From contig NZ_BAABIS010000001.1 of the NCBI RefSeq assembly GCF_039542905.1, forward strand, positions 310,001 to 374,000: 64,000 bases of DNA, in the 5' to 3' direction. Position 1 is the first letter of the stretch. Every line of letters starts with the position of its first letter. Both the position numbers and the translations under genes were made by a program. Below the pieces are notes generated by a model. It was not told the DNA's origin and did no database searches. It saw nothing but the letters and a program-made list of their open reading frames with translations. Source of the stretch: Kitasatospora terrestris. Lineage in GTDB: Bacteria > Actinomycetota > Actinomycetes > Streptomycetales > Streptomycetaceae. Positions 1 to 64,000 of the stretch are shown piece after piece.

Positions 1-608
1 GCAACGGCGTCTCCTGCTTCCTGGCGCCCGGCGCCGCCGAGGGCCTGTCCTTCGGCGCCCCGGAGAAGAAGATGGGCCTGCAGGGCATCCCGACCTGCGC
101 CGCCTACTGGGACGGCGCCGAGCTGGACGCCGACCGCCTGCTCGGCGCCGAGGGCCAGGGCCTGCAGATCGCCTTCAGCGCCCTGGACTCCGGCCGCCTC
201 GGCATCGCCGCCTGCGCCACCGGCGTCGCCCAGGCCGCCCTCGACGCGGCGACGGCGTACGCCAACGAGCGCACCACCTTCGGCCGCAAGATCATCGACC
301 ACCAGGGGCTGGGCTTCCTGCTCGCCGACATGGCCGCCGCCGTCGACTCCGCCCGGGCCACCTACCTCGACGCCGCCCGCCGCCGCGACGCCGGCCGCCC
401 GTTCGGGCGCCAGGCGAGCGTCGCCAAGCTGATCGCCACCGACGCCGCGATGAAGGTCACCACCGACGCCGTCCAGGTGCTCGGCGGGTACGGCTACACC
501 CGCGACTTCCCGGTCGAGCGCTACATGCGCGAGGCGAAGATCATGCAGATCTTCGAGGGCACCAACCAGATCCAGCGCCTCGTCATCAGCCGCGGCCTCG
601 GCCGCTGA
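1..608 (+). CDS. Acyl-CoA dehydrogenase, C-terminal part (5' end outside window)
   Basis: The reading frame is open from base 3, so the gene starts before the window and only about the last 200 residues are seen. They match the C-terminal half of FAD-dependent acyl-CoA dehydrogenases, which oxidise acyl-CoA to trans-2-enoyl-CoA. Visible family marks are the R-x-T-F-G-x-x-I block (around bases 271-297), the QVLGGYGYTRDFPVERYMRE block near the FAD and dimer contacts, and the FEGTNQIQRLVISR ending. The catalytic Glu of short and medium-chain enzymes corresponds to the E of FEGTNQ. An SDR dehydrogenase gene follows 49 bases downstream on the same strand, which fits a fatty-acid or branched-chain acyl-CoA degradation operon. 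The exact chain-length preference cannot be read from this fragment. Confidence 0.95.
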   Translation, partial: NGVSCFLAPGAAEGLSFGAPEKKMGLQGIPTCAAYWDGAELDADRLLGAEGQGLQIAFSALDSGRLGIAACATGVAQAALDAATAYANERTTFGRKIIDHQGLGFLLADMAAAVDSARATYLDAARRRDAGRPFGRQASVAKLIATDAAMKVTTDAVQVLGGYGYTRDFPVERYMREAKIMQIFEGTNQIQRLVISRGLGR

Positions 609-657
609 CCCCGGCCCCCCACCCGTACCACCGGACAGCCCCACGAGGAGCATTCGC

Positions 658-1419
658 ATGGACATCACCGGATCCGCCGCCCTGGTCACCGGCGCCGCCT
701 CGGGCCTGGGCGCGGCCACCGCCGCCGCCCTCGCCGAGCGCGGTGCAACCGTGTACGGACTCGACCTGCCGCAGGCCGTCGAGGCCGCCGGCCCCCGGCC
801 GGACGGCGTCCACCTGCTCGCCGCCGACGTCACCGCCGAGGAGCCGGTGCGCGCCGCACTGGCCCGGATCGACGAGGACGGCGCCCGGCTGCGGATGGCC
901 GTCAACTGCGCCGGCATCGCCCCCTCCGCCCGCATCCTGAGCCGCAAGGGCCCGCACGACCTGGCGCTCTTCCAGGCCGTGCTCAACGTCAACCTGCTGG
1001 GCACCTTCAACGTGATGCGCCTGGCCGCCGAGTCGATCGCCCGGCACGAGCCGGACGACCGCGGGCAGCGCGGAGTGATCGTCAACACCGCCTCGATCGC
1101 CGCCTTCGAGGGCCAGGTCGGCCAGATCGCCTACGCCGCGTCCAAGGCCGGCGTGGCGGGCATGACCATCACCGCCGCCCGCGACCTCGCCCAGTTCGGC
1201 ATCCGGGTCGTCACCATCGCCCCCGGCATCGTCGACACCCCGATGATGGCCGGCTTCAGCGACGAGGTCCGGGCCGGCCTCGCCGCGGGCGTGACCTTCC
1301 CGCAGCGCCTCGCCGAGCCCGCCGAGTACGCCCGCCTGGTCACCATGGTCGCCGAGCACGACTACCTCAACGGCGAGACCATCCGGATGGACGGCGCCCT
1401 GCGGATGGCCGCCCGCTGA
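658..1419 (+). CDS. SDR-family dehydrogenase, 3-hydroxyacyl-CoA dehydrogenase (HSD10) type
   Basis: This is a 253-residue classical short-chain dehydrogenase, the usual length for the family. It shows the TGAASGLG nucleotide-binding motif at residues 11-18, the NCAG motif at 83-86, catalytic Ser146, and the Y159-x-x-x-K163 pair. The spacing, and the insertion around residues 90-105, resemble type II 3-hydroxyacyl-CoA dehydrogenases (HSD17B10-like), which oxidise 3-hydroxyacyl-CoA with NAD+. That role fits the acyl-CoA dehydrogenase gene directly upstream, since the two would catalyse the first and third steps of one beta-oxidation sequence. A CGAGGAG ribosome site sits before the ATG. The exact substrate is an inference. 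Confidence 0.88.
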   Translation: MDITGSAALVTGAASGLGAATAAALAERGATVYGLDLPQAVEAAGPRPDGVHLLAADVTAEEPVRAALARIDEDGARLRMAVNCAGIAPSARILSRKGPHDLALFQAVLNVNLLGTFNVMRLAAESIARHEPDDRGQRGVIVNTASIAAFEGQVGQIAYAASKAGVAGMTITAARDLAQFGIRVVTIAPGIVDTPMMAGFSDEVRAGLAAGVTFPQRLAEPAEYARLVTMVAEHDYLNGETIRMDGALRMAAR

Positions 1420-1453
1420 CCCGCCGCTGACCGCCCGCCGACCACCGCGGAGG

Positions 1454-1489
1454 CCCGGCCGGAACGTCAGCAGACCGTTCCGGGCCGGG
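1454..1489. terminator. Bidirectional stem-loop between convergent genes
   Basis: The arms at 1454-1466 and 1476-1489 are complementary with one bulged base and flank a 9-base loop. The structure lies between the SDR gene and the convergent DUF1801 gene and overlaps the latter's stop codon. It has no T-tract, as is common in streptomycetes. Confidence 0.6.
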
Positions 1490-1832
1490 CCGCCGTGGCC
1501 CTGAGCAGGTCGCGGAGCAGCTCGAAGTCCATGCTCCCGGGACTGCGGAAACGCAGGCAGCTCCGGCCCACGTCGTGTCCGGCCAGCCGTTCGCCGAACG
1601 CCTCACGGACGTCGCCGCGCAGGAGGTAGAACGAGAGGTACTGCTTCTGCGCGGCGAACGCGATCTCGCACGTGCCGTCCCGCTCGTACGCGGGCATGCC
1701 GAACGCCATGATCTCGTCGAAGCCCACCAGTTCCCGCCGGCACAGCTGCCGCAGCCTGGTCAGCGCCGCCCTGCGCTCCTCGGGCAGCTCGGCGAGGTAG
1801 CCGTCCACGTCGCTCGCCCCGCTCCGCACCAT
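1467..1832 (-). CDS. DUF1801 domain protein
   Basis: The 121-residue protein matches DUF1801 (YdhG-like) proteins. It has the YLAELPEERRAALTRLRQLCRR opening helix, the central EIMAFGMPAYERDG block, and the AAQKQYLSFYLL strand. Some relatives are described as iron-chaperone or frataxin-like proteins, but that function is not established for this branch. It stands alone, convergent with the SDR gene and separated by 51 bases from the solute-binding protein gene on the same strand. No catalytic motif is visible. Confidence 0.8.
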   Translation of the reverse strand: MVRSGASDVDGYLAELPEERRAALTRLRQLCRRELVGFDEIMAFGMPAYERDGTCEIAFAAQKQYLSFYLLRGDVREAFGERLAGHDVGRSCLRFRSPGSMDFELLRDLLRATAARPGTVC

Positions 1833-1883
1833 GGGGCCACGCCAGGCCGGTCGGCGCGCGGGGGCGACCCGCGGCGCAGGCCG

Positions 1884-3149
1884 TCAGTGGGTCTGCTGCC
1901 AGTCGGCACGCAGTGCGTCCAGGAGGGCGGCCGGGGTGGTCTCCCCCGCGATCAGCTGCTGGGTCCGGGTGGTGAGCGTGTCGTTCATGGTGGCGGTGGT
2001 GTTGTTGAAGAAGTTGACCAGCCCGTTGTCCTTGTTGACCTCGGTCCAGGCCCTGGCGATGTCCGCCATGACGTTGCCGGGGTCGGTGGTGACCCGGTCG
2101 GCGTGGGCGACCGGCAGGAAGCCGGCGTTGAACTCGATCTGGGCGGCCTCCGGGCTGTTGAGGTAGTCCAGGAAGGCCGCGGCGGCATCCGGGTGCCGGG
2201 AGCGGACCGGGATCGCGTAGGCGACGGAGGTGCCGATGCCGGTGGCCTTCCCGTCGTCCCCGCGGAAGGGCAGGAATCCGACCTTCCCGTGCAGGCCCTT
2301 GTCGATCGGCTGGGCGTCCCAGGAGCCGCCGAAGAGGAAGAGGCCCTTGCCGGAGCCGAAGTCGGCCACCGCAGCCGGCAGGTCGCGGGAGTTCGCGTCG
2401 GCCGGGAGGTAGCCCTTCTTCGCCCAGTCGGAGAGGGCCGTCGCCGCTGCGATTCCGCCGGGCGTGTGGAGGGTCGCGCCCTTCTTGCCGTTGACCCAGT
2501 CGCTCGCGCGGGCGGGACCGTCGACGGCGTTGACGATCGACTGGACGATGAAGGACGAGTGTCCTTGGAGGTTGCCGAGCTGGACGGGCAGTTCGCCTGC
2601 CGACTTGGCCTTGGCCAGCGCGGCGTCGAACTCGGCCCGGGTCGTCGGGGGCCTGATGCCGAGGCGGGCCGCGATCTGCTTGTTGTAGTAGACGCCGGTC
2701 ATGGAGAAGCCCGCCGGCGCGGCCCACAGCGGACCGACCCCCAACTGCTTGCCGCTGCTGTCGGTCCGCCACTGGTCGAGCTCGCTGGAGGGACAGACGG
2801 CGTCCCAGCCGTACTGCTTGGCGTAGTCGTCCAGCGGACGGAGCAGGCGGGGGCTGGTGCCGATCCTGTTGAGCAGGGCGAGGTCGGGCGCGTCGGCGGA
2901 GCCGAGTTTCCGGTCGAGGCCGGCGTCGTAGCTGTCCTGGGGCGTGTACTGGACGTCGATCTCGACATCGAGGTGCTTGGCGTGGAAGGCGGCGGCGAGG
3001 ACGCGGGTGGTTCCGACGTTCTCGGAGGTGATGACGGTCAGTCGGGTGGGCTCGGGGCCGAGGGGCAGCTGATCGGGCCCGGCGCATGCGGCGACGACGG
3101 TGAGGGCGAGGACGTAGCGGGGGGCCGGGTTCAGGCCGGCGAGACTCAT
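1884..3149 (-). CDS. Extracellular solute-binding lipoprotein, sugar ABC type (second copy)
   Basis: This is a family 1 carbohydrate-binding protein of about 421 residues. The ATG at 3149 is chosen because it gives a lipoprotein signal with the lipobox VAAC (Cys22). The longer open frame upstream is Pro/Arg-rich and unlike a signal. The mature protein has LTVITSENVGTTRVLAAAF, the PDLALLN block, the APAGFSMTGVYYNK block and the GELPVQLGNLQGHSSFIVQS block. These are nearly shared with the binding protein at 8575-9912, so the two are recent paralogues. It has no adjacent permease of its own and lies at the far end of the sugar locus, behind a lipoprotein gene. It may feed the same permeases with a different ligand or act as a sensor. 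Confidence 0.88.
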   Translation of the reverse strand: MSLAGLNPAPRYVLALTVVAACAGPDQLPLGPEPTRLTVITSENVGTTRVLAAAFHAKHLDVEIDVQYTPQDSYDAGLDRKLGSADAPDLALLNRIGTSPRLLRPLDDYAKQYGWDAVCPSSELDQWRTDSSGKQLGVGPLWAAPAGFSMTGVYYNKQIAARLGIRPPTTRAEFDAALAKAKSAGELPVQLGNLQGHSSFIVQSIVNAVDGPARASDWVNGKKGATLHTPGGIAAATALSDWAKKGYLPADANSRDLPAAVADFGSGKGLFLFGGSWDAQPIDKGLHGKVGFLPFRGDDGKATGIGTSVAYAIPVRSRHPDAAAAFLDYLNSPEAAQIEFNAGFLPVAHADRVTTDPGNVMADIARAWTEVNKDNGLVNFFNNTTATMNDTLTTRTQQLIAGETTPAALLDALRADWQQTH

Positions 3150-3279
3150 GCTGCGGCGCTCCGCGGGGTTTCGGGGTCGGGCAGGGTGACGGGTGTGGCT
3201 GCCGTGGGCGGCGGCGCGGGCCGGGGTGGGGGTGGGAGCGCACGGTGCTGTGGGCAGGGCCGGGGGCACGGTGTCGCGG

Positions 3280-3933
3280 TCAGCCGGTGGGCTCGGGCGG
3301 GGCGACGGCCTGCTCGAGGGGGTTCTTGTCGATGGCGGTGATGGTCCACCGGTCGCCGTTCTTGGTGAGGCTGACGGTGCGGTGCTGGGTGTAGCGCGTG
3401 TGGAGTTCGAAGTGGTTGGCCGCGAGGTAGGCGGGGTCGGCGGCGGTGAACTCGATGGTGGCGTCCATGGCGACCTTGGCGGTGGTCATGTCCTGGGGGA
3501 AGGTCGACTGGTACCAGGCGACGCCGAGCTGGCGGGTGGCCAGGTGGTTGGTGGTGAAGAGCCGGGTGAGCTTGTCCTCGTACTGCTGGGAGCGCAGGGC
3601 GGCGACGAAGTCCGGGTGGTAGTAGGTGAACTCCTGCTGGATGCTGTCGGCGAGGTTCTGCTGGTCGCGGTTGTCGACGGCGCCGGAGTGCAGGACGACG
3701 GTCTTGCGCACAGCGGTGACGACGGGGTCGTCGTCAGGCAGCCGGCGCAGGGTCTTGCCGTCCTGGTCGATGACGTGCCACAGGCTCTGGCCGGAGTGGT
3801 CGGGCATCTGCGGTGCGGCGCTCGCGGCGCCGGGGGTGGCGGTGGTGTGGGCTGCGGGGGTCGTGGTGCAGGCGGCCGCGGCGAGCAGGGCAGCGGCGGC
3901 GAGTGCGGCGCGGGGGTGGGCGGGGGTGGGCAT
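3280..3933 (-). CDS. Hypothetical secreted lipoprotein
   Basis: The 217-residue product starts with a short hydrophobic signal ending in a lipobox with Cys22 (LAAAAC), followed by a Thr/Ala/Pro-rich linker to about residue 42. The folded part has a helix-rich middle (residues 50-130) and a C-terminal half ending in a strand-like TVSLTKNGDRWTITAIDK, typical of NTF2-like or SnoaL-like small domains. I do not recognise a named family. It lies between the GH16 glucanase and the second binding protein on the same strand. The terminator after the GH16 gene suggests it starts a separate transcript. Confidence 0.7.
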   Translation of the reverse strand: MPTPAHPRAALAAAALLAAAACTTTPAAHTTATPGAASAAPQMPDHSGQSLWHVIDQDGKTLRRLPDDDPVVTAVRKTVVLHSGAVDNRDQQNLADSIQQEFTYYHPDFVAALRSQQYEDKLTRLFTTNHLATRQLGVAWYQSTFPQDMTTAKVAMDATIEFTAADPAYLAANHFELHTRYTQHRTVSLTKNGDRWTITAIDKNPLEQAVAPPEPTG

Positions 3934-3949
3934 GGGCGCTCCCGGGGGT

Positions 3950-3985
3950 GGGTGGCGGGCCGCCGTGCGGGACGGCCCGCCACCC
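3950..3985 (-). terminator. Terminator after the GH16 gene
   Basis: Perfect 13-base inverted repeat (3950-3962 with 3973-3985) with a 10-base loop, 35 bases past the GH16 stop codon and just before the lipoprotein start. It probably ends the main sugar-operon transcript. Confidence 0.6.
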
Positions 3986-4019
3986 GGTTCAGGGGGTCAG
4001 GACCTGCGGGCGGGCGGGG

Positions 4020-5327
4020 TCACTGGCCGGGTTCGAAGGTCCACTGGCTGGTCCACCAGGTGCTGGGGGCGGCCCCGTGCTGGAGGTTGCCGGTGAGGTT
4101 CTCGGTGTGGGCGTAGGTGCCGGTGGAGCGGTTCTTCAGCCGCTTGTAGCCGCCGACGGCTTCTTCGGTCCACTGGCTCCTGGTGTCGGTGGCGGGGAGG
4201 CTGCCGTAGTGGACCACGGCGTCGGCGGTGGTGGTGTTCATGTACTCGCCGGTCCAGCGGTTGCGGTAGCGGATGTAGCCGTCGCCGGTGGTCTCCTTCG
4301 TCCACTGGGAGCTCCAGGCGGTGGCCGCGATGGTGCTGTACTGGACGTTTCCGGTCTTGTTCTCGATGTTGAGGTACTGGCCGGTCTGGTGGTTCTTGAT
4401 CCGCTGGTAGCCCTCGGAGTAGCCGGCGTTGTTCTTGAAGACCCGGATGTAGTCGACGTTCCAGGTCTTGGGCCAGGTGTCGTTGTGGACGCCGGATCCG
4501 GCGTCGGTGTAGAGGCCGAGGATCATGCCCATGGGCGAGTTCGGCGCGTCGTTGATGGTCTTGTAGAGCTGGTTGTCGTAGTAGAAGTTGAGCTGGGTGG
4601 GGGTCCAGTCCATGCCGTAGACGTGGTACTCGGTGGTGGGGCTGCCGCTGGGCACGGCCGCATCGGACAGGTACCAGCTGGACAGGAAGTTGGGGTCGCT
4701 CCAGCCGTAGGCGGCGATGCGCCAGTTGTTCGGCTTGGAGAAGAACGTCTCGATCATGTCGATCTCGGAGTTGGCGTTGGCGCTGGTGGTGTCGTCGGTG
4801 CCGACGAGCCACATGGCCTGGTGGCCGCCGCCGCCGACGTCGGAGTTCTTCGCCCGGATCTCGAAGTAGCCGTACTTGGTGGAGTAGCCGTTGAAGTCCG
4901 GCTCGTGGTGGTCGTTGGGCATCGAGGAGTTGAATCGGTGCCACCAGTCCTTCTCGTAGGACTGGATGCTGGAGATCTTCACCGTGCCGTCGTACTGGGC
5001 GTTCCAGGCCGGGGTGTCGGCGTCCAGGCGCTCGGTGAGGACACCGTTGGCGACGGTGTAGCGGGCCTTGGCGTTGGCCGGGGTGGAGGTCCAGTGCGGC
5101 AGGTAGGAGTCCAGCCACTTGGCGGAGTTGAGCGTGGTGCCGTCGAACTCCTCGTCGAAGTCCAGGGTGTAGCCGGACTTGGTGGTCGGGTTCGGCGGGG
5201 TGTCGGCGGCCTGCGCGGTGGTGGCCGGCAGGGCCAGGGCCGTGCTGAGCGCGGCGCACAGGGCGCCGATGCGCAGCAGGCTGCGGCCGGTGCGGGTGGG
5301 CGGGTTGGGGGCGGTGCGTGGTGCCAT
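4020..5327 (-). CDS. Secreted GH16 beta-glucanase with C-terminal beta-trefoil-like repeats
   Basis: This 435-residue secreted glycoside hydrolase has a signal peptide ending around residue 40 (AQA|AD). The GH16 domain covers about residues 50-300 and contains the catalytic E-x-D-x-x-E motif as EIDMIE, with Glu188 as nucleophile, Asp190, and Glu193 as acid/base. The tail (about 305-435) holds three related segments, each with R(L/I)KN-x-x-TG-x-Y and ending SQWT, which look like a carbohydrate-binding beta-trefoil. GH16 members cut beta-1,3 or mixed beta-1,3/1,4 glucans, agarose or carrageenan. An endo-beta-1,3-glucanase role is most likely here but not proven. The neighbouring sugar transporter genes fit uptake of the released oligosaccharides. 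Confidence 0.9.
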   Translation of the reverse strand: MAPRTAPNPPTRTGRSLLRIGALCAALSTALALPATTAQAADTPPNPTTKSGYTLDFDEEFDGTTLNSAKWLDSYLPHWTSTPANAKARYTVANGVLTERLDADTPAWNAQYDGTVKISSIQSYEKDWWHRFNSSMPNDHHEPDFNGYSTKYGYFEIRAKNSDVGGGGHQAMWLVGTDDTTSANANSEIDMIETFFSKPNNWRIAAYGWSDPNFLSSWYLSDAAVPSGSPTTEYHVYGMDWTPTQLNFYYDNQLYKTINDAPNSPMGMILGLYTDAGSGVHNDTWPKTWNVDYIRVFKNNAGYSEGYQRIKNHQTGQYLNIENKTGNVQYSTIAATAWSSQWTKETTGDGYIRYRNRWTGEYMNTTTADAVVHYGSLPATDTRSQWTEEAVGGYKRLKNRSTGTYAHTENLTGNLQHGAAPSTWWTSQWTFEPGQ

Positions 5328-5368
5328 GGCTGGTCCCTTTCGGGCGGGGGTGGGGGTGGTGCATGGCG

Positions 5369-5407
5369 TCCTGCCGCGCCGGGCACGGGGGCCGCGGCGG
5401 GGCAGGA
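5369..5407 (-). terminator. Imperfect stem-loop after the oxidoreductase gene
   Basis: Arms 5369-5380 and 5396-5407 pair with one mismatch around a 15-base loop. The structure lies between the oxidoreductase stop and the GH16 start, so expression of GH16 may be partly uncoupled from the upstream transporter genes. Confidence 0.4.
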
Positions 5408-5422
5408 GGTTCGGGGGCTCTG

Positions 5423-6712
5423 TCAGGAGGTCAGGTCTTCGACGGTGTCCTGGCGCCGGGAGCGTTCTGCGGCCCAGGCGACGAGGTGGCTCTCCAGGCT
5501 GGTGGCGGGGTCGGAGAGGATCAGCGTCGCGTCGCCGGTGGTGAGGGCGTCGAGGAAGGCGTCGACGAGGCGCTCGTCGCCGCCGCCGTGGCCGCTGCCG
5601 GCGTCGGGGCCGTCGACGCCGAGGACGAGGGTCTCCTCATGGCCGGTGACGAAGTCGGTCACGGTGGCGCTGACGCCGTCGCCGTCCAGGGATCCGCGGG
5701 TGCCGAAGATCCGGGTCTTGCGGTGGGTGAACGGCGTGAAGGCGGTCATCGTGAACGAGGCCGTGGCGCCGCTGGCGTATTCGAGGTTGACGACCTGGTG
5801 GTCGACCACGTCGTTGTCGCACGCGTAGACGCAGCGCCCGTACGGGCCTTCGCGAAGGGCCTGGGTGACTCCTTCGGGGGTGCGGGCGCCGGTGACGGCG
5901 CCGAGCGGCCAGCGTTCCCGGTCCGGGTCTCCGAGGCAGCCGAGGTAGAGGCGGGGCGCGGAGTAGGGGCAGGTGGGCTCGATGGGGCAGTCCAGGCAGT
6001 TGTCGGTGGCGCCGGCGGGGCGGTTCTCGGGGCGGAAGTGGGTGAGCGCGCCGAAGGAGGAGACCTTGGTGACCGGGGAGCCGACGATGTAGGAGAGCCA
6101 GTCCAGGTCGTGGGAGGACTTGGCGAGCAGCATCGGGGTGGCCCGGTCCTCGCGCCGCCAGTTGCCGCGGACGTAGGAGTGGGCCTGGTGCCACCAGCCG
6201 ACGGGTTCCAGGTGCTCGACGCTGATGACGTCGCCGAGCCGGCCGGAGTCGACGATGTCCTTCACGCCCCGGGTGTAGGGGGTGTAGCGGAGCACGTGGC
6301 AGACGGCGAGCATCACGCCGGCCTTGCGGACGGCGTCGGTGATCCGGCGGACGTCGTCCTCGCTGGTGGCCATCGGCTTCTCCAGCAGGATGTGGTAGCC
6401 GAGTTCGGCGAAGCGCAGGGCGGGTTCGACGTGGTCGGCGTCCTGGGTGGTGATGAGCACGGCGTCGGCCTCGGGCGGGTGCTCGGCGAGTGCCTGCCAG
6501 GTCGGGTGGTGGGTGGCGCCGGGGTGTCGGGAGAGAGCGGCGGCGGCCCGGCCGGTGTCGGGTTCGGCGACGGCCACGATCTCGGCGCGGCCGGTGCCGG
6601 CGGCGTAGGCGGCGTAGGTCGAGCCGCGTCCGCCGGCGCCGACCAGGATCAGCCGCAGCAGTCGGCCTGGTGTCCCGACGGGGGGCTGGGGGTGCATGAG
6701 GGCGTGCGTCAT
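5423..6712 (-). CDS. Gfo/Idh/MocA family NAD(P)-dependent oxidoreductase
   Basis: The 429-residue protein has an N-terminal Rossmann fold (LILVGAGGRGSTYA, about residues 20-33), the EKPMATS motif that carries the conserved Lys of this family, and the C-terminal alpha/beta substrate domain. A cysteine group (CLDCPIEPTC) around residue 240 occurs in a subset of the family and may bind metal. The family oxidises or reduces sugars and sugar-like compounds. It follows the two permease genes on the same strand with a 43-base gap, so it is probably co-transcribed and acts on the imported sugar or a derivative. The substrate is unknown. Confidence 0.9.
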   Translation of the reverse strand: MTHALMHPQPPVGTPGRLLRLILVGAGGRGSTYAAYAAGTGRAEIVAVAEPDTGRAAAALSRHPGATHHPTWQALAEHPPEADAVLITTQDADHVEPALRFAELGYHILLEKPMATSEDDVRRITDAVRKAGVMLAVCHVLRYTPYTRGVKDIVDSGRLGDVISVEHLEPVGWWHQAHSYVRGNWRREDRATPMLLAKSSHDLDWLSYIVGSPVTKVSSFGALTHFRPENRPAGATDNCLDCPIEPTCPYSAPRLYLGCLGDPDRERWPLGAVTGARTPEGVTQALREGPYGRCVYACDNDVVDHQVVNLEYASGATASFTMTAFTPFTHRKTRIFGTRGSLDGDGVSATVTDFVTGHEETLVLGVDGPDAGSGHGGGDERLVDAFLDALTTGDATLILSDPATSLESHLVAWAAERSRRQDTVEDLTS

Positions 6713-6755
6713 GGCGGGATGTCCTTCCGGACGTGGTCGGTGGGGTGGCGGCGGG

Positions 6756-7586
6756 TCAGCCCTTGACGGCGCCGGAGAGCATCCCGGCGATGAAGTGCCG
6801 CTGGAAGAAGAGGTAGACGGCGACGACCGGGGCGACGACGATCAGCGTCGCGGCGGACAGCAGCGGCACGTCGATGGTGTAGGCGCCGACGAAGAAGCCG
6901 AGGCCGGCCGGGGCGGTGCGCTCGCTCGGGGTCTGGATGAGGATCAGGGCCAGCAGGAACTGGTTCCACGCCCAGACGAAGTAGAGCAGGCCCAGGGTGG
7001 TCAGCGCGGGCCGCGAGCAGGGCAGCAGCACCCGCCAGAGGACCGTCCAGCTGCCGGCGCCGTCGACGGCGGCGGCCTCGACCATCTCCTTCGGCAGGGC
7101 GAGGAACTGCTCGCGCATCCAGAAGGCGCCGAAGGGCATGAACAGGCCCACAAGGGCGAGGATCAGGGCGATCGGGGTGTCGATCAGCCCGAGGGCCCGC
7201 AGGTCGTAGTAGAGCGGCACCACCGCGGCCTCGTACGGCAGGGCGAGGCCCAGCATCAGGAAGCCGAAGAGCAGGGTGCGGCCGCGGAAGGCCATGGTGG
7301 CGAAGGCGTAGCCGGCGAGCGAGGCGCAGACCAGGGCGAGCGGGACCACGCCGCCGACGATCACCGCGCTGTTGCGCAGCAGCTGCCCGAAGCCGGCGTC
7401 CGACCAGGCCCGCGCGAAGCTGGACAGGCTGGGGTGGTCGGGCCAGGAGAGGCCGTCGACGATCGAGCCGGGCGGGTGCAGGGCGGCCAGCGCGATGCCG
7501 AGGAAGGGGAGGATCACGGCGAGGGCGAAGGCGGTCATGATCGCCCGGCCGGCGAGGCCGCGGGGCGCGCGGGTGGGTGTGGTCAC
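6756..7586 (-). CDS. Carbohydrate ABC transporter permease, MalG type
   Basis: This 276-residue membrane protein has six predicted membrane segments and the EAA loop (VEAAAVDGAGSWTVLWRVLLP, split by its conserved Gly) that contacts the ATPase subunit. It starts with GTG, overlapping the stop of the upstream permease by four bases (GTGA), which indicates translational coupling. Together with the partner permease it forms the membrane channel of a CUT1-type sugar importer. No ATPase gene is present in the locus. In streptomycetes one MsiK-type ATPase commonly serves many such importers. Confidence 0.95.
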   Translation of the reverse strand: MTTPTRAPRGLAGRAIMTAFALAVILPFLGIALAALHPPGSIVDGLSWPDHPSLSSFARAWSDAGFGQLLRNSAVIVGGVVPLALVCASLAGYAFATMAFRGRTLLFGFLMLGLALPYEAAVVPLYYDLRALGLIDTPIALILALVGLFMPFGAFWMREQFLALPKEMVEAAAVDGAGSWTVLWRVLLPCSRPALTTLGLLYFVWAWNQFLLALILIQTPSERTAPAGLGFFVGAYTIDVPLLSAATLIVVAPVVAVYLFFQRHFIAGMLSGAVKG

Positions 7587-8578
7587 GACTTCTCCCGGGT
7601 GAGCCGGCCGACGGCGGCGACGGCCAGGGCGATCAGGGCGCTGAGCACCACGGCCAGCGCACAGGCGGCGCCGACCTCGCCGTTGGTGAAGGCGAGCCGG
7701 TAGATCAGCACGCCGGGGACGATGGTGGAGTCGCCCGGCCCTCCGCCGGTGGTGACGTAGACGACGTCGAAGCTGGCGAGCGCGGAGATCATGGTCAGGG
7801 TCGCGGCGACGCCGATCTCGGGGCGCAGCCCCGGCAGGGTGACGGCGAGGAATTCACGGACGGGCCCGGCGCCGTCGAGCCTGGCGGCCTCGTAGAGGCT
7901 GGGGTCGATCTTCTGGATGCCGGTCTGGAAGATGATCAGGCACAGGCCGAGCATCACCCAGGTGCCGATCAGGCCGACCGCGACGTACGCCCAGGTGAAG
8001 TCGCCGAGCCAGGCGCGGGTGATCGAGCCGAGACCGACCGCCCGCAGGACCTGGTTGACCATGCCGTCGGCGGAGTACATCCACTTCCAGGTGACGCCGA
8101 CGGCGACCAGCGGGACGATCTGCGGAAGGAAGAGCACGGTGCGGCTGACCGGGTAGCGGCGTCCGCCGCGGCCGCCGATGACGGCGGCGAGCAGCAGGCC
8201 CAGCGCGATCGGCAGCACCGAGTAGAAGACGACGAAGCCGAGCGCGTGCAGGATCGAGGAGCGCAGCAGGGGGTCGGTCAGCACCTGGTGGTAGTTGCCG
8301 AGTCCGGCCCAGCTGCCGGCGGTGACGCCGTCCCAGGTGAACAGGGACAGCCACATGGTGTGCAGCCAGGGCAGCGCGACGAAGCAGGTGTAGAGCAGCA
8401 GGGCCGGTGCCAGGTAGAGGTAGGCGGTGCGCTGGCGGCCAGGACGGCGGGGGCCGACGCGCAGGGTGCGCGCCGTCCCGTCGGCTCCGGCCCGGCCGCT
8501 TCGCCCGTCGTGCGCCGCCGGGGGCGGGGTGGCCCGGTGTGCGGTGCCCGGCTGCGGCGGGAAGGAGGTACTGGTCAC
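7583..8578 (-). CDS. Carbohydrate ABC transporter permease, MalF type
   Basis: This permease has about 331 residues if translation starts at the GTG at 8578. That GTG overlaps the TGA of the binding-protein gene by four bases, and everything upstream in this frame is a shadow of the binding-protein gene. After a Pro/Gly/Arg-rich cytoplasmic start, six membrane segments follow, beginning with AYLYLAPALLLYTCFVALPWLHT. The EAA loop is present as YEAARLDGAGPVREFLAVTLPG. It pairs with the MalG-type permease downstream to import an oligosaccharide. Confidence 0.93.
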   Translation of the reverse strand: MTSTSFPPQPGTAHRATPPPAAHDGRSGRAGADGTARTLRVGPRRPGRQRTAYLYLAPALLLYTCFVALPWLHTMWLSLFTWDGVTAGSWAGLGNYHQVLTDPLLRSSILHALGFVVFYSVLPIALGLLLAAVIGGRGGRRYPVSRTVLFLPQIVPLVAVGVTWKWMYSADGMVNQVLRAVGLGSITRAWLGDFTWAYVAVGLIGTWVMLGLCLIIFQTGIQKIDPSLYEAARLDGAGPVREFLAVTLPGLRPEIGVAATLTMISALASFDVVYVTTGGGPGDSTIVPGVLIYRLAFTNGEVGAACALAVVLSALIALAVAAVGRLTREKS

Positions 8579-9912
8579 TGGTGGCCCTTGGTCCAGTCGT
8601 TCTGCAGGGCGTCGAGGTACTGCTCGGGTCCGATCTTCCCGCCGATCAGCTGCTGGCTCTGGGAGGTGAGCGTGTCGCCCATGGTGGCGTCGGTGTTGGC
8701 GAAGAAGTTCACCAGGCCGTTGTCCTTGTTGACGGCGGCCCAGCCCTTGGCGACCTCGTTCATCACTCCGCCCTCGGCGCCCTTGACCGTGTCGGCGTGG
8801 GCGACGGGGAGGAAGCCGGTGTCGAACTGGATCTGCGCGGCCTCGGGGGTGTTCATGAAGTCGAGGAACGCGGCTGCCAGGTCGGGGTTCTTGGCCTTGG
8901 CGGGGATGGCGTAGGCGACCGAGGTGCCGATCCCGGTGGCCTTGCCGTCGGCGCCGGGGAAGGTCAGGAAGCCGGTCTTCCCGGGCGCCGCCTTGTCGAT
9001 CTTCTGGGCGTCCCAGCTGCCGTCGAACAGGAACAGGCCCTTGCCCTTGGTGAATTCGGCGACCGAGCCGGTCAGGTCGGTGCCGTTGGCGCTCTCCGGG
9101 AGGTAGCCCCGCTTGGCCCATCCGGCGAGCGTGGTCGCGCCGTCGGTGCCGCCGGGGGTCTTGATGGTGGCGCCGGGCTTGCCGTTCACCCAGTCGCTGG
9201 TCTTCGCCGCGCCGTCGGTGGCGTCCACGACCGACTGCACGATGAAGGAGGAGTGGCCCTGCAGGTTGCCCAGCTGGACGGGCAGCTCCCCCGCCGCCTT
9301 GGCCTTCGCGAGGGCGGCGTCGAACTCGGCCCGGGTGGTCGGCGGGGTGATGCCGAGCTTCGCCGCGGTGTCCTTGTTGTAGTAGACGCCGACCACCGAG
9401 AACCCGGCCGGCGCCGCCCACAGGTGCCCGGTGCCCAACTGCTTGCCGTCGTCGGTCGCCCGCCACTGGTCGAGTTCGGTGGAGGGGTACTTCGCGTCCC
9501 AGCCGTACGCCTCGGCGTAGTCGTCGAGGCTGCGCACCAGGTTCGCCTTGACCGTGGTGCCGAGCTTGTTGAGCAGGGCCAGGTCGGGGGCCTGGTCGGA
9601 GGAGAGCTTGAGGTTGAGGCTCTTGTTGTAGTCGTCCTCGCCCGTGTACTGGAAGTCGACCGTGATGTTCGGGTGCTTGGCGTGGAAGGCCTCGGCCAGC
9701 GCCTTGGTGGTGCCGGAGTTCTCGGAGCTCACGACGGTCAGCGTGGCGTTGCCGGTCGGCAGGGCGGTGGAGACCGGGCCGGTGGGGGCCGCACTCGTGC
9801 CGGTGCCGCCGGGGGTGAGGCCGCCGCAGGCGCTCAGGCCCGCGGTGGCGGCGACGAGCAGGGCGCACATCGCGGCGGTGCGGGCGGGTCGGCGGGAGGT
9901 TCTTGCGGACAT
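8575..9912 (-). CDS. Extracellular solute-binding lipoprotein, sugar ABC type (operon copy)
   Basis: This 445-residue family 1 solute-binding protein has a twin-Arg-like N-terminus followed by a lipobox (LSAC, Cys29) and a Gly/Thr/Pro linker. It would sit on the outer face of the membrane and pass sugars to the two permeases encoded directly after it, with which it overlaps by four bases. It closely resembles the second copy at 1884-3149, including the PDLALLNK and GELPVQLGNLQGHSSF blocks. An AAGGAG ribosome site lies six bases before the ATG. Expression probably comes from the promoter at 9992-10021. Given the GH16 neighbour, beta-glucan oligosaccharides are the best guess for the ligand. 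Confidence 0.93.
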   Translation of the reverse strand: MSARTSRRPARTAAMCALLVAATAGLSACGGLTPGGTGTSAAPTGPVSTALPTGNATLTVVSSENSGTTKALAEAFHAKHPNITVDFQYTGEDDYNKSLNLKLSSDQAPDLALLNKLGTTVKANLVRSLDDYAEAYGWDAKYPSTELDQWRATDDGKQLGTGHLWAAPAGFSVVGVYYNKDTAAKLGITPPTTRAEFDAALAKAKAAGELPVQLGNLQGHSSFIVQSVVDATDGAAKTSDWVNGKPGATIKTPGGTDGATTLAGWAKRGYLPESANGTDLTGSVAEFTKGKGLFLFDGSWDAQKIDKAAPGKTGFLTFPGADGKATGIGTSVAYAIPAKAKNPDLAAAFLDFMNTPEAAQIQFDTGFLPVAHADTVKGAEGGVMNEVAKGWAAVNKDNGLVNFFANTDATMGDTLTSQSQQLIGGKIGPEQYLDALQNDWTKGHQ

Positions 9913-9991
9913 CGGGAGCTCCTTGGGGCAGGGACTCGGCCCTTGGCGGTACGAATCGCTAGTTATGACGTGTTGTTTCGGAACTGACTGG

Positions 9992-10050
9992 AGCCTAGGA
10001 GTCCGGGTCCAGGTCGGTCAATATCCTTATGCCGTACTGTTACGTAAGTA
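9992..10050 (-). promoter_or_regulatory. Promoter of the sugar operon with upstream TACTTACGTAAC element
   Basis: On the minus strand the order is TACTTACGTAAC (10039-10050), 17 bases, TTGACC (10016-10021), 18 bases, TAGGCT (9992-9997). The implied start of transcription is about 75 bases before the binding-protein ATG. The same layout recurs at 11813-11871. The upstream element contains the perfect palindrome TTACGTAA. It also overlaps the likely -35 region of the ROK gene, whose -10 may be TAAGAT at 10058-10063. Confidence 0.65.
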
Positions 10051-10105
10051 CCTGGCGTAAGATGGGGGCACGGCCGCAGGGGGCGGCCCGGGAAGGCGAG
10101 GTGCC

Positions 10106-11302
10106 GTGAACAGCCCAGCTCTGACCGGCGGCGATCCCGCCCTGCTGCGCCGCCTGAACACCGAGGCGGTCCTGCGGGTGCTCCGCAACGCCGAGCCGAT
10201 GACCCTGACCCGGATCGGGCACGGGGCGTCGCTCTCGCGCCAGACCGTCGACGCGGTGATCGCCGAACTGGCCGAGGACGGGTGGATCGAGGAGGTCGCC
10301 CCGGAGCGCGGCATCGGGCGCCCCGCCCGGCGCTACCGCTTCCGCGCGGAGGCCGGACACGTGCTCGGCATCGACGTCGGGGTCACCGGCCTGCGCCTGG
10401 TCCTCACCGACCTCGACGGCACGGTCGTCGCCGCGGACCAACGCGCCGTCGCCGAGAACCTCGGCGGAGCCGCCCGGCTGGAGGCCGTACGGGCCGGCGC
10501 CCACGACTTCCTGACCCCCCATCGGGACATCCGCCTGCGCGCGCTGTGCCTGGGGATCCCCGGCATCGTCGACGCCCGCGGCACCGTCCGGCTGTCCACC
10601 CCCCTGCCGGAGTGGAGCGGCCTCGACCTGACGGGGGCGGCGAGCGGCTGGTTCGACTGCCCGGCGTACGCGGAGAACGACGCCAACCTCGCCACGCTCG
10701 CCGAGCACTGGCTCGGCGCCGCCCGCCACGTCGGCGACTTCATCCACGTCATCGCCGGACACCGCACCGGTGCGGGGATGATGCTCGGCGGCCGGCTGCA
10801 CCGCGGACGCGGCGGCGCCGCCGGCGAGATCGGCGCGCTGGCCGTGCTCGGCTGGGAGAGCGACAGCATGAACGACGTCCGCGAGGCCGAGGACAGTGCC
10901 CGGCTGTTCGCCGACGCCCAGGCCGGCGACGCCGGGGCGGCGGGCGCCGTCGACCGGTTCGCCCGCACCCTGGCCCAGGGCATCGCCGCCATGGTGCTGA
11001 CGGTCAACCCCGACCTGGTGGTGATCGGCGGCGGCCTCTCGCAGGCCGGCGAGGCCATGGTCGGCCCGATCCGCGCCCACCTCGACCAGCTCTGCCTCGA
11101 CCCGCCGCAGGTCGACGCCTCCGCCCTCGGCACCGAGGCTGTCGCCCTCGGCGCCGCCCGGCTGGCCCTCGACCACCTCAACGACGACCTCTTCGGCGGC
11201 GCCGCCTCCGCACCGGGCGCCCCCGCCCGTACCGGCGGGGCCGGTCGCCCGCTCAACCGCGGCGCCTTCGAACCCCCGGCCCGGCGGCTGCCGTCGTCCT
11301 GA
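10106..11302 (+). CDS. ROK-family transcriptional regulator
   Basis: This 398-residue regulator is divergent from the sugar operon. An N-terminal winged helix-turn-helix (about residues 12-70, with the recognition part SLSRQTVDAVIAELAEDG) is joined to a ROK sugar-sensing domain. The phosphate loop is GIDVGVTGLRLVLTDLDG and the ENDAN block is kept. The usual ROK zinc motif (CGxxGCxE) is missing: the matching stretch reads GEIGALAVLGWESDS. It therefore probably does not bind zinc in the normal way and may sense ligand differently. GTG start at 10106 with a GGAAGG-type ribosome site. It is the natural candidate to control the adjacent transporter operon and itself. Confidence 0.9.
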   Translation: MNSPALTGGDPALLRRLNTEAVLRVLRNAEPMTLTRIGHGASLSRQTVDAVIAELAEDGWIEEVAPERGIGRPARRYRFRAEAGHVLGIDVGVTGLRLVLTDLDGTVVAADQRAVAENLGGAARLEAVRAGAHDFLTPHRDIRLRALCLGIPGIVDARGTVRLSTPLPEWSGLDLTGAASGWFDCPAYAENDANLATLAEHWLGAARHVGDFIHVIAGHRTGAGMMLGGRLHRGRGGAAGEIGALAVLGWESDSMNDVREAEDSARLFADAQAGDAGAAGAVDRFARTLAQGIAAMVLTVNPDLVVIGGGLSQAGEAMVGPIRAHLDQLCLDPPQVDASALGTEAVALGAARLALDHLNDDLFGGAASAPGAPARTGGAGRPLNRGAFEPPARRLPSS

Positions 11303-11338
11303 GCCTCCGGGCAGCCCGCCGTCCGCCGCCACGGGGGT

Positions 11339-11755
11339 TCACCCCACCAGGACGGACGGGCCCCGCCGCCACGGGTCGGCCCCGGCCGCCCGCGAGCGCC
11401 CCCCGCCGTCCAGCCGGGGGCTCGGCATCTCCCACACCCGCCCGCCCAGCCGCCGCAGCCGCTCCGCGACCGCCCCGGCCGCGGCGTCGTCCATCGAGAA
11501 CACCCAGAGCCCCGGGACGAACACCGCCCCGCAGTGCCCGGATGCCACCAGCGACTCCATCCGGGCCAGCTGCGGCAGTTCGCCGCCCGACGGACGGCCG
11601 TTGTCCAGGAACACGTGCGGATCGCAGAAGCCGAGGCCCCGGGCGTAGGCCCGCAAGGCCTCCTCGTGACCCGCCATCCCCCAGCTGTCGAAGGGGAAGC
11701 ACCGCAGGTACACCGCGGCGGCGCCACCGGGACGGTGCAGGGACGTCGCGATCAC
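11339..11755 (-). CDS. Small protein resembling a serine-recombinase catalytic domain without the catalytic Ser
   Basis: The 138-residue protein starts at a GTG preceded by GAGGAGG. Its order of elements resembles the N-terminal fold of serine resolvases: an opening strand (AAVYLRC), a helix with GHEEALRAYARGLG, then VFLDNGRPSG, a helix LARMESLVASGHCGAVFVPG, and a last strand with AVAERLRRLGGRV. Where active resolvases have the strand followed by R-x-S/T, this protein has RCFPFD, so the nucleophilic Ser is absent and there is no DNA-binding tail. It is unlikely to recombine DNA. The promoter copies that of the sugar operon. The function is unknown. Confidence 0.6.
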   Translation of the reverse strand: MIATSLHRPGGAAAVYLRCFPFDSWGMAGHEEALRAYARGLGFCDPHVFLDNGRPSGGELPQLARMESLVASGHCGAVFVPGLWVFSMDDAAAGAVAERLRRLGGRVWEMPSPRLDGGGRSRAAGADPWRRGPSVLVG

Positions 11756-11812
11756 GGCCGCCTCCTCGAGGTCAGGACTACCCGCAGTGAGCGGACTCCG
11801 GAGTGCCTTTTC

Positions 11813-11871
11813 AGGCTAGGCACGGCACTATCCCCAGGTCAATAGCATTTCGGAACACCGTTACGTAAGTA
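11813..11871 (-). promoter_or_regulatory. Promoter of the resolvase-like gene with upstream TACTTACGTAAC element
   Basis: Minus strand: TACTTACGTAAC (11860-11871), 17 bases, TTGACC (11837-11842), 18 bases, TAGCCT (11813-11818). Element, -35 and both spacings are identical to the sugar-operon promoter, and the -10 differs by one base. The 5' leader would be about 50 bases. Confidence 0.65.
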
Positions 11872-11931
11872 GCCGATACAACCGAGACCGCAACTGTGCG
11901 TGACCGGAGGTGGGCGTACTACCATCGACGG

Positions 11932-12360
11932 GTGAACGATCTTCGGAGGTCCCCGGTGCGCCGGGAGGAGGCCGTCCGCCGGTGGCTGCCCCGGGCCCTG
12001 CGGATCGCGGGCTGCCTGCTCGTCCCCTGGATCGTCGCACTCGGCCTGTCGGTGCACCGCTTCGGCGCCCGCAACCTCGCCAACTCCTGGATCTGGCTGG
12101 ACGTCATCGAGGTCTTCGCGCTGTTCCTGCTCGCCCACCTGGTCCGCCGCCGCCACCCGGCGACCAGCCCGGTGGCCTCGGCGACGGCGGTCCTGCTCGC
12201 GATGGACGCCTTCTTCGACCTCTGGTCCGCGCACCGCGGTTCCGACTACCGCCTGGCCCAAGTCCTGGCGTACGCAGCCGAGTTGCCGAGCGCCCTGCTG
12301 CTCGCCGCACTGTCCTGGTACGCCCTCCCGTGGGCGGCCGGACGGACCGCGCACCCCTGA
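11932..12360 (+). CDS. Small integral membrane protein
   Basis: About 142 residues from the GTG at 11932. The frame opens 12 codons earlier, but the GTG at 11932 lies shortly after a TACTAC -10-like sequence (11917-11922), so a leaderless or nearly leaderless transcript is likely. After a basic N-terminus (RREEAVRRWLPRALRI) there are four predicted membrane segments. Similar short membrane proteins are common and uncharacterised in streptomycetes. No catalytic motif is visible. It is divergent from the resolvase-like gene. Confidence 0.7.
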   Translation: MNDLRRSPVRREEAVRRWLPRALRIAGCLLVPWIVALGLSVHRFGARNLANSWIWLDVIEVFALFLLAHLVRRRHPATSPVASATAVLLAMDAFFDLWSAHRGSDYRLAQVLAYAAELPSALLLAALSWYALPWAAGRTAHP

Positions 12361-12502
12361 CGGGCCGCCCGTCCCGGGCGCGGACGATGTCGGCCGACGG
12401 TCCTCCGACGGTAACGACTTGCGCAGCCGTCTTCCGGTGATCGCCACCGACCCGATAGAACACCCGGGTCAGCGCCGTCCACCGGACAGGGAACAGGTCA
12501 CC

Positions 12503-13048
12503 ATGAGCACCAGCGATCCCGCAGGATTCGACAAGGACCCCTACGCCCAGCAGCCGCCGTACGCCGGGCAGCCGCAGCCCGGCACGCCCTACGGGACGCC
12601 GCAGCCCGGCCCGGAGGCCGGCGCACCGATACCCGGAGCACCACAACTCGCCCCGCTGGCCGACCGGCTGGTGGCCCGGCTGATCGACGCAGCCGTGCTG
12701 CTGATCCCCACCCTGCTGCTCGCCGTGATCCTCGGGACGTCGTTCCTGTACTACGCGCTGGCGGCACTGGTCGCCTTCGGCTACGAGGCGGCCATGCTGC
12801 TGACCCAGGGCGGGCAGACCGTCGGCAAGAAGGTCATGAAGCTGCGCATCGTCGACGTCGCCCAGGGCGGACGGCCCGCCGACAACGCCTACCTGATCCG
12901 CGCCGCCGTGTACGGCCTCCCCAATGCCGTCTACTGCGTCGGCTCGCTCTTCACCCTCGTCAACGTCCTGTCGCCGCTGTGGGACAAGCCGCTCCAGCAG
13001 GCCCTGCACGACAAGGCCGCCTCCACCGTGGTCGTCAAGGAGTCCTGA
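12503..13048 (+). CDS. RDD-family membrane protein
   Basis: The 181-residue protein has a cytoplasmic Pro/Gln/Gly/Tyr-rich leader (residues 1-50, with repeats of the YAGQPQPG kind), then an RDD domain with the signature Arg and Asp residues in ADRLVARLIDAAV, about three membrane segments, and the conserved GQTVGKKVMKLRIV block. RDD proteins are small membrane proteins of mostly unknown function, and some have been linked to Na+/H+ exchange. The ATG at 12503 is preferred over the longer frame because the upstream part is Arg/Pro-rich and precedes the ribosome site AACAGG. Confidence 0.85.
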   Translation: MSTSDPAGFDKDPYAQQPPYAGQPQPGTPYGTPQPGPEAGAPIPGAPQLAPLADRLVARLIDAAVLLIPTLLLAVILGTSFLYYALAALVAFGYEAAMLLTQGGQTVGKKVMKLRIVDVAQGGRPADNAYLIRAAVYGLPNAVYCVGSLFTLVNVLSPLWDKPLQQALHDKAASTVVVKES

Positions 13049-13083
13049 GCCCACGACAGCTCAGGGCCGCCTGACGGCGGGGC

Positions 13084-13119
13084 CGCGCGGACGGGTGGCA
13101 GCTGTCAACCGTCCGCGCG
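13084..13119 (+). terminator. Terminator after the RDD gene
   Basis: Perfect 11-base inverted repeat (13084-13094 with 13109-13119) around a 14-base loop, 36 bases after the RDD stop codon. The rest of the 13049-13280 gap shows no gene. Confidence 0.6.
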
Positions 13120-13280
13120 AAGCCCGAGGTCGCTGCCCCGGACCGGACAAGGGGCGCGCCACGATCGGGCGATCCCCCCGCGTGCCGATTCACCCCGGGC
13201 GCCGTTAGGAGTCCCGGAATTCGATCACCGCCGCGGCCGGGGAGCAGCCGACGGGCCGGTGGTCGACGTGGAGGAGCGCG

Positions 13281-14180
13281 ATGACTCAGTTGACGGTACC
13301 GGCGTCCGGCCGGCGGATCCTCGCCACCCGCTGCAGGGCGGTGTGCGAGGCCCCGGTGTTCGGGTTCGCCGTCCTGCTGGTGATCCTGGCGAACGCCGTG
13401 CTGCTGGGGGTGGACACCTACAGCGGTGTCGCCGCGGAGTACCACGAGGTGCTGAAGCGTTCCGAGGATCTCTGCGTGACCGCCTTCACGGTGGAGATGG
13501 CCCTGCGCCTGGGTGCGCACGCGGACCGGCCGAAAGCTTTCTTCCGGGACCCCTGGAACGTCTTCGACCTGGTGGTGGTCTCCTCCGCCTTCGTGCCGTT
13601 CCTGCGCGAGAACACCACGCTGCTCCGGCTGCTGCGGCTGGCCCGAGTGCTGCGGACCGCCCGGTTCATGCCGCAGCTGCGGATCCTGCTGGTCGCGGTC
13701 GGCCGCAGCCTGCCGGGAACGGTGAGCTTCCTGTTCGTGGGGGCGCTGATCCTCTACGTGTACGCCATGGTGGGCTGGATCTGCTTCGCCGCACGCGATC
13801 CCGAACACTACGGCTCGCTCGGCCGGGCCGGTCTGACGCTGTTTCTGCTGATGATGATGGACGGGCTCGGGGACGCCGTCCACGCGGGGCTGGCGATCTC
13901 GCCCCTGAGCATCCTCTTCTACGCCTCGTTCGTCCTGCTGGCCTCGTTCGTGCTGGTCAACGTCCTGATCGGGGTGGTGCTCAACGCACTGGAGGAGGCC
14001 CGGGAGCTGGAGCGGACGGAGGCGCGGGAGGCCCAGGCCGGCCCGCCCCCGCCGGTGGACGCCGACCAGGGGCTTCGGCGGCGGATCGTGGCGATGCGCG
14101 AGGCCCTGGACGAGTTGGAGGCCCGCCTCGACCACGAGGGGGCCGGGGCGCGGCCGCCCCTGACCGGAGCCCGCGGCTGA
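13281..14180 (+). CDS. Voltage-gated cation channel, single-domain (BacNav-like)
   Basis: This 299-residue protein has the six-segment plan of one voltage-gated domain. S1 begins near residue 27. S4 carries five Arg at every third position (R116, R119, R122, R125, R128), the clear mark of a voltage sensor. S5, pore loop and S6 span about 145-230, and a C-terminal helical tail (230-285, Glu/Arg-rich) is likely to form the tetramer coiled coil. The pore loop reads LTLFLLMMMDGLGDAV instead of the sodium-channel TLESW type, so ion selectivity cannot be assumed. The GGAGGAGCG ribosome site supports the ATG. It stands alone between the RDD gene and an unrelated convergent gene. Confidence 0.87.
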   Translation: MTQLTVPASGRRILATRCRAVCEAPVFGFAVLLVILANAVLLGVDTYSGVAAEYHEVLKRSEDLCVTAFTVEMALRLGAHADRPKAFFRDPWNVFDLVVVSSAFVPFLRENTTLLRLLRLARVLRTARFMPQLRILLVAVGRSLPGTVSFLFVGALILYVYAMVGWICFAARDPEHYGSLGRAGLTLFLLMMMDGLGDAVHAGLAISPLSILFYASFVLLASFVLVNVLIGVVLNALEEARELERTEAREAQAGPPPPVDADQGLRRRIVAMREALDELEARLDHEGAGARPPLTGARG

Positions 14181-14237
14181 GCTTCCCGCGGAGGGACGCC
14201 GCTGCGCCGACCGGTCAGCCCGCCCGGGACCTCGTCT

Positions 14238-14864
14238 TCAGCGGTCCGGAAGGCCCCGTGCGCGGCCGGCGAGCCAGACGGCGATCCGCTCCTTGAACTC
14301 GCGGTTGACGTAGGGGTCGTCGTAACGCGTGATCCACTCCAGGTTCCGCAGGACGTTCTCCGAGCGGTCCGGGTGACGCACCACGAGCACGTCGATGCCG
14401 CTCTCACCCGTCGAGGCTTCGAGGTACGCGCTGCCGTCCAGAGCCATCATGCCGAAGCCCGGGTGGCCCGAGTGCACGCCCAGGAACGCCGAAGCGGCGC
14501 CGCGACCCATGATGTCCCAGCGGTCCAGCAGCCGGACCCGGTTCCAGAGTGCCGGTGCGGTGTTGCCGCTGTGCAGGTGCTGCAGAGCGGCCCGGTGCGA
14601 ACGGGTGCCCTGCGGAAGCTGCACGAGGAACTCCCGCCGGTGGTCGAAGAGGCCCGCGGAGGCCGCCAGGTCGTACCAGTCCGCATTGAGCCGCTCGACC
14701 AGCCGCGGGGTGTCGTACCGGTGCGAGAAGCCTCCGGCCACGTCCTCCGCACCGTATCCGTGGACGAACGGCATCGTGCCCGCCGGCACAGCGTCGGGGA
14801 TCACCTCGAGGCCGGCTCGCCGCAGAGGCCGGTACACCTTGCGGTCACGTTCCTGAATGCCCAT
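14238..14864 (-). CDS. Conserved hypothetical protein
   Basis: The likely start is the ATG at 14864 (MGIQERDRK...), giving 208 residues. The open frame upstream is a basic stretch without protein character. The sequence is soluble, with no signal or membrane segment. It contains short Gly-rich and aromatic blocks such as VHSGHPGFGMMALDGSAYLEA and a Trp-rich C-terminus (WITRYDDPYVNREFKERIAVWLAG). I do not recognise the family. It is convergent with the channel gene and followed on the same strand by no obvious partner. Codon usage is typical of a real gene. Confidence 0.6.
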   Translation of the reverse strand: MGIQERDRKVYRPLRRAGLEVIPDAVPAGTMPFVHGYGAEDVAGGFSHRYDTPRLVERLNADWYDLAASAGLFDHRREFLVQLPQGTRSHRAALQHLHSGNTAPALWNRVRLLDRWDIMGRGAASAFLGVHSGHPGFGMMALDGSAYLEASTGESGIDVLVVRHPDRSENVLRNLEWITRYDDPYVNREFKERIAVWLAGRARGLPDR

Positions 14865-14942
14865 CGCCCCATGTTCTACCAGGGCCGGCAGTCTCCGGAC
14901 CCGCCGTTTTCCTCCGCCTCCCACGTGATCGGCCGGACGACC

Positions 14943-15830
14943 CTAGGCCCGCCGGGAGGGGCCGTGGCCGTGGCGCTCGACCGGGATCCAGAGTTGGAAG
15001 TCGGTCTCCGCGCCGGTCTCCACGGGATGTGTCCGCAGGAGTTCGGGGCCGGGCCGGCTCAGGTACGGGTTCGAGGGGAACCACTGGGTGAACACGTCCC
15101 GCCACAGCTGCTGGAGGGCGTGCGGGTAGGGCCCGCGGTCGTCGAAGACGGCCCAGGTCCCGGCCGGCACGTCGAGGGCGTCGAGTTCCTCGGCCGCCGT
15201 CCCGGGAGGGGTGACCGCGCCGATCCAGTAGTCCGCCTCGGCGCCCTCCTCCCGGCTGTCGGTGAGGTGCACCGCGGCCGACAGGATTCCCTCCGGCTCG
15301 CGGCCCGCGAGCGCTTTCATCCGCGCGATGGTCGGTCCGTCGAGAGCCTCCAGGTGCGCCGCCGCCGCCTCGTTGACCCCTTCGTGCACGAGCGGGACGC
15401 GGGCCTTCCTGCCGAGGAGGCGGAACGGCTCCCGCTCCACGATCCGGTAGCGCATCGCCGCGCTTCCCTCGATGACGACGCGGAAGGACATCCGCGGCTG
15501 CGCGGTGAGCACCGCCCCCGTGCGCCGGGCCTCGCCCGGTCCGATGCCGTGCACCGACCGGAAGGCCCGGGCGAACGCCTCGGTCGAGCCGTAGCCGTAG
15601 CGCACCGCGATGTCGAGCAGGGTCTGCTGCCCGGCCAGGACGTCGGCCCCGGCGACGGTCATCCGCCGGCGCCGCAGGTAGACCGGGAGCGGCATTCCGG
15701 CGAGGGTGGAGAACAGCCGCCGGAAGTGGTGTTCGGAGACCGCGGCGATGCGCGCCGCCCCGGCCACGTCGACCTCCCGGTCGAGGTGGCCCTCCAGGTG
15801 GTCCAGTGCCTGGTTCAGCCGTTCCAGCAC
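14943..15830 (-). CDS. AraC-family regulator with GyrI-like effector domain
   Basis: The 295-residue protein has an N-terminal AraC helix-turn-helix pair (about residues 5-105), including ISEHHFRRLF-type and YGYGSTEAFARAFRSVHGIGP recognition blocks. A GyrI-like small-molecule-binding domain follows (about 125-290), ending with LWIPVE. This layout (as in Rob and SoxS-like multidrug sensors) binds drugs or other small ligands. The GTG start at 15830 has a GGAGGAGAG ribosome site. It is divergent from a beta-lactamase-fold hydrolase gene, the most likely target. A 7-base inverted repeat lies between them. Confidence 0.9.
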   Translation of the reverse strand: MLERLNQALDHLEGHLDREVDVAGAARIAAVSEHHFRRLFSTLAGMPLPVYLRRRRMTVAGADVLAGQQTLLDIAVRYGYGSTEAFARAFRSVHGIGPGEARRTGAVLTAQPRMSFRVVIEGSAAMRYRIVEREPFRLLGRKARVPLVHEGVNEAAAAHLEALDGPTIARMKALAGREPEGILSAAVHLTDSREEGAEADYWIGAVTPPGTAAEELDALDVPAGTWAVFDDRGPYPHALQQLWRDVFTQWFPSNPYLSRPGPELLRTHPVETGAETDFQLWIPVERHGHGPSRRA

Positions 15831-15847
15831 GCGCGGCCGCCTCTCCT

Positions 15848-15877
15848 CCCGACAGAACCGGTACGGGAATTGTCGGG
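15848..15877. promoter_or_regulatory. Inverted repeat between AraC and hydrolase genes
   Basis: CCCGACA (15848-15854) and TGTCGGG (15871-15877) form a perfect 7-base inverted repeat with 16 bases between, in the 80-base divergent intergenic region. It could be an operator for the AraC-type regulator, but at this length chance cannot be excluded. Confidence 0.35.
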
Positions 15878-15910
15878 CAGGAATCCCGGCACCGTCCGAG
15901 GCTTTGATCC

Positions 15911-17023
15911 ATGAACGATGTTAAGGGTTTCTGTGCGCCGCGGTTCGCCGCGGTCGGCGCGGCCTTTGCGGAATTGCTCGGCAAGGACGAGGTGGGTGCC
16001 TCGGCGGCCGTGTTCCTGGACGGCGAACCGGTGGTCGACCTGTGGGGCGGCTTCGCCGATGCGGAGCGGTCCGTCGCGTGGGAGCGCGACACCCTCGTCT
16101 GCGTGAACTCGACGACCAAGAACATGACGGCCCTGTGCGCCCTGCTCCTGGCCGACCGGGGCGAGCTCGACCTGTCCGCGCCGGTCGCCGCCTACTGGCC
16201 CGGGTTCGCCGCGGCCGGCAAGGAGGGCGTCCTGGTGCGGCACGTGCTGTCGCACACGGCGGGGCTGCCGGACCTGTCCGGGCCGACGACGGTCGAGGAG
16301 CTCTACGACTGGGACGCGGTGACGGCGGGCCTGGCCGCGCAGCCGCCCGCATGGACGCCGGGAACGGCCGCCGGGTACCACGCGCTGACCTTCGGCTTCC
16401 TCGTCGGCGAGGTCGTCCGGCGCGTCACCGGCCGCTCTCCGGGCGCGTTCTTCGCCGAGGCGGTCGCCGGGCCGCTGGGCGCGGACTTCCACCTCGGGCT
16501 CGCCGCGGAGCACGACCACCGCGTCTCGCCGCTCGTCCCGCCGCCGTCCCGGACCGGCGAGTACACCGCCGAGGCGCCGCTCCGACCGGACGGCACCCGC
16601 CGGGAGCACAGCGGCCCCGTGATCGGCGTGGGCGACGTCAACTCCGCGGCCTGGCGCCGTGCCCAGCTCCCCGCGGTGAACGGCTTCGGCAATGCCCGCT
16701 CGGTCGCCCTCGTCCACGCGGTCCTGGCGAACGGGGGCTCGGCCGGCGGCGTGCGGCTGCTGTCCCCCGGGGGCTGCGAGCCCGCGTGGCGCGAGGAGTT
16801 CCGCGGCGTGGACCGGGTGCTGGGGACGCCGATGTCCTGGACGACGGGCTTCGGCAGGTTCGGCGAGACCTTCGGCTGGGGCGGCTGGGGCGGCTCGCTG
16901 GTGGTGAGCGATCCCGCGTCCCGCCTGACGGCGGCCTACGTGATGAACCGGATGATCGACCGCGACGTGCAGGAGGACAACCGCGGCATGGAGATCGTGA
17001 TGGCCGCCATGCAGTCCCTCTGA
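15911..17023 (+). CDS. Serine hydrolase of the beta-lactamase/EstB family
   Basis: The 370-residue cytoplasmic protein has the class C beta-lactamase fold. The S-x-x-K motif is S67-T-T-K70, the second motif Tyr is Y156 (YHAL), and the third motif region is near the C-terminal GWGGWGGSLV. The HVLSHTAGLPD block is typical of this group. There is no signal peptide, so an intracellular esterase or EstB-like role is more likely than beta-lactam hydrolysis or cell-wall trimming. It is divergent from the AraC/GyrI regulator and followed after 12 bases by the barstar-like gene, so the two may be co-transcribed. Confidence 0.9.
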   Translation: MNDVKGFCAPRFAAVGAAFAELLGKDEVGASAAVFLDGEPVVDLWGGFADAERSVAWERDTLVCVNSTTKNMTALCALLLADRGELDLSAPVAAYWPGFAAAGKEGVLVRHVLSHTAGLPDLSGPTTVEELYDWDAVTAGLAAQPPAWTPGTAAGYHALTFGFLVGEVVRRVTGRSPGAFFAEAVAGPLGADFHLGLAAEHDHRVSPLVPPPSRTGEYTAEAPLRPDGTRREHSGPVIGVGDVNSAAWRRAQLPAVNGFGNARSVALVHAVLANGGSAGGVRLLSPGGCEPAWREEFRGVDRVLGTPMSWTTGFGRFGETFGWGGWGGSLVVSDPASRLTAAYVMNRMIDRDVQEDNRGMEIVMAAMQSL

Positions 17024-17035
17024 AAGGATCCGGCG

Positions 17036-17782
17036 GTGCCGAAGCCGAAGCCCACCCTCGTGGAACGACGCTCCCCCTGGGTCGTGTTCACCCGCGCCGA
17101 CGACCCCTGGTGGGCGTCGGAGTCCGCAGCGCTCACCGCACGCGACGGCCTGGTGCTCCGACTGGACGGCCGCGAGCTCCGGGACGCGCCCTCCGTCTTC
17201 CGGACCTTCGCGCAGGAGTTGGAGTTCGTCGGCTGCTTCGGCCACAACTGGGACGCCCTGGTGGACTGCCTGCACGACTGGCACGGCCCCGGCCACGGCG
17301 ACCAGGACCTCGCGATCGTGGTCGAGCACGCGGACGCGCTGCGCGACGCCCGGTTCCTAGGGCTCCTCGTCTCGGTGTGCGCCACGGCGGCCTGGCGGTC
17401 GAACCTGCGCCTCGACGCCGACGGCGACCTCGACGAGGAGCACCGCCGGCGGATCGCCCAGCACTTCGTCTTCCTGCTGGACCACACCTCCTCGGCCGCC
17501 TTCACCGAGGCGGTGGCCCGCGGCGCGGACGTCGCGGTGGCCCTGGCGGAGGGCCGGCTGCTGGCCACCCTGACCGACGCCGACTGGCCGGGCGGGGATC
17601 CGGCGGCCGCTCCTTGGACGGCCGGTCCGCTCGCCTTCGCGGACGAGGAGATCCTCGCCGGCCGTCCCGCGCGGGCGGTCGAGGAGTTCCGCTCGCGCCT
17701 GGACTGCTCCGCGGAGCAGGCCGCCGACGTCCTCCGGTCCCGCAGCGCGTACCTGCGCGGGCAGGGGCTCCCGTGCGGTTGA
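17036..17782 (+). CDS. Barstar-family protein
   Basis: The 248-residue protein contains a barstar domain at about residues 38-110, with the block GRELRDAPSVFRTFAQELEF followed by FGHNWDALVDCLHDW (to residue 82), the classic RNase-inhibitor signature. Barstar proteins bind and block barnase-type ribonucleases. The C-terminal part (about 150-248) is not part of the classical 90-residue inhibitor and is unassigned. No barnase-like RNase gene is next to it, so the partner is unknown. It starts at GTG 17036, 12 bases after the hydrolase stop, with AAAGGA as ribosome site. Confidence 0.82.
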   Translation: MPKPKPTLVERRSPWVVFTRADDPWWASESAALTARDGLVLRLDGRELRDAPSVFRTFAQELEFVGCFGHNWDALVDCLHDWHGPGHGDQDLAIVVEHADALRDARFLGLLVSVCATAAWRSNLRLDADGDLDEEHRRRIAQHFVFLLDHTSSAAFTEAVARGADVAVALAEGRLLATLTDADWPGGDPAAAPWTAGPLAFADEEILAGRPARAVEEFRSRLDCSAEQAADVLRSRSAYLRGQGLPCG

Positions 17783-17829
17783 CGCGCCGTCGGCCGCCCC
17801 GGTGCCGGGGGCGGTCGTAGGATCGGGCC

Positions 17830-18105
17830 ATGTCGAGGATGTCGTGGTACTCCCGCGGTTCGGTGCTGTCGATCGGGTCGGTGGGCTCGTGCCTGTCGAT
17901 CGGGTCGGTCGGGAGCGTGCTGTCCGTCGGGTCGGTGGGCAGTGCGCTGTCGGTCGGCTCGGCGGGGTCGTGGCTGAGTGCGGGTTCGCTGCTGTCCGCC
18001 CGCTCGTGCTGGTCGGTGATGTCCTGGCGTTCCGACCGCGCGGTGCTGGCGGCCGGGGCGGTGGCGGTGCTGGCCGGGGTGGCGCTGGCGCGGCGTCCCC
18101 GGTAG
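17830..18105 (+). CDS. Nine-residue repeat protein with C-terminal membrane segment
   Basis: This 91-residue protein has residues 11-55 formed by about five copies of a nine-residue unit S-(I/V)-G-S-(V/A)-G-S-x-L. A degraded unit and a basic patch follow, then a hydrophobic C-terminal segment (AVLAAGAVAVLAGVALA) ending in Arg. The regular small-residue repeat could fold as a compact beta-solenoid. Similar short SIGS-type repeat peptides occur in streptomycetes without known function. The ATG lies just after a TAGGAT -10-like sequence at 17818-17823, so the transcript may be leaderless. No partner gene is evident. Confidence 0.7.
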   Translation: MSRMSWYSRGSVLSIGSVGSCLSIGSVGSVLSVGSVGSALSVGSAGSWLSAGSLLSARSCWSVMSWRSDRAVLAAGAVAVLAGVALARRPR

Positions 18106-18146
18106 CGGCGGGCGGTCTCAGGCGTCGTCGGTAGCGGCGGGCGGTC

Positions 18147-18785
18147 TCAGGCGTCGTCGGCGGCCGCGGCACTGCTGTCCTGCTGGACGTGGGCGTTGTC
18201 GTTCCAGCGCAGCAGGGCGGGGATGCCGTGCTGCCATCCGAGGACGGTGAGGGACGCCGGGCCGAGCCGCAGGTGGGCGGCGAAGTCGACCTCCTGGCCG
18301 AGCCAGCGGGCGGCGACGGCGCTCAGGATGTGGCCGTGCGCGAAGACCAGCTTGTCGGCGGTGCCCGTGCGCGCCCAGGCCACGACCTCGTCGGCGCGGG
18401 CGCTGACGGCGTCGAGGGGTTCGCCGCCCGGAGTGCCGTCGTGCCAGAGCTGCCAGCCGGGCCGCTGCTGCTGGATCCGGGCGGTGGTGAGGCCTTCGTA
18501 GTCGCCGTAGTCGACTTCGGCGAGGGCTTCCCAGGTGGTGGCGCGGCCGCCGAAGCCGGCCAGCTCGCAGGTGCGGACGGCCCTCGACAGCGGGCTGGTG
18601 CGCACCTCGGCCCCGGGGAGGCCGTTCCAGGGCGCGGCGTGCAGGCGCCGGCCGAGCAGGGTGGCGCGGAGCTCGCCCTGGGGCAGCAGGGGGACGTCGG
18701 TGCGGCCGGTGTGCCGGCCGGACTCGGCCCAGGCGGTGAGGCCGTGGCGGGTCATCAGCAGCCGGGGTGCGGCGGGTTCGGGCAT
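18147..18785 (-). CDS. Histidine phosphatase (phosphoglycerate mutase-like)
   Basis: About 212 residues from the ATG at 18785. The frame continues upstream but without protein character. The RHG motif that carries the phospho-accepting His is at residues 13-15 ([11 protein letters not shown]). The second Arg/Glu region is [15 protein letters not shown]...EVDYGDYEG, and the second His is in [16 protein letters not shown]. Members of this family remove phosphate from sugars, cofactors or alpha-ribazole phosphate. The last group has closely similar sequences, but no cobalamin gene is nearby, so the substrate stays open. Confidence 0.88.
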
Positions 18786-18939
18786 GGGTGGTCTCCCGGC
18801 TCGGGCGCCGCGTCTCCCGACGCCGTGCTCTCGTTGACCCGCCCATCCAACGAGGTGTCGGCCCGTCCGTCGGGGAGGCGGTGGGAGGCGGGCCGGGGGG
18901 CGCACCCGTTCGGCCCACGGGTGGGAGGCGCGGGGGCGG

Positions 18940-20038
18940 TCAGCGCAGCATCGCGGTGAGCAGGTCGCTGCCGAGGCCGGTCAGCGCGGCGTGGTCGAGG
19001 GTGTAGCTGACGTAGCGTCCGTGCCGCCGGGTGGTGAGCAGGCCGGCGCGGCGGAGCAGGGCGAGGTGGCGGGAGACCTCGGGGGGCGTGAGGTCCCAGG
19101 CGGTGGCGAGTTCGCCGGTGGTGTGGGGGCCGCGGGCGAGGGTGCGCAGCAGGCGCAGCCGGACGGGGTGGGAGAGTGCTTCGAGGCGCAGTTCGACGGT
19201 CTGCAGGGGGACGGGGCGCGGGGGGCCGGGGTTCGGCGACGGGGTACTGGACGACGGGTTGCCAGCCGGGTGCGCTGACGACGACGAGGTGGGGGCTGCC
19301 GAAGACGCTGGGGATGAAGGTGACTCCGCTGCCGTGCGCGCTGGTGGCGTTGTCCTGGAGTTTGTCGACGAGGATCCGGGTGCCGTCCGGGGAGAGGGCG
19401 ACGGCGCCGGAGACCGAGGTGAGGGCCGGGCCGATGCCCTGGTGCCTGAGCAGGTCGTTCTTGAGGCGTAGGTCGGTGGCGAGTTGGGTGGTGATGCCTC
19501 CCCAGGCGGTGTCGAAGAAGGCTTCGCCGCACAGTTCGAGGGTGTGGCGGACGCGGGCCCGGACGGCGGCGGGGTCGGCGAGGAGGCGTTCGGCGAAGGC
19601 CTCCTGGAGGGCGCCGCGGGCCTGGGCCCGGACGAGGGCGCGGTCGCGGGCGGCCGGGTCGGTGAGCGGTGATCCGGTGCCCAGTCCGGCGCCGAAGCGG
19701 ACGCGGTTGCTGCCGCAGGTGGTGACGAGGGCGGCGGTGGCGTAGGCGTCGTCGTCGAGCAGGTCGAGGTCGTCGAGTTCCTGGGCGAGGGTCGGTCGGG
19801 GGCGGGCGGGGACCAGGAAGTCGGCGCGCGAGGAGCGCCAGAGGAACTCCGCTTCGCGCAGGCGTTCGGCGAGTTCGGGGCGGAGGGCGGCCCAGGTCTC
19901 GGCGGCCCAGCCGGCGAGCCGCGGGTGGTGTCCGGGTTCGGCGAGGACGTGCAGCATCGAGGTCAGCTCGGCGAGCGGGGAGGCGGTGAAGCGCAGCCGC
20001 TCGGCGGGCAGTCCGGTGATGTCGATCGTCAGTGTCAC
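18940..20038 (-). pseudogene. ArsR-type regulator with DUF5937 domain, split by a frameshift
   Basis: From the ATG at 20038, about 270 codons encode a DUF5937-type sensor domain, through the APGWQPVVQYPVAEP block near 19240. The sequence then continues as an ArsR winged helix in a different frame: VELRLEALSHPVRLRLLRTL, then TPPEVSRHLALLRRAGLLTTRRHGRYVSYTL, ending at 18940. Intact relatives have both parts in one chain of about 365 residues. The span here holds one base more than a multiple of three, and the switch falls within a run of C/G tracts at about 19205-19232. This is either a true inactivating indel or a sequencing error in a homopolymer. If intact, it would repress itself and the divergent MFS gene through the palindrome at 20074-20102. 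Confidence 0.75.
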
Positions 20039-20073
20039 GGGCCCATCCTCGCCGGTCGGGCGGCCGGTGCCCG

Positions 20074-20102
20074 CGTCGGTTGACGGTTTCCGTCAACCGA
20101 CG
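20074..20102. promoter_or_regulatory. Perfect 13-base palindromic operator between ArsR and MFS genes
   Basis: CGTCGGTTGACGG (20074-20086) and its exact complement (20090-20102) are separated by TTT. A further half-site GTTGACGG lies at 20129-20136, directly before the MFS start codon. Position and symmetry fit an ArsR-family operator controlling both genes. Confidence 0.75.
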
Positions 20103-20137
20103 GGACCGGCCGGGCGGTCGTGCGCACCGTTGACGGC

Positions 20138-21424
20138 ATGTCATCCACGATCCGGCTCCGGGCCGCCGCTCTCGTCCGCTCCTCCGGGGGTCCCCGCTAC
20201 GCCGTCGCCCTCGCGGTCGACGCGCTCGGCACCGGCCTGTTGCGGCCGTTCCTGCTGCTGTACGGCCTGGCGGTGCTGCGCCTGTCGGCGCCGGTGACCG
20301 GGACGGCGATGACGGTCGGGGTGGTGGCGGGGCTGGCGTGCATGCCGGCGCTGGGTGCCTGGCTGGACCGGGGGGCGCGCAGTTCGGCGGTCGCGGCGTC
20401 GATGCTGGTGCGGGTGGCGGGTGTGGTGCTGCTGCTGGTCGCGCCGCCGGGCGGCGCGGCGCTGTTCGCCGTGGCGGCGCTGTTCCTCGGGGTCGGCAAT
20501 CAGGCGTGGCCGGCCGCGCACGCGGCGCTGGTGGCGACGGTGAGCGAGGGGCGGGAGCGCGATGCCGCGCTGGCGGCGGGCCGGGCGCTGCGCAACGCGG
20601 GCCTGGGCGTGGGGGCGCTGCTGGCGACGGCCTGTCTGGCGGGGGGCGCGAGCGCGCTGCGGCTGCTGGCGGCGGCGACGGGGGTGGCGTACCTGGTCGC
20701 GGCCGCCCTGGCCCGGTCGGTGCGCGTGGAGGCGCCGCCGGCTGCCGGGCGGGCCGCCGCGGGCGGTCCGGCGCCCCGGCTGGGGACGCTGCTGGCGGCC
20801 AACGCGGTGTACGTGTTCTGCCTCAACGTCCCGGAGATCGCGCTGCCGCTGGTCCTGGTGACGCAGCTGCACGCCTCACCGGTGTGGTCGGCGGCGGTCT
20901 TCGTGGCCAACACGGTCCTGGTGGTGACCCTCCAGGTGCCGGTCACCGTCGCGCTGGCCCGTCTCCCGCGGCGGACGGCCCTGGCCCTCGGCGGACTCGT
21001 CCTCGCGGTCTCCTACCTGGGCTTCCTCGCGGCCGGCGGACTCGGCCACGGCTGGGCGGCGCCGGCCGTCGCCGCGGTGTCCGTGGTCTGCACGGTCGGC
21101 GAGATCGTGTACGCGGGGACGGCGACCGCGCTGGTCACCGAGCTCGCCCCGGCGCACGCGCCGGGCCGGGCGCTGGCCAGCTTCCAGCTCTCCACCGGTG
21201 CCGGCCTCGCCGTCTCCCCGGCCGTGATCACCGCCCTGGCCCCGCACGGCCCGGCCGCCCTGTGGGGCACCCTCGCCGCCGGGACGCTGCTCGCGGCGGG
21301 CGCCGTCGCCCGCCCGGGGGCGGACCGGCCCCGTGGCCCTCGCGTCCCCGGCGCGACGGCGGGCCCCGGGGCGAGCGGCGTCAGCCCGGCGCGGTCTCGG
21401 GCAGTGGCTGCTCGCACCAGATGA
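20138..21424 (+). CDS. MFS transporter, drug-efflux type
   Basis: About 428 residues from the ATG at 20138. The frame opens at a GTG six codons earlier. Roughly 12 membrane segments are predicted, with an MFS loop motif between segments 2 and 3 (LGAWLDRGARSSAV). The C-terminal 40 residues are an Ala/Gly/Pro/Arg-rich tail whose coding region overlaps the convergent phosphatase gene by 44 bases. It is divergent from a DUF5937-ArsR regulator and shares its palindromic operator, so induction by an exported compound is likely. The substrate is unknown. Confidence 0.87.
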   Translation: MSSTIRLRAAALVRSSGGPRYAVALAVDALGTGLLRPFLLLYGLAVLRLSAPVTGTAMTVGVVAGLACMPALGAWLDRGARSSAVAASMLVRVAGVVLLLVAPPGGAALFAVAALFLGVGNQAWPAAHAALVATVSEGRERDAALAAGRALRNAGLGVGALLATACLAGGASALRLLAAATGVAYLVAAALARSVRVEAPPAAGRAAAGGPAPRLGTLLAANAVYVFCLNVPEIALPLVLVTQLHASPVWSAAVFVANTVLVVTLQVPVTVALARLPRRTALALGGLVLAVSYLGFLAAGGLGHGWAAPAVAAVSVVCTVGEIVYAGTATALVTELAPAHAPGRALASFQLSTGAGLAVSPAVITALAPHGPAALWGTLAAGTLLAAGAVARPGADRPRGPRVPGATAGPGASGVSPARSRAVAARTR

Positions 21425-23768
21425 TCTTGCCGGTGTCGGTGTACCGGGTGCCCCACCGGCGGGTCAGCTGGGCCAGGATGAACAGGCCCCGCCCGCCCTC
21501 GTCGGTGGTCCGGGCGTGGCGCAGCCGCGGGGAGCTGCTGGCCCCGTCGGAGACCTCGCAGATGAGCGACGCCTGCCGGATCAGCCGCAGCGAGATCGGC
21601 GGCCGGCCGTAGCGGAGGGCGTTGGTGACCAGTTCGCTGACGGCCAGTTCGGTGGTGAAGGCGAGCTCCTGGAGCTGCCACGCGTCGAGCTGGCGCGCCG
21701 CGAGGAGCCTGGCCCGGGACACCTCGGTGGGGTCGCTCTCCAGGTCCCAGGTGGCGATGCGGTCGGGTGCGATCCGGCCGGTGCGGGCCACCAGCAGGGC
21801 GACGTCCTCCTGCGGCACGGGCGGCAGGGCGCGCACCAGGCGGTCGCAGACCAGCTCCGGGGGGTCGGCCGCGGACACCGCGTCGGGCAGCGGCCTGCCG
21901 CCCTGGTCCGGCCGGGCGGCGCGGGTGGTGAGGGCGAGCACGGTGCCCTCGGGGAGGTCCAGGGCCGCGGTCTCGAACGGCAGGCTGCCCTCGCCGAGCG
22001 GCGGGCCGGGCGGCAGGCCGAGCCGGACGGCCTGGTCGCCGGGGCGGGCCAGGATCGGCCCCGGGTGGCCGGCGCTGGCCGCGGTGCACCGCCCGGTCGC
22101 CGGGTCGTGGACCAGGTAGAGGCAGGTGGCGCCCTGGGCCGCCGCCGCGGCGCCGCCGTGCGGCTGGTGGGCCCGTTCCTCGCCGAGGCGCAGCACCAGG
22201 TCGTCCAGGTGGGCGAGCAGTTCGTCGGGCGCCAGGTCCTGGTCGGCCAGGGTGTGGACGGCGGTGCGCAGCCGTCCCATCGCGGCGGCGGCGTCGATGC
22301 CGCGGCCGGCCACCTCGCCGACCACCAGCGCGGTGCGGGCGCCGGGCAGCGGGATGACGTCGAACCACTTGCCGCCGACCTCGCCTGCGGTGGCGGCCGG
22401 CAGGTAGCGGTGGGCGATCTCCAGGGTGGGGCCGCTGGGCAGGACCGGCGGCAGCAGGCTGCGCTGGAGGGCCAGGGCGGTGCGGTGCTCGCGGGCGAAG
22501 CGCCGGGCGTTGTCCAGGCAGACCGCGGCCCGGGACACCAGCTCCTCCGCGAGGGCCACGTCGTCCGGCTCGAAGGGTTCGCCGCGCAGCAGGACGACGA
22601 CGCCGAGGACCGCGCCGCGGGCGCCGATCGGGAGGGCCAGGACGGCCGAGGCGGCGCCGCTGGTCACCGCGGGCTGCCGGCTCAGGTCGGCGGCGAGCCA
22701 CGGCGGCCAGGGCAGCAGGTGGTTCTCCAGCACCGCGGACCCGGTGGCAAGGGCGGCGGCCATCGGCGAGTCCGGGTGGTAGCGGGGCTCGCCGCCGACG
22801 GCCGCGACCGGCCGGATGCCGTCGGGGCCCGCCGCGCCGTGCGCGACCCGGCGGAGCCTGCCCACGGCTGCTCCCGGGTCGGGTTCACCGCCGGCGAGGA
22901 CGGTCTCCAGCAGGTCCACGGCGGCGAAGTCGGCCAGCCGCGACACCACGACGTCCGCCAGCTCCCGTGCGGTGGTGGTGAAGTCGAGGGTGCTGCCGAT
23001 CCTGGCGCCCGACTCGGTGAGGAGCACCAGGCGTTCGCGGGTGCGGACCCGGTCGGTCACGTCGATGCCCATGTAGCACAGGCCGAGGGTGCGGCCGCGG
23101 TCGTCGTCCAGGCGCAGGTAGCCGGCCGAGAAGACGCGGTCCCGGCCCGGGTCGGCGGGCACCCGGCCGCGGTACTCGAAGTCGAGCACCGGCTGCCCGG
23201 TCCGCAGGACGTGCCGCATCACCTCGTCCACGGCCTCCGACCCGAGCTCGGGCAGGATCTCGGCCATCCGGCGGCCGACCCGGGCCGCGTTCGGCACGCC
23301 CGCGATCCGCTCCAGGGTGCGGTTGCCCCAGACGTAGCGCAGCTCGGTGTCGAGCACGGCGATGCCGTACGGGGAGTCGCTCAGGAAGCGTTCGAGGGCC
23401 GAGTGGCTGGAGCGCCACCAGGGCGCGGTGGCGAGGTCGATCGCGGCCAGGGACCACATCCGCCGGCCGCCGGGTCCGTCCAGCGCGGTGGCGTGGACAC
23501 CGAGGGTGAGGACGCGTCCGTCGCCGTGCACGGCCCTGAGCACCACCCCGTCCTCCACGGCGGAGAGCTCGGGCACCGGGTGGCCGTCGGCGAGGAGCGC
23601 GGTGAGCGGCTGCCCGAGGACGTCGGCGGCCGGGCGGCCGAAGAGCTCGGCGGCGGCCCGGGACCATCCGGTGACGGTGAGTCCGTCGTCGGCGAGCGCC
23701 CGCGCCATCGGCATGGTGTCGAAGGGCACGGCGGTGGTCGGGCCGTGGAACGGGTCCGCTGGGGGCAT
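21381..23768 (-). CDS. PAS-PAS-GAF-SpoIIE-HATPase signalling protein
   Basis: The 795-residue cytoplasmic protein has two PAS domains (about 15-125 and 125-245), a GAF domain (250-425), a PP2C/SpoIIE phosphatase domain (435-650) and a C-terminal anti-sigma-type kinase domain (660-790) with the N-box ELAVSELVTNALRYG. Such proteins act in partner-switching control of alternative sigma factors. In the phosphatase domain the usual metal-site GGDWYD is GGKWFD (Lys467), and the GDVxGHG block is GEVAGRG (Glu485). Phosphatase activity may therefore be weak or differ in metal use. No anti-sigma antagonist or sigma gene is adjacent. Confidence 0.9.
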   Translation of the reverse strand: MPPADPFHGPTTAVPFDTMPMARALADDGLTVTGWSRAAAELFGRPAADVLGQPLTALLADGHPVPELSAVEDGVVLRAVHGDGRVLTLGVHATALDGPGGRRMWSLAAIDLATAPWWRSSHSALERFLSDSPYGIAVLDTELRYVWGNRTLERIAGVPNAARVGRRMAEILPELGSEAVDEVMRHVLRTGQPVLDFEYRGRVPADPGRDRVFSAGYLRLDDDRGRTLGLCYMGIDVTDRVRTRERLVLLTESGARIGSTLDFTTTARELADVVVSRLADFAAVDLLETVLAGGEPDPGAAVGRLRRVAHGAAGPDGIRPVAAVGGEPRYHPDSPMAAALATGSAVLENHLLPWPPWLAADLSRQPAVTSGAASAVLALPIGARGAVLGVVVLLRGEPFEPDDVALAEELVSRAAVCLDNARRFAREHRTALALQRSLLPPVLPSGPTLEIAHRYLPAATAGEVGGKWFDVIPLPGARTALVVGEVAGRGIDAAAAMGRLRTAVHTLADQDLAPDELLAHLDDLVLRLGEERAHQPHGGAAAAAQGATCLYLVHDPATGRCTAASAGHPGPILARPGDQAVRLGLPPGPPLGEGSLPFETAALDLPEGTVLALTTRAARPDQGGRPLPDAVSAADPPELVCDRLVRALPPVPQEDVALLVARTGRIAPDRIATWDLESDPTEVSRARLLAARQLDAWQLQELAFTTELAVSELVTNALRYGRPPISLRLIRQASLICEVSDGASSSPRLRHARTTDEGGRGLFILAQLTRRWGTRYTDTGKIIWCEQPLPETAPG

Positions 23769-23846
23769 GGGCGCACCTTTCTCGCACGCGCTGCCGACCG
23801 GTCTCCCACACTACGCCTGGTGACCGCCGCCGGGCGCGCGGGGACA

Positions 23847-23892
23847 CGGCGGTGTCCCGCCCCGTGCGCGGGCACGGGGCGGGACACCGCCG
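23847..23892 (-). terminator. Strong terminator between the small acidic gene and the phosphatase gene
   Basis: A 21-base perfect stem (23847-23867 with 23872-23892) and a GCGG tetraloop lie 26 bases after the stop of the 58-residue gene. Confidence 0.8.
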
Positions 23893-23917
23893 GGCTGCGG
23901 GTGCGGGGGGCGGTCGG

Positions 23918-24094
23918 TCACGGAGCCCGGACGTCGGCGGCCGGCGGCTCGGGCCGGTCCTTCCCGTCCGCCCGGTCGTCGGCCTTCTCGCGGACGTCCC
24001 GCGGGGTGGGCGACGTGATGTTCCGTTCCTCTGCCGAGCGCTCGATCGCCTCCTCGTCCTCGAGCGGGGCGTCCTTGTCACCGGGGGTGGTCAT
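23918..24094 (-). CDS. Small acidic hydrophilic protein (58 residues)
   Basis: A short frame, ATG at 24094, preceded by GAGAGGA at good spacing. The product is rich in Asp, Glu, Arg and Pro with no hydrophobic segment and looks disordered, like the small stress-associated proteins of actinomycetes. A strong terminator follows directly, and the coding bias continues to the stop, both of which support a real gene. No function can be assigned. Confidence 0.6.
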   Translation of the reverse strand: MTTPGDKDAPLEDEEAIERSAEERNITSPTPRDVREKADDRADGKDRPEPPAADVRAP

Positions 24095-24222
24095 GGGGCG
24101 GTCCTCTCGCCGGGATCCTCTTCCGGGTGCGCGGCTACCCCCGAACCCGCGGTCCACGCCCGATCCGCGGGAGGGAGATCCCTGCCCGTCCGCCGCCCGG
24201 CCGACCGGCGGCGGGGCCGGGC

Positions 24223-25122
24223 TCACCGCTCCCCGGCGTGCTCCTTGGCGAGTTCGAGCAGCGCGGGTCCGTACGCGGGGTCGGCGAGGACGTGGGCGAA
24301 CTGCGCGGTGAGGTAGGCGAGCGGGTTGCCGGTGTCGTACCAGCGGCCCTCGATCACCTGCCCGTAGACGGCGCGCCGGGCCGCGTACGCGTTGAGCGCG
24401 TCGGTGAGGTAGAGCTCGCCGACCGGGTTCTCCTCGAAGTGGCGGTACTGCTCGCGCAGTTCGTCGACGACACCGGGGGTGAGGACGTAGCCGCCGATCG
24501 CGGCGTAGCCGGACGGGGCGTCCTCGGGCCTGGGCTTCTCGACGAGTCCGGTGATCCGCAGCGAGCCGTCGCCGAGGTCCTCCTTGACCACCGGGACGCC
24601 GTAGCGCTGCGAGTCGGCGGGGTCCATCGGCATCAGCGCGAGGACCGGGGCGTTGGTCTTCTCGAAGGCGGCGACGAGCTGCCGGGCGCGGGGCACCTCG
24701 GCGACGAAGACGTCGTCCGGCCAGAGCACCAGGAAGGGCTCGTCGCCGAAGTTGCGCGCCGCGTTCAGCACGGGCGTGCCGTTGCCGTACGGGCCGTGCT
24801 GGTAGAGGTAGGTGATGTGGCCGCGGCGGGAGAGCTCGCCGACCTCCTCCACCGCGTCGGCGTACGCGGTCTTGCCGTCGGCGCGCAGCTGGGCGACCAG
24901 CGCCGGGGTGGGCCGGAAGTGCTCCTGGATCGCCGACTTGTCGCCGGAGACGACGATGGTGATGTCGGTGATGCCGCTGTCGATCAGCTCGCGGACGGTG
25001 TGCTCGATGACCGGCCGGTCGCCGACCGGCAGCATCTCCTTCGGCGTGGCCTTGGTGAGCGGCAGCAGGCGGGAGCCGAGGCCGGCGGCGGGGATGACGG
25101 CGCGGCGGATGGTGGTGGGCAT
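24223..25122 (-). CDS. galU: UTP--glucose-1-phosphate uridylyltransferase
   Basis: The 299-residue enzyme makes UDP-glucose from UTP and glucose-1-phosphate for glycan and trehalose synthesis. The nucleotide-binding signature AAGLGSRLLPLTKATPKEML starts at residue 12, VEKP at about 200 carries the sugar-phosphate Lys, and the EGRWYDTGNPLAYLTA block is near the end. Length and motifs are standard. The ATG at 25122 gives the normal GalU N-terminus (MPTTIRRAVIPAAG). The frame runs 15 codons further upstream without similarity. It is transcribed alone on the minus strand. Confidence 0.95.
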   Translation of the reverse strand: MPTTIRRAVIPAAGLGSRLLPLTKATPKEMLPVGDRPVIEHTVRELIDSGITDITIVVSGDKSAIQEHFRPTPALVAQLRADGKTAYADAVEEVGELSRRGHITYLYQHGPYGNGTPVLNAARNFGDEPFLVLWPDDVFVAEVPRARQLVAAFEKTNAPVLALMPMDPADSQRYGVPVVKEDLGDGSLRITGLVEKPRPEDAPSGYAAIGGYVLTPGVVDELREQYRHFEENPVGELYLTDALNAYAARRAVYGQVIEGRWYDTGNPLAYLTAQFAHVLADPAYGPALLELAKEHAGER

Positions 25123-25233
25123 CGCTCTCTCTTCCACGTCCTCTACGGTGCGCGCCCATTCGACCACGCCGTGGGGTCGGATCGGGTGCCACCGGATGAA
25201 CGCGGACGGTGCGCTTCCTGAACGTGGCCGCTC

Positions 25234-25752
25234 TCACGCCTCCGTCTCGAACGCCTCGCTGCCGGCCTCGACCAGGCGGACGGCCCCGTGCAGGACCGGC
25301 CCGCGCTCCTGCGCGTCCTCCAGGACGGTTTCGAGCATCCCGTCCAGCGCCTCCGGCACCAGCCCGGCCAGGCCCTGCGGCCAGGTGCCGGGCGGGACGA
25401 CGGTCAGCACGATGCCGCCGTCGGCCTCGGCGGCGGACAGCCACTGCTCGCTGAGCTCGAGCGGGGAGTCGGGTTCCCAGACCTGGCGGCCGCCGACGAG
25501 GTCGATCCTGGTCAGCAGGTGGCCGTCGACGTGCACGGCCGCCGTGGTCGGCGGCGGCTCGCCGACGGCGAGGGCGAGTCCGCTGTCGAGGGCGTCCGTC
25601 ACGACGACCGGGTAGCGCGCGGTGTCGAACTCGATGATCGCCTCTGCGTAGAGCGGCTCGTCCTCGTCGGCGGAGGCGTGCACCACCAGGGCCCACACCA
25701 TCGCCTCCGGCTCCGCGCCGGCACTGCCGGGCGTGTCCGACCGGCCGGTCAC
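25234..25752 (-). CDS. Conserved hypothetical acidic protein
   Basis: Up to 172 residues from a GTG at 25752. An ATG at 25701 (MVWALVVHASADEDE...) is an equally possible start and removes a Gly/Ser-rich leader. The protein is acidic and soluble, with alternating strands such as AEAIIEFDTARYPVVVTD, AAVHVDGHLLTRIDL and GGIVLTVVPPGTWPQG. I do not recognise a family. It precedes galU on the same strand with a 111-base gap. Confidence 0.55.
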   Translation of the reverse strand: MTGRSDTPGSAGAEPEAMVWALVVHASADEDEPLYAEAIIEFDTARYPVVVTDALDSGLALAVGEPPPTTAAVHVDGHLLTRIDLVGGRQVWEPDSPLELSEQWLSAAEADGGIVLTVVPPGTWPQGLAGLVPEALDGMLETVLEDAQERGPVLHGAVRLVEAGSEAFETEA

Positions 25753-26024
25753 GGCCGGTCACCGCCCGGGCGTTCCACTGCCGCCATCGCCGCCTCCCTC
25801 TGCCGGATCGCTGACGCTCGACGCAGCGATCGTCCCTGACGTCTGCCCGGTCCCGGCGCTTTTCACCACCGGATCGGCGGCGGCCCGTGATCGAGGACGC
25901 GACCCTCCCCTCCCCCGCCACCGCGGGCCGGCGGCCCCACCCCGACCGGGCCCGGGACGGGACCGACAGGCCGGACCCGGGCCGGAACGGCGCGTCCGGC
26001 GTGCGGTCGTGACAGGGTGGGGGC

Positions 26025-26771
26025 ATGTGCGGACGCTTCGTCTCCACCGTCGGCCCGGCGGACCTGGTGGACCTCGTGAACGAATTGCGCTGGGACACCG
26101 CCGAGGTCCTCGCGCCGAGCTGGAACATCGCGCCCACCAACCCCGTCCCGGCCCTGATGCAGCGGGTCGACCGGTCCACCGGCGAGCTGGAGCACCGGTT
26201 CCGGCCGCTGCGCTGGGGCCTGGTGCCGTCCTGGGCGAAGGACGCGTCCGGCGCGGCCCGGCTGATCAACGCCCGCTCGGAGACCGTCGACCAGAAGCCG
26301 TCCTTCCGCAAGGCGTTCGCCGCCCGGCGGTGCGTGATCCCCGCGGACGGCTACTACGAGTGGCGCCCGGTCCCCGCCGGGGACGGCCGGAAGGCGTTCA
26401 AGCAGCCGTACTACCTGAGCACCGGCACCACGATGCTGATGGCCGGCCTGTACGAGTTCTGGAAGGACCCGGCGGTGCCGGAGGACGATCCGGCGGCGTG
26501 GCTGGCCACGGCGTGCATCCTCACCCGTGACGCCACCGACAGCGCCGGCCGCGTCCACGACCGCATGCCGGTCGTCATCGCCCCCGACGACCTCGCCCTG
26601 TGGCTCGACCCGACCGTCTCCGACCGCTCGGACCTCCACCACCTGCTGCACCTCCCCGCCGACGGCGACATGGCGGTCCGGGCGGTCTCCACCACCGTCA
26701 ACAGGGTCGGCAACAACGGCCCGGAACTCCTCGCCCGGGTCGAGGACCCCCTCGGCATCGCCGACCACTGA
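26025..26771 (+). CDS. SOS response-associated peptidase (YedK/HMCES family)
   Basis: The 248-residue protein starts MCGRF, which puts the catalytic Cys at position 2 after removal of the initiator Met. Other hallmarks are NIAPT, LRWGLVPSWAK, NARSET, RRCVIPADGYYEW and HDRMPV, the His of which completes the site. HMCES proteins form a thiazolidine DNA-protein crosslink at abasic sites in single-stranded DNA and so shield them. The length and all conserved blocks are normal. It is divergent from the hypothetical gene upstream, across a 272-base gap in which I see no other gene. Confidence 0.95.
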   Translation: MCGRFVSTVGPADLVDLVNELRWDTAEVLAPSWNIAPTNPVPALMQRVDRSTGELEHRFRPLRWGLVPSWAKDASGAARLINARSETVDQKPSFRKAFAARRCVIPADGYYEWRPVPAGDGRKAFKQPYYLSTGTTMLMAGLYEFWKDPAVPEDDPAAWLATACILTRDATDSAGRVHDRMPVVIAPDDLALWLDPTVSDRSDLHHLLHLPADGDMAVRAVSTTVNRVGNNGPELLARVEDPLGIADH

Positions 26772-26847
26772 CCACCCCGCCCGGCCCCCTGCGACACCCT
26801 GCGCGCGGCCGCCGACCGCCGACCGCCACCGGCGCCGGCCGGTGCGG

Positions 26848-27507
26848 CTATGCGCGGTCGGCGCCGGCGGGCAGGGTCGGCAGGGGCCAGTGCGGGTCGG
26901 GTTCCCAGCGGGACCAGCCTCCGGCGAACGGGCCGGTCCGCTCCGCGATCATCGCGGTCGCCCGCTCGCGGCCCCGCTCGACCTCGCGGTGCGTCGGGTC
27001 GTCGACCAGCCCCAGCCGGCGCACCTGGACGTACTCGTCCTCGTCCTTCCACCGGTGGGCCGACAGGTCCGGGGCGACGACCAGGTCCAGGCACAGGTCG
27101 AGGGTGTCGATGCCGAGGCCGGGGCGGCGCCGGTAGGGCTTCTCGAAGTTGACGTACCAGTGCAGCGGCTCCTTGGTGACGGCGTCCTGGAAGCAGTGCA
27201 CGGAGAACCACTCGCCGGTCAGGCAGTGGGAGCGCAGCGCGGTGCGCTCCCACCGGTAGCGGCCGAGGGTCCAGGTGCCGGCGGCGAGTTCGTCGAGGCC
27301 GCTCTTGCGGGTGGCGTCGTCGCCGGTCCGCGTCGAGGTGATCCAGGACGTCGGCGCGAGGTTCTCGATGCCCGGCCAGCCGGCGAGGGTCAGCACGGTG
27401 CCGGTGTCGGCGACCACCCGCTGGGGCATGGCGGTCCACACCCGGCCGGCGTGGATGTCGCGGCGCACCACGGTGGTGCCGGCCGGGAAGAGCTCGGTGT
27501 CGGTCAC
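26848..27507 (-). CDS. DUF402 domain protein
   Basis: The 219-residue product starts at the GTG at 27507 (VTDTELFPAGTTVV...). The much longer frame upstream is a shadow of the MFS gene. The DUF402 region covers about residues 60-200 with W-F-S-V-H, DLCLDLVVAPD and KDEDEYVQV blocks, which hold the acidic metal-binding residues of this fold. Relatives include FomD and Ntdp, nucleoside di/triphosphate hydrolases, so phosphohydrolase activity is possible. It lies directly after the MFS gene on the same strand, separated by 83 bases. Confidence 0.8.
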   Translation of the reverse strand: MTDTELFPAGTTVVRRDIHAGRVWTAMPQRVVADTGTVLTLAGWPGIENLAPTSWITSTRTGDDATRKSGLDELAAGTWTLGRYRWERTALRSHCLTGEWFSVHCFQDAVTKEPLHWYVNFEKPYRRRPGLGIDTLDLCLDLVVAPDLSAHRWKDEDEYVQVRRLGLVDDPTHREVERGRERATAMIAERTGPFAGGWSRWEPDPHWPLPTLPAGADRA

Positions 27508-27590
27508 GGGGGCAGTGTTCCCGCCCGGGGGCCGCCGACTCCGCCCGATCGTGTGACGCCGCGCCGTGCCGGGATCCCGCCCGCCGCGCG

Positions 27591-29129
27591 CTACGCCTCC
27601 GCGCCGCCCGCCGTTCCCGCTGCCCCCGGGGTCCCCGCCGTCCCGGTGCCCGGCGTGGTGGGGACGGTGTGCGAGCCGGCCCCGGCGTAGTGGGCGACGG
27701 ACGGAAGGCCCGCGGGGCGGATCCGCCCGACCAGCAGCGCCAGCGCGATGCCGAAGGCGCAGAACAGCGCCAGGCCGATCGCCGACCGGGAGAACCCGCT
27801 CGCGAGGGCGTCCGCGTTCGCCGCGCCGGTGGCCTGCTGGCGGACGGCGACCGAGTTGAAGAGCGCCGCGGTGACGGCGGTGAGGACGGCGGCGCCCACG
27901 TAGCGGCCCATGTTGGAGATGCCGGAGGCGGCGCCGACCTGGTCCTCGGTGACGCAGGCGGTGGCGACCGAGGAGGAGGGGCCGTTCGCCAGCCCGAGCC
28001 CGACCGCGAGGACGACCATCGGCACCACGAACGCCCCGTACGCCCAGGACGAGTGGACGAAGCCGAGCACGGCGAACGCGACGGTCGCGACCCCGAACCC
28101 GCCGGCGATCACCTTGCGCGCACCGACCTTGTCGACCAGCGGTGTGATCAGCGGCGCGGTCGCGATGATGCCGGCCGCCGCGGGCAGGGTGGCGAACCCC
28201 GCCTGCAGCGGGGTCATGCCGAGACCGTCGGGGTTCTGGAAGTACAGGCTGCAGATGTACATCACCGCGTTGATGCAGCCGGCCACCACGAGGATCGCGA
28301 CGCTGGAGCCGACCAGGATCTTGTTGCGCAGCAGCGCCAGGTCGATCAGCGGGGCGCGGACCCGCTTCTCGACCACGACGAAGCCGATCACCGCCGCGGC
28401 CGAGGCGACGAAGCACACCAGCGTCTTGGCGCTCAGCCAGCCCCAGTCGGCGCCCTCGGTCACCGCGAAGACGAACGGGACGAGGATGCCGGCCACCAGC
28501 AGCGTGCCCGCGATGTCGACGGAGCGCGGGCGCGAGGGGTCCAGGGATTCGCGGACCGCGCGCAGGGTCAGCGGCACGCAGGCCGCGGCGATGCCCGCGT
28601 CGATCCAGAACAGGCCCTGCCAGCCGGTGATGTCGACGAGCAGGCCGCCGAGCAGCGGGCCGGCCGCGGCGCCGGCGGCCGAGGCCGCGCCCCACAGCGA
28701 CACCGAGCGCATCTGCGTCTCGCCGGAGATCCCCGCGGAGAGCAGGCTGAGCCCGCACGCCAGGATCGTCGAGCCGGCCGCGCCCTGGATGGCACGGCCG
28801 GCGATCACCAGTCCGGCGCCGTTGGCCAGCGCGATCAGGACGCAGGACGCGACGAAGAGCAGCAGGCCGCCGATGAAGATCCGGCGCCGGCCGAAGATGT
28901 CGCCGAGCGCGCCGGAGGTGACGATGACGGCCGCGCCGACCAGCGAGTAGCCGGTCACCGCCCACTGCAGGGTGGCCAGCGAGGCGCCGGTGTCGTCGCT
29001 GATCGCCGGCAGCAGGATGCTGACGGCGGAGGTGTTGGCGTTGACGACGAACGCGGACACGCACGTCGCCGCGAGCACACCGGTGGCCGCGCGCGGGGGC
29101 GCGGCCGATGGGTCGGCGCCGGTTGCCAT
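27591..29129 (-). CDS. MFS transporter, DHA2 (EmrB/QacA) type
   Basis: The 512-residue protein has about 14 membrane segments. It has the motif A region (GALGDIFGRRRIFIGG) and the motif C segment of drug antiporters (GAASAAGAAAGPLLGGLLVD). These transporters export drugs or antibiotics with proton exchange. The C-terminus is a Gly/Thr/Pro-rich cytoplasmic tail. A GGGAGGG ribosome site precedes the ATG. It is divergent from a MerR-family gene whose operator lies in the intergenic region, so drug-induced expression is likely. Confidence 0.92.
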   Translation of the reverse strand: MATGADPSAAPPRAATGVLAATCVSAFVVNANTSAVSILLPAISDDTGASLATLQWAVTGYSLVGAAVIVTSGALGDIFGRRRIFIGGLLLFVASCVLIALANGAGLVIAGRAIQGAAGSTILACGLSLLSAGISGETQMRSVSLWGAASAAGAAAGPLLGGLLVDITGWQGLFWIDAGIAAACVPLTLRAVRESLDPSRPRSVDIAGTLLVAGILVPFVFAVTEGADWGWLSAKTLVCFVASAAAVIGFVVVEKRVRAPLIDLALLRNKILVGSSVAILVVAGCINAVMYICSLYFQNPDGLGMTPLQAGFATLPAAAGIIATAPLITPLVDKVGARKVIAGGFGVATVAFAVLGFVHSSWAYGAFVVPMVVLAVGLGLANGPSSSVATACVTEDQVGAASGISNMGRYVGAAVLTAVTAALFNSVAVRQQATGAANADALASGFSRSAIGLALFCAFGIALALLVGRIRPAGLPSVAHYAGAGSHTVPTTPGTGTAGTPGAAGTAGGAEA

Positions 29130-29249
29130 GGTCGATCACCCTCCCGAGCCCGGGCGCTGCGCCCGAGTTGATCACTGCCTGCGGTCAGTGTCACGGGGTC
29201 CGGGCCGCAACGCCCAGCCGGGTTGGTCCATCGGGGTGACGGAACCGGG

Positions 29250-29280
29250 TTGAGTCTCCACCGACTGGAGACTGCACAGT
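29250..29280 (+). promoter_or_regulatory. MerR-type promoter with 19-base spacer and palindrome
   Basis: TTGAGT (29250-29255) and CACAGT (29275-29280) are 19 bases apart, the overlong spacing used by MerR regulators. The spacer holds a perfect inverted repeat AGTCTCCA-N5-TGGAGACT (29253-29260 and 29266-29273). The -10 ends six bases before the MerR start codon, which implies a leaderless mRNA. Confidence 0.7.
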
Positions 29281-29286
29281 GGGGGC

Positions 29287-30345
29287 ATGGACGCGACGCC
29301 CCTCTTCCCGATCGGTGAGCTCTCCCGCCGGACCGGACTGTCCGTCAGGACGATCCGGTTCTACTCCGACGAGGGGGTGGTCGCACCGACCACTCGAACC
29401 GCCGCCGGCTACCGGCTCTACGACCTCGACGCACTGCTCCGCCTGGAGCTCCTGCGCACCCTGCGCGAGCTCGGCATCGACCTTCCCGCGATCCGGCGGG
29501 TGCTGGACCGCGAGCTCACGGTCGCGGAGGTCGCCGCCGCGCACGCCGACGCCCTGGACCTGCGGATCCGGGAGCTGCGGCTGCGCCGGAACGTGCTGCG
29601 CTCGGTGGCCCGGCGCGGTTCCGACCCCGAGGAGACCACCCACGTGCACCGGCTAACCCACCTCACCCGGCTCACCCGGCTCACCGCCGAGCAGCGTCGG
29701 CGCCTGATCGACGACTTCCTGACCGACACCTTCCCCGACCCGGACGCCGGCTCCGGACCGGACGCGGACGCTGGCCCCGACCCGAACGCGGGCGCGGGCG
29801 CGATGCTGCGCGCCGCCGTCCCCGACCTGCCCGACGACCCGTCCGACGAGCAGGTCGCCGCCTGGGTGGAGCTCGCCGAGCTGGTCGGGGACGAGGACTT
29901 CCGGGCACGGATGCGGCGGAGCTCCCCCGGCCCGGCGGCCGGGCGCCCGGCTTCCGGCCGGCCGGCCGCCGTCGAGGTCGAGGCCGGCGAGGAGCTGACG
30001 GCCTGGACCCACCGGCGGGTGACCGAGGCCGCGGAGTGCGGGATCGCCCCGGGGGGCGAGCGGGCCGCGGCCGTGGTCGACGACCTGGTCCGGCGCTTCG
30101 CCGAGGCGTTCGGGCGCAGCCCCGGCCCGGAGTTCCGGGACTGGTTGGCCCGCCGTTTCGAGGAGGCGCACGACCCCGCGGTGGACCGGTACTGGCGGCT
30201 GGTCTGGATCGTCAACGGCTGGCAGGAGGTGCCCGGCCTCGTCCCGGTGCACTCCTGGCTCGTCCGCGCCCTGCGCGGCGACCGGGAGGAGGCGGCCGGC
30301 CGGGGGGACGCGGCCGCCCGCCCGGTCAGCCGGTGCGGCGGGTGA
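29287..30345 (+). CDS. MerR-family transcriptional regulator with long C-terminal domain
   Basis: The 352-residue regulator has an N-terminal MerR winged helix (FPIGELSRRTGLSVRTIRFYSDEGVV, residues 7-32, then TAAGYRLYD) and a dimerisation helix to about residue 115. The rest is unusual: an LTHLTRLTRLT tandem repeat, an Asp/Ala/Pro linker (about 150-170), and a helical C-terminal domain with HRRVTEAAECGIAPGGERAAAVVDDL that looks like a TipAS-like ligand-binding region. It probably senses a drug and activates the divergent DHA2 transporter. The gene overlaps the convergent hypothetical gene by 20 bases. Confidence 0.88.
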   Translation: MDATPLFPIGELSRRTGLSVRTIRFYSDEGVVAPTTRTAAGYRLYDLDALLRLELLRTLRELGIDLPAIRRVLDRELTVAEVAAAHADALDLRIRELRLRRNVLRSVARRGSDPEETTHVHRLTHLTRLTRLTAEQRRRLIDDFLTDTFPDPDAGSGPDADAGPDPNAGAGAMLRAAVPDLPDDPSDEQVAAWVELAELVGDEDFRARMRRSSPGPAAGRPASGRPAAVEVEAGEELTAWTHRRVTEAAECGIAPGGERAAAVVDDLVRRFAEAFGRSPGPEFRDWLARRFEEAHDPAVDRYWRLVWIVNGWQEVPGLVPVHSWLVRALRGDREEAAGRGDAAARPVSRCGG

Positions 30346-30802
30346 AGTCCATCTCCCAGTTGGTGATCCAGCTCCGTCCCCCGTCGACGGAGAACGCCTG
30401 CTCCCAGTGGGCGGTGGTCGCGGTGATCCCCGACCAGAGGAAGCGGGCCCGCACGGCGCGGCCCCGGTACTCGTCGTCGCCGAGGAAGAGGCCCGTGCCG
30501 TCCGGCCGGAAGCCTCCGGTGACGGGCGGGAAGAGGGTGCCGGTGCGTCCGCTGGCCCAGTACAGGGACCACGCGTCGGCCGCGGGGTCGTACAGGCGCA
30601 GGGTCAGGCCCGCGAAGCCCTTGGTCGGGAACTCGATCTCGTCGAAGCTGGCGCGGCCGTCGAAGTGCGCGGAGGCCCGGGTCACGCCGGGGAACTCCTC
30701 CCAGCGCCCGTCGCCCTCGGCCGGGTCGAGGAAGTCCTTGCGCCAACGGTTGACCACGTCGTAGGTGCCGGTGAAGAAGCCGAAGCCGGTGCTGTTGTCC
30801 AT
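30326..30802 (-). CDS. Conserved hypothetical protein, lipocalin-like
   Basis: The 158-residue protein is soluble, rich in Trp, Phe and Gly, and predicted to be mainly beta strand. Examples are FDEIEFPTKGFAGLTLRLYD, AWSLYWASGRTGTL and FLWSGITATTAHWEQAFSVDGG. It resembles the DUF1579/lipocalin-like group of streptomycete proteins, which have no proven role. It is divergent from the WYL regulator with a shared operator between them, so it is probably that regulator's target. Confidence 0.7.
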   Translation of the reverse strand: MDNSTGFGFFTGTYDVVNRWRKDFLDPAEGDGRWEEFPGVTRASAHFDGRASFDEIEFPTKGFAGLTLRLYDPAADAWSLYWASGRTGTLFPPVTGGFRPDGTGLFLGDDEYRGRAVRARFLWSGITATTAHWEQAFSVDGGRSWITNWEMDFTRRTG

Positions 30803-30822
30803 GGCCGGGACGCTAGGGCCGG

Positions 30823-30847
30823 TCCACTGACACCGACTGTCAGTGGA
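30823..30847. promoter_or_regulatory. Perfect 10-base inverted repeat, likely operator of the WYL regulator
   Basis: TCCACTGACA (30823-30832) and TGTCAGTGGA (30838-30847) are separated by CCGAC, midway between divergent genes. A TAGATT -10-like box (30854-30859) follows it, nine bases before the WYL start codon, so that mRNA would also be leaderless. Confidence 0.7.
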
Positions 30848-30867
30848 TGCGGCTAGATTTCCGCGCC

Positions 30868-31839
30868 ATGCGCGCCGACCGACTCCTCTCCCTCCTCCTG
30901 CTGCTGCAGAACCGCGGCCGGATGACCGCCGCCGAGCTCGCGGCGGAGCTGGAGGTCTCCGTCCGGACGGTCTACCGGGACGTCGAGGCGCTCGCCGCGT
31001 CCGGCGTCCCGGTGTACGGCGAGCCCGGCCACGACGGCGGATACGCGCTCCTCGACGGCTACCGCACCCGCCTGACCGGGCTGACCGCGGGCGAGGCGGA
31101 GGCGCTGTTCCTCGCCGGGCTGCCCGGGCCGGCGGCCGAGCTGGGGCTCGGCCCGGTGCTGACCGCCGCCGAGCTCAAGCTGGAGGCCGCCCTGCCGGAG
31201 GGCCTGCGCCGCCGGGCCCGGCGCGTCCGCGAACGCTTCCACCTCGACGCGCCCGGCTGGTACCGGAACGCCGACGACGTCCCGCACCTGCCCGCGGTCG
31301 CGGCGGCGGTGTGGCAGCGGCGGGCGGTCCGGGTCCGCTACCGGCGCTGGTACGCCCCCGAGCTCGTGGAGCGGCGGCTCGAACCGTACGGCATCGTGCT
31401 CAAGGCGGGCCAGTGGTACGTGGTGGCCCACGCGGGCGGCGACGCGCCGCGGGTCTACCGGATCAGCCAGATCCTCGAACTCCGGCCACTCGACGAGGAG
31501 TTCGAGGTTCCGCCGGGCTTCGACCTGGCCGCGCACTGGCAGGAGCGCGCCGAGCGCCTCCAGGAGCGGCTCTGGCAGGGGCGCGCCGAGATCCGCATCT
31601 CCCCCGCCGGCGTCGAACGGCTGCGGGAGACCGCGGCGCCCGCCGTCGTCGAGGCCGTCGACGCGGGGACGCCCGAGCACCCGGGCGGCTGGCGCCGCGC
31701 CTCGATCCCGATCGAGAGCGCGACGCACGCGGAAGGCCAACTCCTGATGCTGGGCCCGCAGGTCGAGGTCCTCGCCCCGCCCGACCTGCGCGAGCGCCTC
31801 GCGGCCGCGTCCCGGGCGATGGCCGCACTGTACGGCTGA
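30868..31839 (+). CDS. WYL-domain transcriptional regulator (YafY/DeoR-like)
   Basis: 323 residues from the ATG at 30868, the start that begins the family (MRADRLLSLLLLLQNRGRMT). An earlier ATG at 30847 would overlap the operator. The N-terminal HTH is TAAELAAELEVSVRTVYRDVEAL. The WYL domain covers about residues 140-210, with RYRRWYAPELVERRLEPYGIVLK-type strands. A C-terminal WCX extension follows. WYL domains bind nucleotides, nucleic acid or other small ligands. It is divergent from the lipocalin-like gene, which is its most likely target besides itself. Confidence 0.92.
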   Translation: MRADRLLSLLLLLQNRGRMTAAELAAELEVSVRTVYRDVEALAASGVPVYGEPGHDGGYALLDGYRTRLTGLTAGEAEALFLAGLPGPAAELGLGPVLTAAELKLEAALPEGLRRRARRVRERFHLDAPGWYRNADDVPHLPAVAAAVWQRRAVRVRYRRWYAPELVERRLEPYGIVLKAGQWYVVAHAGGDAPRVYRISQILELRPLDEEFEVPPGFDLAAHWQERAERLQERLWQGRAEIRISPAGVERLRETAAPAVVEAVDAGTPEHPGGWRRASIPIESATHAEGQLLMLGPQVEVLAPPDLRERLAAASRAMAALYG

Positions 31840-32169
31840 CGCCGGGCCGCCCGTGCTCGGCGCCCCGGGCGCCGCGGGTCGGGCCGCCGCCCTGCTCCGC
31901 CGTCGCGGCCGTTGGCCGGCACCACGCCCATGGCGAGGGCGAGGCAGGCGGCCGCGCGGATGCGTCTGTCCATGCGCTGTCTTCCGGGGGGGTGCGCCGC
32001 ACGAAGTCCGTGCGGGCAGCAGCGTGTACGGCTCCGGGAACGGCCGGGTGAACACCGGCTCAAGGGCTGACCTGGAAATTGACGACCCGCCACCGACTGC
32101 GCTCGCGGACCCCCGCCGTACGGCAAGCTGGTCCGGTACCGGAACCGCCGTGAAGCGAGGAAGTCCGCC
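31840..32169 (+). other. Intergenic region between WYL and uppP genes
   Basis: 330 bases without a convincing gene. A minus-strand ATG at 31973 with a good ribosome site opens a short signal-peptide-like stretch (MDRRIRAAACLALAMG), but it soon becomes Arg/Pro-rich and runs into the WYL gene as a shadow. It may be a remnant. TTGACG at 32077-32082 could belong to the uppP promoter, but no good -10 is seen. Confidence 0.4.
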
Positions 32170-33006
32170 GTGAGTGCCATCAGCGTGATGCAGGCCGCCG
32201 TGCTCGGAGTGGTCGAGGGGGTGACCGAGTTCCTCCCGATCTCCTCGACCGGCCACCTGAAGATCACCGAGGGGCTGATGGGGATCCCGGTCGACGACAA
32301 GGCCGTCGTCGGCTTCACGGCGGTGATCCAGGTCGGAGCGATCGCCGCCGTCCTGGTCTACTTCTTCAAGGACATCGTCCGGATCGTCTCCGCGTGGGGC
32401 CGGGGCCTGGTCGACCGCGAGGAGCGGTACCACCACGACTACAAGTTCGCCTGGTGGGTCATCTACGCGACCGCCCCGATCGTCGTCGTGGGCCTCGCCG
32501 CCAAGCCGCTGATCGACGGGCCGCTCGCCTCCCTGTGGGTGGTGGCCGGTTCGCTGATCGCCGGCAGCGGACTCATGTGGGTCGCCGACCACGTCGGCCG
32601 CCACAAGCGCGGCGAGGACGACACCGACCTGCGCGACACCATGATCGTCGGGGCGGCCCAGATCCTCGCCCTGCTCTTCCCCGGCTTCTCCCGCTCCGGC
32701 GCCACCATGTCCACCGCCCTGATCCTCGACCTCGACCGGGTCGCCGCCACCCGCCTCTCCTTCTTCCTCGGCATCCCCGCCCTCACCGGCGCCGGCCTCT
32801 ACGAACTCAAGGACGCCCTCGGCAGCGGCGTCGACCCCCTCCCCGTCGTCGTCGGCACCGCCGTCTCCTTCGGCGTCGCCTACGCCTCGATCGCCTGGCT
32901 GCTCAAGTACGTCGCCAAGCACTCCTTCAACGCCTTCGTCGTCTACCGCATCGTCATCGGCCTCCTCCTGATGGGCCTCCTCGCCACCGGCGCGGTCAAC
33001 GCCTGA
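32170..33006 (+). CDS. uppP: Undecaprenyl-diphosphatase
   Basis: The 278-residue membrane enzyme dephosphorylates undecaprenyl pyrophosphate to recycle the lipid carrier of cell-wall synthesis, and its activity gives bacitracin tolerance. Both active-site motifs are present: EGVTEFLPISSTGHL (from residue 17) and PGFSRSGATMSTAL (about 177-190). Around eight membrane segments are predicted, and the length is standard. GTG start with GAGGAAG as ribosome site. It is convergent with a CX5R phosphatase gene. Confidence 0.97.
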   Translation: MSAISVMQAAVLGVVEGVTEFLPISSTGHLKITEGLMGIPVDDKAVVGFTAVIQVGAIAAVLVYFFKDIVRIVSAWGRGLVDREERYHHDYKFAWWVIYATAPIVVVGLAAKPLIDGPLASLWVVAGSLIAGSGLMWVADHVGRHKRGEDDTDLRDTMIVGAAQILALLFPGFSRSGATMSTALILDLDRVAATRLSFFLGIPALTGAGLYELKDALGSGVDPLPVVVGTAVSFGVAYASIAWLLKYVAKHSFNAFVVYRIVIGLLLMGLLATGAVNA

Positions 33007-33009
33007 GCT

Positions 33010-33039
33010 TGATCTCCAACTTCTGGGCGGGCGAGATCA
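33010..33039. terminator. Weak stem-loop between uppP and the phosphatase gene
   Basis: TGATCTC (33010-33016) and GAGATCA (33033-33039) pair perfectly around a 16-base loop. The right arm overlaps the stop codon of the convergent gene. Short, so only a possible terminator. Confidence 0.35.
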
Positions 33040-33549
33040 GGTGAGGGCGTCGAGCCCGGTCAGGAGATACGCGACGTCGAGACCGGCGGTGAGGTACTGC
33101 TCGAAGGTCTGGTTGTTGAGGGCCCAGGGGGATCGTCTCTGCCGGATGAGGTCGATCGCCGTGGCAGTGTCCTGGCCCAGCTCGATCAGGGCTTGCGCCA
33201 CGACGAGGCCGGAGCGGTTGTAGCCGGAGTGGCAGCGGACCAGGACGGTGTGGCCGCTTCGCACGGCGTACGCGGCAGTGAGGGCAAGCTGCTGGACCGA
33301 GTGGATCTGCTCCGCCGTGAGGGGGCCGTCGGGGATCTCGGTGATCAGATGTTCCACACCGGGGTGCGGACCGTGGCCGGCGCGGGTGAACAGGCTGATG
33401 ACCAAGTCGAACTCTCTGCCCGCGACGGCAGGCTGCAACTCACCGGCCTGATCGGTCCAGAAGTGTCCGCCCATCCACAGCAGTGGCTTGATCTCGTTCC
33501 AGGGTGCCTGCGGTCCGGGGACGTCGCGGTCCTTCTGTCGCGTTTTCAC
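33037..33549 (-). CDS. Dual-specificity-type protein phosphatase
   Basis: 170 residues from the GTG at 33549, which has a strong GAGAGGAG ribosome site. The frame upstream of it is a shadow. The catalytic loop is RCHSGYNRSG, with Cys106 as nucleophile and Arg112 as phosphate-binding residue. Asp74 in IPDGPL is the likely general acid. The residue before Cys is Arg rather than the common His. There is no signal peptide, so it acts in the cytoplasm on phospho-Tyr/Ser/Thr proteins or another phospho-substrate. The insertion sequence lies about 200 bases upstream. Confidence 0.85.
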   Translation of the reverse strand: MKTRQKDRDVPGPQAPWNEIKPLLWMGGHFWTDQAGELQPAVAGREFDLVISLFTRAGHGPHPGVEHLITEIPDGPLTAEQIHSVQQLALTAAYAVRSGHTVLVRCHSGYNRSGLVVAQALIELGQDTATAIDLIRQRRSPWALNNQTFEQYLTAGLDVAYLLTGLDALT

Positions 33550-33764
33550 TGTGCTCCTCTCCGCGGGGATCAACGACGTTTTCAGGGGCCCGCGTTCCCC
33601 GAACCGGTGTTCTGTTGACGTTCCTTGAGCCTCCGATCGCACAGGTCGGTCCGGGCCGTGTCCGGCAGATCTTGCTCTGCAAGGCCTGCCGCAGGCTTCA
33701 TGGTCCCGCGGACGGCGTGGCGTTGGTCGGCCGAGTACCTTCCGACCTGGAGAAGTGAGCATTT

Positions 33765-34556
33765 TCAGCGTTGCCTCTCCAGGGTGAGGACCGCCCTGGC
33801 GGCTGACGTGAGCCAGTTGGGGCTGCAGCGGGCGTGTCGGAAGATGCGCCAATGCTTGAGGGTGGCGACGCCGCGCTCGACCGGACAGCGGAGCCTGGCA
33901 TGGGCCTTGTTCAGGGACCTCTCCTTCGCGGTCAGCTCGCGTTTGGGCCGGCGGCGAACCGGAACGGCGACGCCTGGGCCGGCTCCGGTATAGGCCAGAT
34001 CCGCGAGCGCCGGGATCCGCAGCCGGGCGCAGGTCTCGACGATCCGGTGGTGCCGGGCCGCGGTCAGGTCGTGGATTCGGCCCGGCAGCGGTCGTGAGAT
34101 CCACGCGAGCTTGCCAACGGGATTGGTGATGACCTGCAGGTTCACGCCGTGGCGGCGGTGCTTGCCGCTGTAATCGGCACGGCCGTCGCCGACCCGGTCG
34201 CACTCGGCCAGGGTGCCGTCGACCAGTACGTATGCCCCGTCCGTCTCGCGAAGGGCCCGGGTCAGCCCCGGCGCCTTGCGGGCGAGATGCCCGGTCACCG
34301 CACGAACGTAGGCGTGGGCCGTACCCACGCTGATCCCGAACCCGGCCGCGATCTGCGCGAGCGTGTCGTGCTTGCGCAGGTACACCAGCGCGACGATCGC
34401 GCGTTGCGACGGCCGGAGCTTGCAGCGCCGGTCACCCTCACGGGTGACAATCAGCATGGTGACCCACTCCACCAGCGCGTGCGGCAGGTCAAGTGATGCA
34501 GGATAGACAACCAACGAGGCTCTCCGGCCACCGAGTTGAGACGTCAGACATCTCAC
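33765..34556 (-). CDS. IS5-family transposase (DDE type)
   Basis: The 263-residue transposase has an N-terminal helix-turn-helix ([32 protein letters not shown]) and a DDE nuclease domain of the Tnp_4 type. The first catalytic Asp is in [14 protein letters not shown], the second probably in RIHDLTAAR, and the Glu in [16 protein letters not shown]. The gene is a single uninterrupted frame from a GTG at 34556, though an internal start such as ATG 34458 (MLIVTREGD) cannot be excluded. The start lies inside the loop of a long hairpin. Its 3' end reaches into the left inverted repeat. Confidence 0.9.
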
Positions 34557-34576
34557 TCAACCGCCGGAGAGCCTCG
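34515..34576 (-). repeat. Long hairpin over the transposase start
   Basis: CGAGGCTCTCCGG (34515-34527) and CCGGAGAGCCTCG (34564-34576) are perfect 13-base complements around a 36-base loop that contains the proposed GTG start. A nested GTTGAG/CTCAAC pairing adds to it. In mRNA this would hide the start and limit translation, especially in transcripts entering from outside. Confidence 0.6.
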
Positions 34577-34856
34577 CTCGTTTCGCTGCCCGCTGACGTC
34601 ACCCAGCCGTCACCCGATCGGTGCCCGCGCTGAAAACGCTCAGTGGATGGTCGACCGGCCGAGATCCTCGGGCCCGATGCAGAGCTCACCTACATGGCAG
34701 GTGACCACCTGCTCACGCGGCCTGTATTCGCTCCTTCCGAAGCGATGGACGACCTTCCCCACTTCCTTCCAGGGGACACGTGGTGCCGCGAAAGACGTAG
34801 GCGCTTGCCGTAGCGCGTCGAGTAATTGTCACTACCTGGGGATCGAGTGAGCGTGG

Positions 34857-35189
34857 TCATGAGGGCGGGTTGGTGCCCTGGATGGCGTGCCGGCCGTTGG
34901 TGTTGTCGCCTGGGGCGAGCAGGGCGGTTCCTGCGCCGCGGAGGGTGACGAGAGCCGTGCAGACGGGGTCGAGTTCGTCGACCGGGTGCCCGTAGAAGAG
35001 GATCCGGGTCAGCTCCAGGTCGATCGACGCCGTGGTGTCACGGATGTGGTGGAAGCGTGCGCCGAGGCGGACCGGCCCGCGCGTGCAGCGCACGGCTGCG
35101 GTCGCCCGGGTCTCGTCCACGGCCCGTAGGTGATCGATCAGAAGTTCCGCGTCGACCGCCGGCCGGTCGGAGTCGGGGCTCGCCATCAT
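34857..35189 (-). CDS. Conserved hypothetical protein
   Basis: The 110-residue soluble protein has no signal or membrane segment. Recognisable blocks are RGPVRLGARFHHIRD, IDLELTRILFYGHPVDELDPVCTALVTLRGAGT and a short basic end with HAIQGTNPP. Codon bias is that of a host gene. I do not recognise a named family; similar short proteins are found in streptomycetes. It lies beside the insertion sequence and has no clear partner. Confidence 0.55.
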   Translation of the reverse strand: MMASPDSDRPAVDAELLIDHLRAVDETRATAAVRCTRGPVRLGARFHHIRDTTASIDLELTRILFYGHPVDELDPVCTALVTLRGAGTALLAPGDNTNGRHAIQGTNPPS

Positions 35190-35453
35190 GCCGCCATGAT
35201 CTCAGGGCGTTCGACGAGTCGGCCGCGCTCGGATCGGGCTCCGCACGGACGAGCGGGACGAGGTGGGCACCGTTGGCGGCCCGCCGGCGGGCCTGGGCGG
35301 ACTCGACGGGCTTGAAGCCGTCGCGAGCTCGGCGGCACAGGAGCCGGCGGCTCGGGTGACCTTGGCGCGAAGGCGGACGGTGGAGACAGTCGACCCCAGC
35401 AGCGTCCTCGTCGCCGACGTCGGCCAGGTCGGAGGAGAGACACCTTGTGGGAT
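35190..35453. other. Intergenic region upstream of the DUF2975 operators
   Basis: No convincing gene in 264 bases. On the minus strand one frame reads DGFKPVESAQARRRAANGA, followed by HLVPLVRA, which looks like the tail of a transposase-like protein, but it has no start or conserved core. It could be a decayed mobile-element fragment. Confidence 0.35.
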
Positions 35454-35492
35454 CTATCGTTTTTCGATAGCTTTCCATCGTAAGTCGATGGA
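35454..35492 (+). promoter_or_regulatory. Tandem palindromic operators before the DUF2975 gene
   Basis: Two inverted repeats share the core ATCG-N5-CGAT: CTATCG-TTTTT-CGATAG (35454-35470) and TCCATCG-TAAGT-CGATGGA (35474-35492). Their centres are 21 bases apart, two helical turns, so bound dimers would sit on the same face of the DNA. They end 10 bases before the GTG start. Likely autoregulatory sites of the XRE protein in the same operon. Confidence 0.75.
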
Positions 35493-35502
35493 AGGATGAG
35501 CT

Positions 35503-35994
35503 GTGGGAAGACTGACAGTGGGTGCGCTGCGCGCCGTGCTCGCGGTGGTGTTCACCGGCACCGTGCTGGTGCAGGTGTTGATGGCGTGGATGCTGATCAG
35601 CGGAAGCGATCCGGAGGACGGGTCGGTGCCGCTGACCGCGTTCCGGGTGATCACGATCGTGGGCCTGCTGTCGGCCGAGGTCGCCCTGGTCTGCGTCTGG
35701 CGGCTGGTGGGGATGGTGCGGCGGGGGACGGTGTTCTCCCATGCCGCGTTCCGGTACGTGGACGGCGTGATCGGCTCGATCGTGGCGGCCGCCCTGACGT
35801 GGTTCGCGGTGACGGCCGTCAACGCGCCGGGCCAGCGCGAGGACCCGGGCGTGACCGTCATCATGGCCGGGATCGGTGTGGCGGTCCTCGGGGTCGCGCT
35901 GATCGTGCTGGTGCTGCGGATGCTGCTCGCCCAGGCCGTCGCCCGCGACGTCGAGGCGACGCGGATGCAGGCCGAGCTGGACGAGGTGATCTGA
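35503..35994 (+). CDS. DUF2975 membrane protein
   Basis: The 163-residue protein has four predicted membrane segments (from about residues 8, 47, 88 and 122) and matches the DUF2975 family. Members usually precede a gene for a small Cro/CI-type regulator, and together they behave like a sensor/repressor pair whose signal is unknown. Here the stop codon overlaps the start of that regulator by one base (TGATG), so the two are translationally coupled. GTG start, with GAAGGATGAG upstream. Confidence 0.85.
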   Translation: MGRLTVGALRAVLAVVFTGTVLVQVLMAWMLISGSDPEDGSVPLTAFRVITIVGLLSAEVALVCVWRLVGMVRRGTVFSHAAFRYVDGVIGSIVAAALTWFAVTAVNAPGQREDPGVTVIMAGIGVAVLGVALIVLVLRMLLAQAVARDVEATRMQAELDEVI

Positions 35995-36221
35995 TGCCGA
36001 TCGCCGTCGACATCGACGTGATGCTGGCCCGGCGGAAGATGTCCGTCGGCGAGCTCGCGGAGCGCGTGGGGATCACGCCCGCCAACCTGGCCGTCCTCAA
36101 GAACGGCCGCGCCAAGGCGGTGCGCTTCGCGACCCTCGCCGCGCTCTGCGAGGTCCTCGAGTGCCAGCCCGGCGACCTGCTCCGCTGGGAGGCCGACGTG
36201 GACGTGGCCGTCGGCGACTGA
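35994..36221 (+). CDS. YozG-like Cro/CI-type DNA-binding protein
   Basis: The 75-residue protein is almost only a helix-turn-helix: MLARRKMSVGELAERVGITPANLAVLKNGRAKAVRFATLAALCEVLECQPGDLL is the XRE/Cro fold, in which GELAERVG and TPANLAVLKNG are the two helices. It is coupled to the DUF2975 membrane gene, the standard partner. It most likely binds the two ATCG-N5-CGAT sites at 35454-35492 and represses the operon until the membrane partner signals. Confidence 0.88.
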   Translation: MPIAVDIDVMLARRKMSVGELAERVGITPANLAVLKNGRAKAVRFATLAALCEVLECQPGDLLRWEADVDVAVGD

Positions 36222-36336
36222 CCGGCGCGGCCCCGGGTCCACGACCGGCGTGACGCCGCGGATCCGGGGCAGTCGCAGGAGTACGGGCGGCACGGAAGGG
36301 CCGCCCGGCACGGCGACGGAGGGCGAGGTGAGGGCG

Positions 36337-37011
36337 ATGGGCGTCGACACGGTCACCGCGCGACTGCTGGCCGAGCACGGCCGCACGTACGCCGAGGAGG
36401 CCGGCATCACGCTGCGCGACAAGCCGGCGCCGCTGTACCGACTGCTGGTGCTCACGGTCCTGTGCTCGGTCCGGATCAGGGCCGGTGTCGCCACCGACGC
36501 GGCCCGCGAACTGTTCGCGGCGGGGCTGCGCACGCCCCGGGCGATGGCGGACTCGTCCTGGCAGGAGCGGGTGGACGCCCTGGGCCGGGCGCACTACGTC
36601 CGCTACGACGAGAGCACCGCGACGGCCCTCGGCGACGGCGCGGGGCTGGTGCTCGGCCGCTGGCGCGGCGATCTGCGCGGGATGCGCGAGGAGGCCGGCG
36701 GCGACGTCGACGCGCTGCGCGGGCTGCTCCGGGAGGTCCCGCGGATCGGCGCGGTCGGGGCGGACATCTTCTGCCGGGAGGTCCAGGCGGTCTGGCCCCA
36801 GCTGCGCCCGTTCTTCGACGACCGGGCCTGCCGGGCGGCGAGGGGCCTGGGCCTGCCGCACACGCCGCGCGGGCTGGGCGCTCTGGTGCCGCCCGGGGAC
36901 GAGGCCCGGCTGGCCGCCGCCCTGGTCCGGTCCGGCCTGTCCGGGGGTGCGGCGAAGGACGCGGCGGAGGACTCGTCGAAGCACCGGACGAAGGAGCGCC
37001 GCGCCGCGTGA
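36337..37011 (+). CDS. HhH-GPD superfamily DNA repair protein (endonuclease III-like)
   Basis: 224 residues from the ATG at 36337 (MGVDTVTARLLAEHGRTY). The frame runs 29 codons further upstream without similarity. Helix-rich throughout, with the helix-hairpin-helix region as VPRIGAVGADIFCREV (about residues 142-157) and a conserved RLLVLTVLCSVRIRAG segment like the N-terminal core of endonuclease III. The Lys of the usual LPGVGxKTA loop and the iron-sulfur Cys set are absent. Glycosylase or lyase activity may therefore differ from classical endonuclease III. It is convergent with folE. Confidence 0.72.
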   Translation: MGVDTVTARLLAEHGRTYAEEAGITLRDKPAPLYRLLVLTVLCSVRIRAGVATDAARELFAAGLRTPRAMADSSWQERVDALGRAHYVRYDESTATALGDGAGLVLGRWRGDLRGMREEAGGDVDALRGLLREVPRIGAVGADIFCREVQAVWPQLRPFFDDRACRAARGLGLPHTPRGLGALVPPGDEARLAAALVRSGLSGGAAKDAAEDSSKHRTKERRAA

Positions 37012-37027
37012 CCCCGCCGGCCGGCGC

Positions 37028-37756
37028 TCAGCCGGGGATGCCGGTGAGGCCGGTCAGGGCGAGGAACTCGGCGCGCGAACGGGCGTCCTCGCGCAGGGTG
37101 CCGAGCAGGGTCGAGGTGACGGTGCTGGAACCGGTGGCCTGCACGCCGCGCAGGGTCATGCAGGTGTGCTCGGCTTCGACGACGACGCCGACTCCCTTGG
37201 GGTCGAGCTGCTGCTGCAGCCAGTCGGCGATCTGCTTGGTCAGGCGTTCCTGCACCTGCGGGCGGCACGCGAAGTACTCGACGACCCGGGCGAGTTTGGA
37301 CAGGCCGAGGATCCTGCCGCCGGGCAGGTAGCCGACGTGGGCGGTGCCGACGAAGGGCAGCAGGTGGTGCTCGCAGACGGACCGCAGCGGGATCGACCGG
37401 GCGAGGACCAGCTCGTCGTAGCCCTCCTCGTTGGGGAAGGTCGTCAGGTCGAACGGGCGGGGGCTGAACAGTTCGGCGTAGGCGCGCGCCATCCGTCCGG
37501 GAGTGCCGCGCATGCCCTCCCGGGCGGTGGAGATGCCCAGGGCCTTCAGGAACCCGGCGGCGGCGCTCTCGGCCGCCGCGAGGTCGATGCCGTCGGCGTC
37601 CGGGACGACCCGCAACGCCGCCCCGGCCGGCCCTGACATCGGCCCCGGCATCGGCATGGGCGCCGGCACCGGTTCGGCCGCCGCCACCTGGAAGTCGTAC
37701 ATGTCCACCACCGCGCTCACTCGCTGCTGCCCCCGCACCTGCCGCTCACTGCGCAT
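37028..37756 (-). CDS. folE: GTP cyclohydrolase I
   Basis: The 242-residue enzyme converts GTP to 7,8-dihydroneopterin triphosphate, the first step to folate and pterins. Zinc ligands are Cys128 and His131 in SVCEHHLLPF and Cys199 in HTCMTLRG. The GLSKLARVVEYFACRPQVQERLT block and the C-terminal LTRLREDARSRAEFLALT-like helix are standard. The N-terminus carries about 50 extra residues rich in Pro, Met and Ala; a shorter start at Met19 is possible. No other folate gene is nearby, so this may be a second copy serving another pathway. A CAACA-AG-TGTTG palindrome at 37785-37796 lies just upstream. Confidence 0.94.
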   Translation of the reverse strand: MRSERQVRGQQRVSAVVDMYDFQVAAAEPVPAPMPMPGPMSGPAGAALRVVPDADGIDLAAAESAAAGFLKALGISTAREGMRGTPGRMARAYAELFSPRPFDLTTFPNEEGYDELVLARSIPLRSVCEHHLLPFVGTAHVGYLPGGRILGLSKLARVVEYFACRPQVQERLTKQIADWLQQQLDPKGVGVVVEAEHTCMTLRGVQATGSSTVTSTLLGTLREDARSRAEFLALTGLTGIPG

Positions 37757-37881
37757 GACCCGACCCCTTCCCGGCTATTTCACCAACAAGTGTTGTCTTT
37801 ATTCCCCGCGGCCGTCAAGAGCACAGGCCAGAGCGCCGCACGGACAGGTCGGCCCGCGCCGGTAGGAGTTATCGTGGGCGC

Positions 37882-38613
37882 GTGGCCAGCGATGAGAGTG
37901 CGACGACCGTGACGCCGACGGACGGGATCGACTCCGTCAGCGCCCTCGGCGAGGAGTCCCGGCGGCGGATGTTCGCGTTCGTCCGGCGGGCGGGTCGGCC
38001 GGTGACCCGCGACGAGGCGGCGGCCAGCGTCGGCATCTCGCGCAAGCTCGCGGCCTTCCACCTCGACAAGCTCGTCGGCGTCGGCCTGCTGCGCACCCAC
38101 TTCGGCACGCCCGACGCCCCCGACGCGCCCCGCAAGGTCGGCCGCCGGCCCCGGCTCTACGAGCCCACCGACGCGCAGATCACCGTGAGCATCCCCGACC
38201 GCCGGCACGAGCTGCTGGCCGAGCTGCTGCTCGACGCGGTGCTGGCCCAGTCCGGCGAACAGCCCGCCACCGACACCGCCGTCCAGGTCGCGGGCCGGCG
38301 CGGTCGCGCGCTCGGCGGGGCGGACCGCGACGCCGCCCGTCCCGGCCGTCTCGGCGCCGAACGCGGCCTGACGATGTGTGAACGGATGCTGGAGGCGTAC
38401 GGCTTCGAGCCGACCCGGGAGGCTCCGGCGGAGGTGCGGCTGCGCAACTGCCCCTTCCACCCGCTGGCCGCCAAGGCGCCCGCCCTGGTGTGCGGCATGA
38501 ACCACGCCTTCCTGACCGGCTACCTCGACGGACTGGAGGTCACCGGCGTCGAGGCCGTCCTCGACCCCGCCCCCGGCGAGTGCTGCGTGCGGCTCCGCTC
38601 CGCGGCCGGCTGA
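37882..38613 (+). CDS. SufR-like ArsR-fold regulator with putative Fe-S cluster site
   Basis: The 243-residue regulator has an N-terminal winged helix (about residues 20-75, with TRDEAAASVGISRKLAAFHLDKL) and a C-terminal half whose Cys pattern resembles SufR: Cys190 in NCPFHPLA, Cys204 in VCGMNHAF and Cys234-Cys235 near the end, with Cys166 further upstream. SufR-type proteins bind a [4Fe-4S] or [2Fe-2S] cluster through three such Cys and sense iron or redox state. No suf gene is adjacent. The neighbour is folE in divergent orientation, with 125 bases between. GTG start. Confidence 0.82.
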   Translation: MASDESATTVTPTDGIDSVSALGEESRRRMFAFVRRAGRPVTRDEAAASVGISRKLAAFHLDKLVGVGLLRTHFGTPDAPDAPRKVGRRPRLYEPTDAQITVSIPDRRHELLAELLLDAVLAQSGEQPATDTAVQVAGRRGRALGGADRDAARPGRLGAERGLTMCERMLEAYGFEPTREAPAEVRLRNCPFHPLAAKAPALVCGMNHAFLTGYLDGLEVTGVEAVLDPAPGECCVRLRSAAG

Positions 38614-38729
38614 CGGAGCGTCGCACCCGTCCGGCCGACCCGGAACGGCGGGGTCGGCTGCCGATCGGCGGGGTCGGCCGCCGGGCGGCGGGGGCGATTG
38701 CCGATCGGCGGGGGCGGCCGCCGGGCGGC

Positions 38730-39581
38730 TCAGCCCCCGTACACCGTCCGCGCGATGCGGACGAACTCGCGCACCGGAACGCTCTCCTCGCCCTCCCGCC
38801 AGGCGACCACCACCCGGCTCGGCGGCATGTCCGCCACCGGCACCAGGGCCAGCCCGGCGGCCGGGTCGTGGCCGAGCGGGGCGATCCCGACCGTGCCGCT
38901 CCACAGCACGGCCTGCAGGCACTCCTGGACGGCCCGGACCACCGGGCCCTCACGCGGCTCGCCGCCGTTCCAGTACGCCTGCCACGCGGGGTCCGTCCCG
39001 GGCGGGAACTGGAACCACGGCCGCCCGGCCAGGTCGGCCAGGGTCAGGCCCGCCCGTCCCGCCAGCGGATCGTCGGCCCGCAGCACCGCCCCCACCGGGT
39101 CCGCCCGCAGCTCGCGGACCGTCAACCCGTCGGCGCCGAACGGGCCGCGGGTCAGCGCGACGTCCACCCGCCCGGCGCGCAGCCCGCAGGTCGGATCGGT
39201 CAGGTCGGTCTCCCGGATCCGCACCTCCACGCCGGGGTGGCGCCCGCGGTACTCGGCGGCGAGCCGCGTCACCGCCGGGTCCGAACTGTCCCCCAGCAGC
39301 CCGACGGTCAGCACGGCGGGGCCGGCCGCCGACGCCACCCGCCCGCGGATCCGCGCGGCCCGCTCCAGCAGGTCCCGCGCCTCCGCCAGCAGCACCCCGC
39401 CGGCCGGCGTGAGCGCCACGCCCGCCGCCGACCGCAGCAGCAACTGCGCCCCGAGGTCGTCCTCCAGGCGCCGGATCGCCCGGCTCAGCGGCGGCTGGCT
39501 CATGTGCAGCCGGACGGCGGCCCGGCCGAAGTGGAGTTCCTCGGCCACCGCCACGAAGTACCGCAGCGTGCGCAGCTCCAT
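38730..39581 (-). CDS. LysR-family transcriptional regulator
   Basis: 283 residues from the ATG at 39581 (MELRTLRYFVAVAEE), which is the normal start for the family. The N-terminal HTH is ELHFGRAAVRLHMSQPPLSRAIRRLEDDLGAQLLLR. The periplasmic-binding-like effector domain covers about residues 90-280. A perfect palindrome lies eight bases before the start codon, which fits autoregulation. The DoxX gene is divergent, 80 bases away, and is the likely target. Confidence 0.93.
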   Translation of the reverse strand: MELRTLRYFVAVAEELHFGRAAVRLHMSQPPLSRAIRRLEDDLGAQLLLRSAAGVALTPAGGVLLAEARDLLERAARIRGRVASAAGPAVLTVGLLGDSSDPAVTRLAAEYRGRHPGVEVRIRETDLTDPTCGLRAGRVDVALTRGPFGADGLTVRELRADPVGAVLRADDPLAGRAGLTLADLAGRPWFQFPPGTDPAWQAYWNGGEPREGPVVRAVQECLQAVLWSGTVGIAPLGHDPAAGLALVPVADMPPSRVVVAWREGEESVPVREFVRIARTVYGG

Positions 39582-39588
39582 GCGGCCA

Positions 39589-39607
39589 CGATACCCGTAC
39601 GGTATCG
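39589..39607. promoter_or_regulatory. LysR operator-like palindrome
   Basis: CGATACC-CGTAC-GGTATCG is a perfect 7-base inverted repeat. It contains the T-N11-A type spacing (ATAC...GTAT) used by LysR proteins and lies between the LysR start and the divergent DoxX gene. Confidence 0.65.
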
Positions 39608-39661
39608 GCTGCCCGGGACGGGTCTTGGACACCCGGCCCGCCCGCGCGGTCGGATCGGGCC

Positions 39662-40027
39662 ATGACCTTCGCAACCTGGACCCTGGCCGGGCTCCTCGCC
39701 GTCTTCTACCTCTACGCGGGCGGCGTCAAGCTGCTCCACAGCCGCGAGCAGCTGCTCCCGATGATGGAGTGGGTGGACCGCACCCCGATGCCCGCCGTGC
39801 GGGCCGTCGGCCTGGTCGAGGTGCTCGGGGCGCTCGGCCTGGTCCTCCCCCCGCTGGCCGGCACCGCCCCCTGCCTCGCGGCCGCGGCGGCGGCCGGATT
39901 CGTCCTCCTCCAGCTCGCCGCCACCGGCGTCCACCTGGCGCGCGGCGACCGCCGGATCGCCCTCAACGCGGTCCTCCTGCTCGCCGCAGTCGCCACCCTC
40001 GTCCTGGCCGCCCGCACCTGGTGCTGA
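39662..40027 (+). CDS. DoxX-like membrane protein
   Basis: The 121-residue protein has four predicted membrane segments and the DoxX-family pattern FYLYAGGVKLLHSREQLLPMMEW followed by VRAVGLVEVLGALGLVLPPL. DoxX-like proteins are small membrane proteins linked with thiol and redox stress or with quinone chemistry; the exact function of this branch is unknown. It is divergent from the LysR gene, which probably regulates it. Confidence 0.82.
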   Translation: MTFATWTLAGLLAVFYLYAGGVKLLHSREQLLPMMEWVDRTPMPAVRAVGLVEVLGALGLVLPPLAGTAPCLAAAAAAGFVLLQLAATGVHLARGDRRIALNAVLLLAAVATLVLAARTWC

Positions 40028-40043
40028 GCGGCGCGCCCCCGGG

Positions 40044-41171
40044 TCAGCCGCCCGTCGCCCACTGGTGGGCGCTGCCCCGGTGGACCGCGGCGTAGACGCG
40101 GTCGCGCAGCAGGTTGGCGTCGTGGTCGGTGAGGGTCCGGCCCAGGTGCCGCAGGACGACCTTCAGCAGGACGTTGTCCTGGTCCCGGCGGGCTCCGAGC
40201 CGTTCCAGCGCCTGCGGGGGGAGCTCGGCGCACGGTGTCCGGGCGAGGATCTCGACCGACTCCACGCAGCCGGCGTCCGCCCCCAGCGCGTCGCGGACCC
40301 GGTCGCCGAGGTCCTCGGCCAGGTCGTCGCGGTCGACGGCGACCGACAGGTCCCGGCGGACCGCCGGCATCGCGGAGACGGGCCGGTACGGGGAGAGGTC
40401 GGCCATCTGGGCGGCCACCGCCGGCTCGGCCGAGCGCAGGACCCGGATGTCCGGGATGTTCTTGAGCAGCATCAGCATGCGGTCCAGCCCCATGCCGAGC
40501 GCGAGCCCGCTCCACGAGGCGTCCAGGCCGGCCCGCGCCAGCACCCGGGGGTGCGCCAGACCGCACTCCGCCACTTCGATCCACTCGCCGTCGCGCTCCA
40601 CGTCCACCTGGCGGCCGGAGCGGGTGTACGGGTGGACGCGGTCCTCGTGGCGGTGTTCGGCGCCTGGGAGGACCGCGTCGACCAGGGTGGTGACCATGTC
40701 GTCCAGGTCGGCCGTGGTCATGGGGGCCGGGCGGCGGGTGAGCCGCCACAGGTCGAGCTGGTGGGGGGTGCCGGTGTGCAGCCGGTCGATGCTGTCACGC
40801 CGGTAGACCAGGCCGGGGCAGACCAGGAGCACGTCCTCGGCCGGGTCCGGGTCGGCGGCCAGCGCGCGGAGGGCGGCGGGGACCAGGGCGCTGGAGTGGC
40901 TGCGCAGCATGGTCCGGTCGTCGACGTAGCGGGTGTAGCGGGCGTCCCGGGTGATGTCGTCGGCGCGGTAGCCGAGGTTGTCGTAGTTGTCCTCGACGCT
41001 GACGGTCCGCTCGCCGCGGTAGGAGCGGACCTCGCAGCCCCAGCGCTGTGCCAGGGCCTCGACCGCGCGGTCGAGGACGAGTTGGAGGGCGTGCGGTCCG
41101 GCGGCGGGGTCGGTGAGGTCCCGGACGGACAGGTCGAGCGCGAGCTTGTCGGCGGAGAGATGGGCGGGCAT
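40044..41171 (-). CDS. Single-chain phenylalanyl-tRNA synthetase-like enzyme with FDX-ACB domain
   Basis: The 375-residue class II synthetase-like protein has the layout of mitochondrial PheRS: a catalytic core (about 10-250) and a C-terminal ferredoxin-fold anticodon-binding (FDX-ACB) domain (about 260-370). Motif 1-like MLRSHSSA is at 88-95, motif 2 VYRRDSIDRLHTGTPHQLD at 122-140, and motif 3 with GMGLDR at 226-231 followed by IPDIR. The core looks intact for ATP and amino-acid activation. In PheRS the loop before motif 3 reads GFAFG, its two Phe packing against the substrate ring; here it is GLALG (Leu223, Leu225). Amino-acid specificity may therefore differ. Bacteria normally use a two-subunit PheRS, so this is an accessory enzyme. 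It lies 284 bases after the IF-1 gene, behind a terminator. Confidence 0.85.
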   Translation of the reverse strand: MPAHLSADKLALDLSVRDLTDPAAGPHALQLVLDRAVEALAQRWGCEVRSYRGERTVSVEDNYDNLGYRADDITRDARYTRYVDDRTMLRSHSSALVPAALRALAADPDPAEDVLLVCPGLVYRRDSIDRLHTGTPHQLDLWRLTRRPAPMTTADLDDMVTTLVDAVLPGAEHRHEDRVHPYTRSGRQVDVERDGEWIEVAECGLAHPRVLARAGLDASWSGLALGMGLDRMLMLLKNIPDIRVLRSAEPAVAAQMADLSPYRPVSAMPAVRRDLSVAVDRDDLAEDLGDRVRDALGADAGCVESVEILARTPCAELPPQALERLGARRDQDNVLLKVVLRHLGRTLTDHDANLLRDRVYAAVHRGSAHQWATGG

Positions 41172-41411
41172 GTCGGCCTCCAGGCCAAGGGCGGTGACGG
41201 GGGTGGTGGAACCCCCCGGCCCCTGGGCCCGGCCGCTCGGCGGTCGGCCCGCTCAGCTCCGGAGACGTGGCGAGGTCCGACCCCTGCGGCGCCCATCGGG
41301 GGCCGGGGGGCCGGTAAATCGGCGAGAGATCGCTACGACGGCCACATCGGCAGCTTAGCCGCACGCCGCCGTCCCGCACCGGGATTTTCCGCGGCCCCGC
41401 GGCCCCGCGGC

Positions 41412-41445
41412 CGCCCCGCCGCCGGAGCGGCAGGGCGGCGGGGCG
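41412..41445 (-). terminator. Terminator after the IF-1 gene
   Basis: Perfect 12-base inverted repeat (41412-41423 with 41434-41445) around a 10-base loop, 10 bases past the IF-1 stop. The remaining 240 bases to the PheRS-like start hold GC-rich repeats (GCGGCCCC units at 41390-41412) and no gene. Any promoter there is unclear. Confidence 0.6.
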
Positions 41446-41455
41446 GGGCGACCCG

Positions 41456-41671
41456 TCAGTTGCGGTAGCGGTACATGATGCGTCCCCGGGTCAGGTCGTA
41501 CGGGCTGAGTTCGACCAGGACGCGGTCGAACGGGAGGATCTTGATGTAGTTCTTGCGGATCTTCCCGCTGATGTGGGCGAGCACTTTGTGGCCGTTCTGC
41601 AGTTCCACCGTGAAGGTGGCGTTGCGCAGGCACTCGAGGACGGTGCCCTCGATCTCCAGGCCCTTGGACAC
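41456..41671 (-). CDS. infA: Translation initiation factor IF-1 paralogue
   Basis: 71 residues from the GTG at 41671, the full length of IF-1. The S1/OB fold is intact, with [32 protein letters not shown] and [22 protein letters not shown]-1 binds the 30S A site and supports initiation with IF-2 and IF-3. The housekeeping infA gene of streptomycetes normally lies in the ribosomal-protein cluster after map. This copy stands elsewhere and has a different N-terminus and middle ([13 protein letters not shown]), so it is a second version. It follows the GNAT gene by 70 bases and is probably co-transcribed with it. Confidence 0.93.
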
Positions 41672-41741
41672 TCGTGGCAAGGCTTCTCGATTCTCTGGTG
41701 TGGGGTGGAGGGGTGTCGGGCGGTGGGCGGGCCGACCGGAG

Positions 41742-42497
41742 TCAGCGGCGCACCAGTTGCAGGGTGTGGCCGGCGCGTTCGGCGCCGAGGCTCTCGAACA
41801 GGGCGGTGGCGGCGGTGTTCGACCGGTCCACCTCGGCCCACGCGGTGGGGACCCCGGCATCGTGCAGGGTGTGCAGGGCGTGGGTGAGCAGGGACCGGCC
41901 GACGCCGTGCCGCTGGTGGGCGGCGCGGACGGCGAGCAGTCCGATCCGGGCCCGCTCGCGGACCCGGACCACGCGGACCAGGCCGGCGTACCGGCCCCGG
42001 TGGACGGCGACCGCGTACAGCGACGGGTCGACCAGGGTGTCCCCGGGCGGGCCGGAGCGGAGTTCGGCGGGCATGGTGTGCCAGCCGGGGCCGGCCTCGA
42101 CCTCGGCGCGCACGGCCCGGTCGAGGGCCCGCAGTCCGGCCTCGTCGGCCGTGCCGGCGGGCAGGACCGTCACGTCCTCGGCCGCCTGCCGTCGCGGTGC
42201 GCGGGCGGTGGGCAGGAGGTACTCCCACTCCCGCCGCTCGGGGGCGAACCCGGCCCGCTCCCAGCGGGACGTCAGGTCGCCGTCGTCGCCCGCGACGACG
42301 GTGCGCAGCGGGCCGGGCAGGGCGGTGAGCATGGCCTCGGCGAGCGGCGCGAATGCCGCGTCGTCCCAGACGTCGATGCTGACGAACCGCCGGCCGTCGG
42401 TGCGCGGGGAGAGGTCGCCGTGGCCGACGACCAGGTCGCCGGCCAGGGCCTGCCACCGGGTCTCGTCGACCCGGGTGACGGTGAAGGTGGTGTTCAT
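41742..42497 (-). CDS. GNAT-family N-acetyltransferase behind a leader peptide
   Basis: 251 residues from the ATG at 42497, which has GAAAGG eight bases upstream. The N-terminal half (1-125) is a degenerate GNAT-like fold. The C-terminal half (about 125-250) has the acetyl-CoA-binding loop [14 protein letters not shown], the [12 protein letters not shown] strand and the ending [26 protein letters not shown]. Double-GNAT proteins of this kind include mycothiol synthase and antibiotic acetyltransferases; the substrate here is unknown. The gene is preceded by a 17-codon leader frame and alternative hairpins and followed by an IF-1 paralogue. Confidence 0.87.
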
Positions 42498-42505
42498 GGC
42501 TTTCG

Positions 42506-42590
42506 CCTTTCGGGAGTGCCTGCGTTGTGGCCGGGCGCTCCCGATCGACACCTGGGTCAGTCGGTCACCGTGAGGGAAAGGGGGAGCACC
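42506..42590 (-). promoter_or_regulatory. Alternative RNA pairings between leader peptide and GNAT start (attenuator-like)
   Basis: In the mRNA, segment 2 (GGGAGCGCC, 42534-42542) can pair with segment 1 (GGTGCTCCC, 42582-42590, leader codons 7-10) or with segment 3 (GGCACTCCC, 42512-42520). The 2:3 hairpin ends right at the GNAT ribosome site GAAAGG (42506-42511). That site can also pair with CCTTTC in leader codons 10-12. The pairings are mutually exclusive, as in leader-peptide control. There is no T-tract, so the effect may be on translation. Confidence 0.55.
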
Positions 42591-42610
42591 CACCTCGATC
42601 CAGCTCTCAT
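42557..42610 (-). CDS. Leader peptide of 17 residues
   Basis: The frame ATG 42610 to TGA 42557 encodes MRAGSRWVLPLSLTVTD. It has a strong GAGGAGG ribosome site at eight-base spacing, better than that of the GNAT gene it precedes by 59 bases. It lies about 30 bases after the predicted transcription start. The frame differs from that of the GNAT gene. It is proposed as a regulatory leader whose translation decides the RNA fold downstream. Confidence 0.6.
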   Translation of the reverse strand: MRAGSRWVLPLSLTVTD

Positions 42611-42647
42611 GGGTCACACCTCCTCGCGTCCTGTCACGGTGCCTCGA

Positions 42648-42676
42648 ACCTTAGCAAGCCCGCACCGCCTGTCCAA
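42648..42676 (-). promoter_or_regulatory. Promoter of the leader-GNAT-IF-1 transcript
   Basis: Minus strand: TTGGAC (42671-42676), 17 bases, TAAGGT (42648-42653). This is a near-standard vegetative sigma promoter placed about 38 bases before the leader-peptide start. Confidence 0.65.
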
Positions 42677-42801
42677 TCCGTTTGACGAGCCGGCGCGTGA
42701 TCGGGGCGAGTTGGACATGGCTGCCCCGGACGGCATGATCCTCATCGTGTCGATCACGGTGAACCGTGCACGCGGTCCGATCACTCTCACCTGGAGCCCG
42801 G

Positions 42802-43302
42802 ATGTCCGAAACCCCTACGATCACCATCCGTGACCTCGTCGCGGCCGACGAGCAGGACTGGCGCCGACTGTGGGCCGGGTACCTCGACTTCTACGAGTCC
42901 GCCGTGCCCGCAGCGGTCACCGACTCCACCTGGCGGCGGCTCCTCGATCCGCACCAGCCGCTGCTGGGCCGCGTCGCCGAGCACGACGGCGCGGTGATCG
43001 GCATCACCAACAGCGTGCTCCACCACAGCACATGGCTCACCGGTCAGGTCTGCTACCTGGAGGACCTCTTCGTGGACCCCGTCCACCGCGGGCTCGGGGC
43101 GGGCCGCCTGCTCGTCCAGGACCTCTTCGACCTCGCCGCCGCCCGCGGTTGGGCGCGCGTGCACTGGCTCACCGCGCAGGACAACCCCGCCCGCCGCCTC
43201 TACGACACCTTCGTCCCGGCCGACCACTTCGTCCACTACGAGCGGGACCTGCCCTCCGCCGACGGCACCGGACCGACCCCGGCCGGCCTGCCGCCACGCT
43301 GA
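42802..43302 (+). CDS. GNAT-family N-acetyltransferase
   Basis: 166 residues from the ATG at 42802, with GGAG six bases upstream. A complete single GNAT fold: ITIRDLVAADEQDWRRLWAGY opens it, the strand CYLEDLFVDPVHRGLGAGRLLVQDL holds the acetyl-CoA loop (R-G-L-G-A-G), and WLTAQDNPARRLYDTFVPADHFVHYERDL closes it. This pattern resembles acetyltransferases acting on small amines or diamines. It is divergent from the leader/GNAT transcript and not closely similar to that GNAT. The substrate is unknown. Confidence 0.9.
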   Translation: MSETPTITIRDLVAADEQDWRRLWAGYLDFYESAVPAAVTDSTWRRLLDPHQPLLGRVAEHDGAVIGITNSVLHHSTWLTGQVCYLEDLFVDPVHRGLGAGRLLVQDLFDLAAARGWARVHWLTAQDNPARRLYDTFVPADHFVHYERDLPSADGTGPTPAGLPPR

Positions 43303-43381
43303 CCGCCGGCCTGGCACTGCCGTGGAGCTCCGGCGTTGTCGAAGGCCACGTCGACCGGACCGTCCTGCGGGATCCGATGTG

Positions 43382-43876
43382 TCAACACCACGCCTGACCG
43401 AGCAGTCCCATGGTCCACTCCCGCTGCTCGGCGGTGTCCGGGACGGCGAGTCCGCGGGCTCGTTCGACGTGGTTCCAGGCGGTGTCGGGATCGACGCCGC
43501 CGAGGATGAGGAGGGAGGCCGCGAGGAGGGACGAGCGTCCGATGCCGGCTCGGCAGTGGGTGACGACGTGTGCGCCGCCGCACAGCCGCTCGGTGAGTCC
43601 GTGCAGGGTCGGCAGGATCGCGGTGCGGTCGGGGACGGCGCGGTCGGGGATGGGCAGCGCGACGAACTGCAGCCCGGCCGCTGCGGCTGCCGCGGGTTCG
43701 TCGGTGAGGCCGAGTTCGTCGAGTTCGGGGCCGGTCAGGGCGCAGACCAGGACGTCGACGCCGTGGTTCTTCAGCGCGGCCATCTCGTCCTCGAGCCAGT
43801 CATTGCCGCGGGGTCTGGCCATGGTGCTCAGTCGTCCGGGGCCGGGGAGGTCGAGGGTGAAGAGGGTGGGTCGCAT
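43382..43876 (-). CDS. Dual-specificity-type protein phosphatase
   Basis: 164 residues from the ATG at 43876. The frame runs upstream into a Cys-rich stretch that is not part of the family. The catalytic loop is HCRAGIGRSS, with Cys108 and Arg114. Asp78 in PIPDRAVPD is the likely general acid. The N-terminal LPGPGRLSTMARPRGNDWLEDEM block is typical of the bacterial dual-specificity group. It is cytoplasmic. A second enzyme of this class lies at 33037-33549, but the two are not close copies. Confidence 0.9.
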   Translation of the reverse strand: MRPTLFTLDLPGPGRLSTMARPRGNDWLEDEMAALKNHGVDVLVCALTGPELDELGLTDEPAAAAAAGLQFVALPIPDRAVPDRTAILPTLHGLTERLCGGAHVVTHCRAGIGRSSLLAASLLILGGVDPDTAWNHVERARGLAVPDTAEQREWTMGLLGQAWC

Positions 43877-44063
43877 GTCAGCAGCACTTTCCGTCGGTGG
43901 AGTCAGGTGGTGTCGGGCAGCCGGGGGGACGAGTTGGGCTTCCGCCGGTTCCTCGGGGGTGCAGAAGTCGCAGCGGGCGCAAGCCATCCGGTGCCGGCGC
44001 TGTTCGACGAACGAGGAGGAGCACAGCCCGTGACCGAGATCCTGGACGAGTCACTCCGAAGTG

Positions 44064-44263
44064 ATCCGTGGTTGTCGAGGCGGGAGCTGACGAACCGCGG
44101 CCACCTGGACTCCGAGGTGAAGCCCAGCACCGCCTGGGCGGCGGCGAGGCGGACGAGCTCGGAATCGGTCAGCCGGGGGGTGGCCCGGCCACCGGGCGCC
44201 CGTCATCTCGTCGTCGATCTTCGCACGCAGTGCGGCGGGGAAGGCATCCAGGTCATTCGCCAC
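44064..44263 (-). pseudogene. IS982-family transposase remnant
   Basis: From a GTG at 44263 the sequence reads like the N-terminus of IS982-type transposases (LDAFPAALRAKIDDEM). It continues only after a frame change near 44200 (LTDSELVRLAAAQAVLGFTSESRWPRF), then loses similarity after about 65 codons. It has no catalytic domain. This is an inactive, frameshifted fragment of a mobile element. Confidence 0.6.
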
Positions 44264-44380
44264 AGAACGATCTTGGCCGCCCGTGCCGGGTCTCCCGGCC
44301 CGGGCCCAGGCCCAAGCCCAGGCCCTGGATTGCCCGAACCCCGTGCCGTGTTACCGCCATCGATGTCATAGTCGGACGTT

Positions 44381-44851
44381 GTGTGGACAACGCTTGCGCC
44401 GCTCATCGGCGTCCTGCTCGGCGGGCTCATGTCGATGCTGGCCCAGCGCTCGGCAGGACGCGCCTTGGAACGCGGCGAGGCGCGCCGCAGTGCTCGTGAA
44501 CGTGCCGAGGCGCGCCGCAACGAGCGGCTTACTCACCTCATCGAGTTCCTGTCCGCGGTGCAGGAAGCGGAACGGGTCGCGGTGGACCGGTATCACCACA
44601 ACCTGGCTGACGAACAGTGGCAGGCCCGGGCACGGCAGGTCCTTGACAGGGTGTGGGTGACGCAGAAGACGATCCACATACTGTGCGCGTCCGAGGTCAG
44701 TGAAGCGGCACGCAGGCTCGCGTGGGCAGTGCAGGAGGTGATCAGGAAGGGCCCCGAAGATCCGGAAGGTCCGCAGGACGAGAAGGTCTGGGCGCACATC
44801 CGTCCGAGCCGACAGGCATTCCTCGATCTCGTGCGCGACCAGCTGAGTTGA
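44381..44851 (+). CDS. Membrane-anchored coiled-coil protein
   Basis: The 156-residue protein starts with one hydrophobic segment (TTLAPLIGVLLGGLMSML). A long charged helix follows (about residues 25-55, ARRSARERAEARRNERL), and then a helical domain to the end. GTG start at 44381. CATAGT at 44367-44372 could be a -10 giving a leaderless mRNA. Such short membrane-anchored helical proteins are common and uncharacterised. It follows a degenerate transposase fragment, so the area may have been acquired or rearranged. Confidence 0.65.
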   Translation: MWTTLAPLIGVLLGGLMSMLAQRSAGRALERGEARRSARERAEARRNERLTHLIEFLSAVQEAERVAVDRYHHNLADEQWQARARQVLDRVWVTQKTIHILCASEVSEAARRLAWAVQEVIRKGPEDPEGPQDEKVWAHIRPSRQAFLDLVRDQLS

Positions 44852-44994
44852 ACCCCGGAGCGATCCGGTAGCTGGCGTGAGCGACCCGGGACACGCAGCA
44901 CCGGCTCCGGCCTCCACTGCGCGGCGAGCGTCATCTGCTTCGCCGGCTTCTCAATGGACGCCCCCGGCCACCGCCCGCCGGAACGGCGGGACCG

Positions 44995-45405
44995 TCACGC
45001 GGCCCCGGAGCTGCTCCCCGCCGACTCCCGGTACAGCGTCAGCTTCGGACGCACCGCCTGAACGTCCGGGACCGCGGGGATCACCGCGGGGACCAGACCG
45101 AGCGCGGCCAGTTGTTCCACCGTGATCACCGACCGCACGTCACCGCCCGTCACCACGTAGCCCTTGAGGACCGCGTACTCGATCAGCACGTTCGCGAGCT
45201 GCGCGGACCAGTGCGCGCCGGCCCCGCCGAGGGCGATGTGGGCACCGTCCGCCATCGCCCGGACGCCGTACTGCGGGGAGAGACCCGGTGGTGGACAGAG
45301 ACCCGCGAGCCGGAAGGCCGTCTCCAGGCGCTCGGCGGTCTCCTCGCCGAGTGCGCGGAACCGCCTCAACCGCTGCTCCTCGTCCTCCTCCAGCCCGTAT
45401 TCCAC
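44995..45405 (-). CDS. Conserved hypothetical protein
   Basis: The 136-residue acidic, soluble protein has an N-terminal charged helix (EEDEEQRLRRFRALGEETAERLETAFRLAG) and a mixed middle with GAHIALGGAGAHWSAQLANVLIEY. The C-terminal part contains GGDVRSVITVEQLAALGLVPAVIPA. It is not related to the ATP-binding proteins that often accompany XRE/DUF397 pairs. It is divergent from the XRE gene, so it may belong to the same small regulatory unit. No function can be assigned. Confidence 0.6.
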   Translation of the reverse strand: MEYGLEEDEEQRLRRFRALGEETAERLETAFRLAGLCPPPGLSPQYGVRAMADGAHIALGGAGAHWSAQLANVLIEYAVLKGYVVTGGDVRSVITVEQLAALGLVPAVIPAVPDVQAVRPKLTLYRESAGSSSGAA

Positions 45406-45529
45406 CTACCGCTCCGTTCACCTGTCGTCACGTTCTGCATTCAAGGATCGGCTTGCGAGGCTAGCATCGGAAGTCCCCCGCACTTGACACTTGCGGGTGT
45501 GGGACTCGGAGCTCTCAGGGGGATCGGCC

Positions 45530-46360
45530 GTGCGACGTACCGAGCTTGACCCGTCGTCATCTCCGGTTGCGGCGTTCGGCGTCCAACTGCGCAGGTCACG
45601 CGAGGCGAAGGGGCTCTCGCAGGTCCGCTTCGGGCGGCTGATCGGCTACAGCGACAGCTACCTGTCATGTATCGAAAGAGCGGAACGCAATCCCACTCTC
45701 GTACTGGCCCAGCGGGCGGACGCGGCCCTCGACACCGGCGGCACCCTCGAGTTGATGTACTGGAACATCAGCCACACCGCCCTGTTCGAGGGCTTCCCGG
45801 AGTACGCCCAGCAGGAGGCCGGGGCCTCGGTGATCCGCATCTTCGAGTTGGGCGTGGTCCCGGGGCTCCTGCAGACCCACGAGTACGCCCAGGCGCTGGA
45901 GGCCGGGGCCGTCGCCCGGGGAAGCGCCACCCGCCAGCAGGCGGACGAGCGCGTCGCCTTCCTGCTCACCCGCCAGGGCAGCGTGGAGCGCAGGCCCCCG
46001 CCGCTGGTGCACGCCGTGCTGGACGAGAGCTGCGTCCGCAGCGCGGTGGGCGGGCCGGCCGTCCTCGCACGCCAGTTGGAGCACCTGGAGCGCCTCGCCG
46101 AGCAGCCGACGTTCATCATCCAGATCGCCCCCTTCGACCTCGGCGAGGGCCGGCCGTTTTTGCGCCCGGTGATCCTACTGACCCTGCGGGACGGCACCAC
46201 GCTCGGCTACACGGAAACCCACCAAAGGGGTTACCTGGAGCGGGATATCGCCACAGTGACGGAGTGGGACAGGGACTACGATCGGCTGCAGGTCGAGGCA
46301 CTGTCCCAGGCGGCATCCCTTGCAGTGATCCGCCAGGCCCGGAAGGAACTGTCAGCATGA
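45530..46360 (+). CDS. XRE-family regulator with DUF5753 domain
   Basis: 276 residues from the GTG at 45530, preceded by AGGGGG. The frame opens 13 codons earlier. The N-terminal HTH is RRSREAKGLSQVRFGRLIGYSDSYLSCIERAERNPT. The DUF5753 domain follows (about 100-270) with VPGLLQTHEYAQALEAG, ADERVAFLLTRQ and LERDIATVTEWDRDYDRLQVEAL. Proteins of this type (WhiJ-like) control development or antibiotic genes together with a small DUF397 partner, which here overlaps the stop codon. Confidence 0.93.
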   Translation: MRRTELDPSSSPVAAFGVQLRRSREAKGLSQVRFGRLIGYSDSYLSCIERAERNPTLVLAQRADAALDTGGTLELMYWNISHTALFEGFPEYAQQEAGASVIRIFELGVVPGLLQTHEYAQALEAGAVARGSATRQQADERVAFLLTRQGSVERRPPPLVHAVLDESCVRSAVGGPAVLARQLEHLERLAEQPTFIIQIAPFDLGEGRPFLRPVILLTLRDGTTLGYTETHQRGYLERDIATVTEWDRDYDRLQVEALSQAASLAVIRQARKELSA

Positions 46361-46581
46361 TGTACGACGGCATCAACCTGAACGAACTGAGCTACGAGAA
46401 GAGCCGCTACAGCGGCAACGGCGGCTCGTGCGTCATCTGGTCCAAGGCCCTGGTCGAGTCCCACGGCCTCATGGTGGTCGGCGACAGCAAGGACCCGGGC
46501 GGGCCGAAGCTGGTCGTGCCGGTGGCCGCCTGGACGGGCCTCTGGGACGCCGCTGCCGCCGACGAGTTCAGCGGCGCCTGA
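46357..46581 (+). CDS. DUF397 small protein, partner of the XRE regulator
   Basis: The 74-residue DUF397 protein shows the family pattern: EKSRYSGNGGSCVIW near the start, then VVGDSKDPGGPKLVVPVAAWTGLWDAA. The ATG at 46357 overlaps the XRE stop (ATGA), so the two are translationally coupled. DUF397 proteins are thought to relieve repression by the XRE partner by direct binding. Confidence 0.93.
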   Translation: MMYDGINLNELSYEKSRYSGNGGSCVIWSKALVESHGLMVVGDSKDPGGPKLVVPVAAWTGLWDAAAADEFSGA

Positions 46582-46979
46582 ACCCACGCGCACCGCGTGC
46601 GCCGCGCACGAGCCGGTGCACGCCCGCGCTGCCGCGCACGCCTTGGCGCAATCGGCTTGCACCACAAGGAAGACGGAGCGTCCGAACCCGCTGCACCGGC
46701 GGGGGAGGCCGTACGCGACGGTGCGCTACGAGGCCCCGGTTGGTCACAGCAGCATCAGCCCGGCGGCCACCAGCGCCCGCCCGCGCTCCCGATCGACGTC
46801 CACTGCGACGGTCCGGCCGGCGGCCCGGCCGACTCCGCCTTCACCCTCGCCTACGCGCGCAAGCCGTAGGGTCCGTCAGGAGCCCTTCCGTGCACGGCTA
46901 AGCTCTCGTTCGTCGCGGACATGCAAAACGGCTGGTCCGCGCGGACGGGGGAAGTCCTCCCGATCGAAGTGGAGGGGCG
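46582..46979 (+). other. Intergenic region before the NlpC/P60 gene
   Basis: Nearly 400 bases without a convincing gene. A 90-codon GTG frame (46597-46869, ending DSAFTLAYARKP) has no recognisable domain. Near the 3' end CGCGGAC (46914-46920) and GTCCGCG (46935-46941) can form a 7-base stem within the 5' leader of the hydrolase gene. TAAGCT at 46899-46904 is a possible -10. Confidence 0.4.
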
Positions 46980-48533
46980 ATGGGATTCCGGAACGGATTC
47001 GCACGCGGACGGCGGCGCGGGCTGAGCCTATTGCTCGGCCTGCTGCTGTGCGCGGGATTCACCATGGGTGCGGCGGCGTCACCGGCCCGGGCGGCCGACG
47101 TTCCGTGCCAGCTGTACGCGCCGGCGCCGAACCGGCTGGCGGACCTGGCGGTCAGGGCGGCCTGCGCGGAGGTCGCCGCCGGCACGATGTACACCTGGGG
47201 CGGCGGCCACGGCACCCGGCCGGGCAAGACCTACGGGTACTTCGACGGCCAGGACGAGGCGTCCCGGCACGACGACACCGTGCTGGGCTTCGACTGCTCC
47301 GGTTTCGTGCGGTACGTCTGGTCGCAGGCCGTGGGCTACGACATCGTCGGGAGCGGAGCCACCGGCAACGAGGTCAAGGTGCTGACCAACCCGGCGGCGC
47401 ACAACACCGTGATCTACGGCCCCGGCGGGTTGGAGCCCGGGGACATCGTGTTCTTCGGCGACAAGCACTGGTACGGCAACTCGATCGAGCACGTCGCCCT
47501 CTCGCTGGGCGGCGACCGGATCGCCGAGGCCGCCCAGTCGGGCACGCCGCTGCACGCCCGGGTGCTGAACCCGGACAAGTTCGTGATGGCGGTCCGGATC
47601 AACCCGGACACCGTCGGGCAGCCGGGGCCGGACCCGGGCGCCTCGGGGCCGGTGCACAGCACGTGGGGCACCTGGATCCGGCTCGGCGAGCAGCCGGTGC
47701 ACGGCGCCCGGGTGGTCGCCGTGCTGCCCGGTCCGACGCAGGTGAACGTGAACTGCCAGCGGCGCGGCGACAGCATCACCGCCGAGGGCACCACCAACGA
47801 CTGGTGGTCGTACCTGCCGGAGTACGGCGGATGGATCACCAACATCTACCTCCAGGGCCCGGCCGTGCTCCCCGACGTCCCCGAGTGCGGGACCGGGCGC
47901 GACCTGAGCCACGAGTCGGGCACGCCCGGCGGGGGCGGGTTCAGCACCTGGGGCTCCGACGTCAACGTCCGCGGCGGCGCCTCCACCTCGGCGAACCTGG
48001 TGTCGACCGTCCCGACGCCCCGCGCGGTGCGGATCACCTGCCAGGCTCACGGCGGGCTGGTCCAGGCCGAGGGCTACGTCAACGACGTCTGGTCCTACCT
48101 GCCGGACTACCAGGGCTGGGTGAGCAACATCTACATCCAGGGGCCGGCCGTGCTGCCGGTGCCCGAGTGCGCGACCGGGGGCACCGTCCCGGCGCCCGCC
48201 GCGACCTGCACCGACGGCACCGAGCCCACCGGGTCGGACGCGCGCACGCCGGCGGGCCGCTCGGTGGAGATCGACGGGCGGCTGATCGAGCTGCGCTACA
48301 GCGACTCGACCGAGTGCGCCTGGGGCCGGATCAGCCGCGGCGGCCTCGGCGACCACGTCTGGGTGGACCGGAGCTCGGACGGCGGCGCCCACTGGGAGCC
48401 GCAGTTGGGCCACACCACCATCACCGACGGGCAGGACGTCCACACCGTCCAGTGGCGCGACTCCGGCGTGGTGATGCGCGCCTGCGGCAGCGTCGCCGGG
48501 CGTCCCGACGTGGTCTGCACGAGCTGGTTCTGA
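46980..48533 (+). CDS. Secreted NlpC/P60 cell-wall hydrolase with SH3-like and DUF2690 domains
   Basis: The 517-residue secreted protein has a signal peptide ending near residue 39 (ARA|AD). The NlpC/P60 domain covers about 45-205, with Cys106 (FDCSGFV) as nucleophile and His171 (IEHVALSLGG). Two related SH3b-like segments follow (about 225-295 and 315-395), each with a WSYLP-x-Y-x-GW-(I/V)-x-NIY block, and the C-terminus (410-517) is DUF2690-like. It probably cuts peptide bonds in peptidoglycan. GGAGGGG precedes the ATG. The lanthipeptide ABC gene is convergent on the other side of a terminator. Confidence 0.9.
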   Translation: MGFRNGFARGRRRGLSLLLGLLLCAGFTMGAAASPARAADVPCQLYAPAPNRLADLAVRAACAEVAAGTMYTWGGGHGTRPGKTYGYFDGQDEASRHDDTVLGFDCSGFVRYVWSQAVGYDIVGSGATGNEVKVLTNPAAHNTVIYGPGGLEPGDIVFFGDKHWYGNSIEHVALSLGGDRIAEAAQSGTPLHARVLNPDKFVMAVRINPDTVGQPGPDPGASGPVHSTWGTWIRLGEQPVHGARVVAVLPGPTQVNVNCQRRGDSITAEGTTNDWWSYLPEYGGWITNIYLQGPAVLPDVPECGTGRDLSHESGTPGGGGFSTWGSDVNVRGGASTSANLVSTVPTPRAVRITCQAHGGLVQAEGYVNDVWSYLPDYQGWVSNIYIQGPAVLPVPECATGGTVPAPAATCTDGTEPTGSDARTPAGRSVEIDGRLIELRYSDSTECAWGRISRGGLGDHVWVDRSSDGGAHWEPQLGHTTITDGQDVHTVQWRDSGVVMRACGSVAGRPDVVCTSWF

Positions 48534-48540
48534 GCCACCG

Positions 48541-48575
48541 CCGCCCCCTCCGGCCGAGCCGGTCGGAGGGGGCGG
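48541..48575. terminator. Bidirectional terminator between hydrolase and ABC genes
   Basis: Perfect 12-base inverted repeat (48541-48552 with 48564-48575) and an 11-base loop, filling the gap between two convergent genes. Confidence 0.75.
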
Positions 48576-48578
48576 TGC

Positions 48579-50354
48579 TCAGTGCGCGGGGGCGGCCTGG
48601 CTGGCGACCAGGTCGCGGTAGGGGGTGCAGCGGGCCAGCAGGGTGGAGTGGTCGCCGGCGTCGAGGACGGCGCCGCGGCCCATCACCACCACGTGCTGGG
48701 CGTCCTGCACGGTGGAGAGCCGGTGGGCGACCACGATCACGGCGCGGGTCGCGGCGAGGCGGCCGACGATGGCGCGGAAGCGCTGTTCGTTGAGGCCGTC
48801 GAGCTGGCTGGTCGGCTCGTCGAGGAGGATGATCTCGGCGTCCGAGAGCAGCGCCCGGGCGAGGGCCATCCGCTGCCGCTGCCCGCCGGAGAGGTCGGCC
48901 TCGCGGCCGATCGGGGTGTCCAGGCCCTGCGGCAGGCGGGCGATGTCCTCGGTGAGTCCGACGGCGTCGAGCGCGGCGTCGAGCTCGTGCGGGTCGGCGG
49001 GGGTGCGGCGGCCGAGCTGGAGGTTCTCCCGGACGGTGGCCTCCAGCAGGGTGAACGCCTGGTCGACGTAGGCGATCCGGGCCCGCAGGGCGTCCAGCGG
49101 CCAGTGGCGGGTGTCGTGGCCGAGGACGGTGATCGAGCCGGCGGACGGCTGGATGAACCGGTCGATCAGGGCGAGCGTGGTGCTCTTGCCCGCCCCGGAG
49201 GAGCCGACCACGGCGGTCAGGCCGGTGCGCGCGGTGGTGAAGGAGATGCCGCGCAGTGCGGCGTCGGCGGCGCCCGCGTGGGTGTAGCTGACGCCGTGGA
49301 AGACCACCGAGGGCGCGTCCGGGACGGGCGCGGGGACGGGCAGCGCGGCGTCCTGCGGGTCGGCCTCGGGCGGCAGGTCGAGCAGTTCGTTGCAGCGGTC
49401 GCGGGCGGCGAGGCCGGCCTGCAGGCGGCCGAAGCCGGTGGCGAGGGTGCTCACCGACGGGACGGTCTGCAGCAGGTACAGCAGGAAGGCGGCGAACGCC
49501 CCGACCTCCAGGTCGCCGGCGGCCAGCCGGGCGCCGCCGGTGAGGATCACCGCGATCATCGCGAACTGGTTGCCGAGCGTCAGCACCGCCGGGACGAGCG
49601 CGCCGAGCCGCGCCCCCTCCAGCGACACCACCCGCAGCTCCTCCGCGTCGGCGGCAAGCGCCCGGGCGGCGACCGGTTCGGCGCGGTACGCCTTGACGGT
49701 GGTGAGGGCGTCCAGGGTGGCGGTGTAGCGCTGGGCGATCCGGCCGACGGCGTCCTGCTGGCCGGTGACGTTGCCCTTCATCCGGCGCAGGATCAGCAGG
49801 ACCAGCACGGTGAGCACGGCGAGCGCGCCGACCGTGACCAGGGTGAGCACCCAGTCGATCCACACCATGACGAGCAGGGTCGCCCCGACGGTGAGTGCGG
49901 CGAGCGGCAGTTGGGTGGCCACCTCGACGACCTGGCGCAGCAGCAGCGCGTCGGAGGTGATCCGGGCGGCGAGGTCGCCGACGCCCTGGGCGCGGACCAC
50001 GGCCAGCGGCAGCCGCAGGCTGTGCTCCATCAGGCGGATCCGCAGCCGGTAGGTCATCCGCTCGCCGATCCGGGCGAGCAGGAAGCCGGAGGCGGCCTGG
50101 CTGAGCGCGCCGGCGAGGGCCGCCCCGCACATCGCCAGGACGGCGGGGCCGAGCGGGTGGTGTTCGGAGAATTCGGCGATGATCTCCCGGACCAGCAGCG
50201 GCAGGAGGAGGCCCGCGGCGGTGGCGACGAGGGCGAGCAGCAGGGCGCCGGCGAGCCGCAGCGGGTGGGCGGTGAGTTCGCGGCGCAGGCGCAGCCGCGG
50301 AGGGCCGGGGACGCGGGGGGTGGTCCGGGGAGTCGGGGCGGCGGCCACGGGCAA
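48579..50354 (-). CDS. ABC exporter of the class III lanthipeptide locus
   Basis: The 591-residue half-transporter has a membrane domain (about 1-320, six segments) fused to an ATPase domain (about 350-585). Walker A is [11 protein letters not shown], the signature is [16 protein letters not shown], Walker B is [12 protein letters not shown], and the switch His is in VVAHRLST. There is no peptidase C39 domain, so it does not remove the leader itself. It most likely exports the modified peptide encoded directly upstream. SapB-type loci usually carry two such genes (ramA and ramB); here there is one, so it would work as a homodimer. Confidence 0.92.
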
Positions 50355-50478
50355 CCTCTCTGCTGGACGTGGATCGGGCCGCAGCGGTCGGCTGCGGCCC
50401 GGGTACCGGCCGGGCCCGTGGTGCGGCGGGCCCGGCCGGCGATGGGTGCCTGGCTGCGCTCGGCGGCGCAGGGTCAGG

Positions 50479-50616
50479 TCACAGGCAGAGCAGGGTGCTC
50501 ACCGTGCTGGTCCCGCAGTTGACGACGCTGAGGGAGCTGGTGCTGGCGAGGGTGTCGTCGATCGGGGCCGCCTCGGTCTCGGGCAGCTCCATGGTCTGGA
50601 GGTCGAGGATCGCCAT
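50479..50616 (-). CDS. Class III lanthipeptide precursor, SapB/AmfS-like
   Basis: The 45-residue precursor starts at the ATG at 50616, with AAGGAG upstream. The leader (about residues 1-24) begins [11 protein letters not shown], containing the (I/L)LDLQ motif that class III synthetases recognise. The core holds two S-x-x-S-x-x-x-C units, SSLSVVNC (27-34) and STVSTLLC (37-44), the same arrangement as SapB and AmfS, from which two lanthionine or labionin rings form. Only one residue (Leu) follows the last Cys. It lies between the LanKC and exporter genes, 94 bases after the former. Leader removal must rely on a protease encoded elsewhere. Confidence 0.92.
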
Positions 50617-50710
50617 GACTGTTCTCCTTCTCACTACTGTGACCCACCCGGCCGGACGGCCGGGAGTTCGGTGGGGGCGCCGCGCGGGCGCCCGGGGGGG
50701 TGGCGTGCGG

Positions 50711-53293
50711 TCAGTTCGCCGCGGCGGTACCGGTCCAGGGCAGGAACGGGGTTCCGGCCAGGGCGGTGCCGAGGGCGAGCAGGACGCCGGCGGATCCGGT
50801 GGCCAGGTCCGCGGAGAGCCGCAGCAGCTGGTCGCCGGGGAAGGCGGGGTGGCCCTGGTAGGTGACCTGGTGCAGGGTCAGCAGGGCGCGTTGGCGGTCG
50901 AGCAGCGCGGACCCGTCCGGGTCGGCGGCGCGGTGGCGGGTGAGCGCGAGGTAGCCGATCAGTCCGGCGCGGCCGTTGAACAGGCCGGGCTGGATGATGA
51001 ATTCGGGTTCCGCGGCTCGGCGGATCGCCGCCTCGTGCCGTCCGGTGGGGCTGTCGGGGCGGTGCGCGAGCAGCGCGTCGACGGCGAGTCCGATGCCGGC
51101 GCTCCCGGTCTCCAGGTAGGGCAGGACGCGGCGCCCGTCGAGCACTTGGAAGGTGCCGTCGGCGACGGGGGTGCACCGGTCGAGGTCGAGTTCGAGCAGG
51201 GCCTCGGCCTGGTCGAGCAGGGCGCGCTCCCCGGTGCGTTCGGCGAGCCGGACGAGGGCGAGGGCGGTGCCGGAGGCGCCGGCCAGCAGTCCGGCGCGCC
51301 GCCTGGGGTCGTCGCGGCCGGCTTTCTCCAGGTCGGCGGCCGAGGTGCGGGCCAGGGCCAGCGCCTCGTCGAGGTGGCGCTCGCTGCCGGTGGCGTCGGC
51401 GAAGTGCAGCAGGGCCAGGGCGATGCCGGGTGCGCCCGACGCCAGTGAGGTGCCCGGGTCGGCCGTCCGGTCGCGGTCCGGCGCGGCGAGGCGTTCCAGC
51501 AGCCCCAGGGCCGTCTCGCGTTCGCCGAGCAGGTCGAGGACGTACGCGACGCCGTGGCCGCCGTGGTAGAGGCCGGGGGTGGTGCCGCGGGTGCGGGCGG
51601 CGTCGGCGAGCCAGCGGACGTGGTCGGGGTCGACGGGTGCGCCGGTGGCGTGCAGGGCGTACAGGACGCCGGCGGCGCCGTGGGCGATGCCGAGCCCGCC
51701 GAGGGTGAACTGGGCGACGTCGCCGGGGAAGAGCCGGTCGGTGCGTTCGGGGCTCGCCGTGGCGGCGATCCCGGCGGCCAGCGCGTCCCTGATCCGGGGC
51801 CAGTCCGCCTCGGGTGCGGCCAGCAGGGCCTTGGCCTCGGCGCGGCGCAGGCCGAGCGCGGGGCGCCGGGTGCGGCCGTCGTCCGGTGCGGCGCCGAGGT
51901 AGCGGCGGATCGCGTCGGTGTAGCCGGGCGGGACCGGGAAGCGGGCCTCGATGGCGTCGGCGAGTTCGGCGGCCTTGCCGGGGTCGAGCGCGGGCAGTTG
52001 GGCGAGCGGGTAGAACAGCCACAGCCGGACGGCGGCGAGCGCGTACCGGTCGATCTCCGTCCCGGTGTAGCCCCGGGGTGCGGTGAAGCCGGCGGCGCCG
52101 AGCGCCGGGCGGAGGAAGTCCTCCTCGGTGCTGGCCAGTTCGAAGTCGATGAAGCAGAGCTCGCCGTCCGGGCGCAGGATCAGGTTGCGCGGGTGGAGGT
52201 CCCCGAAGACCACCCCGCGGGCGTGGATGCCGGCCAGCGCCCGCTCCAGGCGGTCGACGATGTCGAGCGCGTCGCGGGTGTAGGCGGCGACGGCGTCCGG
52301 GTCGGCGTCCGGGTGGATCAGCGGGTACTCGGCGGTCAGCCACTCGCTGAGGGAACGGCCCTCCACGTACTCCTGGACCAGGAACTCGTGCTCCCAGGCC
52401 GTCAGCAGCCCGTGCTGGGCCGGTACTCCGGGCACGCCGGCGAGCCGTTCCAGGACGGCGTGCTCGTTGCGCAGCCGGGTGACCGCGTCCACGCCGCGCT
52501 GGTCGAGGCCGGCCAGTGGCCGGGCCTCCTTCAGCACCACCTGCGGCCCGTCCGCGCCGGTGGCGCGGGCCAGGTAGACGCCGCCCGCGTTGGAGAAGTG
52601 CAGGACCCGCTCCACGGTGTACGGCAGCCCGCTGTCGCGCTGGGCGGCCCGCGCGGCGACGGCGGGGGCGACGGCCGGCGGCACCGGCGCCCAGTCGGGC
52701 ACGGCGAAGCCCGGTCCGCGCACGTCGGGGACCAGTCGGCCGTCCGGGTGGGTCAGGGCGAGCACCCGCTCCCCCGCCTCGTTGCGGCAGTACTGCTCGG
52801 CGAAGCCCCCGTACCGCAGGTAGAGCGGCCCTTCGCCCCAGCGCAGGTCGCTGAGGACGTACGGTCCGCGCCGCCCGGCGAGCAGGGTGCCCAGGCCGTC
52901 GAGACATCGTTCCAGCGCCTCGTCGTCGACCGGGTAGATCGTGCAGAACTTGCCGCTGGCGCCGCGCGGGGCGTACTTGGAGTTCTGGACCTGGAGGATC
53001 GGCAGTCCGCGCAGGAACTTGAAGGCCGTCCGCTCCCGCAGGCAGTACGCGAAGACCGTCTCCAGGACCTCCTCCGCGTCCTCGGCGCACGAGGAGACGT
53101 GGATCTTCCAGCCCTGCTCCGGCAGCCGCACCCCGGTGGGCCGCACGACGGCCCAGATCTCCAGGTCGCCCCGCTCCCAACCTGCCGGCAGCGGGCGGGT
53201 CACGGCGGCGAACTCCTCGGTGGCGCCCCAGCGGCGGGGCGAGTCGTAGAAGTGCGGGTCTGCGTAGGCGTACGCCTCGTAGCGGTTGTCCAA
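50711..53293 (-). CDS. Class III lanthionine synthetase (LanKC, RamC-like)
   Basis: The 860-residue three-part enzyme dehydrates Ser/Thr of the precursor and forms rings. The N-terminal lyase region covers about 1-215. The kinase domain (about 225-500) has Lys255, catalytic Asp365 in VVFGDLHPRNL and metal-binding Asp383 in FIDFELA. The LanC-like cyclase domain (about 510-860) lacks the zinc Cys-Cys-His ligands (GLYHGGHGVAY, LFNGRAGLIGY), as is normal for class III. The start is a TTG at 53293 with a strong GAGGAGG site five bases away. The precursor and exporter genes follow on the same strand. Confidence 0.95.
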   Translation of the reverse strand: MDNRYEAYAYADPHFYDSPRRWGATEEFAAVTRPLPAGWERGDLEIWAVVRPTGVRLPEQGWKIHVSSCAEDAEEVLETVFAYCLRERTAFKFLRGLPILQVQNSKYAPRGASGKFCTIYPVDDEALERCLDGLGTLLAGRRGPYVLSDLRWGEGPLYLRYGGFAEQYCRNEAGERVLALTHPDGRLVPDVRGPGFAVPDWAPVPPAVAPAVAARAAQRDSGLPYTVERVLHFSNAGGVYLARATGADGPQVVLKEARPLAGLDQRGVDAVTRLRNEHAVLERLAGVPGVPAQHGLLTAWEHEFLVQEYVEGRSLSEWLTAEYPLIHPDADPDAVAAYTRDALDIVDRLERALAGIHARGVVFGDLHPRNLILRPDGELCFIDFELASTEEDFLRPALGAAGFTAPRGYTGTEIDRYALAAVRLWLFYPLAQLPALDPGKAAELADAIEARFPVPPGYTDAIRRYLGAAPDDGRTRRPALGLRRAEAKALLAAPEADWPRIRDALAAGIAATASPERTDRLFPGDVAQFTLGGLGIAHGAAGVLYALHATGAPVDPDHVRWLADAARTRGTTPGLYHGGHGVAYVLDLLGERETALGLLERLAAPDRDRTADPGTSLASGAPGIALALLHFADATGSERHLDEALALARTSAADLEKAGRDDPRRRAGLLAGASGTALALVRLAERTGERALLDQAEALLELDLDRCTPVADGTFQVLDGRRVLPYLETGSAGIGLAVDALLAHRPDSPTGRHEAAIRRAAEPEFIIQPGLFNGRAGLIGYLALTRHRAADPDGSALLDRQRALLTLHQVTYQGHPAFPGDQLLRLSADLATGSAGVLLALGTALAGTPFLPWTGTAAAN

Positions 53294-53852
53294 CGGAACC
53301 TCCTCGGCACGGGGGTGCGGACGGGGCCGTGCAGCAGGCCGGCAGTAGGGGGAATCCCCCGCCGCCGGTGCGACAACCAGAAGTATTCAATCCCGATGAG
53401 TTCGTGGGCAACGGCGCTCCGGATGCTGTGTCAGCGGAATATTCACCACGGCGCGGGCTGCGATCCGCGAACGAGCCTTGGCGCGGACACGTACGCCCCC
53501 GCCACCCGGTCGACCCCCTCCGGCGTCCGCCGCGCGCCCCGCCGGCCATCGCCGCACACCGCCTCGACCTGCGCGGTCGTCAGCCACGGCGGCCCCCGAT
53601 CGGCCGCCCGCCCCCGGGGGCGCCACCGGCGCACGCGCTCTCGGCATTAACGGTTCCGCATGGTCCAATTCATCTGGAACCATTGTCCTTTTTATGGAAT
53701 GCGAACGAACAGACGCACACGAATCGCATTGGTGTTCGCATGAAAAAGCCATTGTCGATCGCCTCGGTGAGGCGCCTCGCCTCCCGCCCGCCTCCGGCCG
53801 ATCCTGGAGCGAGCAGCCGGCTGCCGTGCCGGCGGATCGAGGAGGCCGGACC
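53294..53852. other. Long divergent regulatory region upstream of the lanthipeptide genes
   Basis: 559 bases between the LanKC gene and the next plus-strand gene. It holds the palindrome GGGGG-AAT-CCCCC (53348-53360) in the LanKC leader and an AT-richer stretch (about 53640-53760). Within that are the inverted repeats ATGCGAAC (53699-53706) / GTTCGCAT (53734-53741) and GGTTCC/GGAACC (near 53652-53680). A minus-strand frame at 53443-53634 has high third-position GC but no recognisable domain. No LuxR-type RamR regulator gene is present. Confidence 0.5.
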
Positions 53853-54155
53853 GTGAAGTTCGTTCAGATCATCGAGTACAGGACGAGCCGCATCGACGAG
53901 TTCGACGCCCTGCTGGACGCCTGGGTGGAGAAGAACGAGGGCAGGCGCCTGGCGTCCCGGGCGATGCAGACCCGCGACCGCGACAAGGAGAACGTGTACC
54001 TGAACATCGTGGAGTTCCCGTCGTACGAGCAGGCGATGGAGAACTCCGACCGCCCGGAGACCACCGAGTTCGCGGCGCAGATGGCGGCGCTGTGCGACGG
54101 GCCGCCGGTCTTCCGCAACCTCGACCTGCTGGACGAGCGGACCTTCGAGGGCTGA
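53853..54155 (+). CDS. Small conserved hypothetical protein
   Basis: 100 residues from the GTG at 53853, with GGAGG upstream. The open frame extends much further 5', but without protein character. The product looks like a ferredoxin-like (dimeric alpha-beta barrel) small protein: KFVQIIEYRTSRIDEFDALLDAWVEK opens it, and NVYLNIVEFPSYEQAMENSDRPETTEFAAQM follows. Such proteins include antibiotic-biosynthesis monooxygenase-like and stress-response dimers. No catalytic residue is obvious. It is divergent from the lanthipeptide genes, but a link is not shown. Confidence 0.65.
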   Translation: MKFVQIIEYRTSRIDEFDALLDAWVEKNEGRRLASRAMQTRDRDKENVYLNIVEFPSYEQAMENSDRPETTEFAAQMAALCDGPPVFRNLDLLDERTFEG

Positions 54156-54167
54156 GACGGGACGGAC

Positions 54168-54208
54168 GCGGGCCCGGCCGGCGGCGCGCAGCCGCCGGCC
54201 GGGCCCGC
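54168..54208. terminator. Strong bidirectional terminator
   Basis: Perfect 18-base inverted repeat (54168-54185 with 54191-54208) with a GCGCA loop, between two convergent genes. Confidence 0.8.
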
Positions 54209-54218
54209 ACCCGGCGCC

Positions 54219-54683
54219 TCAGTACTCGTTCTTGATGACGAAGAAGGAGCCGCGGATGGTGCCGGCGAGCTTCGACTTCTGCCGCGCGAACTTGAACCGC
54301 GACACCAGCTCGTCCGGGACCTCCATCCCGTCGGAGAGCTTGAACCCGACCGCCCGCTTCCCGCCCTCCCCCAGGGTGTACATCACGTTGACCGACAGGC
54401 CGCTCTCGTAGAAGACGTAGGCCATCCGGATGTCCTCGACCTGGAACCCGGTGGCCTCCAGCGGCCGCGACGCGATGACCAGGTCGCGCTCCTCCGCGAG
54501 GATCCGGTGCACCCAGTCGACGGTCTCCCGGGCCTCGTCCGCCGGCTCCACGGTGAAGACGTGGTCGTACTTGTTCTTGAAGTAGCGGGCCTCGTTCGCC
54601 CGCAGGCCGGCCAGCGCCTCCGCGACGGGCGACGACTCCAGCCCGACGGTCGACACGGTCTCGAAATCCACGGCGTAGGTCAT
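54219..54683 (-). CDS. Conserved hypothetical protein
   Basis: The 154-residue protein has the well-conserved look of a streptomycete core family. Blocks include EALAGLRANEARYFKNKYDHVFTV, DLVIASRPLEATGFQVEDIRMAYVFYE, and the C-terminus FKFARQKSKLAGTIRGSFFVIKNEY. There is no signal or membrane segment. It is probably a small cytoplasmic alpha/beta protein. I know of no established function. A terminator separates it from the convergent gene. Confidence 0.7.
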   Translation of the reverse strand: MTYAVDFETVSTVGLESSPVAEALAGLRANEARYFKNKYDHVFTVEPADEARETVDWVHRILAEERDLVIASRPLEATGFQVEDIRMAYVFYESGLSVNVMYTLGEGGKRAVGFKLSDGMEVPDELVSRFKFARQKSKLAGTIRGSFFVIKNEY

Positions 54684-54851
54684 GGCAGATCCCTCGTCCT
54701 CGGGACGGCACGGGTGAGTACGGTGATCCTAAGCGGCACGCCCCCTCCCGGAGCGCAACCGGGTCGGTGCGGGCGGACGTCCTCCTCCCGTGCGGGCGGG
54801 GCCGCCGGGCTCCCGTCCGCCCCGTCCTGTCGCCGTCCCCGCAGTGGAGCC

Positions 54852-55535
54852 ATGAACCACACCGCCCCACCACCCGCCCCGTGGCGCCGCACCCGCCGCT
54901 TCGCGCTCGCCGGCCCGGCGTTCCTGGCCGCGGCGGCCGTGGTCCTCCTCGCGCAGCGCCCGCTGCGCCACCACCGCGACGGGTGGCACGCCTGGGCGGG
55001 GACGTTCAACGGCGTCGTCCTCGTCACCGCGGCCGCGCTGCCGCTCGCCGCGCTGGCGGTGTGGGCGCTGGCCCGCCGCCGGCGGGCCGCCGGGGCCACG
55101 CCGGGGTGGGCCCGGCGCAGGTCGCTGGCCGAGGTCGGGATCGTCTACGGGACGGTGCCGTGGATCTGGATGATCATGCTGCCGGGCGCGGGAGCCGGTG
55201 TCGCACCGCGCCGGGTCAGCCTACTGCCGCTGCGCGACCTGTTCGCGGTCCTCACCGAGGGCTCCGCGGGGACGGCGACCGTCCAGATCGTCGGCAACCT
55301 GCTGGTCTTCGCGGCGCTGGGCTTCTTCGCGCCCGTCCGCTTCGCCGCACTGGCCTCGGTGCCGCGCGTCCTGGCCCTGGCCGCCGGCTGCTCCGCCCTG
55401 GTCGAGACCGCGCAGTACGTCCTGTGGCTGGACCGGGTGTCCTCGGTCGACGACGTCCTGCTCAACGCCGCCGGCGCCGGACTGGCCGCCCTCGCCTCGC
55501 GTCGCCGCCGGCGTGGGCCCGCCGCCACCCGGTGA
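54852..55535 (+). CDS. VanZ-family membrane protein
   Basis: 227 residues from the ATG at 54852 (GTGGAG upstream). About five to six membrane segments are predicted. The VanZ signature is in the C-terminal half: LLPLRDLFAVL, VQIVGNLLVFAALGFFAPVRF, LVETAQYVLWLDRVSSVDDVLLNAAGAGLAAL. VanZ was named for teicoplanin tolerance, but most members have no proven role in resistance. It is convergent with the alpha/beta hydrolase gene. Confidence 0.9.
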   Translation: MNHTAPPPAPWRRTRRFALAGPAFLAAAAVVLLAQRPLRHHRDGWHAWAGTFNGVVLVTAAALPLAALAVWALARRRRAAGATPGWARRRSLAEVGIVYGTVPWIWMIMLPGAGAGVAPRRVSLLPLRDLFAVLTEGSAGTATVQIVGNLLVFAALGFFAPVRFAALASVPRVLALAAGCSALVETAQYVLWLDRVSSVDDVLLNAAGAGLAALASRRRRRGPAATR

Positions 55536-55545
55536 GCCCCGGCGG

Positions 55546-56364
55546 TCAGGCGCCCACTCCGCGGGACGCTTCGACGATCACCGCGGCCACCCGGGCGGGC
55601 TGGTCGACCAGGACGAGGTGTCCGGCGTGCGGTACCGCCACCATGGTGACCTGCGGGCTCGCCTCCAGGTCACGGCGCTCCCCGTCCTTGAGGCCGATCT
55701 CGTCGTGGTCGCCGCGGACCACCCAGGCGCGGGCGCCCGACTCCCGCAGGCGGGTCACCAGTGACGGGTACCGGTCGAGGTACGCGTAGTAGTGGTGGAC
55801 GACCCGGCGGCAGAACTCGGGGTCGTTGTCGGCCATGTCCGCCGCCAGGACCTCCGCGCGGTCCTCGGGGACGTGGTCCTTGAGCATGTCCTTCTTCATC
55901 GCCCGGGGCATCGCCTTCAGCATGGCCGACCACGCCAGCGGGCCGAGTCCCGGCACGCGCCCGGCCCGGTCCAGGATGCCGAGGAACCTCGCCTCGTCCG
56001 CCCGCGAGAAGGTCGGGGAGAGCAGGACCAGCGGGCCGCGGAACAGCCCGAGCGCCGCTGCCTCGATCGCGACGTTCGCCCCCATGCTGTGGCCCACCAG
56101 CACGTCGCAGCGCTCGGCGGCCGCGACCTCGCCGACGAGGCGCGCGTAGCCCTCCATCGACAGGTCCTCCGGCGGCGCGGTCCGGCCGAAGCCCGGGAGC
56201 GTCATCGCGACCAGGCCGAGCCCGGCCTCGGAGAGCGCCGGCTCCGCCATCACGTCGGCGTAGAACTCGGTGGTGCAGATGCCGCCCGGCAGGAGCAGCG
56301 CCCGGCACCGGGCGTCCTCCGGGCCGGACCTGCGGATGTCCAGCCGATCGAGTCTCGCGTCCAT
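55546..56364 (-). CDS. Alpha/beta hydrolase
   Basis: 272 residues from the ATG at 56364. Alpha/beta-hydrolase fold with nucleophile Ser93 in VGHSMGAN, an oxyanion region near LLLPGGICTTEFY, the acidic residue in VRGDHDEIGL and the catalytic His in PHAGHLVLV. A helical cap (about 130-200, with KAMPRAMKKDMLKDHVPEDRAEV) covers the site. There is no signal peptide. The substrate cannot be told from sequence. A 100-base gap with no gene separates it from the upstream secreted protein. Confidence 0.9.
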   Translation of the reverse strand: MDARLDRLDIRRSGPEDARCRALLLPGGICTTEFYADVMAEPALSEAGLGLVAMTLPGFGRTAPPEDLSMEGYARLVGEVAAAERCDVLVGHSMGANVAIEAAALGLFRGPLVLLSPTFSRADEARFLGILDRAGRVPGLGPLAWSAMLKAMPRAMKKDMLKDHVPEDRAEVLAADMADNDPEFCRRVVHHYYAYLDRYPSLVTRLRESGARAWVVRGDHDEIGLKDGERRDLEASPQVTMVAVPHAGHLVLVDQPARVAAVIVEASRGVGA

Positions 56365-56465
56365 ACCCCCACCCTCCGCTCGCCGGCACCGCCGCGCGAC
56401 CGGTCGCGCCCCCGGTGGGACGCGGCCGGCCGGCCCCGTCCCACCGGGATGCGCGCGGCCCGGGG

Positions 56466-58121
56466 TCAGCCGGAGACGGGCAGGGTGCTGGTGACCTGGA
56501 CGAGGCTCGCCGGGCCGGTGGCGGACGGGGCGCCGAACAGGTTGGCGGTGACCTGACCGCCCGCGCCGACCGTCCACAGGTCCGGGTCGCCGTCGGAGTC
56601 GATGTCGGCCGCCTGGAGGTCGACGTCGGCGCCGGTGTTCCAGCCGGTGGCCACCGGGAAGGCCCGGTAGGTCAGGGCGCCGGTGCCCGGGTCGGCGGCC
56701 AGGTCCTTCCAGAGGTCCAGCTCGCCGGTGGACTTCTTCCACAGGAACAGCGCGGTGGCCGTCCCGCCGCCCGGCACGGCGACCTCGGTGGAGGCGATCG
56801 TCCAGTCGTTCCAGTCGGTGCCGCCGTCGGGGGTGCGGACGTCCAGCGCCGTCGGCATGTCGAAGAAGTCGGCCATCGGGCCCGCGGGGTAGAGGGTCAG
56901 CGCGGTGCCGCCGCTGTCGGTGGGCGCGATGCCCAGCAGGTCGGGGAAGCCGGTATCGCGGCCGGCGACCGTCCCCGCCTCGGCGATCTGGGAGGGACGG
57001 TTGCCGGACCAGTCGTCGAGGGCGTAGCCGTTGGGGCCGTTCAGGGCCAGCGGGCCGCCGCTGCCGTCGCCGGCGCGCACGCTGGTGAGGCCGGCCCGGA
57101 TGCCGCCCGGCTGGTAGATCAGGACGTCCTGGAAGGAGCGTGCGGTGAACCGGCCGGTCAGCACGACGGCGCCGTCGAAGTCGGCCGGGGCCGGTTCGCT
57201 GCCGTAGCCCGGGCCGTCCTTGCCGATGTTGACGGCGGGTCCGACGCGGCCGTCACCGGTGCCCGGTGCCAGCCAGAGCCCCGAGGGCAGCCCGTGGCGC
57301 CCGCCGACCGTCACCAGGTCGGGTATGCCGTCGCCGGTCAGGTCGGCGGTGGTCAGGTTCGGCGGTGGGGCGGCGGCGTAGAGGACGGACTGCGTCGTGC
57401 CGCCGAAGTTTCCTCCCGGCGAGACGCTGGTGACCGCGAGGGTGTTGACGGCCCGGTCGGGCGTCAGCGTGATCACCGCGCGGCCGGCATCCGCCGGGAC
57501 GGTCACGGGGCCGCCGACGTTCAGCTGGTACTGGTAGGCGGCCGGCACCGTGCCGTCGGCGGGCGGGGCGACGGTCACCGTGACCGGCTTGCCGATCACC
57601 GCACCGCTCGCTGCTGCGACGACCGGGGCGCCCTGTCGGGTCGGGTCGAAGGAGAACCGGCAGGTCGGCGTCCACTGGCTCTTGCGGCCGTCGGCGTGGG
57701 CCCGGAACTGCCACACGAAGTCGGTGATCTTCCCGCCGGCGGCCGCCTCCAGGTCGGCGGCCGGCACCGGCACCACCGCGTCCTGGCCCGAGGTCACGGT
57801 CAGCTGCCCCGGCCGCACCTCCCGGACCGGCGTCTCCGGCGCGTCGGCCCGCGCGAGCCGGAACTCGGCGCTCGGCGCCGTCCCCGAGGCGCTCTCCAGC
57901 TTGGCGCGGAAGGAGATCTCGGTGTCGCCGATCACCGTGCCGCCGGCGCAGGCGCTGGCGGGGGCGGTGGCGGGCGAACTCGCGGTGGGACGGTCCTGTC
58001 CGGCGGGGGCCGCCGAGGCCGGCTGCGCGGTGCCGACGGCGACCAGCACCACGCCGACGGCCACCGAGGCCGCCGTCGAACGGCCGGCATGACGTGAGGA
58101 AGAAGAATGCACGGACGGCAT
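56466..58121 (-). CDS. Secreted FG-GAP/VCBS repeat protein
   Basis: 551 residues from the ATG at 58121. The frame extends 39 codons further, but this ATG begins a proper signal (VAVGVVLVAVGTAQPASA|AP). The N-terminal third resembles a Fn3-like pair (about 60-260). The C-terminal part has FG-GAP repeats with calcium-loop motifs DLTGDGIPDLVTV and DIDSDGDPDLWTV. Such proteins form beta-propellers on the cell surface or outside. The role is unknown. It is divergent from another secreted-protein gene across a 252-base gap, which suggests joint control. Confidence 0.8.
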   Translation of the reverse strand: MPSVHSSSSRHAGRSTAASVAVGVVLVAVGTAQPASAAPAGQDRPTASSPATAPASACAGGTVIGDTEISFRAKLESASGTAPSAEFRLARADAPETPVREVRPGQLTVTSGQDAVVPVPAADLEAAAGGKITDFVWQFRAHADGRKSQWTPTCRFSFDPTRQGAPVVAAASGAVIGKPVTVTVAPPADGTVPAAYQYQLNVGGPVTVPADAGRAVITLTPDRAVNTLAVTSVSPGGNFGGTTQSVLYAAAPPPNLTTADLTGDGIPDLVTVGGRHGLPSGLWLAPGTGDGRVGPAVNIGKDGPGYGSEPAPADFDGAVVLTGRFTARSFQDVLIYQPGGIRAGLTSVRAGDGSGGPLALNGPNGYALDDWSGNRPSQIAEAGTVAGRDTGFPDLLGIAPTDSGGTALTLYPAGPMADFFDMPTALDVRTPDGGTDWNDWTIASTEVAVPGGGTATALFLWKKSTGELDLWKDLAADPGTGALTYRAFPVATGWNTGADVDLQAADIDSDGDPDLWTVGAGGQVTANLFGAPSATGPASLVQVTSTLPVSG

Positions 58122-58373
58122 CGCTCTCGTACGGGGGCCGGTTCGGCCCCGATCGGCCCATACCGTAGCGCTGGTGATTCGACCTCGCACGGAATTTCGA
58201 AATGCGACCGGGCGGGGGGCCGTCCGCGCCGCATTCATCCGGTCACATTCGGTCGCGATGCATCCAATACGAAAAACCGAGTCTGACGCGTACCTTCCAT
58301 CCGCCTAACCTGATCGACGGCCCGACCTGACTGACCGTCAGGCCGTTTCGCTGATCCGAGGTGGAGAGAACCT

Positions 58374-60902
58374 GTGCTGAAAAGCCCGCGTCCGCCCCTG
58401 TCGATCCGTCCGCTGCGCGCCGTCACGGCCGCCGCCCTCACCACCGCCGTCGTCCTCTTCGGCCTGGCCGGCACCGCTCCGGTGGCCGCCGGCGCCGCCA
58501 GGAGCGGCCCGTCCACCGCCGCGGCCTCCGCGCTGGTCAAGAGCGCCCAGAACGTCACCCACCCCGGGGCGGCCGCGGCCGACCACGGGGACACCGTCAA
58601 CTGGACCGTCCGCTACGAGAACGCCGCCGCCGGAGCCGCCGCCCCGGCCACGATCACCGACCCGATCACGGGGGCCGGCAGCGCCCAGACGTACGTCCCC
58701 GGCTCGCTCCGCGTCCCGCCCGGCTGGACGCCGTCCTGGTCCACCGACGGCAGCACCTTCGCCCCCACCGACCCGGGCACGGCCACCACCGCCGTCCGCG
58801 CCGAGAACCCGCCCGTCCGCGGCACCGGCACCAGCCTCGCCGCGCCGCTGCTGGCGCCCGTCCGGCCCACCGCGCAGTCCACGGGCGGCGACGGGTTCAC
58901 CCCGATCCTGCACCGGACGGCCTCCGGGGAGGTCCAGGCGTGGAACATCTACCACCACGCCGGCCGGACCGCCCCGCAGGTGGTCTGCAGCAACCTGTCC
59001 ACCGGTCAGCCGTGCACCGGCGGACCGTGGCCCCGCCCGCTGAACACCACCGCCGGCCCGCTGGGCACCGGCGCCACCGGTGACATCGGCAGCCCGCTGA
59101 CACCCCAGTACGTGCTCGACCCCCAGCACCCCGGCCAGGTCCTCTACCCGGCCGTCACCGCCGGCTCCGTCGGCGTCGGCTGCCTGGACCTCGACGCGCA
59201 CGCCAACTGCGGCTACACCGCCCTCGCCCCCACCGGCACCACCCCGAGCAGCGCCAACAGCCTGGCCGGCCTGGTCCTCGCGGGCGACAACGTCTACGGC
59301 GTCGCCACCACCGGGCAGGTCCTGTGCCTGGCGGCGGCCACCCGCACCCCGTGCGCCGGCCAGCCGTACGCGCCCGTCGTCACCCCCAACCACGACCTGC
59401 CGAGCACCCCGAACTCCCTGTACCTCGGCGCGACGACGGTGGTGGGCGGCAAGGTCTTCGCCTCCTCCTCGCCCCAGGGCTCCGGCTCCACCGCCCCCGG
59501 CGCGCCCGCCATCGGCTGCTTCGACACCTCCACCCTGACCGCCTGCGCCGGCTGGACGACCCCGCACCTCGCCGGGCCGAACGCCGGCTACTACACGTAC
59601 GACGTCTACACCGCGTACGACACGGCCGGCCACCCGGACGGCGTCTGCACCAGCACCGTCGGCGGCGCCAACGTCCTGACCACCTGCTACGGCCTGGACG
59701 GCTCCGCGCGCAGCGCGCCGGGCACGCTGTCGACGCTGGCCGGAGGGGTGCTGACGTTCAACCCCGAGACGGTCACCACCGAGAGCGGGACGCGCAGCTA
59801 CTTCCCCGTCTGGGGCGGCAGCGTGGCCGGCGCGACGGTCTGCCACGACTGGACCACCGCCGCACCGTGCGCGGGCTTCCCGCTGCCCGCGACCCACCCG
59901 GGCGTCAACGGCGGCGCCACCCGCGACTACGGCTACACGTACGACACCACCACCCGCTGCCTGATCGCCCTCGGCGACGCCGGCGTGCTGTTCTCCCTCG
60001 ACCCGGCGACCGGCGCGACCCCGTGCGTGCACAGCGGCGCCGCCGTCACCCTCAAGCCCGCCGACTTCTACTGCGACGGCGCCACCGGCCACGTCCAGGC
60101 CTACACCCGGGCGCGGCTCACCGACATCGACCTCGCGCACGTCGACCTGGCAGCCTCCCGCGCCGTCGTCACCGACCCGGACGGCACCGTCGTCCTGACC
60201 ACCGCCCTCGCCCCGGACGGCACCGTCGACCTGTCCGGCATCCAGCCCGCCACACACCCCTCGATCACCGTCACCACCCAGCTGGTCCTCACCGGCACCG
60301 GGGACTTCACCGCCGACAACCACCCCGCCCTCGTCGTCGAGTACCAGGGCGACGCGCCGCAGGTCTGCTTCCGCACCACCGTCACGCCCGACTGCGCGAC
60401 CACGGCCCTCACCAACACCGCGACCGGCACCGACGCCACCGGGGCCCTGACCTCCAACACCGTCACCACCGCCGTCGCGCCGGGCGCCGGCTGCCAGCCG
60501 CGCGTCAGCGTCGAGAAGGAGATCTGCGGCTCCGGCAACCCCCACGACTGCGCACCCGGCGGCCCCGGCCCCTGGGCCAAGACCAGCCCCGTCGGCCTGC
60601 TGGGCCTGCTCGGCACCGCGCACTGGCGGATCACCGTCACCAACGCCGGCCCCGTCGCCGCCACCAACGTGACCGTCAACGACGCCGTCACCCCCGGCTG
60701 CCGGACGGCCGCCGGCACCTTCACCCTGCCCGCCGGAAGCAGCCGCGCGGTCTACTGCGACTCCTTCCTGCTCGCCCTCCCCCTCAAGAACACCGCCTCC
60801 GCCAGCTTCGTCCCCGCCAACTCCCCGCCCGGCACCGCCCCCACCACCACCGCCCCCTCCTCGGCGCTGGCCTGCTCCCTGCTCTGCATCCTCCACGACT
60901 GA
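58374..60902 (+). CDS. Large secreted protein with DUF11-like domains
   Basis: The 842-residue protein starts at a GTG with GGTGGAGAG upstream. The signal peptide is about residues 1-42 (TAAALTTAVVLFGLAGTAPVAAGA). A DUF11-like, bacterial-Ig-type domain lies near the N-terminus (about 55-120). A long Cys-paired middle follows (about 150-600), with repeated x-C-x(6-10)-C-A/T-G units suggestive of a disulfide-rich propeller. A second DUF11-like domain lies near 720-800 (WRITVTNAGPVAATNVTVNDAVTPGC). The end, ALACSLLCILHD, is Cys-rich and unusual. The role is unknown, possibly surface attachment. Confidence 0.75.
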   Translation: MLKSPRPPLSIRPLRAVTAAALTTAVVLFGLAGTAPVAAGAARSGPSTAAASALVKSAQNVTHPGAAAADHGDTVNWTVRYENAAAGAAAPATITDPITGAGSAQTYVPGSLRVPPGWTPSWSTDGSTFAPTDPGTATTAVRAENPPVRGTGTSLAAPLLAPVRPTAQSTGGDGFTPILHRTASGEVQAWNIYHHAGRTAPQVVCSNLSTGQPCTGGPWPRPLNTTAGPLGTGATGDIGSPLTPQYVLDPQHPGQVLYPAVTAGSVGVGCLDLDAHANCGYTALAPTGTTPSSANSLAGLVLAGDNVYGVATTGQVLCLAAATRTPCAGQPYAPVVTPNHDLPSTPNSLYLGATTVVGGKVFASSSPQGSGSTAPGAPAIGCFDTSTLTACAGWTTPHLAGPNAGYYTYDVYTAYDTAGHPDGVCTSTVGGANVLTTCYGLDGSARSAPGTLSTLAGGVLTFNPETVTTESGTRSYFPVWGGSVAGATVCHDWTTAAPCAGFPLPATHPGVNGGATRDYGYTYDTTTRCLIALGDAGVLFSLDPATGATPCVHSGAAVTLKPADFYCDGATGHVQAYTRARLTDIDLAHVDLAASRAVVTDPDGTVVLTTALAPDGTVDLSGIQPATHPSITVTTQLVLTGTGDFTADNHPALVVEYQGDAPQVCFRTTVTPDCATTALTNTATGTDATGALTSNTVTTAVAPGAGCQPRVSVEKEICGSGNPHDCAPGGPGPWAKTSPVGLLGLLGTAHWRITVTNAGPVAATNVTVNDAVTPGCRTAAGTFTLPAGSSRAVYCDSFLLALPLKNTASASFVPANSPPGTAPTTTAPSSALACSLLCILHD

Positions 60903-60913
60903 CCGCCCACGGA

Positions 60914-60956
60914 CGAGCCCTCCGCACGGCCCACCCCGGGCCGTACGGAGGGCTCG
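60914..60956 (+). terminator. Terminator after the DUF11-like gene
   Basis: 18-base inverted repeat with one mismatch (60914-60931 with 60939-60956) and a 7-base loop, 12 bases after the stop codon. Confidence 0.8.
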
Positions 60957-61058
60957 ACCCGTAGGCCTACGCTTGGAGGCCGCCGTCCGAGCTGAGCTGC
61001 GGCACCCGCGGCAGGTGCCGTTCGCCGAAGCGTGCCTGATGCCCACCCCCTCCGGAGG

Positions 61059-61589
61059 CTAGTGGTTGGGCGAGTAGGGGTACCAGATCTGGTTGTTCCC
61101 GTTCCAGCAGTCCCACTGCTGGGCGCGAACGCCGTTGATGGTGTACCGGCCGTCGACCTCCAGGCACTTGCCGCTGTGGACGTTGCGCAGGACGTAGCCG
61201 GTGCCGGGGACGTGGGCCCAGGTCCACTGCTGGCTGGCGCCGCCGGTGCAGGCCCACTGGCGGACCGGCGCGCCGTTGTCGGTGCGCCAGTCGGCGACCT
61301 CCAGGCACTTGCCGCTGTGGCCGTTGACCAGCGAGCCCGCGGGACCGGCCGTCAGGCTCCACTGCTGGCTGCCGCCGTAGTGGCAGTCCCACTGCCGGGC
61401 GGGGGCGCCGTTGTCGGTGCGCCAGTCCGCGATCTCCAGGCAGTGGGCGCTGTTGGCGATGCCCAGCACGACGACGTTCGGTACGCCGCTGGGGTGGTAG
61501 GGGCTCGCGGCGTTCGCGGTGGGTGCGCCCGCGAAGAGCGCGAGGCCGGTGCCCAGGAGGGCGGCGGCGGTCCGGGTCTTGAAGGCCAT
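61059..61589 (-). CDS. Secreted ricin-type beta-trefoil lectin
   Basis: 176 residues from the ATG at 61589, which gives a normal signal peptide (AALLGTGLALFAGAPTANA|AS). The mature part is one ricin B-type trefoil with three repeats, each containing a C-L-E-(I/V)-(A/D) block and a QxW-like end: QQWSL, QQWTW and QIWYP. Such domains bind galactose, xylan or other sugars. There is no catalytic domain attached, so it is a free secreted lectin-like protein. It stands alone on the minus strand. Confidence 0.88.
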   Translation of the reverse strand: MAFKTRTAAALLGTGLALFAGAPTANAASPYHPSGVPNVVVLGIANSAHCLEIADWRTDNGAPARQWDCHYGGSQQWSLTAGPAGSLVNGHSGKCLEVADWRTDNGAPVRQWACTGGASQQWTWAHVPGTGYVLRNVHSGKCLEVDGRYTINGVRAQQWDCWNGNNQIWYPYSPNH

Positions 61590-61726
61590 GGCGGCGGTTC
61601 CCGTCGGAGAGAGGTGCGGATGGGCGGTGGTGCGGCGGCCCGTCGCATGATCATCGGGCAGTCCGACCGGCACCCTAGCGGTTGGCACCGGAACGGTCGA
61701 CGCGGTTTCCGGGGGTCACACGCAGG

Positions 61727-61757
61727 GGCCCCGCCCACCGGTTCGGCGGGCGGGGCC
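61727..61757 (-). terminator. Terminator after the DUF3103 gene
   Basis: Perfect 10-base inverted repeat (61727-61736 with 61748-61757) around an 11-base loop, 18 bases past the stop codon. Confidence 0.7.
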
Positions 61758-61774
61758 TGGAGGGAGAGTGCGGG

Positions 61775-62926
61775 TCAGAACTGCTGGACGAAGTACGGCT
61801 CGACGGTCATGAAGCCGTTGCCGCGGGCGCCGTCGAGGCGGCCGGTGCTGGTGCGGGCGAGGGTGTACCAGGACTCGACGTAGTCGGGGTCGTCGGTCCA
61901 CCAGGAGGTGGGGAGTGCGCCCAGCACCGCGTTGACCAGCGCGATGTACGCGCCCTGGTCGGCGATGGTGAGCAGCACGGCGGCGACCGCCTGGGCGAGG
62001 GCCAGGTAGTTGGTGTCGCCGTCGTCCTCCATCAGGACGACGTCGGCGAGGTTGTACTTGTAGTTCGACCAGTTCACCAGGATCTGGTTGGGGCGGTAGA
62101 GCGTGCCGTCGTACTGCAGGTACGGCATCGCGACCGAGTCGACCCGGACCTTGCCGTCCAGGCCGAAGCCGGTGACCAGGGCGAACATCTCGGCGGCGCC
62201 CTTGAACCAGGGCTCCTCGTCGTCGGCGACCTGGATCGACGTGATCTTGGTGGCCCACCAGCCGGCGGCCGCCGTGGCCGACGCCGGGGCCGCGGTCTGG
62301 GCTCCCGTCGGCGCCTGGCTGCCGAACTCCCGCTGGAGCAGCGCGATTCCGGCCGCCAGGGTCCTGGCCGTGTCGAGGTCGACCAGATAGACGGGCCGCT
62401 CGGGCACCCGGGCGGTCTCCAGGACGTGGACCCGGCCGGCCGTGTCGTAGGCGCGCAGCGTACGGGCGTGCTCGTCGGTGGCGGCCGTCGCGACCAGCGG
62501 CACGGCGCCGCCGTCCAGGGCGCCGCGCATGGTGCGGTCGGCCAGCTGGACCCGCAGCAGCGGGCCGAGGTCGCCGCCGAGCCCCTTGGCCGCGGCGACC
62601 TCCCGGTCGGCTCGCGCGGTGGTGTCGGCGAGCTTCCGCGCGGAGGCGCCGGGAGCGGCGGCGGCGAGCGGGGTCAGTGCGGCGGGCCCGGCGCTGCCGG
62701 CTGTCGCGGTCCGTACGCGCTCGCGCAGGGCGGAGTCGGCGAGGGCGGTGGCGAGGGTGCGGGCGACCTGGTCCTCGATCGCGGTGACGCGGCCGGCGGC
62801 GACGGCGGGGTGCGCTGCGCCGGGGGGCTGCGGTGCGGGGGCGGCCACGGCCTGGCCCGCGCCGAGCGCGAGCAGCGGCAGGGCGGCGAGCGTCGCGACG
62901 GCGCGCCGCAGGCGGAACTGGGGCAT
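61775..62926 (-). CDS. Secreted DUF3103-like protein
   Basis: The 383-residue secreted protein has a signal peptide ending near residue 28 (GAGQAVA|AP). The first half is helical and Ala-rich (DQVARTLATALADSALRERVRTA). The second half has a beta-rich domain with WWATKITSIQVADDEEPWFKGAAEMFALVTGF and a D-x-D-rich LMEDDGDTNYLALAQAV. This fits the DUF3103 family of actinobacterial secreted proteins, whose function is unknown. No catalytic site can be named. It is divergent from the lipoprotein gene that follows. Confidence 0.72.
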   Translation of the reverse strand: MPQFRLRRAVATLAALPLLALGAGQAVAAPAPQPPGAAHPAVAAGRVTAIEDQVARTLATALADSALRERVRTATAGSAGPAALTPLAAAAPGASARKLADTTARADREVAAAKGLGGDLGPLLRVQLADRTMRGALDGGAVPLVATAATDEHARTLRAYDTAGRVHVLETARVPERPVYLVDLDTARTLAAGIALLQREFGSQAPTGAQTAAPASATAAAGWWATKITSIQVADDEEPWFKGAAEMFALVTGFGLDGKVRVDSVAMPYLQYDGTLYRPNQILVNWSNYKYNLADVVLMEDDGDTNYLALAQAVAAVLLTIADQGAYIALVNAVLGALPTSWWTDDPDYVESWYTLARTSTGRLDGARGNGFMTVEPYFVQQF

Positions 62927-63182
62927 GCGGGATCTCCAGACTCGTCGGGTGAGGTGTCGGAGCAGCAGTGCGCGTGGAGCGGCGCCGCCGCCTGGTGGGT
63001 CAGCGGCGCCATGACAAGTGAAGTGCTTCCCCGACCCGGGATCAACCCCCGTTCAACGAACTGTCAGTCCGTCGCGCGTGAACGCCCGCGGACGATCCGT
63101 CCGAGCGATCCGGCACCGATCTGACTGTTCATCAACTACGCTCCTCATTGGGCTGATCGGCCACGAGGTGGGGGTGGATCGG

Positions 63183-63788
63183 ATGGCGGGGTTCCGGCGG
63201 GGTGGTGCGGCGGCGGCGCTGCTGGTCTGCGCACTGCTGCTGACCGCGTGCGGCGGCGGCTCCGAGACGTCGGCCGACCGCGAGACGGGTCCGGGCCGCT
63301 TCCTGAAACCGCCGACCAACCTCTGCGAGTCCGTCGATCCGGCGCCGTTCGTGGCCGAGTACGGGACGCCCCGGCCGGGTGAGGACCACCTGGAGGCGAC
63401 CGTCCGGGACTGCTCGTTCGAGTTCGAGGGCCGGATGGGCAGTGCGCCGTACTTCCTTGACCTGTTCGCCGACTTCCGGCCGAGCGTGGAGGACGCCCGC
63501 TCGTCTTTCGCCCGGATGCGCGACAAGCCGAGCGACGACCGGTTCAGCGCGCTGGCGACGGTCAAGAAGCTCGGCGATGCCGCGTTCGCCTTCGACGAGG
63601 AGCCCAACGACCACGAGGTCCGCAGCATCCTGGTCGTCCGGCAGAGCAATCTCGTGGTCACCGTCTGGTGGGACGACACCGTCTACGGCTCCGGCCCCGA
63701 CCGGTCCGAGGAGCACCGCAACCAGATCCGGTCGAAGCTCGCGAACTACGCCGCTTCCGCCCTCACCAGGCTGGCCACCACCCCTTGA
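63183..63788 (+). CDS. Hypothetical lipoprotein, DUF3558-like
   Basis: 201 residues from the ATG at 63183; GTG codons at 63168 and 63174 are other possible starts. The signal ends in the lipobox LLTAC (Cys23), followed by a Gly/Ser/Thr linker. The mature domain has one likely disulfide (Cys in NLCESVD and in VRDCSFEFEG) and the pattern of DUF3558-type actinobacterial lipoproteins, with strands such as YFLDLFADFRPS and NLVVTVWWDD. These surface lipoproteins have no clear function. It is probably the last complete gene of the window. Confidence 0.75.
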   Translation: MAGFRRGGAAAALLVCALLLTACGGGSETSADRETGPGRFLKPPTNLCESVDPAPFVAEYGTPRPGEDHLEATVRDCSFEFEGRMGSAPYFLDLFADFRPSVEDARSSFARMRDKPSDDRFSALATVKKLGDAAFAFDEEPNDHEVRSILVVRQSNLVVTVWWDDTVYGSGPDRSEEHRNQIRSKLANYAASALTRLATTP

Positions 63789-64000
63789 CCCCGCGAGCCG
63801 GACGACTGCGCGTCAGATCCCGTCACCAGCAACGGACTTCGCCGTCTCACCCGCACGCCGCGTGATCGCGGGCGACTAGCATGCGGGCCGTCGACGGGCA
63901 GGGCGACGGGGGACGACCGCCTCGACCAGAGCCGGCTGTGCGTCCTGGTACTGGTGTGCACGTTCCCCGTGACGGTCGGCGCCTTCGTCGCGGCCCGACC
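63789..64000. other. Window end without an assignable gene
   Basis: Near the edge a plus-strand frame encodes a hydrophobic stretch (LCVLVLVCTFPVTVGAFVAA), which could be the first membrane segment of a gene that continues outside the window. No convincing start codon is seen for it. Confidence 0.3.

Follow-up and report, generated by a model that had tools for sequence, protein, structure and literature searches.

A SapB/AmfS-family lanthipeptide locus in Kitasatospora terrestris with a single exporter akin to those of class V lanthipeptide clusters

Genes and features of the locus

The stretch of Kitasatospora terrestris DNA analysed here (the window; 64,000 nucleotides) contains three consecutive minus-strand genes in the order synthetase, precursor, exporter, together with a candidate control element (coordinates are those of the window):

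50711..53293, minus strand: LanKC, class III lanthionine synthetase (lyase-kinase-cyclase), 860 aa, TTG start
50479..50616, minus strand: precursor peptide of the SapB/AmfS family, 45 aa
48579..50354, minus strand: ABC half-transporter (exporter) of the class V lanthipeptide type, 591 aa, TM domain and ATPase
53380..53417, minus strand: candidate promoter/operator element GCGCYGTTG-N20/21-MAYAHTTC, starting 124 nt upstream of the LanKC start

The initial annotation had named the same three genes, and their coordinates were confirmed. It had also described the locus as devoid of a linked RamR and had listed a second linked ABC gene as a possible refutation; a Pfam scan of the ten neighboring genes called (about 5 kb in each direction) revealed neither a LuxR-type regulator nor a second ABC gene. 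A whole-genome search (E ≤ 1e-30) placed the next ABC half-transporter match (contig coordinates 376940-378595; 30% identity) about 13.6 kb off, beyond LanKC. No leader protease could be assigned among the ten called neighbors, again in line with the initial annotation, and none of the six M1-family matches in the genome was assignable to the locus in this role; leader proteases are commonly absent from actinobacterial class III loci, according to PMC7268733. The three genes contain no TTA codons (checked as a possible bldA link), and a general promoter/terminator scan gave no match. Gene lists came from a simple gene caller that missed some genes, such as the RamR of L105, recovered by genome search, and the precursor of L058, seen by tblastn alone and therefore outside the leader count given below.

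The synthetase scored 1028 bits against NF038151 (cut-off 575) and 393.5 bits against the LanL model NF038150, under the cut-off of 650. It has the Pfam domains RamC_N, Pkinase, and LANC_like and aligns (phmmer) with solved LanKC chains, e.g., 8sao, across the lyase, kinase, and cyclase parts; domains and scores assign it to the class III LanKC enzymes. The kinase residues K255 (VVLKEARP), D365 (GDLHPRN), and D383 (FIDFE) are in place, as had been read from the sequence at the outset. Past residue 380 there is only one cysteine, C707, so that a Cys-Cys-His zinc site is impossible, which bears out the earlier statement that zinc ligands are absent; ThurKC is likewise described without them in PMC10604976. 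The TTG start is preceded by a GAGG-type ribosome site.

The precursor is the sole SapB/AmfS-family match in the 8.57-Mb genome and scored 56.4 bits against NF033212 (cut-off 25) and 56.6 bits against Pfam RamS PF19402 (cut-off 24.3). With these values, the searches suggested in the initial annotation gave clear answers for both proteins, and because the scores far exceed the curated cut-offs, chance is excluded as the reason for their identity. ILDLQ occupies residues 3-7 and the two SxxSxxxC units residues 27-34 and 37-44, as had been described. We divided the peptide into a 26-residue leader and a 19-residue core, the boundary being a putative cleavage site. The predicted monoisotopic mass after loss of four waters is 1998.98, 1911.94, or 1810.90 Da for a core that begins at residue 25, 26, or 27, respectively. 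The predicted product belongs to a class already known, the SapB/AmfS-type class III lanthipeptides. The core had been announced as different from SapB and AmfS, and against every one of the eight SapB-type cores retrieved it does match at only 7 of 19 positions, but it is not unique: the double SxxSxxxC motif is kept in 38 wider-clade precursors (that of the window included), with 12-19 of 19 core positions in common. Neither the string LSVLNCG nor a 25-residue protein string was found in the literature, a weak search confined to open-licence papers.

A clade of relatives and the origin of its exporter

A LanKC tree of 72 rows, built after removal of rows shorter than 640 aa, of exact duplicates, and of named loci with less than 47% identity, places the window locus in one starred clade of 24. 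This clade is nested in a starred clade of 44 rows that also holds 17 RamAB-type loci. The same single exporter is present in 22 of the 24 rows; loci with a single exporter of the class V type are called type A in the following. K. phosalacinea NBRC 14627 carries a closely similar locus (L113). Leaders are 26-27 aa long in all 22 precursors with such an exporter and 20-22 aa long in all 16 precursors with a RamA/RamB-type pair (L115, the only named extra row of the 24-row clade, is outside the leader and element counts). The cores changed little: 13-19 of 19 positions are common with the window core in single-exporter loci and 12-17 of 19 in exporter-pair loci. Outside the clade, no ABC gene adjoins the loci L059 and L060; thus, a linked exporter is not kept everywhere. 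A class III lanthipeptide and a single ABC transporter were not found together in the literature, again a weak search of open-licence papers.

The exporter consists of ABC_membrane and ABC_tran domains, and no peptidase domain was found in it. LSGGQ and LLDEP motifs are present in all 23 rows of the exporter family read (21 type A and two class V); for the RamA-like partner, the Walker B pattern could be located in 22 of 29 rows, which read LDD there. A single exporter with canonical nucleotide-binding motifs would fit the homodimer proposed in the initial annotation.

Nineteen exporter homologues with 45-65% identity were found outside the clade. An LxmK-like gene is near 17 of them, including that of L109, the source of the LxmK query (480 bits; cut-off 315); of the other two, one has further class V genes along with Lxm-type precursors in its vicinity and one has neither, and hence, 18 of the 19 are in class V (lexapeptide-like) clusters. 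In a first exporter tree, the window exporter branches with class V exporters, away from the RamA and RamB rows. The type-A exporters group as a single clade (starred, 98) embedded among those of class V, and a second tree, built from 14 class V exporters and 11 of the 21 from type-A loci, gives the same picture (starred, 99/97); L225 is absent from both trees, as a usable exporter gene was not obtained. In these trees, class V exporters from other genomes stand in for the published ones of lxm, cao, and spr, and on this footing the window exporter is of the class V lanthipeptide type (the SprT1/LxmT kind). The window genome does not count as carrying a class V cluster itself, its best LxmK match being 30 bits against the cut-off of 315.

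Regulation, function, and history of the locus

In all six control genomes, RamR is beside the locus (one being the RamR query's own genome). No RamR orthologue was found in the window genome, the best four matches all being outside the 100/100 RamR group of the controls. RamR was likewise not found, among the candidates scored per genome, in the two-exporter relatives tested, which have nearly the same core; its absence is therefore not peculiar to the single-exporter locus, and we rejected the lack of a regulator as a distinguishing mark. The initial annotation was right that no RamR is linked but not in making this special. The genome searches score part of the first-look candidates in each genome (e.g., 13 in one search, 47 in another), and a strongly diverged regulator could escape the RamR test; a regulator adjacent to the locus in G035 scored only 126 bits, a value typical of paralogues. 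From the apparent lack of RamR in a whole set of SapB-like loci, it would seem that the family can do without this textbook regulator.

Upstream of LanKC, the looser search pattern of the candidate element has a single match in the genome. The exact 9-mer is present in 18 of 23 clade loci (five are without it) versus none of the 41 other LanKC loci examined, counts made in the same loci from which the pattern was derived; with one mismatch, it occurs in 5 of 19 type-B (two-exporter) and 1 of 9 SapB-type upstream regions, compared with 95 of 600 random stretches. The upstream regions, first aligned with MAFFT, contained too many gaps for the alignment to suffice, and the element was then anchored by the pattern. 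The clade thus seems to have an upstream element of its own, a candidate promoter or operator that may serve as bait for the real regulator.

In our model, LanKC would bind the ILDLQ leader helix and phosphorylate and dehydrate the four core serines (27, 30, 37, and 40). Two rings would close on Cys34 and Cys44, as lanthionine or labionin, two outcomes that the sequence does not tell apart. The peptide would be exported by the single ABC exporter as a homodimer, and the leader might be cut by an unlinked protease, e.g., an M1 metallopeptidase of the AplP kind. The product is likely a surface-active morphogen with a role in aerial hyphae, and its expression would be independent of RamR. As to its history, an ancestor of the clade may have replaced a heterodimeric RamA/RamB-type exporter by one captured from a class V lanthipeptide cluster, with leader and upstream element changing alongside and the hydrophobic core staying near constant. 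We hold this explanation as a whole, a SapB/AmfS-family cassette with a captured class V exporter, new leader and control, a morphogen as product, and no dependence on RamR, to be probable. We lean by a small measure toward the reading that rewiring of a morphogen locus took place on a single branch, with the hydrophobic SapB-like core kept and a new leader, promoter element, and class V exporter added.

The most serious alternative concerns the product, which might be an antimicrobial or signalling lanthipeptide instead of a surfactant morphogen. Some class V lanthipeptides are known as antibiotics, and the exporter's kin serve class V peptides. However, the SapB-type double SxxSxxxC plan is kept, the core is much the same throughout the clade, and its hydrophobicity is higher (mean hydropathy 1.19 versus 0.47 for SapB-type cores). 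Durhapeptin shares this plan, and its S26T variant made several streptomycetes form aerial hyphae, with durhapeptin's own producer as an exception (PMC13380574). We therefore regard this alternative as unlikely, if worth keeping in mind. Far less probable is a transfer in the opposite direction, in which class V clusters got their exporter from the class III clade. The two groups are adjacent in the exporter trees, but the type-A exporters are one clade within several successive class V branches, a constraint of the 17 class V rows to one side was rejected (p-AU 9e-38, quick tree), and a search for LxmK in the 16 genomes of the genus that belong to the type-A clade gave no score over the cut-off. 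Simple loss of one ABC gene and of RamR from an ordinary ram/amf locus would fit the LanKC and precursor, which are clearly of the ram/amf kind, and the exporter pair in related loci; yet where the exporter aligns with RamAB-type genes, identity is just 27-43%, and the tree contradicts this origin, so that we rejected a leftover RamA or RamB and give the idea hardly any credence. Decay to a cassette that makes nothing, to which the LanKC of the type-A locus G043 (split across two frames) and the clade member L043 (core and long leader kept, but no adjacent exporter and none genome-wide at E ≤ 1e-120) might point, is highly improbable, as full-length LanKC frame, precursor, and exporter are whole in 20 of the 21 type-A loci read, window included, the core is conserved, and the kinase residues are intact.

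Returning to the proposed rewiring of a morphogen locus, the changes of leader and exporter both fall on a single branch, and their link is thus one event and not a repeated correlation. As that branch combines a swapped exporter and an altered leader with a kept core, the leader would be the part that the exporter recognizes. If the rewiring is true, the clade can serve as a natural experiment on which part, leader or core, is read by the exporter and offers a RamR-free way of timing aerial growth. To our knowledge, class III lanthipeptide export is little studied; precursors and exporters are small and exchangeable between both locus types in laboratory strains. Beyond the initial annotation, it is the class V kinship of the exporter, the clade structure, and the leader shift that are new, the product class itself being known.

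Comparison with known systems

The ram and amf loci make the morphogenetic peptides SapB and AmfS and normally carry two ABC genes and a LuxR-type RamR; SapB is a surface-active peptide that aids aerial hyphae of Streptomyces. SapB-type loci of other genomes were our yardstick and stand in for the ram (SapB, Streptomyces coelicolor) and amf (AmfS, S. griseus) loci. The window locus resembles these in its LanKC, the (I/L)LDLQ-type leader, and two SxxSxxxC units, and also in the order synthetase, precursor, exporter, given as ramCSAB and amfTSAB in PMC13380574. Unlike them, it has one exporter of another branch in place of the RamA/RamB pair, no RamR/AmfR orthologue found at the locus or among the genome's best four matches, a core with the low SapB-type identity given above, and a different upstream element; with one ABC gene and no linked RamR, it does not classify as a ram/amf operon proper. 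The durhapeptin locus (dur) of Streptomyces durhamensis, which its authors compared with ramCSAB/ramR, shares the SapB/AmfS family, a hydrophobic double-SxxSxxxC core, and the central three genes (durKC, durA, and durT), but dur is flanked by one more ABC-domain gene plus a response regulator, and the core sequence differs (PMC13380574). Class V clusters (lexapeptide lxm, cacaoidin cao, and pristinin spr) differ wholly in precursor and tailoring genes and have LxmK/X/Y as synthetase versus LanKC; for spr and cao, further ABC-2-type transporter genes are listed. What they appear to have in common with the window locus, by kinship traced through clusters of other genomes, is an ABC half-exporter of the same family; in spr, one listed gene, sprT1, combines an ABC_membrane with an ABC_tran domain (PMC7794033).

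A three-gene unit and its neighbourhood

The locus consists of three minus-strand genes, all of them found where the initial annotation had placed them, and a fourth feature lies close by:

50711-53293, minus strand: LanKC, 1028 bits against the curated class III model (cut-off, 575)
50479-50616, minus strand: precursor, passing the NCBIfam SapB/AmfS and Pfam RamS models
48579-50354, minus strand: ABC half-transporter (the exporter)
45491-46581: HTH_31/DUF5753 regulator and, behind it, a DUF397 gene, ~2 kb past the exporter

The kinase residues K255, D365 and D383 had been assigned correctly to LanKC, and the reported lack of zinc ligands was borne out, because only one cysteine lies beyond residue 380. 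Apart from the precursor, the 8.57-Mb genome gave no SapB/AmfS-family match, and its next LanKC-like genes are at most 34% identical. Gene calling over about 5 kb of either flank gave ten genes, including the HTH_31/DUF5753 and DUF397 genes and those for an NlpC/P60 protein, an alpha/beta hydrolase and a VanZ protein; neither a LuxR-type regulator nor a leader protease that could be assigned is among them, as had been claimed. Loci are grouped here by the identity of their LanKC to that of the window, the closer ones as type A and the more distant ones as type B; nothing matching the HTH_31/DUF5753-DUF397 gene family turned up next to any other type-A locus that was read. Window positions 43382-43876 encode a dual-specificity-type phosphatase, a homologue of which lies directly upstream of LanKC in the related locus L041.

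In sum, what had been observed was right and its reading largely right. The SapB/AmfS-type family itself is well known; the interest lies in the probable capture of an exporter, which could not be seen in the initial annotation.

Distribution of locus types and origin of the exporter

We surveyed 70 genomes of the genus group and fetched all 31 other LanKC loci. Type-A LanKC (77 to 100% identity to that of the window) is present in 16 genomes, the window's included, and type-B LanKC (56 to 65%) in 16 others; no genome in this search had both. The order LanKC-precursor-one exporter was found in 15 of the 16 type-A loci, the exception being L043 (G053:C4:7112000-7131000), in which no exporter adjoins the type-A LanKC and precursor and whose genome contains no close exporter homologue at E<=1e-120. 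LanKC, precursor and two ABC genes follow each other in 13 of the 16 type-B loci; in L059 and L060 no ABC gene adjoins the locus, and a contig end truncates L107. A common gene pair (~124 to 156 and 685 aa) follows the type-B-like LanKC and precursor in L059 and L060 (G016 and G001). In L054 (G043:C1:4222000-4241000), LanKC is split between two frames, with open frames for precursor and exporter. Seven more type-A genomes were found among 297 of the family (G070, G105, G112, G114, G116, G122 and G132); in G112 the LanKC contig stops before the exporter. Flanking genes are mostly unshared or, where common, shared by only a few loci, and therefore the unit comprises the three genes.

In a LanKC tree of 72 rows, 24 rows form one starred clade (22 with a single exporter, L043, and L092 of G112), which sits inside a starred 44-row clade with 17 RamA/RamB-type loci. 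The simplest reading of this tree would be one replacement of the pair by a single exporter.

The window exporter has only 27 to 43% identity to RamA/RamB-type genes over aligned pieces. Homologues at E<=1e-125 were found in 40 of the 394 Streptomycetaceae genomes searched, and the genomic context was read for all 19 outside type A (45 to 65% identity). A gene resembling LxmK, the class V (lexapeptide-like) kinase, lies near 17 of the 19, including L109, from which the LxmK query was taken. Other class V genes and Lxm-type precursors are found near L228, which sits at the start of a contig, and L232 has neither LxmK-like nor other class V genes nearby. LxmK scores 480 bits in L109 (cut-off, 315), where the precursor matches the LxmA leader model; in the genome of L108, an LxmK scoring 426 bits extends across the border of the fetched stretch. 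A 63-row exporter tree unites the 21 type-A exporters in a single clade (98*) within the class V exporters, and RamA/RamB and the other class III single exporters branch elsewhere. In a second tree, calculated with a mixture model from 29 rows (11 type A, 14 class V and 4 others), the type-A clade (99/97) is joined with four class V exporters at 100/100. LxmK exceeds the cut-off in 5 of the 70 genus genomes (G018, G046, G055, G057 and G069) and in none of the 16 with a type-A-clade locus; hence, no resident class V cluster shares its exporter with the type-A locus. Published class V clusters list one gene with ABC_membrane and ABC_tran domains in spr (sprT1; PMC7794033) and the MdlB-like cao11 for cacaoidin (PMC8068269). 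Two separate class V clusters, L108 and L227, occur in G069; their exporters both belong to this family, at 64 and 45% identity to that of the window, respectively. In the class V cluster L226 (G206:C1:7456737-7458488), a TGA lies within the exporter-homologue match.

LSGGQ and a Walker B reading LLDEP are present in each of the 23 rows read of the window-exporter family, 21 of them type A and two class V. The RamA-like Walker B is LDD in 22 of 29 rows, those where the pattern was found; the RamB-like one is LDE in 27 of 29, several with an LSAGE signature. In the usual loci these motifs would suit a heterodimer in which one site is weakened, and in type A a homodimer.

A single exporter is not very unusual in class III as a whole. 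Among 80 named class III loci, in 71 of which a simple gene caller recovered LanKC, a single exporter is found in ten type-A loci and in eight others (L136, L140, L141, L143, L145, L146, L157 and L176), where the exporter gene belongs to another branch, lies close downstream and adjoins a precursor of a different kind. All of these eight except L141 constitute a separate, recurrent single-exporter group from several families, with short precursors and an HPC(S/N)S..TSY-like core stretch (APCSSFITSY in L176). What is unusual is a SapB-type locus with its pair exchanged for a class V exporter.

The leader changed as well. In all 22 type-A precursors (21 loci read), 26 to 27 residues precede the last 19, the core; the type-B leader has 20 to 22 residues in 16 of 16 called precursors, in and beyond the genus. 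Core positions matching the window's number 13 to 19 in type A, 12 to 17 in type B and 7 in each of eight SapB-type precursors, and the double SxxSxxxC is kept in all 38 type-A and type-B cores. The core has a mean hydropathy of 1.19 in type A, 1.09 in type B and 0.47 in SapB-type precursors. Given the longer type-A leader and the conserved cores, the cargo stayed while leader and exporter changed and, because both changes fall on one branch, they are taken as one event. L041 (G029; 9990-10339, LanKC-forward orientation) has two tandem type-A precursors with identical cores between LanKC and exporter.

Regulator and upstream element

The search for RamR started from the RamR-type regulator of a SapB-type locus. 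In six of six genomes with such a locus, the best match adjoins it (145 to 404 bits; one is the query's own), and paralogues there reach 120 bits. In the Kitasatospora group, six genomes with type A and four with type B have best matches of 117 to 129 bits, and none of the 70 genus genomes has a match above 130 bits. A regulator tree places the six RamR rows together at 100/100, and none of the four best matches of the window genome belongs to this group. In G035, the regulator next to a two-exporter locus reaches no more than 126 bits and likewise lies outside the group, so a diverged regulator could hide among the paralogues. The scores and tree support the apparent absence of a RamR orthologue, common to type B as well.

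GCGC[C/T]GTTG occurs within 650 bases upstream of LanKC in 18 of 23 type-A-clade loci and in 0 of 41 other LanKC loci. The extended pattern GCGCYGTTG-N18..23-HAHWHTTC occurs 15 times on both strands of the 845 kb of these 23 loci, always upstream of LanKC and in the right direction. Its single occurrence in the complete genome of the window is at 124 nt upstream of LanKC (reversed control, 0). Of 600 stretches of 444 bases drawn at random from these loci, 5 contain exact GCGCCGTTG. The 9-mer discriminates less well if a single mismatch is tolerated (21/23 type A, 5/19 type B, 1/9 SapB type and 95/600 random stretches). Since the pattern was built from the loci in which it was counted, its rarity elsewhere is the stronger evidence. 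We take the element as a candidate promoter with operator. Other recurrent upstream words, likewise derived from the loci counted, occur in 12 of 19 type-B and 7 to 8 of 9 SapB-type loci. A word resembling TGCGTTNCGCAC, with two mismatches at most and possibly a RamR site, lies ~90 to 160 nt upstream of the synthetase in the SapB-type loci L101-L104, L106 and L110-L112.

Maturation and known relatives

The class III steps described for ThurKC are leader helix binding, phosphorylation, elimination and metal-free cyclisation (PMC10604976). Actinobacterial class III loci are described as usually having no protease (PMC7268733), and M1-family AplP-like enzymes, often encoded elsewhere, are reported to cleave off the leader in several cases (PMC10885120); the window genome has six M1-family matches. 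The authors of the durhapeptin study count >4,000 SapB/AmfS-family members in NCBI and report that the S26T variant triggered the formation of aerial hyphae by several streptomycetes, with no such effect on its own producer (PMC13380574); durhapeptin and the window peptide belong to the same family and have the same motif plan.
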